Positions 1 through 45,020 of a stretch of 45,020 nucleotides of DNA are shown here, one piece after another; position 1 is the stretch's first letter; every line of letters starts with the position of its first letter. A program made the position numbers and the translations under genes. Source of the stretch: a virus; IMG/VR virus record IMGVR_UViG_3300039186_001681, positions 1 through 45,020 of that record. One strand, 5' to 3'. The notes below the pieces were generated by a model. That model was not told the DNA's origin, ran no database searches, and worked only from the letters and a program-made list of their open reading frames with translations.

Positions 1-606
1 ATTACTCTTAAGTAGACCAGAGTAGAACTTCTGCTCTAAATCTGTACTACGAGTTACCGCCTCAAGTAGGCCAGGTGTTTCTGTATACGTATCAAATGTA
101 GTTTCACTTGTATCAAGCAGATCGACATTATGATAACTATCGATATCCCAAGCTGAAGTAGTACTATCAAACTTATTATTTACACGTACTCCAGTTTGAA
201 ATGATATAGCTACATTTGTCTCAAGTAGGTTGCTTAAGTCTCTAGAAGCGATCTCTTCAAAGTTTTTTACCGCTTCGTCATTAGCCTGACCCATCTTAGT
301 CATATTAAATGAATTAAAGTAAAGTTTAATACTCTTACTCTCGACAATATACTCACTGCTACACGGGTATACACACTTCACAATACCTGTAACCGGTTGA
401 CCATTCTTAAGAAGGAATGAACATTCATATGCATTCCACGTATCTGACCCTACAAACGGTAGATCATCTTCGAAAATATTAAGATATTCTCTATTACTAC
501 TCCGTGGTTCTTTCACTAATAAACCTGCATCATATGTACTCTTATACTGAGACGTCTGACCTAGGTGCTTACTAATATTACTGTTATCTAATTTACTATT
601 TCCCAT
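1..606 (-). CDS. queF: QueF, NADPH-dependent preQ0 reductase (partial, N-terminal 202 residues)
   Basis: The gene starts at ATG 606-604 and runs off the left edge without a stop. The translated part matches the E. coli-type bimodular QueF along its length: a YDAGLL segment near residue 27, PRSSNRE, DDLPFVGSDTWNAYE, the VESKSIKLYFNSFN signature, and finally GLLKSN. In E. coli QueF the catalytic Cys190 directly follows LLKSN, so the window ends one codon before the expected active-site cysteine. QueF reduces the nitrile of 7-cyano-7-deazaguanine (preQ0) to the aminomethyl of preQ1 in the cytoplasm. Its ATG overlaps the stop of the upstream kinase gene by 11 bases, so translational coupling is likely. 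Assignment from residue patterns is strong. Whether the catalytic Cys and Asp are intact cannot be seen here. Confidence 0.9.
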   Translation of the reverse strand, partial: MGNSKLDNSNISKHLGQTSQYKSTYDAGLLVKEPRSSNREYLNIFEDDLPFVGSDTWNAYECSFLLKNGQPVTGIVKCVYPCSSEYIVESKSIKLYFNSFNMTKMGQANDEAVKNFEEIASRDLSNLLETNVAISFQTGVRVNNKFDSTTSAWDIDSYHNVDLLDTSETTFDTYTETPGLLEAVTRSTDLEQKFYSGLLKSN

Positions 607-1144
607 AATTATCAATTGTATTATATATTACTTCTAACCGTTGTTCAACTGTACCCTTTAACCTCACTACATTAATACCGTAATGATCAATAGCAGTTTC
701 AAACAAGTTAATGATTGTATCTCTAAACGACATGTTATTGCTTCTCTCTCCGTCATCAACTAACGGGATATCCGGTTCCGTATAGAATATAACATCTACC
801 TTATGCACCAGTTTCTTAAAGAGATACTCGCAGTATAGCATAGTCTCAGGATCAGTCTTCTCATTATGATACTGATACGTTGTATACACTAACCCATCTA
901 GAATACATCTATCCATAACTGTATCTTTACCTTTTGTTGTAAGGTAGTTCTCTAGATGAGCATTAAGAATAGCTAACTGAGTCATTCCGTCACCATTTTC
1001 ATTGATATCTAACTTATATTTTCTCTTTACTAAACGAGTGACTTCCGGTATAAATTTATACTTTTCAAACCTCTTATCTTTTTTAATCGCTTTTAGTAGA
1101 GTAGTCTTACCTGTACTCTGAGCTCCTGTAAAACTAATAACCAT
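596..1144 (-). CDS. P-loop kinase / AAA_28-like NTPase embedded between dpdA and queF
   Basis: A 182-residue protein from ATG 1144; an in-frame TTG at 1150 is the only earlier start. The Walker A motif is GAQSTGKTT at residues 7-15, and MDRCILDGLVY near residue 97 is typical of the AAA_28/NadR-like kinase group, which phosphorylates nucleosides or small metabolites. It overlaps the dpdA stop by 11 bases and the queF start by 11 bases, so the three genes look like one translationally coupled unit. Position suggests a role in 7-deazaguanine DNA modification, for example phosphorylating a precursor or a modified base, but the substrate cannot be read from the sequence. A general deoxynucleotide or nicotinamide-riboside kinase is the main alternative. 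A second member of the family lies at 24772-25569. Confidence 0.75.
   Translation of the reverse strand: MVISFTGAQSTGKTTLLKAIKKDKRFEKYKFIPEVTRLVKRKYKLDINENGDGMTQLAILNAHLENYLTTKGKDTVMDRCILDGLVYTTYQYHNEKTDPETMLYCEYLFKKLVHKVDVIFYTEPDIPLVDDGERSNNMSFRDTIINLFETAIDHYGINVVRLKGTVEQRLEVIYNTIDNYGK
620..648 (-). promoter_or_regulatory. Possible internal promoter for queF
   Basis: On the minus strand TTGAAC (648-643), a 17-base spacer and TATAAT (625-620) lie inside the end of the kinase gene. The ATG of queF is 13 bases beyond the -10 box, which would give a leader of about 7 bases. The box match is good, but it lies in coding sequence and its spacing to the ATG is longer than in the other promoters of this phage, so it is tentative. 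Confidence 0.35.
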
Positions 1145-1925
1145 ATCCAATAATCTCCTTAAATTGTTCCGTATTATATAAAATATCTTCTTTTTGACTA
1201 TCCGTTACATCATGATCAATCAAATCTGCTAACATAATAGACGGCTTTTCATTCAATCCTAGATCACCATTATATCTAAGTTCCTTAATACCAGCAACCA
1301 CTGGGTTAGATGTATCTACTGATCTAATACTTCTATCACCGACGTAATGTTTAAACTCTTTTGCTAATGAGCATCCAAGTAAGTGGTGAGGCTTATTCTT
1401 ATTCCATACCCCGTCAGATTTAAGCTGATCAATTAATCTACGACGGCCGTCACACCATCTCTCGAGCTTAGTCTTACCGCGACCGGTAACAAGGTAGTAG
1501 CTAAAGTCGAAACTGATAGCAATATAATCTGCAAAGTCAGACATATACCTATAGCAGTCAACAATTTCATCGTATGTCTTGCCCTGTACAGCTCCAATCT
1601 TTAGACCCGGTAGATCAGGATACTTGGCTGTAAAGCTCTGAAAACTCTCCATGGTGGCATAACCATCTTCAAGTACATCTGGTACAATATAAAAACTAGG
1701 CTTCAACTCTTTAGCATATGTAGCAAACTTATCCGGATCAAACGCTTCACCTAATTCAAAAATACTATTATCTAACAATACCTGCCTGCCACGTTTAATT
1801 GAATTTTTAAAAAACTGATAGTATTCAGGGTGGGTTTCAAATAGATGAACTAGCGCATAATCGTAATCATTATACGATACAGACTCATCGAGGAACGAGA
1901 TCGGACTTTCATGGGATACATACAT
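1134..1925 (-). CDS. dpdA: DpdA-like DNA 7-deazaguanine transglycosylase (TGT fold)
   Basis: A 263-residue protein with the signature order of tRNA-guanine transglycosylases: an LLDNSIFELGE segment (residues 50-60, matching the TGT DSGGFQ region with D52), GAVQG at 111-115 (matching GIVQGG), SFDF near 138-141, LLGCS at 182-186 (matching the LMGVG region) and SVDTSNP at 202-208, where D204 aligns with the TGT nucleophile. The CxCxxC...H zinc site near the C-terminus of tRNA TGTs is absent, and the protein is shorter. Both fit phage DpdA, which swaps guanine in DNA for a 7-deazaguanine base. It leads an operon with a P-loop kinase and queF, so the substrate is probably preQ0 or preQ1. The start is supported by a promoter placing +1 on this ATG. 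A small archaeosine-type TGT acting on RNA is the alternative, less likely in this context. Confidence 0.82.
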   Translation of the reverse strand: MYVSHESPISFLDESVSYNDYDYALVHLFETHPEYYQFFKNSIKRGRQVLLDNSIFELGEAFDPDKFATYAKELKPSFYIVPDVLEDGYATMESFQSFTAKYPDLPGLKIGAVQGKTYDEIVDCYRYMSDFADYIAISFDFSYYLVTGRGKTKLERWCDGRRRLIDQLKSDGVWNKNKPHHLLGCSLAKEFKHYVGDRSIRSVDTSNPVVAGIKELRYNGDLGLNEKPSIMLADLIDHDVTDSQKEDILYNTEQFKEIIGYGY

Positions 1926-1931
1926 ACATAT

Positions 1932-1959
1932 ATTATACCTTATAAAACTGCTATTTCAA
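1932..1959 (-). promoter_or_regulatory. Sigma70-type promoter of dpdA (leaderless)
   Basis: On the minus strand TTGAAA (1959-1954), a 16-base spacer and TATAAT (1937-1932) are followed by 6 bases and the ATG of dpdA at 1925. Usual -10 geometry places +1 on the A of the ATG, and no Shine-Dalgarno sequence is present. Confidence 0.8.
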
Positions 1960-1967
1960 GTTAAATA
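1960..1967 (+). promoter_or_regulatory. Late promoter for the 1973 gene
   Basis: GTTAAATA resembles the T4 late element TATAAATA and is followed by exactly 5 bases and the ATG at 1973. It abuts the -35 box of the divergent dpdA promoter, so the two cannot easily be occupied at once. Confidence 0.6.
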
Positions 1968-1972
1968 TATGT

Positions 1973-2584
1973 ATGGCATGTAAAAAATTTAGCATCGATC
2001 AGTTAACAGATAAGTTAACAGGAGTTAACCCAGTTAATTTTAATGACGTGTCTGATAAAATTAAGAACTTTCAAATTGACACCACATTTAATGCTGCGTT
2101 ACCTGATATTAACAGTAAAGTATCAAACGCTATCGATAATTTTAAAAATATATCGACCGGTTCGCTGCCGACTTTAAATATACCGGATTTAGACCCTACA
2201 GCCTTTTTTGAGAAAATTGATAAAAAAATAGACGCAGCATTAACATCTTTTAAAGATGTTAGAAATAAACTCAATGTTGAAAACTTAAAAGCTCAGTTAA
2301 ATCTAGATTCACAGCTAAATTGTATCAATACAGATATAGTATCGACAGAAGAGGTTGCTATTACGCAGAGTGGTATATTTGAAAATATTAAAGGTAGTGT
2401 TGGGTCGATATCAAATAATCAGTTAAGAGATTTTAATCTGGACCCAAGCAATCAGATAGCAGCTGCAAATAATATGACATTAGATACTATTACTAAAGCA
2501 AAAGAAGCTGCAGCTAAAGGAACAACAAACGTGGCTCAAGCATCTAAACAGAAAGTTAGTCTTAATAGAATAAAGGGTTTATAA
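1973..2584 (+). CDS. Putative virion/baseplate-associated protein, helical
   Basis: A 203-residue protein of unrecognised family, rich in Asn, Asp, Lys and Ser, with long amphipathic helical segments (about 45-125) and an Ala/Lys-rich C-terminal helix (about 165-200). No enzyme motif or membrane segment is visible. It is read from a late-type promoter and directly precedes the gp5-like hub gene with a small hairpin between them, so a baseplate or tail role is inferred from context. The start is supported by the TAAATA-N5-ATG spacing. Confidence 0.6.
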   Translation: MACKKFSIDQLTDKLTGVNPVNFNDVSDKIKNFQIDTTFNAALPDINSKVSNAIDNFKNISTGSLPTLNIPDLDPTAFFEKIDKKIDAALTSFKDVRNKLNVENLKAQLNLDSQLNCINTDIVSTEEVAITQSGIFENIKGSVGSISNNQLRDFNLDPSNQIAAANNMTLDTITKAKEAAAKGTTNVAQASKQKVSLNRIKGL

Positions 2585-2586
2585 AC

Positions 2587-2607
2587 TAATAGCTTTATGA
2601 GCTATTA
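2587..2607. other. Intercistronic hairpin
   Basis: TAATAGCT (2587-2594) and AGCTATTA (2600-2607) form a perfect 8-bp stem with a 5-base loop just after the stop at 2584. No T-run follows, so it looks like an RNA-stability or processing element rather than a terminator. Confidence 0.5.
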
Positions 2608-2638
2608 ACTCCTAATTTAAGAGGTAAATATATATACG

Positions 2639-4885
2639 ATGAAGAAATATTACGGTAATTATATAGGGGTCGTTATTCAAAATAACGACCCTGATCAGTC
2701 AGGTAAGGTGAAGGTTTTTGTACCTCATATTTCATCAACTATTTATAATGATTGGGTTAGGAGTACAGATAATAAGAGCATTAAATTTATAGGTAATAAT
2801 ATAGATGAAGATATTACCGGCATTATCGAGGATTTAAAGAGGTTAACTCCATGGTCAGAATGCGCATCACCGTTAGTAGGGGAAAGTTCAAGTGGTAGGT
2901 TTAATAACTACAACATGACCGGCAGCGTATCTGATAGTAATTTTTACTCGACAACTACTAATCTAGCCGCATCAGCTGATATCGGGCAAGCTCCAAGTAA
3001 CTTATTTGACTCTGATATAACACTAAATGATGCATTTACAGATGCAGCTGAAAATGTAAATAGACCTAACCCTCTATCATTTGAATACAAGCCAAATGCT
3101 CATTCAAATCAAGCAAAAGGATCCTTTTGCATACCATCCGTTGGTTCACATATATGGGTATTTTTCAGGGAAGGTAACCCGCAGTTTCCTGTGTATTTTG
3201 CGGCAAGTTTCGGTCAATCAGACTGGAAGGGTATATATGAATCATCAGAAACACCGGGAGTAGACTACCCAGGCACATATGAAAATAAGAGCGCCGGTAT
3301 TACAGACTATAATGACAATGTTGAGGCATATAGAAATAAATATGTTATTAATCAAAAAGGTGGTTCATTAGAGTTTGTAAACAGTGATTTAAATGAAAAG
3401 ATAAGATTAACACATTATTCTGGTTCATTTAAGGAAATGAATAACCAGTCAACTGTTGAGTTAGCTAGTAAGAATAGTCAAAAGCTTACACTTAACGATT
3501 CATATAATACAGTTAGAGGCTTTAAGAATGAGTATACCGGTAAGAATTTAGATGAAATTGTCTACAGAGACAAATATAAAAAGGTAGGTTCGCTAAACGA
3601 AGAATATTTTGAAAAGTGGAAAGACCTAGTAGGTAGTATACAGGAATTTAAACAGTTGTTTGAGATAAAGAGAACTAATGATAATAGTGTTAAGAACGAC
3701 GACGGTATAACAGTTTTAAAGAGAAATAGTCTGTTACAGGAAAGATCCGGCGATTTTACATCATACCCGGTTACAGATGGTAGTATACAGTACGGGGCAC
3801 TAGCTAATACCAATCCCGGGCCGACATATTCAATGATAGCTGATAATACCGCTGATGGTCCACAGATCTGGACAGATAGTCAAGAGGCAGGTCCGAGTAA
3901 TTCAAATCCATCTGCTGCCAGTTGGCCTGCAGAAAGCGGGCGTGAATGGGGACCGGGAGGTACTGGTAAAAGTGTATCAACCCAAGACGGCACATGGGAT
4001 ATTGAAGAGAATAAGGATAAGCTAAAGGAGATTATTGAAGCTAGTTTACCAGAACTTACTGAAATAGAAAATGAGCTTGGGATCGGTGGTAGTGAAGTTA
4101 TTCAAATAACTAAACATAAAATGGAAACTATCGGGATGCTGATGAATGATTTCGGTAGTATTCGTTTAGACAACATTGGTAAATTAGTTAATAACGAGGT
4201 TCTAGTAGACTCAAACGCGGTTTATATGAATAAGTCTGATAGTCCGTTAGTAGAGTACGTACATGTACAAGACTTACCGGGCGGTGACTATACATTAAAT
4301 GTATGTAATAGGTTCAATGTAATGGTGGGTGCAGGCGGGTTAAACCTCAAATCATATGGCGCTACTAATATAACCGGTACTATTACAAATATGGTCGGCG
4401 AGCAGGTTAATATAGCTTCTGAGAATGAAGTTAATATTGACGCTGGTACTATTAATATTAGTGCAGATATACTCAGATTGAGAAACAAGAGACAGCGGCA
4501 AATATTAATTGAGAATAGCCTTGGCGTTAACAACAATGTTATTATCGGTGGTGGTCTACACGTAGAAGGGGAAACTTATTTACAGCACGTAACTGCTCCC
4601 GTCGAGTACCAGAAAACGGAACCGACGATATCATATAGTAAACCGACGAGTGCGAGAATTGGAACTGTCACGGTAACCAGTGGCTCCTCAGCAGGTACAT
4701 ATGCAGTATACGGTACTAGTGCCGCGGAGAATAGTATTGCCGGATACGCTCACTCTCACGTATTCCCGAACTTACCACTGACCTTGCTAGCCTCCAACCA
4801 AGCTGTTAGATCTGCTGCTTCTGAACTTAATACCGGTGATACTAGATCGGATGCTGAGCCGCAGCATAATGAAGGTAAGGGATAA
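2639..4885 (+). CDS. gp5-like baseplate hub / tail-spike protein without a visible lysozyme domain
   Basis: A 748-residue protein. The N-terminus (about 1-45: YYGNYIGVV, NNDPDQSGKVKVFVP) is the OB-fold opening of T4 gp5/VgrG hub proteins, and GSFCIPSVGSHIWVFFREG near 160 continues that fold. The C-terminal part (about 545-650) has short repeated strands (NITGTI, VNIASENEVNIDAG, INISADIL) like the triple-stranded beta-helix of the gp5 needle. No lysozyme catalytic pattern was seen in the middle, so cell-wall cutting may come from a separate protein such as the one at 11418-11969. The upstream GTAAATA element is 8 bases from the ATG. The family call is strong; the absence of an enzymatic domain is by eye. 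Confidence 0.82.
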   Translation: MKKYYGNYIGVVIQNNDPDQSGKVKVFVPHISSTIYNDWVRSTDNKSIKFIGNNIDEDITGIIEDLKRLTPWSECASPLVGESSSGRFNNYNMTGSVSDSNFYSTTTNLAASADIGQAPSNLFDSDITLNDAFTDAAENVNRPNPLSFEYKPNAHSNQAKGSFCIPSVGSHIWVFFREGNPQFPVYFAASFGQSDWKGIYESSETPGVDYPGTYENKSAGITDYNDNVEAYRNKYVINQKGGSLEFVNSDLNEKIRLTHYSGSFKEMNNQSTVELASKNSQKLTLNDSYNTVRGFKNEYTGKNLDEIVYRDKYKKVGSLNEEYFEKWKDLVGSIQEFKQLFEIKRTNDNSVKNDDGITVLKRNSLLQERSGDFTSYPVTDGSIQYGALANTNPGPTYSMIADNTADGPQIWTDSQEAGPSNSNPSAASWPAESGREWGPGGTGKSVSTQDGTWDIEENKDKLKEIIEASLPELTEIENELGIGGSEVIQITKHKMETIGMLMNDFGSIRLDNIGKLVNNEVLVDSNAVYMNKSDSPLVEYVHVQDLPGGDYTLNVCNRFNVMVGAGGLNLKSYGATNITGTITNMVGEQVNIASENEVNIDAGTINISADILRLRNKRQRQILIENSLGVNNNVIIGGGLHVEGETYLQHVTAPVEYQKTEPTISYSKPTSARIGTVTVTSGSSAGTYAVYGTSAAENSIAGYAHSHVFPNLPLTLLASNQAVRSAASELNTGDTRSDAEPQHNEGKG

Positions 4886-4930
4886 ACCTCAATTATTTAA
4901 CGCATTTTATAGCTTGATCAGAACCTGTTT

Positions 4931-4938
4931 AATAAATA
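4931..4938 (+). promoter_or_regulatory. Late-type promoter, leadered
   Basis: AATAAATA matches the phage's late element but lies 59 bases before the ATG at 4998, so this transcript would carry a leader, unlike most others here. Confidence 0.45.
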
Positions 4939-4997
4939 GTATTATAACCGCTTATAAAAGAAAAGACTTAAAGCAGGTAACCTTCTCATAAAATGAT

Positions 4998-5333
4998 ATG
5001 TCGCGTACAGATAACTCTCAACAACCTCCATCAAGCCGTATGAACATGAACGAAAAATCGCGTTTAGATCGCATCGAGGAGAAGATCGATAAGATGGCTG
5101 AAGCAGTGATCGCTCTCGCAAGAGCTGAAGAAAAGATATTCGGTCTTAGTGAAACCTCACATATAATATTAAAGCGGTTAGTCGAGTACGATAACCGAAT
5201 GAGAGCAGTAGAAAGACAAAGTTCAGAGTCAGCAAGTAAACTTAGATCAATTACAATGTTTTTCTGGACAATAGTAACAGCTATATCTATGTCTGTTGTA
5301 GGTGCTATTAGCTGGTTCGGAGCTGATAAGTAA
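4998..5333 (+). CDS. XhlA/holin-like small membrane protein
   Basis: A 111-residue protein. Residues 1-80 are hydrophilic with a coiled-coil-like run (RLDRIEEKIDKMAEAVIALA near 23), and residues 84-106 form a single transmembrane segment ending in WFGADK. This layout (coiled coil, then one C-terminal membrane helix) resembles XhlA-type haemolysin/holin accessory proteins. It follows the hub gene and converges on the PQ-loop gene. A lysis or membrane-anchoring role is inferred. Another single-span phage membrane protein is possible. Confidence 0.55.
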   Translation: MSRTDNSQQPPSSRMNMNEKSRLDRIEEKIDKMAEAVIALARAEEKIFGLSETSHIILKRLVEYDNRMRAVERQSSESASKLRSITMFFWTIVTAISMSVVGAISWFGADK

Positions 5334-5343
5334 AGGCTGTATA

Positions 5344-5795
5344 TTATACAGACCGGCTAATTAACCATTTGCTTCTATAGTTTTTAGTCCATAAAAAAAC
5401 CGCTTTTTGTTTACCAATATCGCGGCCCGCCTTCTCTGATTCAATCCATTTCAATTTATCAATTTCCTGCTGCTCTCGTTTAAGAAATTGATAATAACTT
5501 GAATTTTTAAAGTTTCCCGCAGCCACTATACCTGTATTTAATCTATATTGATACATAAAATATACTATTATCATAGTTAAGCTGCAAATACCTCCAAAAA
5601 TATAATTTGTTAATAGTACAGCATTAATACCTATTGTACCTATAGTATATATACCAGCACAGAAATAGCCAATAAGAGATAAAACGAATAGTGAAATACT
5701 TATATCTTCTACCTTTTTCGTCTTTATAGATTTTACTATTTGCGGTATGTAGCAGACAGCAAAACATATAGTGTATATCCAGCCAATTATTTCCA
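5344..5795 (-). CDS. PQ-loop repeat membrane protein (SemiSWEET-like)
   Basis: About 150 residues from ATG 5795; a TTG at 5817 would add seven residues and overlap the previous gene. Three hydrophobic helices occupy roughly the first 85 residues, and the first loop carries the PQ motif in CYIPQIVKSIKTK, followed by ISLFVLSLIGY, the hallmark of PQ-loop/SemiSWEET proteins. SemiSWEETs have three helices and work as dimers transporting sugars; PnuC vitamin transporters share the fold but lack the same PQ motif. About 60 charged residues follow the helices. The gene is downstream of a DNA-repair gene, and its substrate is unknown. Confidence 0.65.
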
Positions 5796-5804
5796 TTATA
5801 TTAC

Positions 5805-6245
5805 TTAATAGCTCCAAAAATATTCTAACTCTTTACCAACACGTTTAAATTTATCCTTATAAAAGGTATTATCTTTCTTTATAAGATTACTACGATGAGA
5901 TAGATGGACCCTTACATCATTAACGAAACCCGGGTAAACAACGGGTCTTGATTTATCGAAATGCGCTTCTATCTTTTCAGTACACGTATCTTTATACCCC
6001 CTACGTTTCCATTCTTTACAAATAGAAAGGCCATATAAGCATAAGGCGTTTGTATAATCGCCTTTATTATTATACCACATTTTCCTAGCTGGGTGATTCT
6101 TCCAGCCTTTAACTGGTTCGTTATTCTTAAGCTTTTTAATACTGTTAAGAAGTTGTAAAACCTCAACTCGCTGCTTTCCCAGTCTTCTGTAGTCTAGAGC
6201 TTTAGCTGATTCTTTAAATGATGCGTAAGGTAAGAAGGTCTGCAT
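5805..6245 (-). CDS. Pyrimidine-dimer DNA glycosylase family (Pyr_excise, T4 DenV-like)
   Basis: A 146-residue protein opening MQTFLPYASFKESAKALDYRRLGKQR, with GWKNHPARKMW near 47-57 and HLSHRSNLIKK near 114, the pattern of phage Pyr_excise proteins related to T4 endonuclease V. The T4 enzyme cuts at UV-induced cyclobutane dimers using the amine of Thr2. Here Gln is residue 2 and Thr residue 3, so catalysis through an N-terminal Thr would need unusual processing or a different nucleophile. TATAAT lies 6 bases before the ATG, but no convincing -35 box was found. Confidence 0.7.
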   Translation of the reverse strand: MQTFLPYASFKESAKALDYRRLGKQRVEVLQLLNSIKKLKNNEPVKGWKNHPARKMWYNNKGDYTNALCLYGLSICKEWKRRGYKDTCTEKIEAHFDKSRPVVYPGFVNDVRVHLSHRSNLIKKDNTFYKDKFKRVGKELEYFWSY

Positions 6246-6268
6246 TCATATATTATATGAAAGTTCCT

Positions 6269-6532
6269 TTATATACTGATGTACTGATCAATAAGTTTTC
6301 TGAGATCATCCTCTAATAACATACCGGTTGTAGTATTCAGTTCAACCCCGTTCTTACATATAACTGTCGTCGGAATCGATATAACATTAAATTTGCGTGT
6401 TGTTAAACTATCTTCATCCACATCTACGCATATAGCTTCAAGATTAGAGTAACCTGATGTGACTACATCAAACACTTCTTTGTACGCCTTGCATGGACCG
6501 CACCATTTTGCAGAGAATTTATAAATTTCCAT
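6269..6532 (-). CDS. Thioredoxin-like protein
   Basis: An 87-residue protein with the redox-active WCGPCK motif at residues 10-15 and the cis-Pro loop SIPTT near 53-57, a minimal thioredoxin fold. Close to nrdB and nrdA, it is the likely electron donor that re-reduces the ribonucleotide reductase after each turnover. It has its own late-type promoter (TATAAATA, 6 bases before the ATG) and is separated from nrdB by a large inverted repeat. Confidence 0.85.
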   Translation of the reverse strand: MEIYKFSAKWCGPCKAYKEVFDVVTSGYSNLEAICVDVDEDSLTTRKFNVISIPTTVICKNGVELNTTTGMLLEDDLRKLIDQYISI

Positions 6533-6538
6533 ATAGGA

Positions 6539-6546
6539 TATTTATA
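6539..6546 (-). promoter_or_regulatory. Late promoter of the thioredoxin gene
   Basis: A perfect TATAAATA on the minus strand, 6 bases before the ATG at 6532, predicting a start on or next to the ATG. Confidence 0.7.
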
Positions 6547-6574
6547 CCAAGAGTCGACCCTAATCAATACATGC

Positions 6575-6660
6575 TAAAAAATACCCACCATCCATCCCCT
6601 ATTTAGCGTTTAGTTATGCCCCGGCCTATTTTTATTTAAGGTAATGGTGGGTATTTTTTA
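6575..6660. terminator. Perfect 17-bp inverted repeat with a 52-base loop
   Basis: The 17-base arm at 6575-6591 (ending CCCACCAT) is matched exactly by its complement at 6644-6660 (starting ATGGTGGG). Each strand ends in a run of six T after GGGTA, as in a bidirectional intrinsic terminator, which fits a position downstream of nrdB. The 52-base loop is much longer than a simple terminator needs and contains short GC-rich pieces, so a structured RNA is possible. Little else is in the 168-base gap apart from the thioredoxin promoter. Confidence 0.65.
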
Positions 6661-6701
6661 ATGTATATGTGCCTTTTATTGAACTTATAAGCTATCAACT
6701 A

Positions 6702-7760
6702 TTATAGGTCAAAATCTTCAAACACTTCTTCATCAATTTCCGTGTCTCTTGCACCAATCTTATACGAACTAATCTCAGTTTCTTGAGGAGCAACTTGTAC
6801 TTTAGAACTATCAGTAAAGCTATTCAACCACCCACCAATCGGATTAGTTGGTTGATCAAAAATCTTATTATAACCTAGAGATCGAAGTCTTGAATTAGCT
6901 AACCATTCGATATAACCGCTCAACATTTCAGCGTTCAACCCGAGTAGAGAGCCTTGAGAGAAGAGATATTCACCCCACTTCTTTTCATTCTCAGCTGCAA
7001 GACCATACATATCGTATACTTTCTGCTCGTTATCTTTTAAGATTTGCTGGAACCCCTCGTCTTTATTTTCCTTCCAGTACTTCATAATGTTTTGAGTAAT
7101 AGCAGCATGAAGATTTTCATCACGGGCAATCAGGCCGATAATCTTTGAATTACCTTCCATCTTGCCTCTATAACCGAAAAAGAATGAACATGCAAAGGAT
7201 GTATAGAATGACAACCCTTCAGTTATCTGCGTTGAGAGAATTGCATTAAAGATCTTCTGCTTAATATCATCATCACTACCAAGCAGCTTGTTATATGCCG
7301 CACTAGCTTCTGCAGCTCTTTTAACAATCTCCTTATCCTCTAGAATAGAATCAAAAAATCCCGTAGCATCTTTAGTAATATTCTGCAACGTATATGTGTA
7401 AGAATAGCTATGAATTGTTTCAAACCTAGCCCAGCTTGTCATACAAATTTCTAACTCTGGGTTAGAAACATAATTCTTAATATTATGAATACTTCTCGAT
7501 AACATACTATCTGTCATAGTTTGCCATCTAAGATTACTATTAAAAATAAACTTTTCTGTTTCTGTTAGATTTTCATAATCATTGCGATCTTTTGTAAGAG
7601 AAACTTCTTCTGGTAACCAGTGAAACTCTTCTTGCTTTCTCCATAGGTCGAAAAACTTAGGATATTTAAACCTATCGTAGCGTTGAAGAGCTAGATCCTC
7701 TCCAAGAAACATCGGTTGTCTTGTTGTGTCAATATTCTTTAAATTTAGTACTGTTTCCAT
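6702..7760 (-). CDS. nrdB: Class Ia ribonucleotide reductase beta subunit
   Basis: A 352-residue R2 protein that makes the tyrosyl radical needed to reduce ribonucleotides. Iron ligands are visible at D84, E114 and H117 (in ETIHS), E181, and E215 and H218 (in RDENLH). The radical tyrosine is Y121, seven residues after E114 as in E. coli. The acidic C-terminal tail ending EVFEDFDL fits the segment that docks on NrdA. It follows nrdA by 16 bases and has one of the few clear Shine-Dalgarno sequences in the window, AAGGA at 7770-7774. A TATAAATA element overlaps the nrdA stop. No intein or split was seen. Confidence 0.95.
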   Translation of the reverse strand: METVLNLKNIDTTRQPMFLGEDLALQRYDRFKYPKFFDLWRKQEEFHWLPEEVSLTKDRNDYENLTETEKFIFNSNLRWQTMTDSMLSRSIHNIKNYVSNPELEICMTSWARFETIHSYSYTYTLQNITKDATGFFDSILEDKEIVKRAAEASAAYNKLLGSDDDIKQKIFNAILSTQITEGLSFYTSFACSFFFGYRGKMEGNSKIIGLIARDENLHAAITQNIMKYWKENKDEGFQQILKDNEQKVYDMYGLAAENEKKWGEYLFSQGSLLGLNAEMLSGYIEWLANSRLRSLGYNKIFDQPTNPIGGWLNSFTDSSKVQVAPQETEISSYKIGARDTEIDEEVFEDFDL

Positions 7761-7776
7761 ATTTATATATCCTTAT

Positions 7777-10041
7777 TTATAGTGCGCATGCACCTGATTC
7801 ACATTCATTATCAACTTGTTCCTCTTCACCCGAACTTTGTTTATCGCCATCATCTGTATTGAGGTAATATCCTGTTCTCCAACCTAGCTTATAAGCTAGT
7901 AGAATCTCTTTAATCACTTTTGAATCCGGTAACGCTCCTTTTTCATAATGCGCGTAATTATAATACATATTAGCACTAATGCTCATATCAACCCATTTTT
8001 GCAATGCTCCAACAATCTTAATAAGTCCCTCATTATCTTCCATTTCATAGGCTAACGTATATTTATTTTTAAGCGACGAATAGTTAGGTACGATAACAGG
8101 TAACGTACGAGCCTTTGATTTCTTATAGGTAATATAATTTCTAATAGGTTCTATGCCATTTGTTGAGCACTGTATTACCGAAGAGCTCTCGCACGGCATT
8201 ATAGCTGATACAGTACTGTGTCGTAAGCCATGCTCTTTAATTCGCTCTCTCAGACCTTCCCAGTCCATGGAATTTTTACGTGTAACAAATTCATCAATTT
8301 CTTTCTTATAAGTATCGATTGGTAACCAACCTTGACTATATTTTGTCTTATTAAACTTAGGGCATTTACCCTTCTCGCTTGCAATATTACAAGATGAGCT
8401 AAGAAGAAAATACTGAATCTTCTCCATAAGTTCATCTGCGACGTTAGGAGCTTCAGCATCTGTATACTTAAATCCGCTCTTAGCGAGGTATGCTGCAAAA
8501 TTAGTAATTCCGATGCCTAGTGACCTACGATTTTTAGTAAAGTTCTCCGCAGCTGGTAAGAAGTAATCCTGATAATCAATTAACTGATCTAGAATACGTA
8601 CGATAATATCACATACTTTCTCCATTTCTGCATCAGAATTAACTTCTAATACATTAATAGCTGAAAGAATACATATACCAATTTCAGCATCCTTATCGTC
8701 TAGGTGTTGTAGAGGTTTAGTTGGATGCAGTACTTCAACACATAGATTAGTCATCTTGATATCGTCGTTCCATGATGAACGTTGATTACAATGATCAATA
8801 TTCATGAAGTATATACGACCCGTTTCCACTCTTTCTTTAACAAATAAGGACATTAACTGTCTTGCTTTAATTGTTTTCTTAAACCTAAGACTTGTCTTAC
8901 GTTCATACTGCTCATATAATTCATCAAAATTCTCATGTCCGAATGCATCGTAAAGATCTTTTGCTTCATGGGGTGAGAAGAGAGTAATATCTTCATTCTT
9001 TAAGAATCTCTTATAAAAGAGCTCACTAAACTGAATACAATAATCTAATTTACGTACACGGTTATCATCTGTACCGGAGTTATTCTTAAGTACTAGCATA
9101 TCTTCCGCTTCATAGTGCCAGAATGGAAAGTTAACAGTAGCAGATCCGCCTCTGATGCCATTCTGATGGCATGATTTAACCGTAGACTCCATTAGTTTAA
9201 GGAATGGAATAACTCCTGTATGTACAACTTCACCGTTTCTGATAGGTGAATTAAGAGGACGAATACGTCCAATATTCAACCCGATACCGTATCGCGAGCC
9301 AGTAGCGTAACCGGCTGCTGTAGATGACGAAAAGATAGACGGTAGAGTATCATCAATATCGATTAAGCAGCAAGATGCATACTGTCTAATCTGACTACGT
9401 ACACCCGCCATTAATGGTGTAGGTATATTAATCTTAAATTTAGAGAAGTAATCATATGCCTTCTTAACATACTGTACGCGAGTCTGGTCATCATACTGGC
9501 CAAAACATACCATTGCAATAATCATATATGCAAACTGCGGCGTTTCATAGATTTTTTGAGTAGAACGATCTTGGATTAGATACTTATCACATAGCTGTCT
9601 CATACCGGCGTATGTAAAGCTATTATCTCTATCATGCTGGATATACTCATCTAATTTATTAATTTCCTTCTCAGTATAGAGCATCAGGATATCCTCATCA
9701 TATACATCATATTCATGTACATTTTTATTAATAAAATCAACTAGCTTCGGCGGGTTTTTACCTCCCCATACATCCTTACGTAGCTGGTAGGAGAGTAGAC
9801 GAGATGCAACAAATTGATAGTTTGGTGTTGCAAGTGAAATTAAATTAACAGCTGAATCAATTAGCACGTTATGTATTTCATCTGTTGTTATACCTTCCTT
9901 CATTTGAAGCTTGGAATTAATCTCGATATCAGAAGCTGTAACTCCTTTAATATCTTCAACTGCCCAATTAACAACTTTATGAATCTTCTCTACATCATAT
10001 GGGACAGATTCACCGTTTCTCTTTACAATATTCATATTCAT
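7777..10041 (-). CDS. nrdA: Class Ia ribonucleotide reductase alpha subunit
   Basis: A 754-residue catalytic subunit, near the E. coli length of 761. An ATP-cone-like N-terminus (VKRNGESVPYDVEKI) precedes the catalytic barrel, which shows ASCCLIDIDDTL, HQNGIRGGSATVNFP, MTNLCVEVLHPT and a C-terminal CESGAC pair for reduction by thioredoxin. It converts ribonucleoside diphosphates to deoxy forms for phage DNA synthesis, together with NrdB and the thioredoxin at 6269-6532. It is uninterrupted by an intein or intron. The gene ends a minus-strand run beginning at 11181, with only 11 bases to its upstream neighbour, so it may be cotranscribed. Confidence 0.96.
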   Translation of the reverse strand: MNMNIVKRNGESVPYDVEKIHKVVNWAVEDIKGVTASDIEINSKLQMKEGITTDEIHNVLIDSAVNLISLATPNYQFVASRLLSYQLRKDVWGGKNPPKLVDFINKNVHEYDVYDEDILMLYTEKEINKLDEYIQHDRDNSFTYAGMRQLCDKYLIQDRSTQKIYETPQFAYMIIAMVCFGQYDDQTRVQYVKKAYDYFSKFKINIPTPLMAGVRSQIRQYASCCLIDIDDTLPSIFSSSTAAGYATGSRYGIGLNIGRIRPLNSPIRNGEVVHTGVIPFLKLMESTVKSCHQNGIRGGSATVNFPFWHYEAEDMLVLKNNSGTDDNRVRKLDYCIQFSELFYKRFLKNEDITLFSPHEAKDLYDAFGHENFDELYEQYERKTSLRFKKTIKARQLMSLFVKERVETGRIYFMNIDHCNQRSSWNDDIKMTNLCVEVLHPTKPLQHLDDKDAEIGICILSAINVLEVNSDAEMEKVCDIIVRILDQLIDYQDYFLPAAENFTKNRRSLGIGITNFAAYLAKSGFKYTDAEAPNVADELMEKIQYFLLSSSCNIASEKGKCPKFNKTKYSQGWLPIDTYKKEIDEFVTRKNSMDWEGLRERIKEHGLRHSTVSAIMPCESSSVIQCSTNGIEPIRNYITYKKSKARTLPVIVPNYSSLKNKYTLAYEMEDNEGLIKIVGALQKWVDMSISANMYYNYAHYEKGALPDSKVIKEILLAYKLGWRTGYYLNTDDGDKQSSGEEEQVDNECESGACAL

Positions 10042-10052
10042 TATTTACAATT

Positions 10053-10583
10053 TTATACTAGGATTAATAGCTTGAACGCACCAAATTTTTGGAAATCAAA
10101 CTTTTCTTCATCGAGGTTTAAGAGATGCTGTAATATCTTATTATCATCTCTAATATTATTATTAGTTATTTTTTTAAAGTGTTCAAAATCAATGGGGTAT
10201 ACTCTCTTATTGAGGTAGGAATACGCATCCTTACATGATACGTTATACTCAGCTAGAATAGTTTCATATATATTAATATCCATATTGCCTATAACTTCCT
10301 GATTTAATAATGTCTTAGCTAACACGTTACCAGTTTTATTTAGAGATAGAAATAACCCATATAGTGGTAATACACTAAATTCGTTGTCTTTTTTTGAAGA
10401 ACCGTCTTTATTCTCAAATATAAAAAGGCACTTTTTAGGATTATATTTTTCGCAAATTTCTAAACGCTGGTTATCATATTCATTCTTTATAGCAAAGCCT
10501 AAAAATAGACAAGGTAATTTTTCGTCAAACGCATCAAATGAGTCTGTATTAACTGGCTGTTCGGTTAATGATATATCAATCAT
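10053..10583 (-). CDS. Hypothetical protein upstream of nrdA
   Basis: A 176-residue protein with no recognised motif, a moderately acidic N-terminal half and a Lys/Asn-rich C-terminal half. It has no signal peptide and no clear membrane helix. It starts two bases after its upstream neighbour's stop and ends 11 bases before nrdA, so it is part of the nrdAB transcription unit. No function can be assigned. Confidence 0.7.
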   Translation of the reverse strand: MIDISLTEQPVNTDSFDAFDEKLPCLFLGFAIKNEYDNQRLEICEKYNPKKCLFIFENKDGSSKKDNEFSVLPLYGLFLSLNKTGNVLAKTLLNQEVIGNMDINIYETILAEYNVSCKDAYSYLNKRVYPIDFEHFKKITNNNIRDDNKILQHLLNLDEEKFDFQKFGAFKLLILV

Positions 10584-10585
10584 GA

Positions 10586-10807
10586 TTACATGCCGAGATC
10601 ACTAACGATCGCCCCTGTCAACATGTTAATTGTTCTAATTCTATCGCCAGAGTACGGTGTCTGGATAGTTACAGATACTACATTACCGGCAATTGCTAAG
10701 CCTGTATATTTACCTGGTGGTAAAGAGTGGGTCCGCTGAATACCACCTGAAATGGCGTCAAATATCTCAATCTTATCTCCTTTAATCCTCGCTGTTAATG
10801 TCTTCAT
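10586..10807 (-). CDS. Small beta-rich hypothetical protein
   Basis: A 73-residue protein with alternating hydrophobic strands and Gly/Pro turns (KGDKIEIFD, GGIQRTHSLPPGKYTG, VVSVTIQTPY), suggesting a small beta sandwich or barrel. Its ATG overlaps the preceding stop as ATGA, a sign of coupled translation. The family is unknown. Confidence 0.65.
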   Translation of the reverse strand: MKTLTARIKGDKIEIFDAISGGIQRTHSLPPGKYTGLAIAGNVVSVTIQTPYSGDRIRTINMLTGAIVSDLGM

Positions 10808-11181
10808 ACCCCAATTATATATTGGTTTATAAAATTTTCAACGTCATTATCGGACTTATTATATGTAAAGCATGTTAATGCTTCATTAAATGTCGGGTGA
10901 TCTTTTAAGATGCTAACTTTAAGAAACTCACCTTCAATATTTGCGACTGTTTCATCATCGAGTAACGATACTGTATCATCATCAACGTTAAGAATCTTTC
11001 GAATATCAGCAACTTTATATCCCTTCTTTAAAAAGCTTTTAACTTCTCGGCATATATATATTTCATTCAGCTTCTCTTCTGATCCATATTCATCTATTTT
11101 TTTCTGTAAAAAATCACCAGAATAAATCGTCTGCTTACCGGTAACTACACAAGTTATTTTTTTTGTCTTTGCCATTAACAT
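10804..11181 (-). CDS. Conserved T4-like phage small protein
   Basis: A 125-residue protein (123 if the second ATG at 11175 is used). A short beta start with a Cys-Val-Val-Thr-Gly turn is followed by helical segments (residues 23-75) with a helix-turn-helix-like stretch, GYKVADIRKILNVDDDTV. It resembles small uncharacterised proteins of marine T4-like phages. DNA or RNA binding is possible but not shown. It is the first gene of the minus-strand run toward nrdAB, and its late-type promoter lies 12 bases upstream, giving a leader of about seven bases. Confidence 0.65.
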   Translation of the reverse strand: MLMAKTKKITCVVTGKQTIYSGDFLQKKIDEYGSEEKLNEIYICREVKSFLKKGYKVADIRKILNVDDDTVSLLDDETVANIEGEFLKVSILKDHPTFNEALTCFTYNKSDNDVENFINQYIIGV

Positions 11182-11187
11182 AATTAT

Positions 11188-11201
11188 AATAAATATTTAT
11201 A
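11188..11201. promoter_or_regulatory. Divergent overlapping late promoters
   Basis: A near-palindromic AATAAATATTTATA provides AATAAATA on the plus strand (11188-11195, five bases before the ATG at 11201) and TATAAATA on the minus strand (11201-11194, 12 bases before the ATG at 11181). The two late elements share two bases, so one bound complex should exclude the other. Confidence 0.65.
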
Positions 11202-11431
11202 TGAAATTCAACGGCCTGATTAAGAATATACTAGAAGATTTTCGAGCACCTATAGATGTTCAACGCCCTGGTAAGGTTAGACCACGTGGTAAGTTCGGTA
11301 CAGTCAACCCGCAATTGAATGAGCCACATAGCACAAAGGCAGTTAGTGGATTTAAGGGTCAACCGGGCGGTAAGATGAACACTCTATTTATTAAGTTACC
11401 TAAGCGTAAGAAGAAGTCTACCAAGAAGTAG
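11201..11431 (+). CDS. Small basic protein, late, likely virion-associated
   Basis: A 76-residue protein. A short hydrophobic amphipathic start (MKFNGLIKNILEDF) precedes a basic, Gly/Pro-rich body and a Lys-rich tail (PKRKKKSTKK), suggesting nucleic-acid binding. The start is fixed by AATAAATA-N5-ATG. It converges on and overlaps the transglycosylase gene by 14 bases. The family is unknown. The N-terminus resembles several other late proteins of the window. Confidence 0.65.
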   Translation: MKFNGLIKNILEDFRAPIDVQRPGKVRPRGKFGTVNPQLNEPHSTKAVSGFKGQPGGKMNTLFIKLPKRKKKSTKK

Positions 11432-11969
11432 ATAGCCATTTTGCAGCTGCCATGGTAGCGCCTAGCTCATCATTCTTTTCTAGAATATCAGACCAAGCCT
11501 TCTCATCATAATCTTGTAATATATTTAAAGCATCTTTACCGAATGCTTTATGAAATTTAGTACCGAAATATTGATGAGAATTCTTAACTAAACTCATAGC
11601 AGTTTTAGGTTCAACCTGCCAGTAGCTTCTAGCAGGTCCCCCGCCACTTTGAACTTTTGTACGGTAGCCGGATTCTACTGCCCCGGTTTTTGTTAATATA
11701 TCTATAAATTCTCGCTCTGAATGACCCTCATCTCCGGCAAAAATCCTTGCTGCTACCTGAATTGCTATTTTTGCATCTGCCGGGGTTGCAATATCAGCTT
11801 TTAATACTGCTGTGGCTCGTGACTCTTTTTGAGGATCATTACTAGTCTGGTAATACTGTGACCAATCATTAACGAAGTTACCTAATAAACTCTGAGTAGC
11901 TAATGCTCCCATTGCTAAAGCCTTGCCGAGCTTACCTTCTTTAATATGAAACTCTTTAAACGTCTGCAT
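11418..11969 (-). CDS. Lytic transglycosylase-like protein with T4 internal-protein-like N-terminus
   Basis: A 183-residue protein. Residues 94-123 (TKTGAVESGYRTKVQ, then GPARSYWQVEP) resemble lysozyme/SLT domains of T4-like phages, with E99 as likely catalytic acid. Such enzymes cut peptidoglycan glycan strands at entry or exit. The N-terminus MQTFKEF closely resembles the MKTYQEF capsid-targeting start of T4 internal proteins, and a hydrophobic stretch follows (about 14-32). A perfect late promoter sets the start. It may be a virion-carried wall-degrading enzyme; a free endolysin is the alternative. Confidence 0.68.
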   Translation of the reverse strand: MQTFKEFHIKEGKLGKALAMGALATQSLLGNFVNDWSQYYQTSNDPQKESRATAVLKADIATPADAKIAIQVAARIFAGDEGHSEREFIDILTKTGAVESGYRTKVQSGGGPARSYWQVEPKTAMSLVKNSHQYFGTKFHKAFGKDALNILQDYDEKAWSDILEKNDELGATMAAAKWLSTSW

Positions 11970-11974
11970 ATTAT

Positions 11975-11982
11975 TATTTATA
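11975..11982 (-). promoter_or_regulatory. Perfect late promoter, leaderless geometry
   Basis: TATAAATA on the minus strand is followed by exactly 5 bases and the ATG at 11969. It overlaps the stop codon of the upstream helicase gene. Confidence 0.8.
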
Positions 11983-13609
11983 CAAATCTTTCTAGAAAGT
12001 ACTTTGGTAGTTTACTCTTATTACGTAAAACAGCGTTAAAGATATTTGCATCTAGTACATACGTGACGCAGTAATCATCCTTACTTCTAATACCTCGACC
12101 GCATTGCTGTATAAAATTTGAGAGCATTTTATTAGCGTACCATTGCTTGTCTTGGTTAAACATTTTTTTAATTCTATCGTCTCCGAGAGGCAAGTAAGCT
12201 GCTTTTACAATAATCTGAAACCGAGCTAGATCTCCTTTAAGATCCACGCCGAGGCCTAGTGATGGACTAACAAGAACGGTAGGGTTCTGAGACTCCTCGT
12301 GTATTTTAAGAATCTCCTCGTTTTTATACATTTTATCTCTATATAAAAATCTATTATTAATAGTAGTACCGTTCTTAATAAAACTAGTTATGCTATTAGT
12401 ATGAGTATGTATAATACCCTTCTCATCTTTATGTTTTGCACATATTGCATCAATCTGCTTTACAATAGAGGGTAAGGCTTTCTGTAAATTAGCGTGATTT
12501 AATTTATTTGTTTGTGAAATATAAATAGGTGCCTTCTTAGGATCAAAACCACTACCAGATTCAATATACTTATAATCGGTAATACCTAACGTTTTTGCAA
12601 GATTCTTATGGTCGATAATAGTAGCTGACATTAATAGTACCTTATCAGCATATTTAAAAATATAATTGGTTAATGTATTAACCTTAAGCGGTGTAAGCTT
12701 TATATTATCTCTATCTACTATCTGTACTACATATTCACATGTCTGCCACGTCTCATCAATAAGAGTTAACGTTCTATGTATATTTTTTAAATACTGTAGC
12801 TTACCCTTCTCACTCTGAGTTAGACCAGCCTTCTTCTTCATATTATTATGCAGATCGTTCGTATGCTCTGTTACATCTGCGCGTATTGTATTGATCCAAG
12901 TTCTAACGGTAGCTGGCGACGTAGATGATAGAGGAAAGATCTTAACCTTAAAAGATCGAAGCTTTTTGATATCAATAGTTGCTGAGAACTGCTTGACGAT
13001 TTCGTCTTCTAGCTCAGACGCTTCATCGCAAATAATATAATCTCTATACTTAACATGGTTAGGTAGAGCAAGAAACATATTATAGTTTAATGCACTAAAT
13101 TTACTTGTTAAAGAATTATTGCGCGCGTTATAATATGGGCAGATATTCTTCTTCCAGCAATCATCTCTTATATGTCTGGTATGTATACACGGCGCAGTAT
13201 CGACATCGTAGTTTGGGTCAACTTCACATTGATAGTTTGATTTACCTTTAAGGATAGCAGTATCATCAAAAATACTTTTATACTGATCCTGCAATGTCTT
13301 TGTAATAGTTAACGCAAATGCACCTGCTGGTAATTCATCTTTGCACTCCTGCTCATATACAAACGAACCTGCTTGATCCATTTTATATGCTTCATATGTA
13401 TTAACATAATCCTTGAATGTCGATGTAGGTTCATTTGAAACATTAGCTAGTGTTTTAGAGACAAAACTCTTACCGGAGCCTGTCGGAGCACTGCATATAA
13501 CAAACTTACTACCACCAGTAAACGCAGCCTCTATTTGCTGTATAATATCAACCTGCTGCTCGTTTGGTTTAAACTTCTCCGGGAAATTAGCTAAAAAATG
13601 GCTTATCAT
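11978..13609 (-). CDS. DinG/XPD-like SF2 helicase with a Cys4 cluster
   Basis: A 543-residue helicase. Walker A is APTGSGKS at residues 41-48, the Walker B/DEAH variant is DEAS at 195-198, motif III-like LLMSAT is near 322, and motif VI QQCGRGIR is near 495. Four cysteines (128, 141, 151, 157) between motifs I and II sit where DinG/XPD enzymes bind a 4Fe-4S cluster, implying 5'-to-3' unwinding. It probably acts in phage recombination, repair or replication. The gene begins a minus-strand block after a small gap. Family is secure; the exact role is inferred. Confidence 0.85.
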   Translation of the reverse strand: MISHFLANFPEKFKPNEQQVDIIQQIEAAFTGGSKFVICSAPTGSGKSFVSKTLANVSNEPTSTFKDYVNTYEAYKMDQAGSFVYEQECKDELPAGAFALTITKTLQDQYKSIFDDTAILKGKSNYQCEVDPNYDVDTAPCIHTRHIRDDCWKKNICPYYNARNNSLTSKFSALNYNMFLALPNHVKYRDYIICDEASELEDEIVKQFSATIDIKKLRSFKVKIFPLSSTSPATVRTWINTIRADVTEHTNDLHNNMKKKAGLTQSEKGKLQYLKNIHRTLTLIDETWQTCEYVVQIVDRDNIKLTPLKVNTLTNYIFKYADKVLLMSATIIDHKNLAKTLGITDYKYIESGSGFDPKKAPIYISQTNKLNHANLQKALPSIVKQIDAICAKHKDEKGIIHTHTNSITSFIKNGTTINNRFLYRDKMYKNEEILKIHEESQNPTVLVSPSLGLGVDLKGDLARFQIIVKAAYLPLGDDRIKKMFNQDKQWYANKMLSNFIQQCGRGIRSKDDYCVTYVLDANIFNAVLRNKSKLPKYFLERFV

Positions 13610-13627
13610 ATATAACCATAGTATATA

Positions 13628-13972
13628 CTATACGGCAGATAAAACAAGCATTGAATTATATAGTTTTGATGCGGTGGTAGTATTCATTGCCTTCACCTTA
13701 AAATATAAGCTACTATCTAATAAAGTGAAATCTTCTATATTATAGGAGAAGTTAATATGGTCATCGTAAGCAGTATGATTATAAGGGTAAGGTATCTCAT
13801 ATATTTTATGGTCACCTTTGTCATTTTTTAACGTAAAGTTAAAGTGAAATTCCTTAAATCGAAACAATATCAACTTACCTTTTTTAAGAGTCTTACCATC
13901 TTTTAAATAAAAAATAACGTCCTTTAATAAGAACTTACTTATACTTTCCTCTATGCTTTCAATATTACTCAT
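13628..13972 (-). CDS. Hypothetical phage protein
   Basis: A 114-residue protein, helical at the start (about 1-16) and then rich in aromatic beta strands (VIFYLKDGKTLKKGKLILF, FHFNFTL), suggesting a small barrel. It overlaps its upstream neighbour by 4 bases (ATGA type). Function is unknown; neighbours suggest nucleic-acid metabolism or regulation. Confidence 0.65.
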   Translation of the reverse strand: MSNIESIEESISKFLLKDVIFYLKDGKTLKKGKLILFRFKEFHFNFTLKNDKGDHKIYEIPYPYNHTAYDDHINFSYNIEDFTLLDSSLYFKVKAMNTTTASKLYNSMLVLSAV

Positions 13973-14343
13973 CGTCCCATAAATTGATTTTTTTCTTGTA
14001 TAGTCATACTTGAAATATTATTGTTAAAGTACTCCCAGAAATCATTACTTGGAATAGTCTTAATTAAATCGCAGCTATCCATGCTGACCATTCGCCAGTC
14101 CTGCATAAAAATATCCCAAACTAATAATAGATTTTTACTTTCCGGGTTATATTTCGGTGCACCGGTGGGTGGTTTAAAGTTGAGAGTTGTTCGACCATTC
14201 ACACTATTTAAGATACTGTAATCTAATGAACATAGCATCGTTCTGTAGAGTTGACCAGTTAACTCTGGACGTCTCTTTGTAAATCTAATCTCACATACAT
14301 TACTTTGAAGTGTCTGCTTTAAACTGGCTAACCCAACTTTCAT
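13969..14343 (-). CDS. WYL_2 / Sm-like SH3-barrel protein of T4-like phages
   Basis: A 124-residue protein. The opening KVGLASLKQTLQSNVCEI and the later NLLLVWDIFMQDWR and FWEYFNNNI stretches match a small protein family common in marine T4-like phages (PF10902, formerly DUF2693) as I remember it. These proteins are proposed to have a Sm-like barrel that may bind nucleic acid, but no function is established. It sits three bases after the co-chaperonin gene. Confidence 0.6.
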   Translation of the reverse strand: MKVGLASLKQTLQSNVCEIRFTKRRPELTGQLYRTMLCSLDYSILNSVNGRTTLNFKPPTGAPKYNPESKNLLLVWDIFMQDWRMVSMDSCDLIKTIPSNDFWEYFNNNISSMTIQEKNQFMGR

Positions 14344-14346
14344 ATA

Positions 14347-14754
14347 TTATGTTTTTGATTTGCAGATCCCAAATAAACGCTGCTCATTTAAGAACATACC
14401 TTTCTTAATTCTACCATAACCTTCAACATCCATATTTGATACGGATGCTCCTTTATCATTAGGAAACATAACAATATCACCTTGCTTAGCATACTTAACT
14501 TCCGGTCCTGCAAGGACGACTTTTGCCTTTCGCCACGCCTTATTGAGTGAGTTAGTAGGTATAAAAATACCGCCACGCTTAATAGCATCTCCAGCTTCAT
14601 CAGAAGCCTCATCAATAAATTCTACTAGTAGGATATCATCAAAGAGGAATGAGAGAATATATTCATCTCCCATTCCAAAATCTCCTTGACTGTGACCTTC
14701 GAGGTCAATTAAACTTCTTTTTGTTGCTAAAGTATCAATGCTTGCTTGTGCCAT
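14347..14754 (-). CDS. GroES-like co-chaperonin (T4 gp31 analogue)
   Basis: A 135-residue protein. From residue 37, DDILLVEFIDE, RGGIFIPTN, AKVVLAGPEV and KQGDIVMFPNDKG follow the strand order of a GroES domain, with an N-terminal extension of about 35 residues. T4 gp31 replaces host GroES so that GroEL can fold the major capsid protein, and this protein probably does the same. The mobile loop would lie around residues 50-62 (ASDEAGDAIKRGG). It is cotranscribed with the genes at 13969 and 13628. Confidence 0.72.
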   Translation of the reverse strand: MAQASIDTLATKRSLIDLEGHSQGDFGMGDEYILSFLFDDILLVEFIDEASDEAGDAIKRGGIFIPTNSLNKAWRKAKVVLAGPEVKYAKQGDIVMFPNDKGASVSNMDVEGYGRIKKGMFLNEQRLFGICKSKT

Positions 14755-14787
14755 ATATAAAGTTATTTAAACCTTATAATTTACAAA

Positions 14788-15156
14788 TCAAGAGGAAGAT
14801 TTTAACTGATCTGACATTTCTTTACTATGCTTATATTCTCGTTCGCTATAAAACTCTGGAATAATTTGCTTTTCTTCTTTACTTTTCTTTTCCTTTTTAG
14901 TTTTCTTAAGATAGTTTAGTTTCTTGAATCTCAATCTAGGAAATAATGAATAGATGTAGTCATACTGCGATAGCTTTTCATCAAATAAACTCCAGTACTT
15001 ATTAGTAGTTTCATTTACGTATTCATTCATCTCTTTTGAATACATACTAGTCCATCTATTAACCATAAATAAATTGAATTGTGACTCGTCATCGCAATTC
15101 ATATCTATTTTTTTCTTACTAAATAATAGACTATTTAAATATTGAAATATCGTCAT
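14788..15156 (-). CDS. Conserved T4-like phage protein, possibly small clamp-loader subunit (gp62-like)
   Basis: A 122-residue protein with the start MTIFQYLNSLLFSKKK and the segment FMVNRWTSMYSKEMNEYVNE, ending in a Lys/Glu-rich tail. The pattern resembles proteins of marine T4-like phages that I associate with the small clamp-loader subunit or an uncharacterised neighbour. The assignment is from memory and uncertain. Its ATG overlaps the stop of the small gene upstream as ATGA. Confidence 0.5.
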   Translation of the reverse strand: MTIFQYLNSLLFSKKKIDMNCDDESQFNLFMVNRWTSMYSKEMNEYVNETTNKYWSLFDEKLSQYDYIYSLFPRLRFKKLNYLKKTKKEKKSKEEKQIIPEFYSEREYKHSKEMSDQLKSSS

Positions 15157-15332
15157 AGATTAGTAAGCTCATTTTCTACCATTTCTTTAGCTTTCGAAAG
15201 GGATTTAGTTCTAGACACGAAGGAATTAATAGATTTTTCTTCAGTATGAGATTTATATCTCTGATACGACCATGCAGTGTCGCTTAGTAGCATGTTAAGT
15301 ACTACTTTAATCTTATTTTCAATTTCTTCCAT
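15153..15332 (-). CDS. Small 59-residue helical protein
   Basis: An uninterrupted reading frame from ATG 15332 to TGA 15153, beginning MEEIENKIKVVLNMLLS and ending EMVENELTNL. Its start overlaps the upstream stop (TAATG) and its stop overlaps the downstream ATG (ATGA), exactly filling a gap of about 175 bases in a tightly packed operon, which strongly supports it as a real gene. It is probably all-helical and has no recognised family. Confidence 0.7.
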   Translation of the reverse strand: MEEIENKIKVVLNMLLSDTAWSYQRYKSHTEEKSINSFVSRTKSLSKAKEMVENELTNL

Positions 15333-15922
15333 TATAGGTTAATCTTTGTAGTAGCGATAAACATATCATCGACCATCGCATAAAATAGATCAATAATATC
15401 TTTCATGAACTGCTCAGTCTGCTGATCAGTTAATTCAGTGCTATATGCAAAGTTAGGGGCTTTACGACCGGCATTAACATTAATACCTGTATGACCGATA
15501 GCTACATTATCTTTAGAGTATGTTATACTGACACTACACTTACCGACCTTCTGTAGAGTTCCATCACTACCTTCAAATTCATCATGTACCATTAAATCAT
15601 CACCATCAACTTCGATAGGCTTCTTAAGATACTTAGAAGAAAGAACATTAGCAATCTGCGTATTAAGCAATCGCTGAAACGCTACTGCACCGACTTTACA
15701 TAAATTAGGGATCTCCCAACAGAAGTTAATAGCATCATCACTATAAATATAATCACCCTGAAGCACATCTTCTTGGTCGATCATACCGTCAATACTAACA
15801 TCCATCGGACACCTAAACGCAATAATATTACCAATAGGTAGGGTCTTATTACGAAAGTAATCGTAAGCAAACCGCTTATGAATTAATGGACCGTCATACA
15901 CTTTAATATCTTTAATAATCAT
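15332..15922 (-). CDS. DUF366-like protein
   Basis: A 196-residue protein. VYDGPLIHKRF, IIAFRCPMDVSIDGMIDQED, FQRLL, GDDLMV and KCSVSITYSKDNVAIGHTG follow the pattern of the DUF366 family (COG2029) as remembered, an uncharacterised family mainly of archaea and bacteria. It heads the operon 15922 to 14788 or further and has a sigma70-type promoter like those of the deazaguanine genes, so it is probably expressed early. No activity is known. The family call is moderate. Confidence 0.55.
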   Translation of the reverse strand: MIIKDIKVYDGPLIHKRFAYDYFRNKTLPIGNIIAFRCPMDVSIDGMIDQEDVLQGDYIYSDDAINFCWEIPNLCKVGAVAFQRLLNTQIANVLSSKYLKKPIEVDGDDLMVHDEFEGSDGTLQKVGKCSVSITYSKDNVAIGHTGINVNAGRKAPNFAYSTELTDQQTEQFMKDIIDLFYAMVDDMFIATTKINL

Positions 15923-15930
15923 ATAACCAT

Positions 15931-15959
15931 ATTATAGTATATGCAAAGCAAAGTATCAA
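15931..15959 (-). promoter_or_regulatory. Sigma70-type promoter of the DUF366-like gene
   Basis: TTGATA (15959-15954), a 17-base spacer and TATAAT (15936-15931) on the minus strand, 8 bases before the ATG at 15922. The transcript would have a leader of at most two bases. Confidence 0.7.
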
Positions 15960-15973
15960 CTATTTATCATTAT

Positions 15974-16591
15974 TTAACCCCACTTCGCATGTAGAGCGTC
16001 TTCAAGCCCATGCGTCATTTCATGAATATTACTGACAAGGCTATGACTAGCTGATACCTTATGAACTGCAACAGCATTTCCTATTAAACAATGTTTAAAT
16101 CCCTCTCTGGAAATAAAATTACAATAATCATTATCCTGATACCAGAATGAAAAATTCTCATCCCACGCACCCATCCTGTTATATACTTCCATATTAAGAC
16201 CTACACACCAACCTTTAACGAGCTTACCAACTGTGCTGCCTTCAATATTTTTATCCATTTTTGTCTCAGAGGGGCTGACTGAGTCATAGACATCTAACGA
16301 TTTAAATAATTTTTCAATACATCCTTTATCATATATGACATCGTTATTTGATATAATAACCTTTTTACTATCTCTAATATGAGAGAATCCAATATTTAAA
16401 AATCTATTATAATTAAATTCTTCTTCTGGAAATATAAACTGAGCGGGTAGTTTAATATCTTTACTTTTGAGCTTTGAATTAGTTTCAACGACAACTACAT
16501 CACAATCTGCATCAATAGATTCTATACACTCTTTAAGCATATTATAGTATGCCACATCTTTTGTATATGATAATATAAGAACAGTATTCAT
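15974..16591 (-). CDS. GT2-like glycosyltransferase
   Basis: A 205-residue GT-A-type protein: an N-terminal Rossmann start (VLILSYTKDVAYYNMLKECI), SNNDVIYDKG near 80 in place of the metal-binding DxD, GWCVGLNMEVYNRMG and a DENFSFWYQDNDYC acceptor-side motif near 144-158 as in GT2 enzymes. It transfers a sugar from a nucleotide donor; the acceptor is unknown. It is the last gene of the long sugar operon starting at 24367. Confidence 0.75.
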   Translation of the reverse strand: MNTVLILSYTKDVAYYNMLKECIESIDADCDVVVVETNSKLKSKDIKLPAQFIFPEEEFNYNRFLNIGFSHIRDSKKVIISNNDVIYDKGCIEKLFKSLDVYDSVSPSETKMDKNIEGSTVGKLVKGWCVGLNMEVYNRMGAWDENFSFWYQDNDYCNFISREGFKHCLIGNAVAVHKVSASHSLVSNIHEMTHGLEDALHAKWG

Positions 16592-16595
16592 TTTA

Positions 16596-17447
16596 TTATA
16601 TTAATGATTTTAAATTTATATCATCAAAATAATCTTCGAGATAATAATCTAATTGCTTAAATTGAATTTCAGGTATATACAGATCATCAGCATCTGTAAA
16701 CGTATGGCAGAAATCTAACTCCTTATACATTCCTTTCATATCAGGTGTTATTTGTTGAATAGGTATACTACCCACTTTTAATGCTTCATAAAATCTCAAA
16801 TTTAAAAAATCTCCCGTACCAAGAGGATTTAAAATAAATTTATAGCTAGCTAGTTTTGTTAGGTATTCCTTATACGTAAATTTTCTATCTGTTACTACTA
16901 TATCGACTGGTAGTGATTTATCAGCTGATATTTTATTAAGTAGCTGATATCTTCTAGAGTACGCATATGACGAGTTGTAAATCTTATCAGACTGACCTAT
17001 AAAGAGTACCTTATTTTTCTTTTCTATGATATCGAATTCTAACTCTGTGTCACGTGAGAGTAACTGCTTATTGATAATCTGTTTACTAAGTTTGTTAGCA
17101 TCATTTACGTCAGAAACTATTTGAGTAAGATTTTGTATTTGCGTTAACTTACGTTGATGGTCTTCATTCCATGGAAATTTACTACTGAATATCTTCTCGA
17201 AGTTAAAAACAACTGTCTTAATTTTATTTGAATTAACCTTGTTGATGAACGTATCATTTTTCCATATATCCACATTAGGTGCAAAATGCTCATCAACAAT
17301 AAACAGCGTATTAATACTATCTAGGTCATGAACCGATCTTATATCAATAAAATTTTGATTAAAATAATTTTGTAATCCTAATCTAAAATTTTTAAATAAA
17401 CTATGACCAACGATACTTAAATCATCAGTTGCTATAATTCCTATCAT
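16596..17447 (-). CDS. Exostosin/GT-B-like glycosyltransferase
   Basis: A 283-residue protein. The C-terminal part has FILNPLGTGDFLNLRFYEALKVGSIPI (about 202-230), the nucleotide-sugar-binding signature of exostosin-like and related GT-B enzymes (small-residue loop, then R-x-YEAL-x-G-x-IPI). The N-terminal domain is poorly conserved. It ends four bases before the GT2 gene. Donor and acceptor sugars cannot be told. Confidence 0.7.
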   Translation of the reverse strand: MIGIIATDDLSIVGHSLFKNFRLGLQNYFNQNFIDIRSVHDLDSINTLFIVDEHFAPNVDIWKNDTFINKVNSNKIKTVVFNFEKIFSSKFPWNEDHQRKLTQIQNLTQIVSDVNDANKLSKQIINKQLLSRDTELEFDIIEKKNKVLFIGQSDKIYNSSYAYSRRYQLLNKISADKSLPVDIVVTDRKFTYKEYLTKLASYKFILNPLGTGDFLNLRFYEALKVGSIPIQQITPDMKGMYKELDFCHTFTDADDLYIPEIQFKQLDYYLEDYFDDINLKSLI

Positions 17448-17464
17448 ATAACATATTTACCATA

Positions 17465-18316
17465 CTACATTCCATTATCAATAACACCCTGCCAATACTC
17501 GATACTCAAAGGACTCATATCATAATCTGATAATTTAATTTTATCTGCAGCATTATTTAAAAAATTAGCATCAACGGATGACCAGTCATCGATCGACAAT
17601 ATTGGCAAGCTTCTAAATTTTTCAAACCCTACGCAGCGCGGAACGACCGGTATAGTATTTAGATATAAGGCTTCCCATATTCTATGTGAATCATAACCTG
17701 AGCCGAACGGGCATATGCAGAATTTTGATTTTGAAAGCTCACTTAAGAACGTCTTATTATCCGTAGGAGGATCGCGAGGTATATTATTTGCCTCTAAGGC
17801 TCGCTCAATATATAAACGATTACCTGGGGATGTAGAACAATTGAAATTGTTATAAACTAACTTTGATTTAGTGTTCTGTTGATTTATAACCTCTAAAATA
17901 TTATTAAAATCACCATGATCCCACTGCGAGTTTGCAACACCTATAGGTAACGGTACTAGTTTATTATGGTTATGATTTACATTCTGAGCATACCATTTTA
18001 TAATTTTATCACTATTTAAAAAGTGATCATACTTACCGCTATCTATACCCCAATCTGAATTATGAGACATTAATATAATTGGATGTTCAATATACGGGAA
18101 TACTCTCGTGAAAAATAAATCAAGAGCATGTGTATATACAAATAGCGATTTTGCATGTAATACTTTCTCTGGTATAGGTTCATCAGTTTTTAGTACTATA
18201 TGTGCACAATTAGTATTAGGTAATTGAGCTTGCCAGAGATCCGGGTGTCTCTGATCTTCAAAAATGACCGTTAACTCTACTAACTCTTGTAATTTTTCAC
18301 CTGATATATGCTTCAT
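17465..18316 (-). CDS. Exostosin-like glycosyltransferase
   Basis: About 283 residues from ATG 18316, which follows the upstream stop by two bases. An ATG at 18328 and a GTG at 18340 are in-frame alternatives that overlap that stop. The C-terminal half contains KFCICPFGSGYDSHRIWEAL followed by NTIPVVP, the exostosin/GT47-like donor-site pattern. It is one of four exostosin-like members in this operon, so successive sugars may be added by related enzymes. Confidence 0.72.
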   Translation of the reverse strand: MKHISGEKLQELVELTVIFEDQRHPDLWQAQLPNTNCAHIVLKTDEPIPEKVLHAKSLFVYTHALDLFFTRVFPYIEHPIILMSHNSDWGIDSGKYDHFLNSDKIIKWYAQNVNHNHNKLVPLPIGVANSQWDHGDFNNILEVINQQNTKSKLVYNNFNCSTSPGNRLYIERALEANNIPRDPPTDNKTFLSELSKSKFCICPFGSGYDSHRIWEALYLNTIPVVPRCVGFEKFRSLPILSIDDWSSVDANFLNNAADKIKLSDYDMSPLSIEYWQGVIDNGM

Positions 18317-18318
18317 AT

Positions 18319-19080
18319 TTACATCCATGAAGAAGACCACATATGAGTGCAGACGCTCTCATCTTGAATATATGCCGTATAATCGTTACCTAAGGATCTA
18401 GATCGCTGAAAATTTGGAAAAGGATAAAAGAACGAACATGGAAAAGCTACCACATTTTCAATGTCTATATTTTGAAATAATCGCCGTGTAGCAAACCATG
18501 GCCCGGTCACATTAAGAACATCTCCGTTAATACAACTATCTAAGACTAAGAGAGATTCTAAAAATTTAGACTTAGGAATACACCCAATCAAGCCGTTGAA
18601 GAGAGTGGGTTCTTTATCATACGCAATGCCTATGAATGAGTCGAGACTTAAAAATTTGTTAAAATTGGTATGCATAATAAAGTCGGTATCTATGTATACA
18701 CCACCATATTCAAAGAGAACGGCATATCTAATAAGATCTGATTGCTTAGCTATACCACTTCTTGCCTTACCTACTTTCGTATATAGGTCTTTATCTAAAT
18801 ATTTTAACTGGTTAATATTATCATTACCCCACATCATATACTGCCAGTCCGATTGTAAACTCGAGCGTACATCTGCAGTAAGTTTAGTTTCGAGGTCAGG
18901 CATCTTCGGACCGATCCAGACTTGATGTATTATTTTAGGTATACTATCTTTAGAGTCACCGCTCGATTTAAAATCGTTATATCTATTAATTAAAACATCC
19001 CATTTATCTGCTCTTTCTTTAGACTTATAATCTAAAGAAAACTTCATAGATTCATCAAATTCTGGTAACATATCCTTCAT
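18319..19080 (-). CDS. GT32 (OCH1-like) glycosyltransferase with DxD motif
   Basis: A 253-residue protein. IPKIIHQVWIGPKMP at about 48-62 and ARSGIAKQSDLIRYAVLFEY followed by GGVYIDTDF (about 104-132) are the two hallmarks of the DxD-containing GT32 family, which includes yeast OCH1 and bacterial capsule or LPS transferases. The DTD triad binds the metal-nucleotide. It abuts the FkbM gene with no spacing, so it belongs to the same transcript. Confidence 0.85.
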   Translation of the reverse strand: MKDMLPEFDESMKFSLDYKSKERADKWDVLINRYNDFKSSGDSKDSIPKIIHQVWIGPKMPDLETKLTADVRSSLQSDWQYMMWGNDNINQLKYLDKDLYTKVGKARSGIAKQSDLIRYAVLFEYGGVYIDTDFIMHTNFNKFLSLDSFIGIAYDKEPTLFNGLIGCIPKSKFLESLLVLDSCINGDVLNVTGPWFATRRLFQNIDIENVVAFPCSFFYPFPNFQRSRSLGNDYTAYIQDESVCTHMWSSSWM

Positions 19081-19701
19081 TTAATCTTTTGTAAAAATAC
19101 AGTTATTATTATGAATTCCTTTATAGGTAAATCCTAGTTTTAATAGTTTATTTTTAATATATTGCTGCCCCTTAATACCTAATAAATTTATATTTTCATG
19201 GTTTTCATAGCAGCTTTCTGTATTAAACTCCCAGCTTTCGTGTATAATATTCTTTATATCAATCTTTGTAAAGTCAATACTATCTAAAATAGTAAAATCA
19301 TAACCCTCAGTATCTATCATAAGTAATTCGATTTCAGTTATAGCTTCTTCCTGACATATAATATTAAAATTATATGTCGTTACAGGGTAACCGGTTAACT
19401 TATTACCATCCCAATCTTGCATTGGTATAAGAGTAGAGTGAGCTTTCCGGGCTTTATTATTATCAGGGAGATAGATGGTAGAGTGCTTATTATGATCTAT
19501 ATCCACCACACCATTAATTAGTTTTTTGTTAATATTTAAGTAACTTTTTTCAATAGATTCGTTAAACTCCTGCCAGGGTTCAACTAACACTACAAAGGAA
19601 GGTGTATGTTTACTTACTAATTCCCTAAATTCATCTACACCAGTGTTTGTACCTATCTGAAAAAAAACTTTATTATGATTTATATTAAGATACTTTTGCA
19701 T
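19081..19701 (-). CDS. FkbM-family methyltransferase
   Basis: About 206 residues from ATG 19701, one base after the upstream stop; a longer frame back to 19740 would overlap the fucosyltransferase. VFFQIGTNTGVDEF near residue 12 is the SAM-binding loop and LLMIDTEGYDFTILDSI near 141 is the FkbM-family motif. These enzymes O-methylate sugars, often at the end of a glycan, so this one may cap the glycan built by the neighbouring transferases. Confidence 0.78.
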   Translation of the reverse strand: MQKYLNINHNKVFFQIGTNTGVDEFRELVSKHTPSFVVLVEPWQEFNESIEKSYLNINKKLINGVVDIDHNKHSTIYLPDNNKARKAHSTLIPMQDWDGNKLTGYPVTTYNFNIICQEEAITEIELLMIDTEGYDFTILDSIDFTKIDIKNIIHESWEFNTESCYENHENINLLGIKGQQYIKNKLLKLGFTYKGIHNNNCIFTKD

Positions 19702-19702
19702 T

Positions 19703-20467
19703 TTATACAATATATTTACGAGATGTATTATTAAAATCAAAATATAAATCTATATCATCTCTACCTGGTTCAACCGGCCACCAATCTAACCCTGTTTTAT
19801 ATGGAAATATTATATTTTTATGATTACCTAGAAAAGCTGCCCACCACGAAAAACTAGATTGTGAAATAGCTATATTTTCACTATACATCAGTGTATTTAA
19901 ATCCTGCATACCTCTACTATCACTACAGACTTTAAAAGTATCAACCACACCCTCTGTATTAAGCATACAACCATCATCAACGAGCCTTTTTACGGTTTCG
20001 CAATTTGAGTTATCAGTAACAATTGTTACCCTATCAAATTTACTGCTAGTAATTAAGCTTTTATAAAAATCGTAGCCTAAAAATGCTTTAACTAAAGTAT
20101 AATCAGTTTCTCTAATATGAACTACCAGGTCGCCCCTATTAATTATATCCGATTTTATATTGAACAGTGCTCTCAGCTCGTCTCTATAATCCACATACAA
20201 GCTGCTTTTTTGTAAAAATGAATTAACAATTATATCTCCATCATGATTGATTAGAGATTCCATGTCTACATATTGGTCGCCAAAACTTCTTGTAGTAATA
20301 GGTTTATTAGGCCTACTCGTATATAGATTTTCTTTAATATTAAAGTTAGGTAAGTCACCGTAAAAGAATTCGCAGTTTTTAAGTTTAGATAATATATACC
20401 CAAACGCATATTGAAACATTCTATTACCCATCCTACCAGCCGGGTCATACTGTACTATAACACTCAT
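19703..20467 (-). CDS. GT11 alpha-1,2-fucosyltransferase-like
   Basis: A 254-residue protein. GRMGNRMFQYAFGYIL (11-26), HIRETDY at 117-123 (the GT11 HxRxxDY motif) and SQSSFSWWAAFLG near 207-219 are the three signature blocks of alpha-1,2-fucosyl and related transferases. It probably adds fucose or a similar deoxysugar. A 4-base overlap with its upstream neighbour shows coupling. Donor synthesis genes (GDP-fucose) are not in the window, so the host would supply them. Confidence 0.85.
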   Translation of the reverse strand: MSVIVQYDPAGRMGNRMFQYAFGYILSKLKNCEFFYGDLPNFNIKENLYTSRPNKPITTRSFGDQYVDMESLINHDGDIIVNSFLQKSSLYVDYRDELRALFNIKSDIINRGDLVVHIRETDYTLVKAFLGYDFYKSLITSSKFDRVTIVTDNSNCETVKRLVDDGCMLNTEGVVDTFKVCSDSRGMQDLNTLMYSENIAISQSSFSWWAAFLGNHKNIIFPYKTGLDWWPVEPGRDDIDLYFDFNNTSRKYIV

Positions 20468-21303
20468 AAGTTATGCTGTATATACTCCCTAAAATTCTGC
20501 TTTTTAAATTTATTATATGCTTGTAAGCATTTTTCTCTCATAGCTACATGATCTAGAGATGAGAGTAGGTCGTTTAATTTATTATTATCCAAATTACTAA
20601 CCTCTCGTTCAGGTATTTGCACTATAGTATTACCCCAATCCCAGTCCGGCAAAGCCCATTCATCACTCATTAAGATAGGTATTGTCCCGGCTGATAAACA
20701 CTCCCAGAATCTTACAGCAGAAGGAGATGAACCTCGTGGGCATAAACTAAAGATAGAACGCTCTAACATATCTTTATACTCCTCTTCTTCCTTTTCTTTA
20801 TCTTGATTTAAATCTTCTACATGGTAGGTATCACGATATATAAATGTATCACCTATAATATTTTTCTTTAATAAACCTCTAATTGGGTGAGTTGTATATG
20901 CTCCCATAAACGATACTAATATATTCTTCTTGACATTATGATCAAAGATATCATTGAACGCAAAGGATATAGGTATCAGATCGATGCCTTGCATAGTATC
21001 ATTTACACTATGTAACGTGCAGAATACTTTTGTGATATTCAAATGCTTAAAGTATAGTTCGAGCTGCTTGAAGCTATCATGCTGACATACTGTAAAGTTA
21101 TTCTCTGTCTGTATTTTATAATTGCTTAACTCTTTTAGAAAGGAATTACGACCTATATTACCGGGGAATCTCAACCAGTGACTGTTTAGAATCTGAGTCC
21201 ATGGCACTGCAACATAGTTTGATACATCAGTAAGAGTCTTGTAGCATTCATACTCTGTTGGAAACTTTTCGTATTTAAAAATATCCTCAAAAAAACTAAT
21301 CAT
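20464..21303 (-). CDS. Exostosin-like glycosyltransferase
   Basis: A 279-residue protein with IFSLCPRGSSPSAVRFWECL followed by SAGTIPILMSDEWALP (about 190-226), a clear exostosin donor-binding block. It overlaps the next gene by 4 bases at each end. The N-terminal half is unlike the other exostosin-like members, which suggests a different acceptor. Confidence 0.75.
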   Translation of the reverse strand: MISFFEDIFKYEKFPTEYECYKTLTDVSNYVAVPWTQILNSHWLRFPGNIGRNSFLKELSNYKIQTENNFTVCQHDSFKQLELYFKHLNITKVFCTLHSVNDTMQGIDLIPISFAFNDIFDHNVKKNILVSFMGAYTTHPIRGLLKKNIIGDTFIYRDTYHVEDLNQDKEKEEEEYKDMLERSIFSLCPRGSSPSAVRFWECLSAGTIPILMSDEWALPDWDWGNTIVQIPEREVSNLDNNKLNDLLSSLDHVAMREKCLQAYNKFKKQNFREYIQHNL

Positions 21304-22211
21304 GATTTAAATGTATTGTATGTAGAAATGTACCTTGAAAAACCTGCAGGGTTTAAATACTGCTCATATATATATCTACTATATTTTTGAATATCTATAT
21401 ATGAAGCCTCATCGATATTATTCCACCATTTTTTTATATCGTGATTAATATTTTTAGGTGTTGTAATAATAAATCTATTCCAGTCGATTATATTACTACA
21501 AGGTAACGATATATCGGTATCAATTATAATCGGAATCTTACCGCAAGATAACGCTTCATATAATCTATATGAGAAGTTACCAGCGCCTCTGCAGCATAGG
21601 ACCATATCACTACTCTTCATATTGCCTATATACTCTCTACGTAGATCAGAATTATGTGGATTACCTCCCCAGAACGAACTTCTGATAATAAAATTTGTAT
21701 CAATATCTGCATTATTTTCTAGAATTCTAACACAATTAGATCTAGTTGAATGTGTTAACGCTCCGCAGAAGCTAACTACCGGTTTTGATCTAAGTGGTCG
21801 TATATCGGATACTCCAAAATCGCAACTCCAAGCCGGCATAGGAAACTCATTAAGCTTCTGCTTAGATTTATTAATAGATGTTCTGAATACATAAACATTA
21901 TCTGGCAAGGTGTCACTGATAGGCTTATCATTATCATCATTAAAAAACGCTAATATTGGCTTATGGTTATATCCTTGAACTTGCTGTACAAACGATATAA
22001 TATCACCACAATATTTGTCATGATATATAATAAAATCCGCCTCTTCGATTGAAGTATACTCAACATTAGATTTAATGCTTTCTGCCCATTTGTTACCAAT
22101 AAAGTCTTTATCTGTACCTATAACGTCTTTACTATACAGAGGCAGTAATAAGAATTTCTCCGACTTAAAGTCCTCAAGATCTAGTTTTGATTTATCGTAC
22201 CAAATTTTCAT
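21300..22211 (-). CDS. Exostosin-like glycosyltransferase
   Basis: A 303-residue protein. VLCCRGAGNFSYRLYEALSC followed by GKIPIIIDTD (about 210-240) is the exostosin-type donor site. The N-terminal region has IIYHDKYCGDIISFVQ and FRTSINKSKQKL segments as in viral and bacterial exostosin-like enzymes. It overlaps both neighbours and so sits inside the sugar operon. Confidence 0.75.
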   Translation of the reverse strand: MKIWYDKSKLDLEDFKSEKFLLLPLYSKDVIGTDKDFIGNKWAESIKSNVEYTSIEEADFIIYHDKYCGDIISFVQQVQGYNHKPILAFFNDDNDKPISDTLPDNVYVFRTSINKSKQKLNEFPMPAWSCDFGVSDIRPLRSKPVVSFCGALTHSTRSNCVRILENNADIDTNFIIRSSFWGGNPHNSDLRREYIGNMKSSDMVLCCRGAGNFSYRLYEALSCGKIPIIIDTDISLPCSNIIDWNRFIITTPKNINHDIKKWWNNIDEASYIDIQKYSRYIYEQYLNPAGFSRYISTYNTFKS

Positions 22212-22854
22212 AATTAGCTTTTATCAATTGCATTAATTTTAACTTATTATCGACACCTTGCACATAATTACCGTGATGTAAAAGCATATTAGCGGGTGGT
22301 ATTATATTAGTATCATTATCCCATACATGTGTACCGTCTAAATTATTAAAGAAATTACCTATAGTGTAATACTTCTCTTTATCTAGAAGCTTAAAATTGA
22401 CCATACCTTTATGATGATTCAAAGCAACTTGATCATTTACTAATGTAGTGAATGTTTTATATATCTTCTCGAATAAATTTCTAACATTATCATTACCTTT
22501 TGCGATAAAAAACCCAGCGCATAGTGTACCGCAATCTTCTTGACATGCAATATCATAACCTTGTACACTCTCAACTAAATCATCTAAAAATCTACCATAA
22601 TAATATATATCTACATCAGAAAAGATAAAATAATCATCTTCGTTTTCATCTATAGCTTGTAAAATCACCTGAAGCTTGTATTTCATTGATTCAAGCCAAC
22701 CTTGCTCCATAAACTTACCGGCCTGGGTTGTCTGCCTATGACAAGCGGATCTTATAACCAGTTCATCTTCCGTATATAGATCTCTAATCGATTTTTTAAA
22801 ATAGTTTTCATATAAGTCTTTATGAGAGTCACTATAATGTGTGTATATTTTCAT
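22192..22854 (-). CDS. Nucleotide-diphospho-sugar transferase (GT77-like, DxD)
   Basis: A 220-residue GT-A-type protein. DYFIFSDVDIYYYGRF near 74-89 carries the DVD metal site, and CAGFFIAKGNDN near 111 and LLHHGNYV near 199 match the PF03407-like group. The protein has no membrane segment. It overlaps the next gene by 20 bases. The acceptor is unknown. Confidence 0.7.
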   Translation of the reverse strand: MKIYTHYSDSHKDLYENYFKKSIRDLYTEDELVIRSACHRQTTQAGKFMEQGWLESMKYKLQVILQAIDENEDDYFIFSDVDIYYYGRFLDDLVESVQGYDIACQEDCGTLCAGFFIAKGNDNVRNLFEKIYKTFTTLVNDQVALNHHKGMVNFKLLDKEKYYTIGNFFNNLDGTHVWDNDTNIIPPANMLLHHGNYVQGVDNKLKLMQLIKANYENLVR

Positions 22855-23582
22855 CTTTTAATTATATCCTCTAATATCTTTAACTCCCTCTGCATTACAG
22901 GTGTTAACTTTCTCTTAAACAAATCATTATTATCCCATATACCTACTCGAGTTTCTTCCAATCTCTCTGACGTTGCATCTTTAGTACCTCCTTCAGAAAA
23001 ATGTAAATGCTTTATCATGATATCATGGTAATATATTTTTCGACCTAATGTACTGAAAAGAGTATCTAGATATGTATCCTGGAATATATTAGGTTCTTCA
23101 GTTTGAACATATCTACCAACAGCATCCACATAATCTCTATGTATAAATGAATTAACAGCTAACGGCTCAACGGTGGCATATTTATTACCTGGGCCCCTCA
23201 TACCATCGTTGCAGTGTACGAGATAGATGTTATCTCTCTGCTCCTTAAACGTCTCAATAATTTTTTTATCCCAGTCATTTGTCTTGAAGATCATATCATC
23301 ACCTACCATAGCAATAATATCACCAGTGCATTCTGCAGCCATCTTATTCCATAGACCTGAAAGGCCTTCTTCTTTAAACAGCTTACTCTTAAAAACTATA
23401 AGAGTTACAAAATCTAGATTACCGGCAATTCGTTTATACGAGTCAATTTTTGGGTCATCATCATCAACTCCTAAAATTATTTCAACATTATTAATATTAT
23501 TAACAGTAGCAAAAACGCTGCTTGTAAAGGTAATAAACTTATTTAGCCTCTCGCGGCTAGGGCATAGTAGAGAGATTTTCAT
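22851..23582 (-). CDS. GT2-like glycosyltransferase
   Basis: A 243-residue protein opening MKISLLCPSRERLNKF, then IILGVDDDDPKID and IIAMVGDDMIF near 90-100 (the DxD-like site), and GRKIYYHDIMIKHLHFS near 188. The arrangement is that of GT2 family transferases seen in phage and capsule clusters. It overlaps both neighbouring genes by 4 bases. Confidence 0.75.
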   Translation of the reverse strand: MKISLLCPSRERLNKFITFTSSVFATVNNINNVEIILGVDDDDPKIDSYKRIAGNLDFVTLIVFKSKLFKEEGLSGLWNKMAAECTGDIIAMVGDDMIFKTNDWDKKIIETFKEQRDNIYLVHCNDGMRGPGNKYATVEPLAVNSFIHRDYVDAVGRYVQTEEPNIFQDTYLDTLFSTLGRKIYYHDIMIKHLHFSEGGTKDATSERLEETRVGIWDNNDLFKRKLTPVMQRELKILEDIIKR

Positions 23583-24367
23583 TTTTTAATTTTCTTGAGA
23601 AACTTAACAATATCATTAATACTAGTATCCGGTACGGCATTCTGCCAAGCTGGCATATAGCCGTGCTTCTTATGAAAAATATATGCACTATCAATTATCT
23701 TCTGTTTCCAGTCATCTCCTCTTCTTATTGAAGATGACTCTTCACTACAAGCTTGCTCTTCAATAAAATCACAGCTATTAGCTAAATCGGTCCACCACCA
23801 GTAAGGTGTACTGTAACCGGATTTTGCTAATCTATATGAATGCTCTACATGCTCAAAGTTATTTTTATCGAAATCTTCGTCAAAAAAGCCTACATCTTCT
23901 AAAGATTCCTTCGTATAGAAACATACTGCTCCAACTGAATGTTGATTTAAAGCAATTCTAACATCACCGTAATCAATTATCTTTCTTGGCTTTGGTTCCC
24001 CTTTACTAATATTACCTTTATTAGCTGGTCCATGGTAAGCAAAGGACATATGCTGTATACCGGTAATTGCACTAGCTTTAATATATTCATCAAAAGCATT
24101 TCCCTTAAATCTCATATCATCTTCTACTAGGAAAATATAATCGCAATCTCTGCTCAATAGCTCTTTAAGCGCTTTATTCTTACTCTTACACACACCTATA
24201 TTCTGCTCATTATTGACTACCTCGCATTCATAGAATGTTGTAATGGGCTTATCACCGTCATTAATAATAATTATTTCGTCATACCACTCAGGCATAATAC
24301 TCTTAAAGCAGTTTTCTAGAAACTCATTTCTATTACATGTTATAATACCTATACCAATCTTTGACAT
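23579..24367 (-). CDS. GT2 glycosyltransferase, first gene of the sugar operon
   Basis: A 262-residue classic GT2: IGIGIITCNRNEFLENCFKS at 4-23, IIIINDGDKPI near 32, NIGVCKSKNKALKE near 56, LVEDDMRF near 79 (the DxD site) and GFFDEDFDKNNFEHVEHSYR near 157. It is transcribed from a late promoter seven bases upstream. The ten genes that follow to 15974 overlap or nearly touch and should share this transcript. Confidence 0.85.
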   Translation of the reverse strand: MSKIGIGIITCNRNEFLENCFKSIMPEWYDEIIIINDGDKPITTFYECEVVNNEQNIGVCKSKNKALKELLSRDCDYIFLVEDDMRFKGNAFDEYIKASAITGIQHMSFAYHGPANKGNISKGEPKPRKIIDYGDVRIALNQHSVGAVCFYTKESLEDVGFFDEDFDKNNFEHVEHSYRLAKSGYSTPYWWWTDLANSCDFIEEQACSEESSSIRRGDDWKQKIIDSAYIFHKKHGYMPAWQNAVPDTSINDIVKFLKKIKK

Positions 24368-24374
24368 TATATAT

Positions 24375-24389
24375 AATTTATAATAAATA
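24375..24389. promoter_or_regulatory. Divergent late promoters: sugar operon and repeat protein
   Basis: On the minus strand TATAAATT (24382-24375) lies 7 bases before the ATG at 24367. On the plus strand AATAAATA (24382-24389) lies 6 bases before the ATG at 24396. The two elements share one base, so the sugar operon and the fibre-like gene are fired from one compact late site. Confidence 0.65.
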
Positions 24390-24395
24390 ATTAAT

Positions 24396-24779
24396 ATGGC
24401 CAGCGTAGAAGTAAGTATAAACCAGTTACCGGTAACAAATCAAATCACAGATGGTGATTTTTTAATCATCCAGACTCCTAATGCAACAAATCGATTAGAT
24501 TTTAGTGATTTTGTAGTAGGTTTAGAGAATACAACTTTCTCAAACACTATCATTAACAATACAACTGACATTCAAGCTCTGTCAACTGATGTTGTAACAA
24601 ATACAACAAATATTGAAGCTCTGTCAACTGATGTTGTAACAAATACAACAAATATTGAATCTCTATCAAGTACCTTATATGAAAGTGCACCAGACGCGAA
24701 CATCGGTCAATCTACACATTTAATACCTATAGTTATAGGTGGTGTAAATTACGCTATAATGTTATCGGCTACTAGCTAG
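24396..24779 (+). CDS. Small fibre-like protein with tandem 14-residue repeat
   Basis: A 127-residue protein. Residues 1-45 look like a beta attachment domain (VSINQLPVTNQITDGDFLII); residues 50-95 hold repeats of the form NTTNIEALSTDVVT, a Thr/Asn/Ser-rich pattern typical of trimeric fibre or coiled-coil stalks; the rest is a short beta tip. It is divergent from the glycosyltransferase operon with a shared late promoter region. A tail-fibre or head-decoration part is inferred. The Thr/Ser/Asn-rich repeat is a plausible glycosylation target. Confidence 0.65.
   Translation: MASVEVSINQLPVTNQITDGDFLIIQTPNATNRLDFSDFVVGLENTTFSNTIINNTTDIQALSTDVVTNTTNIEALSTDVVTNTTNIESLSSTLYESAPDANIGQSTHLIPIVIGGVNYAIMLSATS
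24576..24659 (+). repeat. Perfect 42-bp tandem duplication
   Basis: Bases 24576-24617 are repeated exactly at 24618-24659, encoding two identical 14-residue units; a diverged copy flanks each side. The exact match indicates a recent duplication by slippage or recombination and suggests that stalk length can vary. Confidence 0.85.
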
Positions 24780-25569
24780 TAACTTCACCATCTGCCCCGA
24801 GTACTTGCTTAATCTGCTCTCTTTCGTGCGCTAGCGCCTGCGCAAGATCTTTAGCTTCAATCTGCGATTCAATCAAATTCTGCATCGCTTGGGCATCGGA
24901 ATCTAATAACTGACCATCTGACGGATTAATTAGCTCATTTAAACTCTCCGCAGTACCGCCGATTAGATCACCATCAACATCCAAGTATTGTTTAATCATA
25001 GCAATTCGAGTTTGACGGTCACCGAAGACTTCAATCCAACCCGGGGCATCATCCTTCGGAAAGAAAGGATTAGTTCCGTTATTTTCATGATGCTGTGCAC
25101 CAATCATCTTAAAAATATTATCAATTTCCTTAATATAAACTGAATCAACTTCACGTATACCATCCTTTTCAATCTTAACTGGAGCTGCTTTGGTGATAGG
25201 AGTAAAGAATATAATATCTAAATGCTTCATGCTTTCACATACCAACGGTATACACTTATCAATAAACTCTTTATCAATATCACCAACGCCTTTTTCAAAG
25301 CACCATAGTGAATAGATTAAATTATCAATAGGGCATCTGTCCATAATAACATAATCTTCTGACTTAAACGTCTGCATTTCATCAATCATATGATTGAGAA
25401 TTTTCCATTGAGTGTCTTTAGTCGCTTTCTTACTATGAGGTAGTTTTTCTGCAATTAACTTATCACGATATGTCGTACTCTCGGTACGGTAATTTGACCA
25501 TTCCTGTAAAAAGTCATTGATTAAAGTTGTTTTTCCTTGATTACCTGTACCACTAATTGCAATTCTCAT
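24772..25569 (-). CDS. AAA_28/NadR-like P-loop kinase, second member
   Basis: A 265-residue protein: Walker A GTGNQGKTT at 7-15, VIMDRCPIDNLIY near 79-91, as in the kinase at 596-1144. The core of about 200 residues is followed by an extra acidic helical C-terminal tail (about 205-265). It is divergent from the RecB-like nuclease gene. Deoxynucleotide, nicotinamide-riboside or modified-base phosphorylation are all possible. Its stop overlaps the fibre-like gene by 8 bases. Confidence 0.7.
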   Translation of the reverse strand: MRIAISGTGNQGKTTLINDFLQEWSNYRTESTTYRDKLIAEKLPHSKKATKDTQWKILNHMIDEMQTFKSEDYVIMDRCPIDNLIYSLWCFEKGVGDIDKEFIDKCIPLVCESMKHLDIIFFTPITKAAPVKIEKDGIREVDSVYIKEIDNIFKMIGAQHHENNGTNPFFPKDDAPGWIEVFGDRQTRIAMIKQYLDVDGDLIGGTAESLNELINPSDGQLLDSDAQAMQNLIESQIEAKDLAQALAHEREQIKQVLGADGEVTS

Positions 25570-25591
25570 ATTATTATTTTATACCATAAAC

Positions 25592-25619
25592 TTGATTTTT
25601 CAAGAGCTCAATCTATAAT
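25592..25619 (+). promoter_or_regulatory. Sigma70-type promoter of the RecB-like nuclease gene (leaderless)
   Basis: TTGATT (25592-25597), a 16-base spacer and TATAAT (25614-25619) are followed by 6 bases and ATG 25626, placing +1 on the A. The -35 is part of an inverted repeat CTTGA-TTTT-TCAAG (25591-25604) whose other arm gives TTGAAA toward the divergent kinase gene. Confidence 0.75.
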
Positions 25620-25625
25620 TATTGT

Positions 25626-26312
25626 ATGATAGTTTTTAACGAAGAGAAGCACACTTATGTAAATACAGATACCGGTAAGCATCTTATATCTGCAACTACC
25701 CTTATAGGTAAATATAAACCAAAGTTTGATTCAATCGGTAATGCTACTCGAGTAGCTAAAAGAGAAGGCGTATCGGTAGATTTTATTCTCGGTGAATGGA
25801 CAAAGGAAAAAAACCGAGCTTGTGATTATGGTACTAGTATTCACAAGGTAATGGAAGATTATCTAGGGGATGGTATAGAAGAAGAGGAATATAGTTCTCT
25901 ATATACATCATATAGAAAATGGGAAGATATGTTTAAGAAGTTTCCAGATCTCACATGTGAGATGAGGCTTAATAATATCGATATGAATATTGCCGGTACA
26001 GCTGACTTAGTTTATGAAAATAAAAAATACTTCTATGTTGGTGATTTTAAGACAAATAAAGCTTTTAGATTTTACAGTGAATATAATGAATTCTTTAAAG
26101 CTCCTGTTGATCATTTAGGTGTATGTGAATTTAATACATACTGCTTACAACTTTCCTTATACGCTTATCTCTATGAAATCAGTAGTGGTAAAAAATGTAG
26201 TGGTCTGGTTATATTCTTTAAGAATAAAAATGATACCTGGTACCCTATTAGATTAAACTATATGAAGAATGAGATTATTGCTCTAATTGAAGATTACAAT
26301 AATCCCAGTTAA
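25626..26312 (+). CDS. PD-(D/E)XK exonuclease, RecB/Cas4-like
   Basis: A 228-residue protein: YGTSIHKVMEDYL near 75 (RecB-family GxxxH), INIAGTADLVYE-like strand near 117 with the catalytic Asp, VGDFKTNK near 132-139 (the DxK core) and CLQLSLYAYLYE near 168 (QxxxY motif). Such nucleases process DNA ends in recombination, host DNA breakdown or replication. It overlaps the convergent superoxide dismutase gene by 38 bases. A leaderless early promoter supports the start. Confidence 0.8.
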   Translation: MIVFNEEKHTYVNTDTGKHLISATTLIGKYKPKFDSIGNATRVAKREGVSVDFILGEWTKEKNRACDYGTSIHKVMEDYLGDGIEEEEYSSLYTSYRKWEDMFKKFPDLTCEMRLNNIDMNIAGTADLVYENKKYFYVGDFKTNKAFRFYSEYNEFFKAPVDHLGVCEFNTYCLQLSLYAYLYEISSGKKCSGLVIFFKNKNDTWYPIRLNYMKNEIIALIEDYNNPS

Positions 26313-26895
26313 CAACTTTTAAGAATTGCTTAATATACTTCTCTCTATCTGGCCCATATTTCTTGTAATATGCATGCTCCCAGACGTCTATACCTAAAAT
26401 AGGGGTACCTAAATCAAACATAAGAGGGTTATCTTGGTTATCAGTTTGAATTATCTTTAGGTTATTACCTTTTTTGACGAGCCATACCCAACCTGAACCA
26501 AAGTGTGACTTTGCTTGTTCGGTAAATTCTTTATAGAAGTTGTCAGTAGTTTTATACTTCTTCTCGATTGCATCTTTAATATTACCCCCAATTGAATGCT
26601 TATTAGGTGTCATCATGTTCCAGAAGAGTTGATGATTATAAGCTCCACCAGCATTATTACGGATTGCTGGTTTTTTATTGGCAGCTTTTTTGACTAACTC
26701 CTCTAAAGGAGGCCGGCTAGCTCCCATAGCATCATTTAACTTTTTTACATAACCCTTATAATGCTTATTATAGTGGAGCTTCATTGTCTCCTCATCAATA
26801 TAAGGTTCTAATGCATTAAACGTATAAGGTAGCTGTATCGGTTTATACCCGCCTATCCCCTCTAAAATTAAATCTGCTATTTTATCATATTTCAT
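26275..26895 (-). CDS. Fe/Mn superoxide dismutase with an N-terminal extension
   Basis: A 206-residue protein. The SOD domain starts near residue 18 (PIQLPYTFNALEPYID). Metal ligands are visible as H45, H88 (in AYNHQLFW), D170 and H174 (in GIDVWEHAYY). It removes superoxide in the cytoplasm, or inside the virion if packaged. The 17-residue leader MKYDKIADLILEGIGGY is absent from ordinary SODs and resembles the short N-termini of other late proteins here. It is cotranscribed with the genes at 26892 and 27089. Confidence 0.87.
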   Translation of the reverse strand: MKYDKIADLILEGIGGYKPIQLPYTFNALEPYIDEETMKLHYNKHYKGYVKKLNDAMGASRPPLEELVKKAANKKPAIRNNAGGAYNHQLFWNMMTPNKHSIGGNIKDAIEKKYKTTDNFYKEFTEQAKSHFGSGWVWLVKKGNNLKIIQTDNQDNPLMFDLGTPILGIDVWEHAYYKKYGPDREKYIKQFLKVVNWDYCNLQLEQ

Positions 26896-27092
26896 TTTTT
26901 ACTGCCTTTCATATTTGCGCACCAGTGGTACATCTTACTTTTTTCACCGCTGTATTTTTTAGCTTTTTTCCGGAGTTCAGTTACTGAACCTTTACAGCTA
27001 GCTCCTGCTTTCTTAACTCTACCCGGCCTACTCTTGCCCTTCTTCTTACCATCGGCGTAATTTTCTAAAAAAAACTGTATAAATGAATTCAT
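26892..27092 (-). CDS. Small basic conserved marine-phage protein
   Basis: A 66-residue protein: a hydrophobic start (MNSFIQFFLENYADG), then a Lys/Arg-rich part (KSRPGRVKKAGASCKGSV) ending YHWCANMKGSKK. This pattern recurs in marine T4-like phages without a known function. High charge suggests DNA or capsid-interior association. It overlaps both neighbours by 4 bases. Confidence 0.68.
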   Translation of the reverse strand: MNSFIQFFLENYADGKKKGKSRPGRVKKAGASCKGSVTELRKKAKKYSGEKSKMYHWCANMKGSKK

Positions 27093-27478
27093 TTTTTAAA
27101 ACGTAACAAATCTATGTAAGCTTTCTTACTTAGGTTTAAGTTATATATTCTATTTATATCAACAAACCTGAAGCCTACATGCTCGTGACTTAATTTTATA
27201 AATCTAGATTTGAGTTTACTATAAAAAATTATCCTGTTCGGTTTTTTGCTGATAATACGTACTGGTACCATATCTAAACCTGTCTCTTCTTTAAATTCAC
27301 GCTTCGCGCCTGTTAATATATCCTCACCTACCTTAATATGACCACCTGGTAGTTCGTATGTACCATCTTTATTCTGTAAGAGTAGTAATTTACCTGTATA
27401 AATCGCTATAGTTTTAGCTGAAATGATCGAGTCACTAGGTGCGCGTGCACTTTCTTTAGTATAATTAGATAAAGGCAT
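27089..27478 (-). CDS. Nudix hydrolase
   Basis: A 129-residue protein. Residues 45-68 form the Nudix box: GGHIKVGED, then AKREFKEETGL, with all metal-binding Glu residues present. Such enzymes hydrolyse nucleoside diphosphates linked to another moiety, for example oxidised nucleotides, ADP-ribose, NADH or RNA caps. The substrate cannot be inferred. It heads a three-gene operon with the basic protein and SOD. Confidence 0.85.
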   Translation of the reverse strand: MPLSNYTKESARAPSDSIISAKTIAIYTGKLLLLQNKDGTYELPGGHIKVGEDILTGAKREFKEETGLDMVPVRIISKKPNRIIFYSKLKSRFIKLSHEHVGFRFVDINRIYNLNLSKKAYIDLLRFKK

Positions 27479-27487
27479 ATAAGTATT

Positions 27488-27495
27488 AATAAATA
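27488..27495 (+). promoter_or_regulatory. Late promoter of the holin-like gene
   Basis: AATAAATA lies 8 bases before ATG 27504, giving a predicted start at about 27501 and a leader of three bases. Confidence 0.6.
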
Positions 27496-27503
27496 TTTAT
27501 GAC

Positions 27504-27986
27504 ATGTTTGGACTTATTACAATGCTACTTAGTACTCTTGGCGCAACCGGGATGGGATCAACCCTTAAAATCATTGCCGGTATTTTTGACCGTATCGGTG
27601 CTGCAAAAGAATCTAGAGAAAAACGTGAAATACTCAGAGAAATGGACTTACGTAAAGCTGATGTTGAATTTCAAAAAGCAGTTTTTGGTGAAGCTAATGC
27701 AGATAACAGTGCTTTTACTCGTGGTACTCGGCGGCTTATTGCTCTTATCGGGATGCTCAACTTCTTCGTCATCTCGGTCCTCTGTACAATCTGGCCAGGG
27801 GTCGAGCTCCTCACCTTTAACCCACCAGAGAATAAAGATTATTTCTCCTTCCTCTTCGGTCTCATCAAAATACCTATGGGATCAGAAACCGTTGTGGCAA
27901 TTACAACAGGTCATATCGCCTTAATATCAATAACAATGTTGGGTGCTATTATTGGATTCTATTTTACACCTGGTGGTAGAAAATAA
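27504..27986 (+). CDS. Holin-like protein (3-TM type)
   Basis: A 160-residue protein. An N-terminal hydrophobic segment (about 1-28), a charged helix (AAKESREKREILREMDLRK, about 33-52), then two membrane helices (about 76-100 and 131-155) resemble the three-span holins of phages and gene transfer agents. Holins open the inner membrane at lysis. Codons from about 27715 to 27835 use unusually many C-ending codons compared with the rest of the window, where a second reading frame is also open. Confidence 0.65.
   Translation: MFGLITMLLSTLGATGMGSTLKIIAGIFDRIGAAKESREKREILREMDLRKADVEFQKAVFGEANADNSAFTRGTRRLIALIGMLNFFVISVLCTIWPGVELLTFNPPENKDYFSFLFGLIKIPMGSETVVAITTGHIALISITMLGAIIGFYFTPGGRK
27697..27924 (+). 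CDS. Embedded lipoprotein, possible o-spanin (Rz1-like) in the +1 frame of the holin gene
   Basis: A 75-residue frame from ATG 27697 to TAA 27924 inside the holin-like gene. It reads MQITVLLLVVLGGLLLLSGC and then a Ser-rich region (STSSSSRSSVQSGQG). This is a near-ideal lipoprotein signal: hydrophobic core, LSGC lipobox at 17-20, Ser at +2. A Shine-Dalgarno-like GGTGA ends six bases before the ATG. Outer-membrane spanins such as lambda Rz1 are small lipoproteins encoded in an overlapping frame within lysis genes, though usually in the Rz gene. The skewed third-position base use of the host frame here supports double coding. Chance is the main alternative. Confidence 0.5.
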   Translation: MQITVLLLVVLGGLLLLSGCSTSSSSRSSVQSGQGSSSSPLTHQRIKIISPSSSVSSKYLWDQKPLWQLQQVISP

Positions 27987-28015
27987 AAAACCCCCAGCAC
28001 CGCAGCACTGAGGGG
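27985..28015 (-). terminator. Intrinsic terminator (minus strand)
   Basis: On the minus strand GCCCC-TCAG pairs with CTG-GGGG around a GC-rich loop and is followed by TTTTTT. It lies downstream of the minus-strand gene at 28064-28255. Confidence 0.6.
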
Positions 28016-28047
28016 CTTAGAAGCTTCAAAAAAGACAACCTTCTAAG
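28016..28047. other. Second hairpin in the 27987-28063 gap
   Basis: CTTAGAAG (28016-28023) and CTTCTAAG (28040-28047) form a perfect 8-bp stem with a 16-base loop. Together with the adjoining terminator it fills most of the gap. Confidence 0.45.
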
Positions 28048-28063
28048 GGATTAAAAAAGAAAT

Positions 28064-28255
28064 TTACTTTTTTGTTGTTCGCTTTTTTGTCTTTTTTACC
28101 TTAGCTGCTAATTCCTTAGCTTCAGCTTCAGCTTTAGCAGCTAAGTCTAGAGCATCTTTAACGATTTGCTCAGACTTTGCAGCATTATTGCGGAATGTAA
28201 GTGCACCGGTAATAAAACCAGCAACGAAGATTAATAATGTAACTAGGATATCCAT
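28064..28255 (-). CDS. Small membrane-anchored coiled-coil protein
   Basis: A 63-residue protein: one N-terminal membrane helix (ILVTLLIFVAGFITGAL, about 3-19), an Ala/Glu/Lys helix (28-52) and a very basic tail (KKTKKRTTKK). The topology resembles a minimal inner-membrane spanin or a membrane-tethered helper, and it is next to the holin-like gene on the other strand. Function is inferred from layout only. It has a late-type TTAAATA element 8 bases upstream. Confidence 0.6.
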   Translation of the reverse strand: MDILVTLLIFVAGFITGALTFRNNAAKSEQIVKDALDLAAKAEAEAKELAAKVKKTKKRTTKK

Positions 28256-28293
28256 AAGATAATTATTTAATCTAAAATATATCCATATTCAAC

Positions 28294-28301
28294 AATAAAT
28301 A
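28294..28301 (+). promoter_or_regulatory. Late promoter, leaderless geometry
   Basis: AATAAATA followed by exactly 5 bases and ATG 28307. Confidence 0.65.
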
Positions 28302-28306
28302 ATAAT

Positions 28307-28504
28307 ATGGATAAAACGGATTTTAAAAAACTCTCTAAAATTGAGTTAGAAGAGTTAGGTAGAACTAAAGGAGTTGAGTTAGATAGAAGGCTTACTAAAT
28401 CAAAACTAGTTAGTCAAATAGTTGGCTTATTTAAGACCTCGAAACCTGAAGTAACAAAGCGACTTACGTACCGCGAACGTTACCTGCAGGAAAAGAGTAA
28501 GTAA
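28307..28504 (+). CDS. Small SAP/Rho-N-like protein
   Basis: A 65-residue basic protein. LSKIELEELGRTKGVELDRR followed by LTKSKLVSQI is a two-helix SAP/Rho-N-like pattern that in other proteins binds nucleic acid. The end is Arg/Lys-rich. It stands alone between two late promoters. The fold call is moderate and the function unknown. Confidence 0.6.
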   Translation: MDKTDFKKLSKIELEELGRTKGVELDRRLTKSKLVSQIVGLFKTSKPEVTKRLTYRERYLQEKSK

Positions 28505-28517
28505 TTGAGTAGATTTT

Positions 28518-28525
28518 AATAAATA
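28518..28525 (+). promoter_or_regulatory. Late promoter, leaderless geometry
   Basis: AATAAATA followed by exactly 5 bases and ATG 28531. Confidence 0.65.
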
Positions 28526-28530
28526 ATAAT

Positions 28531-28896
28531 ATGAGCATTCTATCTTTTAACAATCAAGGCGACTTTTCCGGTAATTTAGATATTGACGGTTTTAACGTTG
28601 CAACGTTTAGTAACGGTCTTACAGTAGATCAACAAAAATCAGCGCTAGCTTTCGATGGTAATACTAGTTTTGAAACTACAACTGCAGTACCTGCATCCGG
28701 TACTTTCGAGGGAGCTATATATACAATGGATATTGACCAAGGATATAGTGGTCAAGTATTTGCTATCATTAATAAAGATAGACTTTCAACACAATTTACA
28801 TTTAATTCCGCTGTAGAAGGTCAAACATTTGGCGCGGTAAGTTATGATAGTACAGGACCCGAGATTCGCAGATTATACGCTCTCGGTTACGTTTAA
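28531..28896 (+). CDS. Small beta-rich, probably virion protein
   Basis: A 121-residue protein of alternating short strands and Gly/Thr/Asn turns (FSGNLDIDGFNVATFSNG, TTTAVPASGTFEGAIYTM), with no enzyme motif. Late promoter and composition suggest a head-decoration or fibre part. It is followed 19 bases later by a strong bidirectional terminator. Confidence 0.6.
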   Translation: MSILSFNNQGDFSGNLDIDGFNVATFSNGLTVDQQKSALAFDGNTSFETTTAVPASGTFEGAIYTMDIDQGYSGQVFAIINKDRLSTQFTFNSAVEGQTFGAVSYDSTGPEIRRLYALGYV

Positions 28897-28915
28897 CCGA
28901 CAATTTGCAGACATT

Positions 28916-28945
28916 AAAAAGCCGTAATTTAAATTACGGCTTTTT
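28916..28945. terminator. Bidirectional intrinsic terminator
   Basis: A perfect palindrome: AAAAAGCCGTAATTT at 28916-28930 and its complement at 28931-28945, with T-runs on both strands. It sits between two convergent genes and can serve both. Confidence 0.85.
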
Positions 28946-28946
28946 T

Positions 28947-29600
28947 TTACTTTTTAGATTTTGAATCACTCGTCTTCCAGTAATACTCATCAGTATCACC
29001 AAGACGGTATTGATAACCATTTTCAACCTGATAGTATTCAGTACTTACTTTAAAGTCAGGCATCTTCGGCTCAGGAGGTGTAAGAGAATTATCATAAACT
29101 CTCATCCTATTATTAGGGTATAATGCATATTGTCCATTCTCAAGCTCAATACAATTAAACGATTTATGTTCTTCTGGTACTTCTGCAGTTGAATAATCAA
29201 TATTATCTGGATCAGAGTGATAATTATCTAATGTAAACATATACGTACCTTTTAGTACTTCATAGCTCCGAGTAAAAACTTCAAAGTCCATAGATCCTAT
29301 AAACTGTTTAAATATTGCTGTAACCCCATAATCCATACAATTCCAAAACTGTAAATCTTGCAATGGTAGATCTGGTGATGGAGTTTCAGGAGATGATACA
29401 AACGCTGAAATAGGCAGCTTATCATACAATGCACCATACTCTGGTAGATATGTTTCAAAATAGAAAGCTCTACCAGGTAGTGATTTAGCACTAACCCAGT
29501 GGCCTTCAACGAATTCTCCATGACCTTCCTTACCATCATGCAGGTATTCTTTACGGATATATACCTTTGTACTAGGTAAGTTGCATATTAATTCACTCAT
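28947..29600 (-). CDS. Conserved T4-like marine phage protein, downstream of queE
   Basis: A 217-residue protein with VYIRKEYLHDGKEGHGEFV, GHWVSAKSLPGRAFYFET, DKLPISAFV and EEHKSFNCIELENGQYAL, blocks I recognise from an uncharacterised protein widespread in T4-like cyanophages and other marine phages. Its ATG lies three bases after the queE stop, so it is cotranscribed with queE. Because relatives also occur in many phages, a role in the deazaguanine pathway is not implied. No catalytic motif is evident. Confidence 0.7.
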   Translation of the reverse strand: MSELICNLPSTKVYIRKEYLHDGKEGHGEFVEGHWVSAKSLPGRAFYFETYLPEYGALYDKLPISAFVSSPETPSPDLPLQDLQFWNCMDYGVTAIFKQFIGSMDFEVFTRSYEVLKGTYMFTLDNYHSDPDNIDYSTAEVPEEHKSFNCIELENGQYALYPNNRMRVYDNSLTPPEPKMPDFKVSTEYYQVENGYQYRLGDTDEYYWKTSDSKSKK

Positions 29601-29603
29601 AAT

Positions 29604-30350
29604 CTAGACTTTCAAAGCCATATCCCAGATTACTAACTGCAATCTCGGGCTAAACTTAAGAGTATGTTTCTTGCATAACTCAGCTACCATCGCAGATTTT
29701 GCAGTATGCTCTTCACGACTACCACAGCAAGGCATCAACCATACCCTCTCCCTACTCACTAAACCATTATCGATATACTTCTCAAATAGTTCCTTTTCAT
29801 CATCTTCACTATTAACGACAAACTTAAAGCATGAACCTAGTTCGTTATGGTATTTTAATACTGCAGGTTTATATCTAAGCTTTTCTGCATCACCATTATT
29901 ACTCATCTTAGGAGATACGGTAAAAGTTGCTTTATATATTGAAGCCCATTCAGGTAAAGGCATTAGAGATCCATTCGTTTCAAAATCAATACGAGGAGAA
30001 AAATTAAATCTATCTATAAACGATACCAACCAACTCATCAACCTCTTCTGCTGCAGCAAAGGTTCTCCACCGGTAATCTTTAATATAGCACCGTCCTTAA
30101 GATTCTGAACAAAACCATTATTCTCATAGAAGTTATTAAGCTCATCATATGTATATCGATTCTTAACTGACCAAGATACAAACGAATCACAACCATGAGG
30201 TGAATCTTCAGATGCGAAACCTTTACATGTAAGATTACACATCGATAATCTCATAAATACAGAAGGCTCTCCTATAAATTTACCTTCACCTTCAATAGTA
30301 TAAAAGACGTGATCGTCACTTAAGCTTAGAGTTTTATTTAAATCTACCAT
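29604..30350 (-). CDS. queE: 7-carboxy-7-deazaguanine synthase QueE (radical SAM)
   Basis: A 248-residue protein. YTIEGEGKFIGEPSVFMRLS (17-36) is the QueE opening. Cluster cysteines are C38, C42 and C54 (CNLTC, then GCDSF), a C-x3-C-x11-C spacing with an insert compared with the plain CxxxCxxC. ILKITGGEPLLQQK near 90 binds SAM, and RIDFETNGSL near 118 and FTVSPK near 137 are further QueE landmarks. It converts 6-carboxytetrahydropterin to 7-carboxy-7-deazaguanine, the third step toward preQ0. It has its own sigma70-type promoter and leads a two-gene operon. Confidence 0.9.
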   Translation of the reverse strand: MVDLNKTLSLSDDHVFYTIEGEGKFIGEPSVFMRLSMCNLTCKGFASEDSPHGCDSFVSWSVKNRYTYDELNNFYENNGFVQNLKDGAILKITGGEPLLQQKRLMSWLVSFIDRFNFSPRIDFETNGSLMPLPEWASIYKATFTVSPKMSNNGDAEKLRYKPAVLKYHNELGSCFKFVVNSEDDEKELFEKYIDNGLVSRERVWLMPCCGSREEHTAKSAMVAELCKKHTLKFSPRLQLVIWDMALKV

Positions 30351-30357
30351 ATGCTAT

Positions 30358-30385
30358 ATTATACTATAGTTCCGACTCAAATCAA
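30358..30385 (-). promoter_or_regulatory. Sigma70-type promoter of queE
   Basis: TTGATT (30385-30380), a 16-base spacer and TATAAT (30363-30358) on the minus strand, 7 bases before the ATG at 30350. The predicted leader is zero to one base. Confidence 0.78.
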
Positions 30386-30405
30386 GTTTAATAATCATTA
30401 TATAT

Positions 30406-30654
30406 TTAACTTCTACCGAGTAATTCTTTCATTGCTTGTTCAAAATCGACAGGTTGAATATCAATGATCGGCTCTGGCTGAGTTTCTTCAGGTTTTGTAG
30501 AAGGTATAACTGCCTGTTGCATCTGACCGAAAACATTATTTTCTAATTCTATAGATTTCGGGTCTCTTTCACGTGTCGGTAAATTACCAGATGAGCCAGA
30601 CATTCCTATAGATGATTTATTAACATTATTCGAATATATATCACCAAGATTCAT
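30406..30654 (-). CDS. Small late hypothetical protein
   Basis: An 82-residue, Pro/Glu/Gln-rich and probably disordered protein with a short helical end (FEQAMKELLGRS). A late-type AATAAATA, 7 bases upstream of the ATG, overlaps the end of queD, so this gene is likely read late and separately from queD. The family is unknown. Confidence 0.6.
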   Translation of the reverse strand: MNLGDIYSNNVNKSSIGMSGSSGNLPTRERDPKSIELENNVFGQMQQAVIPSTKPEETQPEPIIDIQPVDFEQAMKELLGRS

Positions 30655-30660
30655 TATAAA

Positions 30661-31302
30661 TTATTTATTACCCCATGATGTACCGGCAAATGGGTCTCCC
30701 ATACCGCCAGTTACTTTACTGTATAATGGTGGCTTATTAGGCTCTTCAGCTGCAGCTTCTATTACCGGTTTAGACTCTTCTACAGGTACTTCAACTATAG
30801 AATTTTCAATAACTGCAGTTGCTGTCTTAACTTCATCTTGTAGGTTTAATGTAATATCACCTAAACTTTCTTCATAAATAGCGCTATTACCTTCGTGTTC
30901 CCATACTTCAACTTTAATAACTCTTACACGGTTATTAGTCTGCTCTGTTACGAACTTATTTGTTGTATCGTATACCCATTCAGCAGTTCTTTCAATACCA
31001 ACACCCTTCTCAGCAATACGAAGATCGATCATACCCTTTCCAGACATCAACTTAAATGTATCTAATTCAGGATCATCAGCTGCTACTACTGTTGTATGAT
31101 CAAATTGCTTCTCGAGAAGCTTTTTAATATCTCTACAGCCTCCAAAATCATATATCCAATTTTTGTCATCTAATGCATCTGATGTAAACCATAATTTACA
31201 CTGTAGACGGTAACCATGAATTAATTTACAATGACTATCTGCTCTCCATTGCCGAAAAGCTGTACTACCCATAGGAATGATTTTAGTTGATATATATCTC
31301 AT
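30661..31302 (-). CDS. queD: QueD / 6-pyruvoyltetrahydropterin synthase-like
   Basis: A 213-residue protein. FRQWRADSHCKLIHGYRLQC (17-36) matches the QueD active-site region with the catalytic Cys at 25, but the usual HGH zinc pair reads HGY, so one zinc ligand is replaced. WIYDFGGCRDIKKLLE, FDHTTVV and EVWEHEGNSAIYEE follow as in family members of marine T4-like phages. It makes 6-carboxytetrahydropterin from the FolE2 product. Residues about 160-213 are an extra Pro/Glu-rich tail. It has a sigma70-type promoter with +1 on the ATG. Confidence 0.83.
   Translation of the reverse strand: MRYISTKIIPMGSTAFRQWRADSHCKLIHGYRLQCKLWFTSDALDDKNWIYDFGGCRDIKKLLEKQFDHTTVVAADDPELDTFKLMSGKGMIDLRIAEKGVGIERTAEWVYDTTNKFVTEQTNNRVRVIKVEVWEHEGNSAIYEESLGDITLNLQDEVKTATAVIENSIVEVPVEESKPVIEAAAEEPNKPPLYSKVTGGMGDPFAGTSWGNK
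30662..30669 (-). promoter_or_regulatory. Late promoter inside the 3' end of queD
   Basis: AATAAATA on the minus strand overlapping the queD stop, 7 bases before the ATG at 30654. Confidence 0.55.
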
Positions 31303-31308
31303 ACGTAT

Positions 31309-31336
31309 ATTATGAAGTATATATCTAATTAATCAA
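31309..31336 (-). promoter_or_regulatory. Sigma70-type promoter of queD (leaderless)
   Basis: TTGATT (31336-31331), a 16-base spacer and CATAAT (31314-31309) on the minus strand, 6 bases before the ATG at 31302. The rest of the 31303-31426 gap holds only weak inverted repeats (ACCTATAGGT; ATACCC with GGGTAT). Confidence 0.72.
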
Positions 31337-31426
31337 CAGTCTAAAAAAATAAGTTGATTTATGTTATACCCACTTTAGAATACCTATAGGTGAAAGGGAG
31401 GAGGGTATTAATTATATATTTTTTAA

Positions 31427-32908
31427 TTAATTAGCAGATTGCGGTGTAGTTTCAGATGTAGGGGATGGGTTGTTGTTCGCTTCAGCTTCTTTAATATCAG
31501 CTTCTGTTGCATCGACGGAATCTTTATAACTAATTACATACTTTCCTGATGTTTTTAAATCTTTTAATATTTTAAACTTTTTGTATGCTTTATCTTCTTC
31601 TGGTCTCCATAACACATGTTTCATATCTGTTAAAGGCATAACATCTGTTTTACCAATAGGGAATTCACCCTTACTGTAATTAATACCGGCTTTAGCTTCA
31701 TTAGAGGTACTTAGAGTATATAACTTTTCTTGACCATTCCATTGAAAATTCACACCTTCAGTCGTTATATCATTAATAAGCTGATTTTCGTTACCATATG
31801 CATATACAATACCAGAGGTTTTTTCCGGGGACTTAAATTCATTATCAGGTGTCTGTAGCAAGTATGTCAAATATTTAATATCCTTGCTTTTTAACATATC
31901 AGCAATTGCAGGTTGGAGTGGTTTTAAGGTCCACTGTATACCCTTTTCACCAAAACTAGTTCTACCAGCTAATTCGAATATATTACCTGCAAAAGAATCT
32001 AATCCACCTGCAGGTCCTTCTGGTTCTCCCGCTGGATCTGGTTCTTCAAATTCAATTTTATCACCCGGATATATATCCTTAATTCCTCGTACAATTTTTT
32101 CAGCTTTTTCTTCGCCTAGAGATTTAATCCAATCATCCCGCGTAGATTCTTCAAAGTTAAATTCTTGTTCTTCAGCATCCTCCACACTAGCACCAGATAA
32201 GCCCTCCTTAGAGTCATGAGCTTTAAAGGTGAAGGGTATATCTGAGTAGTATTGCTTAACGGCCTTTAAAAACGTAGGTACTCCTTTGGATATCCATACG
32301 ATTCGCCTATCAACAACCTTCTTACCGGTATCCGGGTCAGTTAATTTCATTTCAGTATCTAAACCTAAAACATCTTTAAGTACATCCCATACGCGTTGAT
32401 TTTTTGATTTACCTCCCTCATTACCAGCCATTTGCTCAATATTTTTAAACCCACCTGTCTTATCTCTATCCAGTGAAACTTGAGCTTCATTTATTCTTTT
32501 AATAAAATAACCCGGTAATGTTGATTCATTTGCCTCTGAAGCTTCTGGTGACTCTGCAGTGTTGCCTGATGTATCTTGACCATATGTATTTATTTTAGCA
32601 GCAACATCGCCTTCAAGTCTAATTCTATTATACCCACTTTTACCAAAATAACCTACCTTATCTATACTCTTATCAAGTTGTTTATCTAGTACTTTCTGCA
32701 GGGCATCGTTAATATCCCATTTACCCTGACCGACGTCGCCTATCTTTTTTGCTAAATTAGTCGCTTTCTGGGTAGCACTTACAACTTTATTTAAAAACCC
32801 ACCTTTTTTTACTGTCGCTGATCCTTTAGGTGCAATTGCTTCATCAGTACTAGCTTGATCAACAGATTCAGGTGTCGCTTCCTGTATTAGACTTAAAAAG
32901 TTACTCAT
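31427..32908 (-). CDS. Large late hypothetical protein, possibly internal virion protein
   Basis: A 493-residue hydrophilic protein with acidic linkers rich in Pro, Gly, Glu and Ser (about 115-135, 290-315, and the C-terminus) separating globular parts. It starts MSNFLSLIQEATPES, similar to the N-termini of other late proteins in the window. No enzyme motif was recognised. The late-type AATAAATA is 9 bases upstream. Length, composition and leader suggest a protein packaged in the virion, by inference only. Confidence 0.6.
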   Translation of the reverse strand: MSNFLSLIQEATPESVDQASTDEAIAPKGSATVKKGGFLNKVVSATQKATNLAKKIGDVGQGKWDINDALQKVLDKQLDKSIDKVGYFGKSGYNRIRLEGDVAAKINTYGQDTSGNTAESPEASEANESTLPGYFIKRINEAQVSLDRDKTGGFKNIEQMAGNEGGKSKNQRVWDVLKDVLGLDTEMKLTDPDTGKKVVDRRIVWISKGVPTFLKAVKQYYSDIPFTFKAHDSKEGLSGASVEDAEEQEFNFEESTRDDWIKSLGEEKAEKIVRGIKDIYPGDKIEFEEPDPAGEPEGPAGGLDSFAGNIFELAGRTSFGEKGIQWTLKPLQPAIADMLKSKDIKYLTYLLQTPDNEFKSPEKTSGIVYAYGNENQLINDITTEGVNFQWNGQEKLYTLSTSNEAKAGINYSKGEFPIGKTDVMPLTDMKHVLWRPEEDKAYKKFKILKDLKTSGKYVISYKDSVDATEADIKEAEANNNPSPTSETTPQSAN

Positions 32909-32917
32909 AATTAATAT

Positions 32918-32925
32918 TATTTATT
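32918..32925 (-). promoter_or_regulatory. Late promoter divergent from folE2
   Basis: AATAAATA on the minus strand, 9 bases before the ATG at 32908. It shares two bases with the -35 box of the folE2 promoter on the other strand. Confidence 0.55.
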
Positions 32926-32951
32926 GACTTTATGGCCATATACTATATAAT
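32924..32951 (+). promoter_or_regulatory. Sigma70-type promoter of folE2 (leaderless)
   Basis: TTGACT (32924-32929), a 16-base spacer, TATAAT (32946-32951), then 6 bases to ATG 32958, so +1 falls on the A. No Shine-Dalgarno sequence is present. Confidence 0.82.
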
Positions 32952-32957
32952 TGATGT

Positions 32958-34001
32958 ATGTCAGATAAAAGTAAAAACTATGAATGGTTAGGCGAAGATG
33001 ATGAACTTACAGGTGAAAAGGATGTTGTCGCGAAAGAAATTATGGGTGAAGAGTTTAGTAAAGGCTATTTTCCTCCTATTAGAGTATATGATGATAATGT
33101 TAAGACGGATAAGAAATATATCTCATCATTACCTGATCTTCAGAACGGACCTTCCAGTTTAATTCAAGGTGCATCGGTACCTATTCAACAAGTAGGTATT
33201 CATAACTTTAGACTACCGTTAACTTATAAGAAGAGAGATGGTAAGACTGTTGAGTTAGAGACGAGCGTTACTGGCAGCGTTAGTCTCGAAGCTCATAAGA
33301 AGGGTATTAATATGTCTCGTATTATGAGAAGCTTTTATGATCATAAAGATGAGGTATTTAGCATGGGCAAGATCAAAGATGTATTGGAAACATATAAGAA
33401 TAATCTCAATGTATTTGATTCACGTATTATGCTTAAGATCTCATATCCTATTAAGCAACAGAGTTTACGTAGCGGTCTAGAAGGCTTTCAGTATTACGAT
33501 GTGGTGTTTGAAGGCGATCTAACTAAAGAAGGCGAATTTAAAAAGTACATTCACTTCGATTTCGTCTATTCATCAGCATGCCCTTGCAGCTTTGAATTAA
33601 GTGAGCATGCTGAGAAGTATCGTAATAGAGCTACAGTACCACATAGTCAACGAAGTGTAGCGCGTGTTAGCGTGAAGTTTGACGATATGCTTTGGGTAGA
33701 AGATCTTCAAGAACTATGCTTAGCAGCTCTTCAAACTGAAACTCAAGTAATGGTTAAGCGTGAAGATGAGCAGGCATTTGCTGAGAAGAACGGAGCTTAT
33801 CTTAAGTTCGTAGAGGATGCAGTTAGACTTCTCTACGAGAAGCTTAATAATGAATCACGCATTAAAGACTTTAAGATTGTAGCTTCGCATAATGAGAGCT
33901 TACATAGTCATAATGCTATATCAGTTATTGTAAAGGGCGTACAAGGCGGCTTCTCAGCTGGAGTAGCCAGAGATGTATTTGAATCGACCGGGTTGAGGTA
34001 G
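32958..34001 (+). CDS. folE2: GTP cyclohydrolase IB (FolE2)
   Basis: A 347-residue protein. QQVGIHNFRLPL (77-88), KKGINMSRIMR (114-124), SSACPCS (205-211, active-site Cys region), PHSQRS (228-233) and SHNESLHSHNA (310-320) are the ordered signatures of type IB GTP cyclohydrolase. It opens GTP to dihydroneopterin triphosphate, the first step of folate and 7-deazaguanine synthesis; type IB enzymes are not strictly zinc-dependent, unlike FolE. With QueD, QueE and QueF in the window it likely feeds DNA modification. A strong terminator follows. Confidence 0.9.
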   Translation: MSDKSKNYEWLGEDDELTGEKDVVAKEIMGEEFSKGYFPPIRVYDDNVKTDKKYISSLPDLQNGPSSLIQGASVPIQQVGIHNFRLPLTYKKRDGKTVELETSVTGSVSLEAHKKGINMSRIMRSFYDHKDEVFSMGKIKDVLETYKNNLNVFDSRIMLKISYPIKQQSLRSGLEGFQYYDVVFEGDLTKEGEFKKYIHFDFVYSSACPCSFELSEHAEKYRNRATVPHSQRSVARVSVKFDDMLWVEDLQELCLAALQTETQVMVKREDEQAFAEKNGAYLKFVEDAVRLLYEKLNNESRIKDFKIVASHNESLHSHNAISVIVKGVQGGFSAGVARDVFESTGLR

Positions 34002-34027
34002 TTTAAATATATAACAATATTACAAAA

Positions 34028-34054
34028 CTGTTAGTGAGAGCTAACAGTTTTTTT
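34028..34054 (+). terminator. Intrinsic terminator after folE2
   Basis: CTGTTAG (34028-34034), loop TGAGAG, CTAACAG (34041-34047) and a run of seven T: a perfect 7-bp stem terminator. Confidence 0.88.
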
Positions 34055-34058
34055 ATGT

Positions 34059-34499
34059 TTAATCTAGATTACCTTCAGCGCTTACATCGATTAAACCACC
34101 AAGTTGCTCGATGAAGTCTTTACCTACAAGTATCTTATATTCGTTTTCTTCTCTATCGCCGATTGAGAATTTAGTTTTAGGGTAAACTTCATCACCGATT
34201 TCAATATCAAACTCTACCACCGGTCTCTCTTCGATATTACCTGAACCAATATTAATATCAATAAATTCAATAACACGCTTTTTTATAGTCTTACCATCTA
34301 CTGTTTCAAAAGTAACATGAGACCTACCTTCATAGCCGTCATCGAGACCGCTATATTGTAAATTTACACCATGTAAGACATTATAAGCCCCATTGCCGCT
34401 ATCAACTTTAGCTTCAATGGGACCTAATTCTTTAAATGTTATAGTTTCAATCAACCCGAGTGGTTGAGTTGATTCAAAAAATTGTTTAAAAGTAATCAC
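34059..34499 (-). CDS. Retropepsin-like / RimK-type putative protease with T4 internal-protein-like start
   Basis: A 146-residue protein. After the leader MITFKQFFEST, the domain shows AKVDSGNGAYNVLHG (30-44), then IEERPVVEFDIEIGD and YKILVGKDFIEQLGG, in the order of the PF05618 (ATP-dependent zinc protease, retropepsin-like) fold, where DSG replaces the usual DTG. The start codon is GTG, supported by a CATAAATA late element exactly 5 bases upstream. A virion maturation or packaged protease is possible; activity is unproven. Confidence 0.62.
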   Translation of the reverse strand: MITFKQFFESTQPLGLIETITFKELGPIEAKVDSGNGAYNVLHGVNLQYSGLDDGYEGRSHVTFETVDGKTIKKRVIEFIDINIGSGNIEERPVVEFDIEIGDEVYPKTKFSIGDREENEYKILVGKDFIEQLGGLIDVSAEGNLD

Positions 34500-34504
34500 A
34501 TTAT

Positions 34505-34512
34505 TATTTATG
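34505..34512 (-). promoter_or_regulatory. Late promoter that fixes a GTG start
   Basis: CATAAATA on the minus strand with exactly 5 bases to the GTG at 34499. The spacing equals that at ATG-started late genes and argues for GTG initiation. Confidence 0.62.
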
Positions 34513-34702
34513 CTTTACCTTCATTCTTTATATCCTGAATTTGCTTTCTAATATCTTTACATAATTTAGCAATTTCAAGCAATGACTTCCGCGCGCGAGT
34601 TGCAGCAGCCTTATTACCTTTTTCGAGAAAAAGCTCTACATCAGTAGAGAAATGCTCGAAGTATACCTTAATGTCACTATTACTTTCTTTTATATCACTC
34701 AT
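34508..34702 (-). CDS. Histone H1/Hc1-like small basic protein
   Basis: A 64-residue helical protein. FLEKGNKAAATRARKSLLEI at 25-44 matches small Hc1-like proteins frequent in T4-like phages, where GNKAAGTRARKSL is the common core. It probably binds DNA. Its ATG overlaps the stop of the GT8-like gene by 4 bases (ATGA), so it is translated from that operon. Confidence 0.65.
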   Translation of the reverse strand: MSDIKESNSDIKVYFEHFSTDVELFLEKGNKAAATRARKSLLEIAKLCKDIRKQIQDIKNEGKA

Positions 34703-35397
34703 AGAACGTACTTATTTGCTTTCTTAACAATATCAAATGTTTTTTTCCATAAACCCGAGTATTCGCAGTTTTTAAATTCCTTTAACCACGGACCCCCTTC
34801 AGTATAATGCAACGCTAAGGGATAACCGTCATCAGGTTCGGTATACCAGTTAACTAACCAGTTCCATTGTAACGGTAGTGACCCTATCTCTGCATCGTCT
34901 AACCATTTAAATCTATGCAAAAAGGCTCCTGACTGATTATTAATAGTGGTTGGTGTAAGAGTTTTATTTTTAGGGTGCTCATTATTGATAATCATTAAAC
35001 TACTCCAGTTTTTACGGGGCCATGCAGCCTGTATCTTGCCGCCCATCTTGACTGATTCTTTTGGCTTATAATCATGTTGACAACACTGCAGTGCATACTC
35101 GGGGTTGTACAAATCTAATAACTTATCAATTGACTCTAATAGTAAGAAATCTCCATCTAGGAAAATACTTATACCCTTAAAGTCACTAAGATAAGGTGCG
35201 AAAAATCTCGCGAAAGCAAATTGCGTTGATTCATATTGATCTTTTTTTCTATTATACTCTTTAACCGTATTGTAATTGATAGGGTGTATATTAATATTAT
35301 ACTTCTTATTTTTTTCAAGTATACTGTATTTACATACATCAAACGCCTCTAAATGCGGCTCATCGAGACCTATATATATATTTATTTTATCTTCCAT
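34699..35397 (-). CDS. GT8-like glycosyltransferase
   Basis: A 232-residue GT-A-type protein. INIYIGLDEPHLEAFDV at the start, FAFARFFAPYL near 60, ISIFLDGDFLLL near 76 (DGD metal site) and LHYTEGGPWLKEF near 197 follow GT8 and related transferases. It is the last sugar gene of the second island. Donor and acceptor are unknown. Confidence 0.7.
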   Translation of the reverse strand: MEDKINIYIGLDEPHLEAFDVCKYSILEKNKKYNINIHPINYNTVKEYNRKKDQYESTQFAFARFFAPYLSDFKGISIFLDGDFLLLESIDKLLDLYNPEYALQCCQHDYKPKESVKMGGKIQAAWPRKNWSSLMIINNEHPKNKTLTPTTINNQSGAFLHRFKWLDDAEIGSLPLQWNWLVNWYTEPDDGYPLALHYTEGGPWLKEFKNCEYSGLWKKTFDIVKKANKYVL

Positions 35398-35419
35398 AAT
35401 TATTAAATCTCTTAGTTAA

Positions 35420-36001
35420 CTACAGTGAATATATCGTTTCATCCATTAGCATGCGCTTAAGATACAACTTTTCATATAGATAAGGATGGCAGTTAGCTAC
35501 ATCTCTATTATGATCACTCTTCCAATACCACCCAGTCTTAAAGAAATCAAAACCTGTAACGGTTATTTTACTATCTGGAAATAGCTTCATTATTAGAAAA
35601 ATTGTTTTAAAGCCGAGTGAGAAATTAACTTCACCACTCTTAAAGGGAGGGTTTATATCCTTAAAGCTATTCCATATATAGTGGTAGTCATCCTGTGTAT
35701 CAATATATAATATATTACCCAGTAAATCCTTGAAATCTCTATTAATAAAGAGTGCATCCTCTTTATATTTTTCCTTATAATAAAACGGTACACATATTAT
35801 AGTTTTTGTTTTTGCTAATCTATCTCTATTTAATTTCCAGTGTGATGTCGATATTATATCAGTCCTTGTACCGATATAATCTTCATAGCCATCCATTTCA
35901 AATCGACCCAATCTTACGACCTTATTAAATTCGTCTACACGTTTGCCGTTTTTTTTATCAAGTACACTACACCCATTACCGATTATGATTATATTATCCA
36001 T
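35420..36001 (-). CDS. GT29-like (sialyltransferase-family) glycosyltransferase
   Basis: A 193-residue protein. IIIGNGCSVLDKKNG, RVDEFNKVVRLGRF and GYEDYIGTRTDI (4-48) form the large-sialylmotif-like block, and GFKTIFLIMKLFPDSKITVT followed by GFDFF (129-153) the second block, as in GT29-like bacterial and phage proteins. It may transfer sialic acid or another acidic sugar; the actual donor is not determined. Its neighbours are radical SAM and GT8-like genes. Confidence 0.68.
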   Translation of the reverse strand: MDNIIIIGNGCSVLDKKNGKRVDEFNKVVRLGRFEMDGYEDYIGTRTDIISTSHWKLNRDRLAKTKTIICVPFYYKEKYKEDALFINRDFKDLLGNILYIDTQDDYHYIWNSFKDINPPFKSGEVNFSLGFKTIFLIMKLFPDSKITVTGFDFFKTGWYWKSDHNRDVANCHPYLYEKLYLKRMLMDETIYSL

Positions 36002-36035
36002 TATCTAGATATATTAATATTATGTTCATATGTTG

Positions 36036-36905
36036 TTAACTCGGATTATCGAGTTTAAAATAGTTTGTATATTTACCACCTACCTTTTCACCGTTTATAT
36101 TACATTTATTACAAGCTGTCAAATCTCTCTTACCTCTTCTTAGGTGTTCCCGGTATTTGTTTAGGAGAGGAGACTCCCATATTTCTTTTAATGTATGGGT
36201 GTTGATGTTAAGCTTACTCTTTGTAAGCTTAAACCAATCCTCGCAGCATACTATCAGGTCACCGTTCCAATCAATAAAGAGTTTATAAAATGGTAGGTAG
36301 CATTTATTATGTATATTATTCTTTAGCAGCTCTGTATTGACTTTTACAGCGCCTGCTCTGCTTGTAAATCCGTCAAGGTCCGTTGACGTATAGTAGCTCT
36401 TTCTCAATGTAAAGCTCTTAGTATTATAACCCTTAAACATATCTACAAATCTTTCAAGCTGCTCATCTCCATCATATAAGCTAATAGCTATATGATTAAT
36501 TCCTGCATCAAATATTCTATCTATAGTTTCCGGTTTAATTCTATCTCCATTTGTATTGATTTCATGTACCGATAGTTGAGGGTTTTCATCACTAATAATT
36601 TTAGCTAACCTATAAAAGTTTTTCGTAAGGAGAGGTTCACCGTTACCTGACCAGCCAACTCTATTTGTATAGTTGTTTAGCTTAAGCTCAGAGCTCAACC
36701 TACGTACTGTTTCTTCAGATATATGTAAGTTTTGATTTGGGTAAATATTTGAATCGCTTCTCGGACAAAAGTGACATGTACGGTTACATAGTTCAGTAGG
36801 ATTTATTGTCACACTTTGTAGTGCCATCATTGGAGTCAATTCATCATTTAAACCCTGTTGATCTTTTCTTAATTTTACTATATCTCGTTTACTATCAGCT
36901 ATCAC
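36036..36905 (-). CDS. Radical SAM/SPASM enzyme
   Basis: Up to 289 residues if the GTG at 36905 is used; the first in-frame ATG is about 26 codons later. TELCNRTCHFC at 37-47 carries the CxxxCxxC iron-sulfur cluster (C40, C44, C47), GNGEPLL near 87 binds SAM, and cysteines in NKCYLPF, VCCEDWF and ACNKCN near the end form a SPASM auxiliary-cluster domain. Such enzymes modify sugars, peptides or cofactors by radical chemistry. With sugar genes on both sides, a sugar or aglycone modification is a reasonable guess. Confidence 0.82.
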   Translation of the reverse strand: MIADSKRDIVKLRKDQQGLNDELTPMMALQSVTINPTELCNRTCHFCPRSDSNIYPNQNLHISEETVRRLSSELKLNNYTNRVGWSGNGEPLLTKNFYRLAKIISDENPQLSVHEINTNGDRIKPETIDRIFDAGINHIAISLYDGDEQLERFVDMFKGYNTKSFTLRKSYYTSTDLDGFTSRAGAVKVNTELLKNNIHNKCYLPFYKLFIDWNGDLIVCCEDWFKLTKSKLNINTHTLKEIWESPLLNKYREHLRRGKRDLTACNKCNINGEKVGGKYTNYFKLDNPS

Positions 36906-36942
36906 CTAAGTAATTATTATAAAAAAAAGTTATATCAAGAGC

Positions 36943-36971
36943 TGGATATATATATACTTTAAGTTTATAAT
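36943..36971 (+). promoter_or_regulatory. Possible sigma70-type promoter of the 2OG oxygenase gene
   Basis: TGGATA (36943-36948), a 17-base spacer, TATAAT (36966-36971), then 7 bases to ATG 36979. The -10 is perfect; the -35 is weaker. Confidence 0.5.
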
Positions 36972-36978
36972 AAGATAA

Positions 36979-37569
36979 ATGAAATTTAAAAATAAGCAGT
37001 GTTCTAATATTCCCTTTATTCATTACACATTTACAGATTTTTTCCGTGATACAGAACTGATGGATATTGAAAATATTAACATATCAAATCACTCAACATC
37101 ATTAGATGGCGAGCGCTCTAGTAATAATAATAGATTTTTTGTTAATAAGGATAATATGTGGAGTAGCTCTACATTAAATCAAATTATAGATTTCTTCTTA
37201 TCAGATGATATAATATGTATGTTTGAGCAAGAATCCGGTAAAACGATAAGAGGTAATTATCTTAGAGTTGAACTTATAGAAGATAAAGAGAAATCTTGGC
37301 TTGAACCTCACGTTGATATTAATGAAAAAATTATGAGTTTTATATTGTATTTAAATAATACAAACGAAAGCCTGGATATAGGTACATCGTTATACAATAA
37401 TAAGAAAGAATTGGTGACGACTGTCCCGTATATTAATAATACTGGTTTTTATTTTTACCCGGGTAATGATACGTGGCATGGCTTGGAGTCAGTTGGTATA
37501 CAGCAAAGACGTAGAGCAGTAATGGTTAACTACTGCACCTTTAAAACCGAGTTTAGAGTACCTAGCTAG
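36979..37569 (+). CDS. 2-oxoglutarate/Fe(II)-dependent oxygenase-like protein
   Basis: A 196-residue protein. LEPHVDINEK at 108-117 gives the iron ligands H111 and D113, HGLE near 167 the distal His (H167), and the basic pair near R178-R179 would hold 2-oxoglutarate; MSFILYLNN and GFYFYPGNDTW are typical core strands. These enzymes hydroxylate proteins, sugars or nucleic acids. It is the only plus-strand gene in a minus-strand sugar island. Its stop overlaps the convergent paralogue gene. Confidence 0.75.
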   Translation: MKFKNKQCSNIPFIHYTFTDFFRDTELMDIENINISNHSTSLDGERSSNNNRFFVNKDNMWSSSTLNQIIDFFLSDDIICMFEQESGKTIRGNYLRVELIEDKEKSWLEPHVDINEKIMSFILYLNNTNESLDIGTSLYNNKKELVTTVPYINNTGFYFYPGNDTWHGLESVGIQQRRRAVMVNYCTFKTEFRVPS

Positions 37570-38446
37570 CTGTTGATAGGTAATGAGCTAGTATATCAAA
37601 ATGTTCAATTGCATTACTCTGTAAGAATCTAATATCACGGTAGTTAGATACTATATCATGACAGTCATTTTCTATCTCTGTAAGAGGTTTAAAGTGAGTT
37701 GTTTTACATATAATTAGATCATCATATGCATGCCCCGGTATACCTTTAACTGTAACTCCTTTTCTTTTAGGTATGGACACTAGTTCCGTCTCTTTCATTT
37801 CGTAGAGGCAATTATGCCTATCACCAAGATATTTTTTTATATCATTATTACCCGAGATTAACAATATAGTTTTACCATATTTTTTCTTAAGAGCTGGTAT
37901 TATTTCATCCCAGAATTTATAAATTCTATCATTATTTGGATCATCTATCTTAACGTTAATAGATAGTATATCACTACCGTATCGATAATGGTTGATATTC
38001 CTAATGAAGTCAGGGCAAGCAATGTCATGTAGCGCTTTTACAGTTCCTTTTATGTTTGTACAGTACTCTACCAATAGCACATCATGATGACTATCATATA
38101 TATCAAACACGCATCCGCGTGTATACTCTATATCATGTATACTTAAATTATCGGGAGTTATATTATCTATATAAGTTGATTTTAGAAAATTTTTATATTT
38201 TAAACCATATATCGATGGCAGCTGTCTTTTATAGTTATAACTATTATAACTTTCAGTATGACCAGGTACACATGCTAAGTACATACATCTATCATTAAAC
38301 TTTTTAAGGGTTGGTATATGTGCAGCCTTAGTTATGAAAACTAACTGTCTATTATATCTCTCCGCTAAATCGGTTAATATTATCAACTTGATTATATTGT
38401 AGCTGAGACCAGTACTTTTAACTGATACTAGATATTTTAAGCTCAT
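37562..38446 (-). CDS. Unknown protein, tandem paralogue A (possibly glycosyltransferase-like)
   Basis: A 294-residue protein beginning MSLKYLVSVKSTGLSYNIIK, then a Rossmann-like segment (LTDLAERYNRQLVFITKA) and a second one near 190 (TILLISGNNDIKKYLG). The layout resembles GT-B fucosyltransferase-like enzymes but lacks their clear motifs, so function is open. It is closely related along its length to the next gene. Confidence 0.6.
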   Translation of the reverse strand: MSLKYLVSVKSTGLSYNIIKLIILTDLAERYNRQLVFITKAAHIPTLKKFNDRCMYLACVPGHTESYNSYNYKRQLPSIYGLKYKNFLKSTYIDNITPDNLSIHDIEYTRGCVFDIYDSHHDVLLVEYCTNIKGTVKALHDIACPDFIRNINHYRYGSDILSINVKIDDPNNDRIYKFWDEIIPALKKKYGKTILLISGNNDIKKYLGDRHNCLYEMKETELVSIPKRKGVTVKGIPGHAYDDLIICKTTHFKPLTEIENDCHDIVSNYRDIRFLQSNAIEHFDILAHYLSTAS

Positions 38447-39349
38447 TTATATTTTTTGTTTTAGCTGCGACGATGCTGAAAAATATTGAGCTAGTACATC
38501 AAACTTTTCGATATAATTATTAGATAAAAACGTAATATCATTATATCTATTTAAAATATCACCATATTCTTTCTTTATCTGCATATGTGATATAAAGTGA
38601 GTATTTGCACATATAAGCAGGTCATCAAATACTTGATCTGGCTTACCGCGTATAGTGTTACTACCTCTCTTAAAGGAATATTTTGTTTCTGTGCCTTTTA
38701 TTTCATAGATGCAGTCATGTTTTTCACCTATATATCTTTTTATATCATTATTACCTGAAATTAATAATAGGGGAGTATTATATTTTTGCTTTATTATAGG
38801 TATTATTTCATCCCAAAAATCATATATCCTGCTATTATCAGGTTCATCTAATTTTACGTTGATTGATATAATATCCTCTTTATAATTACAAAAATTAACC
38901 GCTGTAATAAAATCAGGGCAAGGTATATTATTCAGTTGATCTGTAGTGTATTTTATATCCTCGCAGAAGTCAAAAAATATTAAATTATGCGAGGTATTAT
39001 TTAAATCGCGTATACCTCCATTAATATATGTTATATCATTTGAATGTATAATATCAGTAGTTATATGATCTACATACGTTGATTTTAAAAATTTTTTATA
39101 TTTTACATCATATAATATATGCATATGCTTTTTACGTGTAAAACTGTTATACCAGTGAGTATGATCTGGTACGTACGGTATATAAATACAATTAGGGTTA
39201 AATTTTTTGAGGAAAGATATATGATCAGCTTTAGTTATGAAAACTAACTGCCTGTTATGTTTTTTTGCTAAATCAGTTAATAATAATAGCCTAATTATAT
39301 TATAGCTGAGACCAGAACTTTTTACAGATACTAAATATTTAGTGTTCAT
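38447..39349 (-). CDS. Unknown protein, tandem paralogue B
   Basis: A 300-residue protein with the same blocks as its neighbour: YLVSVKSSGLSYNIIR, NRQLVFITKADHI, KFLKSTYVDHIT, RIYDFWDEIIPIIKQKY and LLISGNNDIKRYIG. The pair arose by tandem duplication and has diverged considerably. It overlaps the aminotransferase gene by 11 bases, so it is translated in that operon. Confidence 0.6.
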   Translation of the reverse strand: MNTKYLVSVKSSGLSYNIIRLLLLTDLAKKHNRQLVFITKADHISFLKKFNPNCIYIPYVPDHTHWYNSFTRKKHMHILYDVKYKKFLKSTYVDHITTDIIHSNDITYINGGIRDLNNTSHNLIFFDFCEDIKYTTDQLNNIPCPDFITAVNFCNYKEDIISINVKLDEPDNSRIYDFWDEIIPIIKQKYNTPLLLISGNNDIKRYIGEKHDCIYEIKGTETKYSFKRGSNTIRGKPDQVFDDLLICANTHFISHMQIKKEYGDILNRYNDITFLSNNYIEKFDVLAQYFSASSQLKQKI

Positions 39350-40268
39350 ATAATTTATCTCCTTGGGTTTCGTATACTGTCAGTCTGTAGAATGATTTAT
39401 TATTAAAAACATATTGCTTCAGTTGACGGTCGTTATACATATTAACAGTACTATCAAATAGCACAAAATTTCCAGCACGTGATATTATACTGTCTTTAAT
39501 ATTGCTTTTGAAATTTAAAATTTCATTATCAATTTTATCTCTTACTGTATGAGTTATATTATTTGATAGAATATATTCGGTAAACTTCAACGTTAATGAA
39601 TTTATGTACATCGGTCGTATTTGATTAAATTTTAAAAATAATTTACTATTAAAGCAAATACCGAAACCGAACCGCAACCCGGTTATTATTCCCATTTTAC
39701 TAAACGATCTAATTATTATTAGATTTTTATGGTTCAGTTCATGTATTGGATCATCTGGTAGCGTATATGCTTGATCTAATATAACATATTTATACTTTTT
39801 ACAGAGAGTATCAATTTCTGATAAGGTTAGAGTCACCCCTGTCGGGTTATGTGGTGAAACAATATATAGTATTTTTTGATGTGTATCTAATATATGATTT
39901 AAGTCAATCGAGAAACCATTTTCATATTTGTATAGAGGTCTTTCAATTTTGCATTTATAATGTTGACAGTAGAACTCTGTTAATTCGAATGTAGGGTGTG
40001 GAATTACCCATTGCTTATTATTTGCAGCTAAACACTCTACTACCTGCTTGATAATACACTCTGAACCAGAATTACAAAATATAAATCCATTACAATTTAA
40101 TTTCTGTAATAACATTTGTTCAATATTAAACGCTGAATGGTATTTAATTATATCATTCGCGGTAAGTTTAATACTATCAATTAACTCATTTGCAATAGAT
40201 GGAAATAAACATTCATTACGGTTATAGCTTGTTTCACAATTACTCTCTTGTATAGTATGTCTAATCAT
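39339..40268 (-). CDS. PLP-dependent aminotransferase class I/II-like
   Basis: A 309-residue protein. VSPHNPTG at 137-144, LDQAY at 164-168, RSFSKMGIITGLRFG at 187-201 with the PLP lysine at K191 and the phosphate/substrate Arg at R199 define the fold-type I class (histidinol-phosphate aminotransferase group). It could aminate a sugar precursor or an amino-acid-derived unit for the island's product. It is about 50 residues shorter than typical members, at both ends. Confidence 0.8.
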   Translation of the reverse strand: MIRHTIQESNCETSYNRNECLFPSIANELIDSIKLTANDIIKYHSAFNIEQMLLQKLNCNGFIFCNSGSECIIKQVVECLAANNKQWVIPHPTFELTEFYCQHYKCKIERPLYKYENGFSIDLNHILDTHQKILYIVSPHNPTGVTLTLSEIDTLCKKYKYVILDQAYTLPDDPIHELNHKNLIIIRSFSKMGIITGLRFGFGICFNSKLFLKFNQIRPMYINSLTLKFTEYILSNNITHTVRDKIDNEILNFKSNIKDSIISRAGNFVLFDSTVNMYNDRQLKQYVFNNKSFYRLTVYETQGDKLYEH

Positions 40269-40277
40269 TTATTTTTC

Positions 40278-40289
40278 TACACGCGTGTA
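40278..40289. promoter_or_regulatory. 12-bp palindrome, possible operator
   Basis: TACACGCGTGTA is a perfect palindrome, GC-rich against its AT-rich surroundings, centred about 15 bases upstream of the aminotransferase ATG at 40268. Protein binding is inferred only from symmetry and position. Confidence 0.35.
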
Positions 40290-40323
40290 TAACATAATAA
40301 TAACAATATTTTTGTTGCTTCCT

Positions 40324-41031
40324 TTATATAGACGTCTTCCACCCACTTACTTTATTTAAATTAAACGGTGATGGATTTAATAGTGTTGGCCATGTTGAAA
40401 ATAATTCATCAAGAGGTATTGCATCAATAGATTGTATATAATTATTTGCATTACTAGATAAATCTTCTTTTATAGTAGCAGCTTCTTGCTCAAAATCTTT
40501 ATCATCAACATCAGATATGAATTCATCTAACGATAGCAGAGCGTCGTTAAGTTTTGTACCTACTAACTTTTTATAAGCTAATTTAACTGCATACTCCTCA
40601 TCTTGTTCACATTTATCTAAATCGAATACACCTTCACAACCAATTATTTGTAATTTATCTAAATTTGATGTGTTGTTATCTATAACATATTCTTTAATTT
40701 TACCGATATACTGTATATTAAATTGATCCTTGTATATATTACATTCATCGACAAGCTTATCAAATATGTCATTATTTATTTTATGGTCGTTAACATTCTT
40801 CTTAAAAAAAGATGTCATATCGATTAGATCTGTCTTATTAGGTATAGTAGCGTCAGCAAATGTGATTAAATCTAAATTATCAATAGTTTCTGTGTATTCA
40901 ACGCCGTCAATTACATCTACAAAATTAACATTATTGCCCTGTACGTGACAACTGTCTACAAAAAATGCCTTATCATTACGTAGACAAAATTTTAAATTAC
41001 CGTTAATTGCTTGAATAATTTCACTTAACAT
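40324..41031 (-). CDS. Hypothetical acidic phage protein
   Basis: A 235-residue acidic protein with a beta-rich first 50 residues (FCLRNDKAFFVDSCHVQGNN) and helical remainder (about 70-205). It has no recognised motif and no membrane helix. Its position between fibre genes and the sugar island leaves both structural and regulatory roles open. I do not recognise the family. Confidence 0.6.
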   Translation of the reverse strand: MLSEIIQAINGNLKFCLRNDKAFFVDSCHVQGNNVNFVDVIDGVEYTETIDNLDLITFADATIPNKTDLIDMTSFFKKNVNDHKINNDIFDKLVDECNIYKDQFNIQYIGKIKEYVIDNNTSNLDKLQIIGCEGVFDLDKCEQDEEYAVKLAYKKLVGTKLNDALLSLDEFISDVDDKDFEQEAATIKEDLSSNANNYIQSIDAIPLDELFSTWPTLLNPSPFNLNKVSGWKTSI

Positions 41032-41074
41032 TATACATTTTAATTAATGCATATATATTACTTTCTCAACTTAC

Positions 41075-41953
41075 CTACCAGTTAAATCCGTATAAGTAGT
41101 CTGTACCATTAAAGGCATACGATTTCCATCTTGTTGAACTATAACCAGGAGTAATACTTCTAGATATGGATATACCGGTTGTATTGTCAGTTATTGTTGC
41201 AGTTGCAGCACCACCTGAAATATTATCAAACTTGAAGAAGTTATCAGTGCTTAGTGTTCTCGTAACAGATCTGCTTTTATAACCAACTGTAACTGTTCCA
41301 CCGGTAGTAAAACCTTCAGTATATAAATAATAGTCGAGTCTACCTTTACTATTATCTGAACCATATATATTTTTCGTAGATGATCGTACGTTATAATTAC
41401 CATCAAATACCGACGACTCTCTCCAGTTAAATACGCTAGCGTTTTGATCTGTGGATGGTAAAGGGTTTGGTATATTAACACCGTAACTTCTTGTATAATT
41501 TGCAGTATTGCTACCACTATCCTTTGATATACTGATATCAACAACGGGGCTCTGTCTACCAAATTCAAACTGCTTTAACTGCGCAGGGTTTGTACTAACG
41601 TTCTGATTCTGCGATCGGCTAGTGGTACCGGTTCCGCTAACCTCTTCAATCTTAACATTTCTTGTACCGTTAGAGAGACCAGTCCAATTGAGTGATTTTT
41701 CAGCACCTGTATTTAACGTAAAGGTAACTACCCCTCCTGTTACCCCGGTAACTGTAACCTTGTATGTAGGTATATAGCCGCTATTAGCTATATTTTTAAA
41801 TTTTAAATATATTTTACCTGTATTGTTATCAGCGCCGTAAATATTAAAACTAGTTGAACGTGTTAATACCTGCCCGAGCATGATACTTTTCAGATTTATA
41901 ACATCGCGTATAGTTTTTATACTGATATTCTGGTTCGATGGTACTATTGGCAT
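41075..41953 (-). CDS. Fibre/adhesin-like virion protein
   Basis: A 292-residue protein rich in Thr, Ser, Gly and Asn, with two similar halves: RSTSFNIYGADNNTGKIYL early and RSSTKNIYGSDNSKGRLDYYL later, each followed by a beta-sandwich-like stretch with GGxVTxT turns. The internal repeat suggests two Ig-like or fibre modules. A late promoter with exact 5-base spacing sets the start. A tail-fibre or head-decoration role is inferred. Confidence 0.68.
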   Translation of the reverse strand: MPIVPSNQNISIKTIRDVINLKSIMLGQVLTRSTSFNIYGADNNTGKIYLKFKNIANSGYIPTYKVTVTGVTGGVVTFTLNTGAEKSLNWTGLSNGTRNVKIEEVSGTGTTSRSQNQNVSTNPAQLKQFEFGRQSPVVDISISKDSGSNTANYTRSYGVNIPNPLPSTDQNASVFNWRESSVFDGNYNVRSSTKNIYGSDNSKGRLDYYLYTEGFTTGGTVTVGYKSRSVTRTLSTDNFFKFDNISGGAATATITDNTTGISISRSITPGYSSTRWKSYAFNGTDYLYGFNW

Positions 41954-41958
41954 ACCAA

Positions 41959-41966
41959 TATTTATT
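41959..41966 (-). promoter_or_regulatory. Late promoter, leaderless geometry
   Basis: AATAAATA on the minus strand followed by 5 bases and ATG 41953. Confidence 0.68.
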
Positions 41967-42011
41967 ATTTTTTACTTTTTTTTAGTTGACTCTGTTATAA
42001 CTCTTCTCTTT

Positions 42012-42896
42012 TTATACATTATCAACTAAGATAACGTTATATGAAGTAGATACTGGTATGCCTGTACTGGAATCATATGCCCTAACCTCAATATCAGACT
42101 TTTCAGTTACCCTTAAAGGCATCTTATAATCTTTAATTGAATAGTTATTCAAGAACATTACATCCTTTATTCTCATGACAGGTCCATCATTAGGTACCCC
42201 TACCATTAAGAAGGCTTGTACACCTGAATTATAAACACTCGACCCGACAGACCATTGAGTTATATAACCTGTTTTACCGGCTGGTACTGTATATACGCTC
42301 GTTTGAGATTGACCAAATCCCTCTTTATTGCCACCCGTTCCATATGTACCTATCGATATAACTGTAGTACCGCCTGCATTTATATTAACAGTACCCTCAT
42401 TTGTACCAGCCGTGCCGACTGTTTTGGCTATAGCTCTATATATTCTTAAGAACTCATTAGTTGATGCTGGCCCAGCACTTGTACCATTGGTTGAAATAAC
42501 TTCCGTTATTGTGTTATAATTCGCATCTAACCCTTGAATCTCAATAGATCTTACACCGGTACCAGCAGCTGTATCCCCACTATCATCGCTTATAGCTGAT
42601 ACGGTAGATGCTACTGTCAAGTAATCATATATACCGCCTGGTTCCCAGATTGTCTCCATATTAGCCCCAACAGATAGATTAGACCCAAACTTTTCGATAT
42701 AATCTTGCCCGCTCGTACCGTTACCGCCTCCGATATTAAGTGGATTAATAGGCTGCACTAAAATAGCTGACTTATTAAAAACGCCTTGACCTTGACCACC
42801 AGTAACTGCAGGATAGCGTGAATCATTTTCAATCTCAACATACTTCATGTAATTGAGAGTATTCTCCGGGGTTTTTACATTTGTTATAACGCTCAT
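42012..42896 (-). CDS. Conserved marine-phage virion structural protein
   Basis: A 294-residue, beta-rich protein. METIWEPGGIYDYLTVAST, DTAAGTGVRSIEIQGLDANY and VPAGKTGYITQWSV are blocks that recur in structural proteins of many marine phages, often near tail or neck genes. No catalytic residues are evident. It has a perfect TATAAATA-N5-ATG late promoter. Confidence 0.72.
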   Translation of the reverse strand: MSVITNVKTPENTLNYMKYVEIENDSRYPAVTGGQGQGVFNKSAILVQPINPLNIGGGNGTSGQDYIEKFGSNLSVGANMETIWEPGGIYDYLTVASTVSAISDDSGDTAAGTGVRSIEIQGLDANYNTITEVISTNGTSAGPASTNEFLRIYRAIAKTVGTAGTNEGTVNINAGGTTVISIGTYGTGGNKEGFGQSQTSVYTVPAGKTGYITQWSVGSSVYNSGVQAFLMVGVPNDGPVMRIKDVMFLNNYSIKDYKMPLRVTEKSDIEVRAYDSSTGIPVSTSYNVILVDNV

Positions 42897-42901
42897 ATTA
42901 T

Positions 42902-42909
42902 TATTTATA
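42902..42909 (-). promoter_or_regulatory. Perfect late promoter, leaderless geometry
   Basis: TATAAATA on the minus strand followed by exactly 5 bases and ATG 42896. Confidence 0.8.
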
Positions 42910-42917
42910 GTAGATGT

Positions 42918-43319
42918 TTACCACTTCTTACATGACCAGTAACCCGCAGTAGTTTTATCCTTCTTTTGATCGCATTTATGACGAGCTCTAAAAGATTTAC
43001 GAGCCTTTGGATTACTCTTACGTATTCTCATTGTCTTTCTTTTGGCAGATGTACCGCCATGACCGAAGTTAACCTTCTTTACATTACCTGTCTTGGGATC
43101 CTTTACATATACCTTAAACTTTTTGACATCCCCTCTTGTAGGTTTATTAAGAGTTACTTTTCTGCCCTTATACTCAGCATCCTCTTCTGGTATTTTTTTC
43201 TTACACGAACCTTGTTTACCACGAGCAATACCGGGGACCTTCTCGTAGCCGTCCCAGCATTTCTTTGCATCTTCCTCTATTGTATCTATGAGTTGAATGT
43301 ATAATTCATTAAAGTTCAT
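42918..43319 (-). CDS. Conserved basic marine-phage protein
   Basis: A 133-residue, strongly basic protein with CWDGYEKVPGIARGKQGSC near 21-39, VNFGHGGTSAKRKTMRIRKS near 83-102 and a Cys-rich end (HKCDQKKDKTTAGYWSCKKW). The C-terminal domain recurs at the end of several cyanophage and marine myovirus proteins. Role unknown; DNA or capsid binding is likely from charge. It starts from ATTAAATA-N5-ATG. Confidence 0.68.
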   Translation of the reverse strand: MNFNELYIQLIDTIEEDAKKCWDGYEKVPGIARGKQGSCKKKIPEEDAEYKGRKVTLNKPTRGDVKKFKVYVKDPKTGNVKKVNFGHGGTSAKRKTMRIRKSNPKARKSFRARHKCDQKKDKTTAGYWSCKKW

Positions 43320-43324
43320 AAAAA

Positions 43325-43332
43325 TATTTAAT
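43325..43332 (-). promoter_or_regulatory. Late promoter, leaderless geometry
   Basis: ATTAAATA on the minus strand, 5 bases before ATG 43319; five bases separate it from the divergent TATAAATA at 43337. Confidence 0.6.
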
Positions 43333-43336
43333 CTAG

Positions 43337-43344
43337 TATAAATA
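43337..43344 (+). promoter_or_regulatory. Perfect late promoter, leaderless geometry
   Basis: TATAAATA followed by exactly 5 bases and ATG 43350. Confidence 0.8.
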
Positions 43345-43349
43345 TTATT

Positions 43350-43934
43350 ATGGGGTCGACCGATAATAATTTAATATTTGAGCAGTATAAGCAAGTTAAC
43401 GAGAGTATCGGCCTTGGGCCTAATGGTATGTCGACAGTAACGATTACTGTAGGTTCAAATACTAGTCACCCACCGCGTCGTCAGCCAGGTGGTACTACAT
43501 TCAGTGCATTTAGTGATGAAGAGCATGAACATTGTGAAGATGCAGAAAACGGCTGCACGTGTGATGATTGCCCTGAATGTTCAGCTAATGCAAAAGCAAA
43601 AGCAGAAGATGAGATGGTTTATATTCAATCTGGAGACACCTCCGCGGAGGACCATGCATGTAATAGTGAGCATGATGGTGAAGTAGATATGGCAAGAGCA
43701 GAATTACTTAAAGCTGCTGAATATGCTACTAAGCTCTTTAATCATCTTGAAAATATTGAAAGTTTAGAAGGTTGGACAGCAAGTAAAATTACAAAAGCTT
43801 CTGATTACTTATCGTCTGTTTATCATGCATTGGAGTATGATGCGTTAGATGCTAATGTAGAAGATGAAGAAGACGATATTGAAATCGACGAGTTTGATGG
43901 TACGGAAGTAGCTAAAAAGACCGGGTTTGCTTAA
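43350..43934 (+). CDS. Conserved phage protein with Cys-rich centre
   Basis: A 194-residue acidic protein. The centre (about 55-82) has a CTCDDCPEC cluster that could bind a metal. Residues 113-160 (MARAELLKAAEYATKLFNHL, then WTASKITKASDYLSSVYHAL) form a helical domain that recurs in marine myovirus proteins. The tail is very acidic. Late promoter, virion or head-interior role likely. The Cys cluster may be a zinc knuckle, unproven. Confidence 0.65.
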   Translation: MGSTDNNLIFEQYKQVNESIGLGPNGMSTVTITVGSNTSHPPRRQPGGTTFSAFSDEEHEHCEDAENGCTCDDCPECSANAKAKAEDEMVYIQSGDTSAEDHACNSEHDGEVDMARAELLKAAEYATKLFNHLENIESLEGWTASKITKASDYLSSVYHALEYDALDANVEDEEDDIEIDEFDGTEVAKKTGFA

Positions 43935-43936
43935 GC

Positions 43937-45020
43937 TTAGCTTAATATTCGCTTAATAATAGCTTTATCTTCTACAGATAACACTTCAGGTGTAAAATAT
44001 TCGATAGCTTTATCGATATCTGAAGCAATTAATTCTCTTGTCATTGTACCTGATATACCTTCTGATTGGAGAGGTATCTTTACAACGCGTACTAGAGGGT
44101 ATTTTTCAATATTCTTTTCAAAATATGCATACCGCTTTACATCATCATCTTTATCACCTGCACCTACAATAATATTAACGTCTTTGTTGTTATCTGCATA
44201 ATCATATACAGATTTAACAGGAGTAACATCGGAAATAATAACTTCAACAGGTTTATTTAAATATTTTGCATATATTTCCCATATCTGCTTTGATTGTTCA
44301 GCAGTAATACCATCTCTTTCCTTTTTACCTATAAAAATTACGCCCTTATCAGCATCTTGTAAAATATAGTCGAAAGAATGGTAATGTCCCTTTGTTGGTG
44401 GTTTGTAACCCCCGGGATATAACGCAACTGTTTCAGCATTATCATCTTCAGAGATAATTTTATTATATAACTCATTAAATCTCTCTCCTATTGGACCGGA
44501 TTTTGATGTAAATCTTCCTCTACCATAGAAATCACCACGAGTGGGTGGGTTTGAATAGACTGACTCCTGTTCAGCGGTAGCTGGTGCATCAGCTGGCTTA
44601 CCAGTTCCAAAATTAGCAGCACTGAACTCACCTCTATCTACTAATTTGGTAATTTGGGCGCCTTCAGCATCTACTCTAGATAGGGCAAACCCTTCTGGAG
44701 CTGTAGTTTGCCATTCACCTGGGGCGTCTTCTAAGTATGTACCTAATAAATCATTCTGAGTAATCTCGTTAAAGATTTTAATTAGATTATTCTTAAGATT
44801 TGCAATAATTTTAGTAATTTCAAATGCATTTTTAATGGAAGGCTTGAGTTTCTTTAGAGAAGATAATGTACTCCTCATCTGTTCTGTCTTCTTTGCCTTA
44901 CCTTTTTCACTCTTTAACTTCTCAATGTCTTTTGTAAACTTACCCGACATCCAGTTAACGAATTCTTCTGTTGATATATTAGTATCTTCAAGAAACCTGC
45001 CTACTCTTATCTCTGAATTG
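43937..45020 (-). CDS. Nucleotidyltransferase-domain protein (partial, 5' end off the window)
   Basis: The frame stays open to the right edge (upstream of an internal ATG at 44950 it reads GRFLEDTNISTEEFVNW), so the true start is outside. Residues in the second half show ALYPGGYKPPTKGHYHSF, a GxxxPxTxGHxxxF motif, and SEGISGTMTRELI, an ISGTxxR motif: the two signatures of cytidylyl/NMN-adenylyltransferase-type enzymes. The first part is helical and probably structural. The enzyme would join a nucleotide to a phosphorylated small molecule; NadM-like activity is one possibility. Confidence 0.72.
   Translation of the reverse strand, partial: NSEIRVGRFLEDTNISTEEFVNWMSGKFTKDIEKLKSEKGKAKKTEQMRSTLSSLKKLKPSIKNAFEITKIIANLKNNLIKIFNEITQNDLLGTYLEDAPGEWQTTAPEGFALSRVDAEGAQITKLVDRGEFSAANFGTGKPADAPATAEQESVYSNPPTRGDFYGRGRFTSKSGPIGERFNELYNKIISEDDNAETVALYPGGYKPPTKGHYHSFDYILQDADKGVIFIGKKERDGITAEQSKQIWEIYAKYLNKPVEVIISDVTPVKSVYDYADNNKDVNIIVGAGDKDDDVKRYAYFEKNIEKYPLVRVVKIPLQSEGISGTMTRELIASDIDKAIEYFTPEVLSVEDKAIIKRILS

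Follow-up and report, generated by a model that had tools for sequence, protein, structure and literature searches.

A small P-loop kinase encoded between dpdA and queF raises the question of what a kinase contributes to the 7-deazaguanine modification of phage DNA. The gene was found in a 45,020-nt stretch of viral DNA (hereafter the window; positions 1 to 45,020 of IMG/VR record IMGVR_UViG_3300039186_001681), which its gene content marks as a fragment of a T4-like phage. An initial annotation had proposed that the kinase phosphorylates a deazaguanine base inside DNA and so marks a tailoring step on preQ1 or preQ0.

The dpdA-kinase-queF cassette and its conservation

The cassette is encoded on the minus strand and consists of a gene for a putative DpdA-type transglycosylase of 263 aa (1134–1925), the kinase gene (596–1144; 182 aa plus stop), and queF, encoding a predicted preQ0 reductase, of which the window end leaves only the 5′ part (1–606). 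The kinase gene overlaps each neighbor by 11 nt, as the initial annotation had read exactly to the base. The 3′ end of dpdA reads ...GGATATGGTTATTAG, so the kinase ATG is inside dpdA (shared bases ATGGTTATTAG, 1134–1144), and the 3′ end of the kinase gene reads ...AATTATGGGAAATAG, so the queF ATG is inside the kinase gene (shared bases ATGGGAAATAG, 596–606). The portion of queF present scored 105.7 bits against QueF_N (PF14819; cut-off 25.6, E 2.2e-30) and matched TIGR03138 at 2e-39, and queF is complete in the loci of relatives. A QueD-like 6-carboxytetrahydropterin synthase (30661–31302, minus strand; PF01242 7.6e-18, phrog_2389 1.9e-34) and a QueE-like 7-carboxy-7-deazaguanine synthase (29604–30350, minus strand; phrog_2076 3.9e-46, TIGR03963 6.8e-16, under its cut-off) are encoded elsewhere in the window, so the phage probably makes its own deazaguanine precursors. 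Other genes of the window encode a DUF366 protein (15332–15922; PF04017 1.6e-21, no PHROG match) and a pyrimidine dimer DNA glycosylase-like protein adjoining a PQ-loop membrane protein (5805–6245 and 5344–5817).

The IMG/VR scan with the dpdA family identified 536 relatives and the kinase-side scan 260; the best 80 of each were read, so rarer arrangements may be missed, and the two scans have many contigs in common and are not independent samples. Among the best 80 of the 536 dpdA relatives, the kinase gene is immediately downstream of dpdA in 78 and the order dpdA-kinase-queF is found in 76; two of the four loci without queF stop at the contig end, and the other two (L116 and L117) have dpdA alone. 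Contigs of L116 and L117 encode a kinase elsewhere (G001 15702–16277). Among the best 80 of the 260 kinase relatives, dpdA is present at every locus and queF at 78, the remaining two ending at the contig edge. The same isolate records hold the closest kinases (37–40% identity) and the closest dpdA genes, and in 18 of 18 the kinase gene is beside dpdA. The conserved adjacency that the initial annotation had suggested surveying is therefore real, relatives of the kinase are not mostly found away from deazaguanine genes (80/80 of the best metagenomic relatives and 18/18 of the closest isolates have it beside dpdA), and chance adjacency can be rejected on this co-localization.

The dpdA-kinase-queF trio is thus a conserved unit. 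In the four relatives examined in full it stands apart from the virion genes on either side, which are encoded on the other strand and whose capsid and prohead identity is our reading of their sequences. The pairwise distances of the three genes correlate (Mantel r 0.78–0.82), which shows joint inheritance of the trio and nothing more. Conservation does not extend to the overlap of exactly 11 nt, the spacing from the dpdA stop to the kinase ATG being −11 in 46 loci, −4 in 14, +1 in 12, −7 in five, and +4 in one. At one locus (L050:3117–3668), the kinase frame is split in two and the dpdA and queF frames are intact. Remoter relatives of the kinase are encoded outside such clusters in a Streptomyces phage, in a Campylobacter phage as a paralog by topoisomerase genes, and in the window itself, where a second predicted AAA_28 kinase (24772–25569, minus strand; PF13521 4.3e-9, phrog_2107 2.3e-14) is 28% identical to the cassette kinase (3.3e-9). 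This second protein has a C-terminal extension, and paralogs were found in five of the six larger window-type contigs searched.

Sequence and predicted structure of the kinase and DpdA

The kinase has the Walker A motif GAQSTGKT and matches AAA_28 (PF13521, E 1e-20) and phrog_2107 (6.7e-32). Its predicted structure (pLDDT 92.9) has the RNK fold, with the NadR RNK domain as best structural match (8x7f, Z 19.1), followed by vaccinia thymidylate kinase (TMK) and Mycoplasma mycoides deoxyadenosine kinase (both Z 16.6) and human dCK/dGK (Z ~16). The sequence profile matched Aquifex thymidylate kinase first (2pbr, 2e-5) and then NadR (0.01). Arg79 of a DR motif is invariant in 30 sequences and aligns with Arg90 of the Aquifex TMK, whereas NadR has DTD, with Thr at this place; the kinase has both the thymidylate kinase fold and the DR motif. 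The family models for individual activities all fell short: 13.8 bits for thymidylate kinase (TIGR00041, cut-off 83), 26.4 bits for NadR (TIGR01526, cut-off 341; DTD absent), and 20.4 bits for deoxynucleoside kinase (PF01712, gathering score 27), the fold of the last being similar at Z ~16. Together, sequence and model clearly point to membership of the NadR/thymidylate-kinase/deoxynucleoside-kinase clan, and the fold fits nucleoside, nucleoside-monophosphate, and nicotinamide riboside kinases about equally. The profile of the 5-hmdU DNA kinases, PF18748, did not match the kinase at E ≤ 0.1 but matched the positive control M6 gp054 at 7.7e-18, and the kinase has no significant similarity to M6 gp054 itself; PF18748 was likewise absent from 17 records searched, including the controls in that set. 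The M6 gp054 protein (L139:11686–12249) is annotated as a terminase small subunit in spite of its PF18748 match, and phrog_800 bears the same doubtful name. We found no description of the kinase in the literature searched, which excluded the central DpdA3 paper (Cui 2023).

The window DpdA has no Pfam match but matches phrog_19058, is 46–51% identical to Campylobacter and Flavobacterium immuto phage proteins, and belongs to a short type of 256–266 aa. Its predicted structure (pLDDT 93.3) is a minimal TGT/DpdA barrel of 262 residues, superposing on archaeal TGT (1iq8; Z 17.2, rmsd 2.9 over 232 residues) and on a bacterial DpdA (7ui4, Z 16.9). Three aspartates, D52, D83, and D204, are invariant in seven divergent members and, judged by their motifs, may correspond to the TGT aspartates used in catalysis and base recognition; the same alignment offered no conserved stretch for a degenerate search. 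Compared as sequence profiles, this DpdA and DpdA1 of 9g gave no significant match, so that the two proteins are connected by fold only, and a PDB sequence search with the DpdA profile gave no match. Two possible signs of a DNA as opposed to a nucleotide substrate were discarded: the CxCxxC zinc motif is present in no phage DpdA, and the pI ranges of this DpdA type (4.6–6.6) and of the controls (5.6–9.3) overlap and do not discriminate.

Kinases at other loci of the short DpdA type

In the phages compared that encode DpdA proteins 23–27% identical to that of the window, other P-loop kinases occupy the same place. An AAA_18-type kinase gene is directly upstream of dpdA in Cellulophaga phage phiST and Chryseobacterium phage MA9V-3, the gene for a phrog_761 "thymidylate kinase" overlaps dpdA by 4 bases in Bacillus phage BSTP12 and Weizmannia phage Youna2, and a DNMK-family kinase is encoded ~6 kb downstream of dpdA, in the same gene run, in Brevundimonas phages. 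In all, kinases of at least three P-loop families were found within 2 kb of dpdA at 11 of 14 loci of this DpdA type, and further away in the record at the other three (L116, L120, and Brevundimonas), vs. none of 21 DpdA1/2/4 controls (DpdA1, DpdA2, and HVTV-1 loci). Not all loci are independent, the 14 amounting to about four or five lineages and the controls to roughly a dozen, and the enrichment rests on few independent lineages. One P-loop motif match in L126 was judged spurious; ~3 kb from dpdA, that locus encodes a NadR-like protein, part of which is probably an adenylyltransferase, and phage nt-1 encodes an AAA_28 protein 200 kb from dpdA.

Similarity between the kinase groups was not significant in pairwise comparison, but the window-family profile gave weak matches to the Bacillus/Weizmannia and DNMK kinases, so that the groups may share a superfamily, as remote members, and not be unrelated in the strict sense. 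Each partner family is similar to nucleotide kinases or carries such a name (AAA_28/TMK-like, phrog_761 thymidylate kinase, AAA_18, and DNMK). That different nucleotide kinases should repeatedly have been recruited to a single partner is hard to explain unless phosphoryl transfer belongs to the DpdA pathway.

Several further features of these loci were recorded. In metagenomic relatives, the AAA_18-type kinase is fused behind a phrog_17812 domain (L119:5030–5983 and L120:2279–3265; ~2.7 kb from dpdA in L120), and in phiST the phrog_17812 protein, T-fold-like by eye, has a gene of its own immediately before the kinase gene (L037:5174–5521). The Brevundimonas DpdA relatives are annotated as hypothetical proteins, and their genes precede that of DNA polymerase in a run of deazaguanine genes (L040:6833–7633 and L041:6833–7633), and the StAshley copy had no PHROG match. 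Among viral contigs, no relatives of the Bacillus/Weizmannia and Brevundimonas DpdA proteins were found, so these lineages rest on few isolates. A DNA polymerase gene directly follows dpdA in the Bacillus, Weizmannia, and Brevundimonas phages. Pyrophosphohydrolase or HD genes are near dpdA in immuto, phiST, L118, and CP220, and no MazG, HD, or PRA-PH genes were found in window-type contigs of up to 221 kb. In CP220 an HD phosphohydrolase fused to an AAA_33 kinase domain is encoded directly upstream of dpdA (L034:4868–5899). Phosphoribosyltransferase genes are found in or beside deazaguanine clusters (L033:2354–2749 and L119:4035–4553). QueC is absent from phiST, MA9V-3, and L118–L120, and no preQ1 is therefore expected there, nor preQ0 from the phage genes of phiST and MA9V-3.

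Possible roles of the kinase

That the kinase belongs functionally with dpdA and queF, as the initial annotation held, agrees with the survey; that it phosphorylates deazaguanine within DNA ahead of further tailoring is a part of the proposal that we now consider improbable. An operon with dpdA and queF would suit such a role, and 5-hmdU DNA kinases, also P-loop proteins, act in DNA hypermodification (PMC6449724). Those kinases are PF18748 proteins, the family that the window kinase failed to match while the control did; the kinase is moreover kept in CP220, whose product is ADG, and the window-type unit includes no further tailoring gene. A step on preQ1 or preQ0 in DNA also sits poorly with the kinases kept in QueC-less phiST, MA9V-3, and L118–L120, and with phage Dp-1, whose cluster lacks such a kinase although QueF and DpdA1 give it dPreQ1 at ~1.7% of G (PMC6884629). 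Still less probable is a nicotinamide riboside kinase that supplies NAD(P) to QueF, the "ordinary kinase" outcome that the initial annotation had allowed for. QueF uses NADPH, and AAA_28 membership and the top structural match to the NadR RNK domain would fit this role, which we nevertheless rejected because DR replaces the DTD of NadR, the TIGR01526 score is far below its cut-off, no adenylyltransferase (NMNAT) domain is present, and Campylobacter phages keep the kinase beside dpdA where no queF adjoins.

The explanation that we tentatively prefer, and which as a whole could easily prove wrong, is that this phage protein is a (deoxy)nucleoside-monophosphate kinase serving the 7-deazaguanine pathway alone and acting before replication. 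QueF would convert preQ0 to preQ1, the short DpdA would put preQ1 in place of guanine on a free deoxynucleotide, in the simplest case dGMP, and the kinase would take the d(7-deazaG)MP so formed, possibly a poor substrate of host guanylate kinase, a phosphorylation step towards the triphosphate. Incorporation of the product by the phage DNA polymerase would then lead to complete replacement of G, and the pyrophosphohydrolase and HD genes near dpdA in several lineages, though none is recognizable in window-type contigs, recall MazZ and DatZ of the Z-genome phages (PMC8342488) and would agree with a removal of dGTP. We infer the substrate of the kinase, the nucleotide-level action of DpdA, and the prereplicative timing; the finding of different kinases in the same place suggests that the modified base enters DNA during copying, as a ready-made free building block, and is not swapped into finished DNA. 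In phages CP220 and CPt10, which carry this kinase, dG was measured to be completely replaced, with 100% dADG (Crippen 2019, as cited in PMC8306585), and in 9g, Dp-1, and nt-1, which have no kinase beside dpdA, modification is partial (PMC6884629). A single measured lineage underlies the correlation of the kinase with complete replacement. A nucleotide-pool route would be the simplest joint account of the kinase, complete replacement, and the short DpdA. We advance more tentatively still the general form of this reading, that short-DpdA phages replace all G through pool 7-deazaguanine deoxynucleotides, by DpdA exchange and a kinase drawn on at least three occasions from different P-loop families.

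This pool-based reading contradicts the published postreplicative view. To our knowledge, the transglycosylases known to have the TGT fold act on polymers; Crippen reportedly detected no dADG phosphates in infected cells in 2019, and the conclusion of Cui in 2023 is said to have been postreplicative insertion. DpdA is also listed as a nucleic-acid-level modification (PMC12783734), and DpdA1 of 9g modifies plasmid DNA (PMC6884629). The main rival, which we consider unlikely, keeps DpdA exchanging guanine in DNA after replication and has the kinase act on normal nucleotides, taking released guanine (as GMP or dGMP) towards GTP or supplying ordinary dNTPs. It agrees with the TGT fold of DpdA and with the variety of nucleoside-monophosphate-kinase-like families adjoining dpdA, and phosphoribosyltransferases encoded near dpdA in immuto and L119 could turn guanine into GMP. 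However, such genes were found in two lineages only, the host already has a guanylate kinase, the stand-alone unit holds dpdA and queF alone with the kinase, and a kinase so closely paired with a single DpdA type, and missing at DpdA1/2/4 loci, is more than general salvage would need. Were the pool-based route correct, the postreplicative model would be overturned for the short-DpdA branch, and 7-deazaguanine genomes would join Z-genomes as pool-based genetic alphabets. The short DpdA would then be, as far as we know, the first TGT-fold transglycosylase working on free nucleotides. A kinase beside one DpdA type only points to a route behind complete as opposed to partial replacement that could be tested with two purified proteins.

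Among known systems, the closest are Campylobacter Firehammervirus CP220 and CPt10, whose DpdA and kinase are 46–47% and 38–40% identical to those of the window, with the kinase gene directly downstream; they differ in having no adjoining queF, in the HD and AAA_33 fusion upstream, and in the product ADG (PMC8306585). The dpd cluster of Flavobacterium immuto is similar (DpdA 51% and kinase 37% identical, with queF directly following) but has a formyltransferase gene between dpdA and the kinase gene and PRA-PH pyrophosphohydrolase and phosphoribosyltransferase genes nearby. The PurZ/MazZ/DatZ system of 2-aminoadenine phages would be alike in drawing a modified dNMP from the pool, phosphorylating it, and incorporating it by polymerase (PMC8342488), whereas here a free base would be exchanged by a TGT-fold enzyme rather than made by PurZ, and MazG or HD genes are present in some lineages only. 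M6 gp054 is likewise a small P-loop kinase encoded among DNA modification genes but of a separate family. The DpdA1 and DpdA2 clusters of 9g, Dp-1, and nt-1 also combine deazaguanine synthesis genes with a TGT-fold insertase; they differ from the window cassette in having no kinase within 2 kb of dpdA, a usually larger insertase, and partial modification (PMC6884629).
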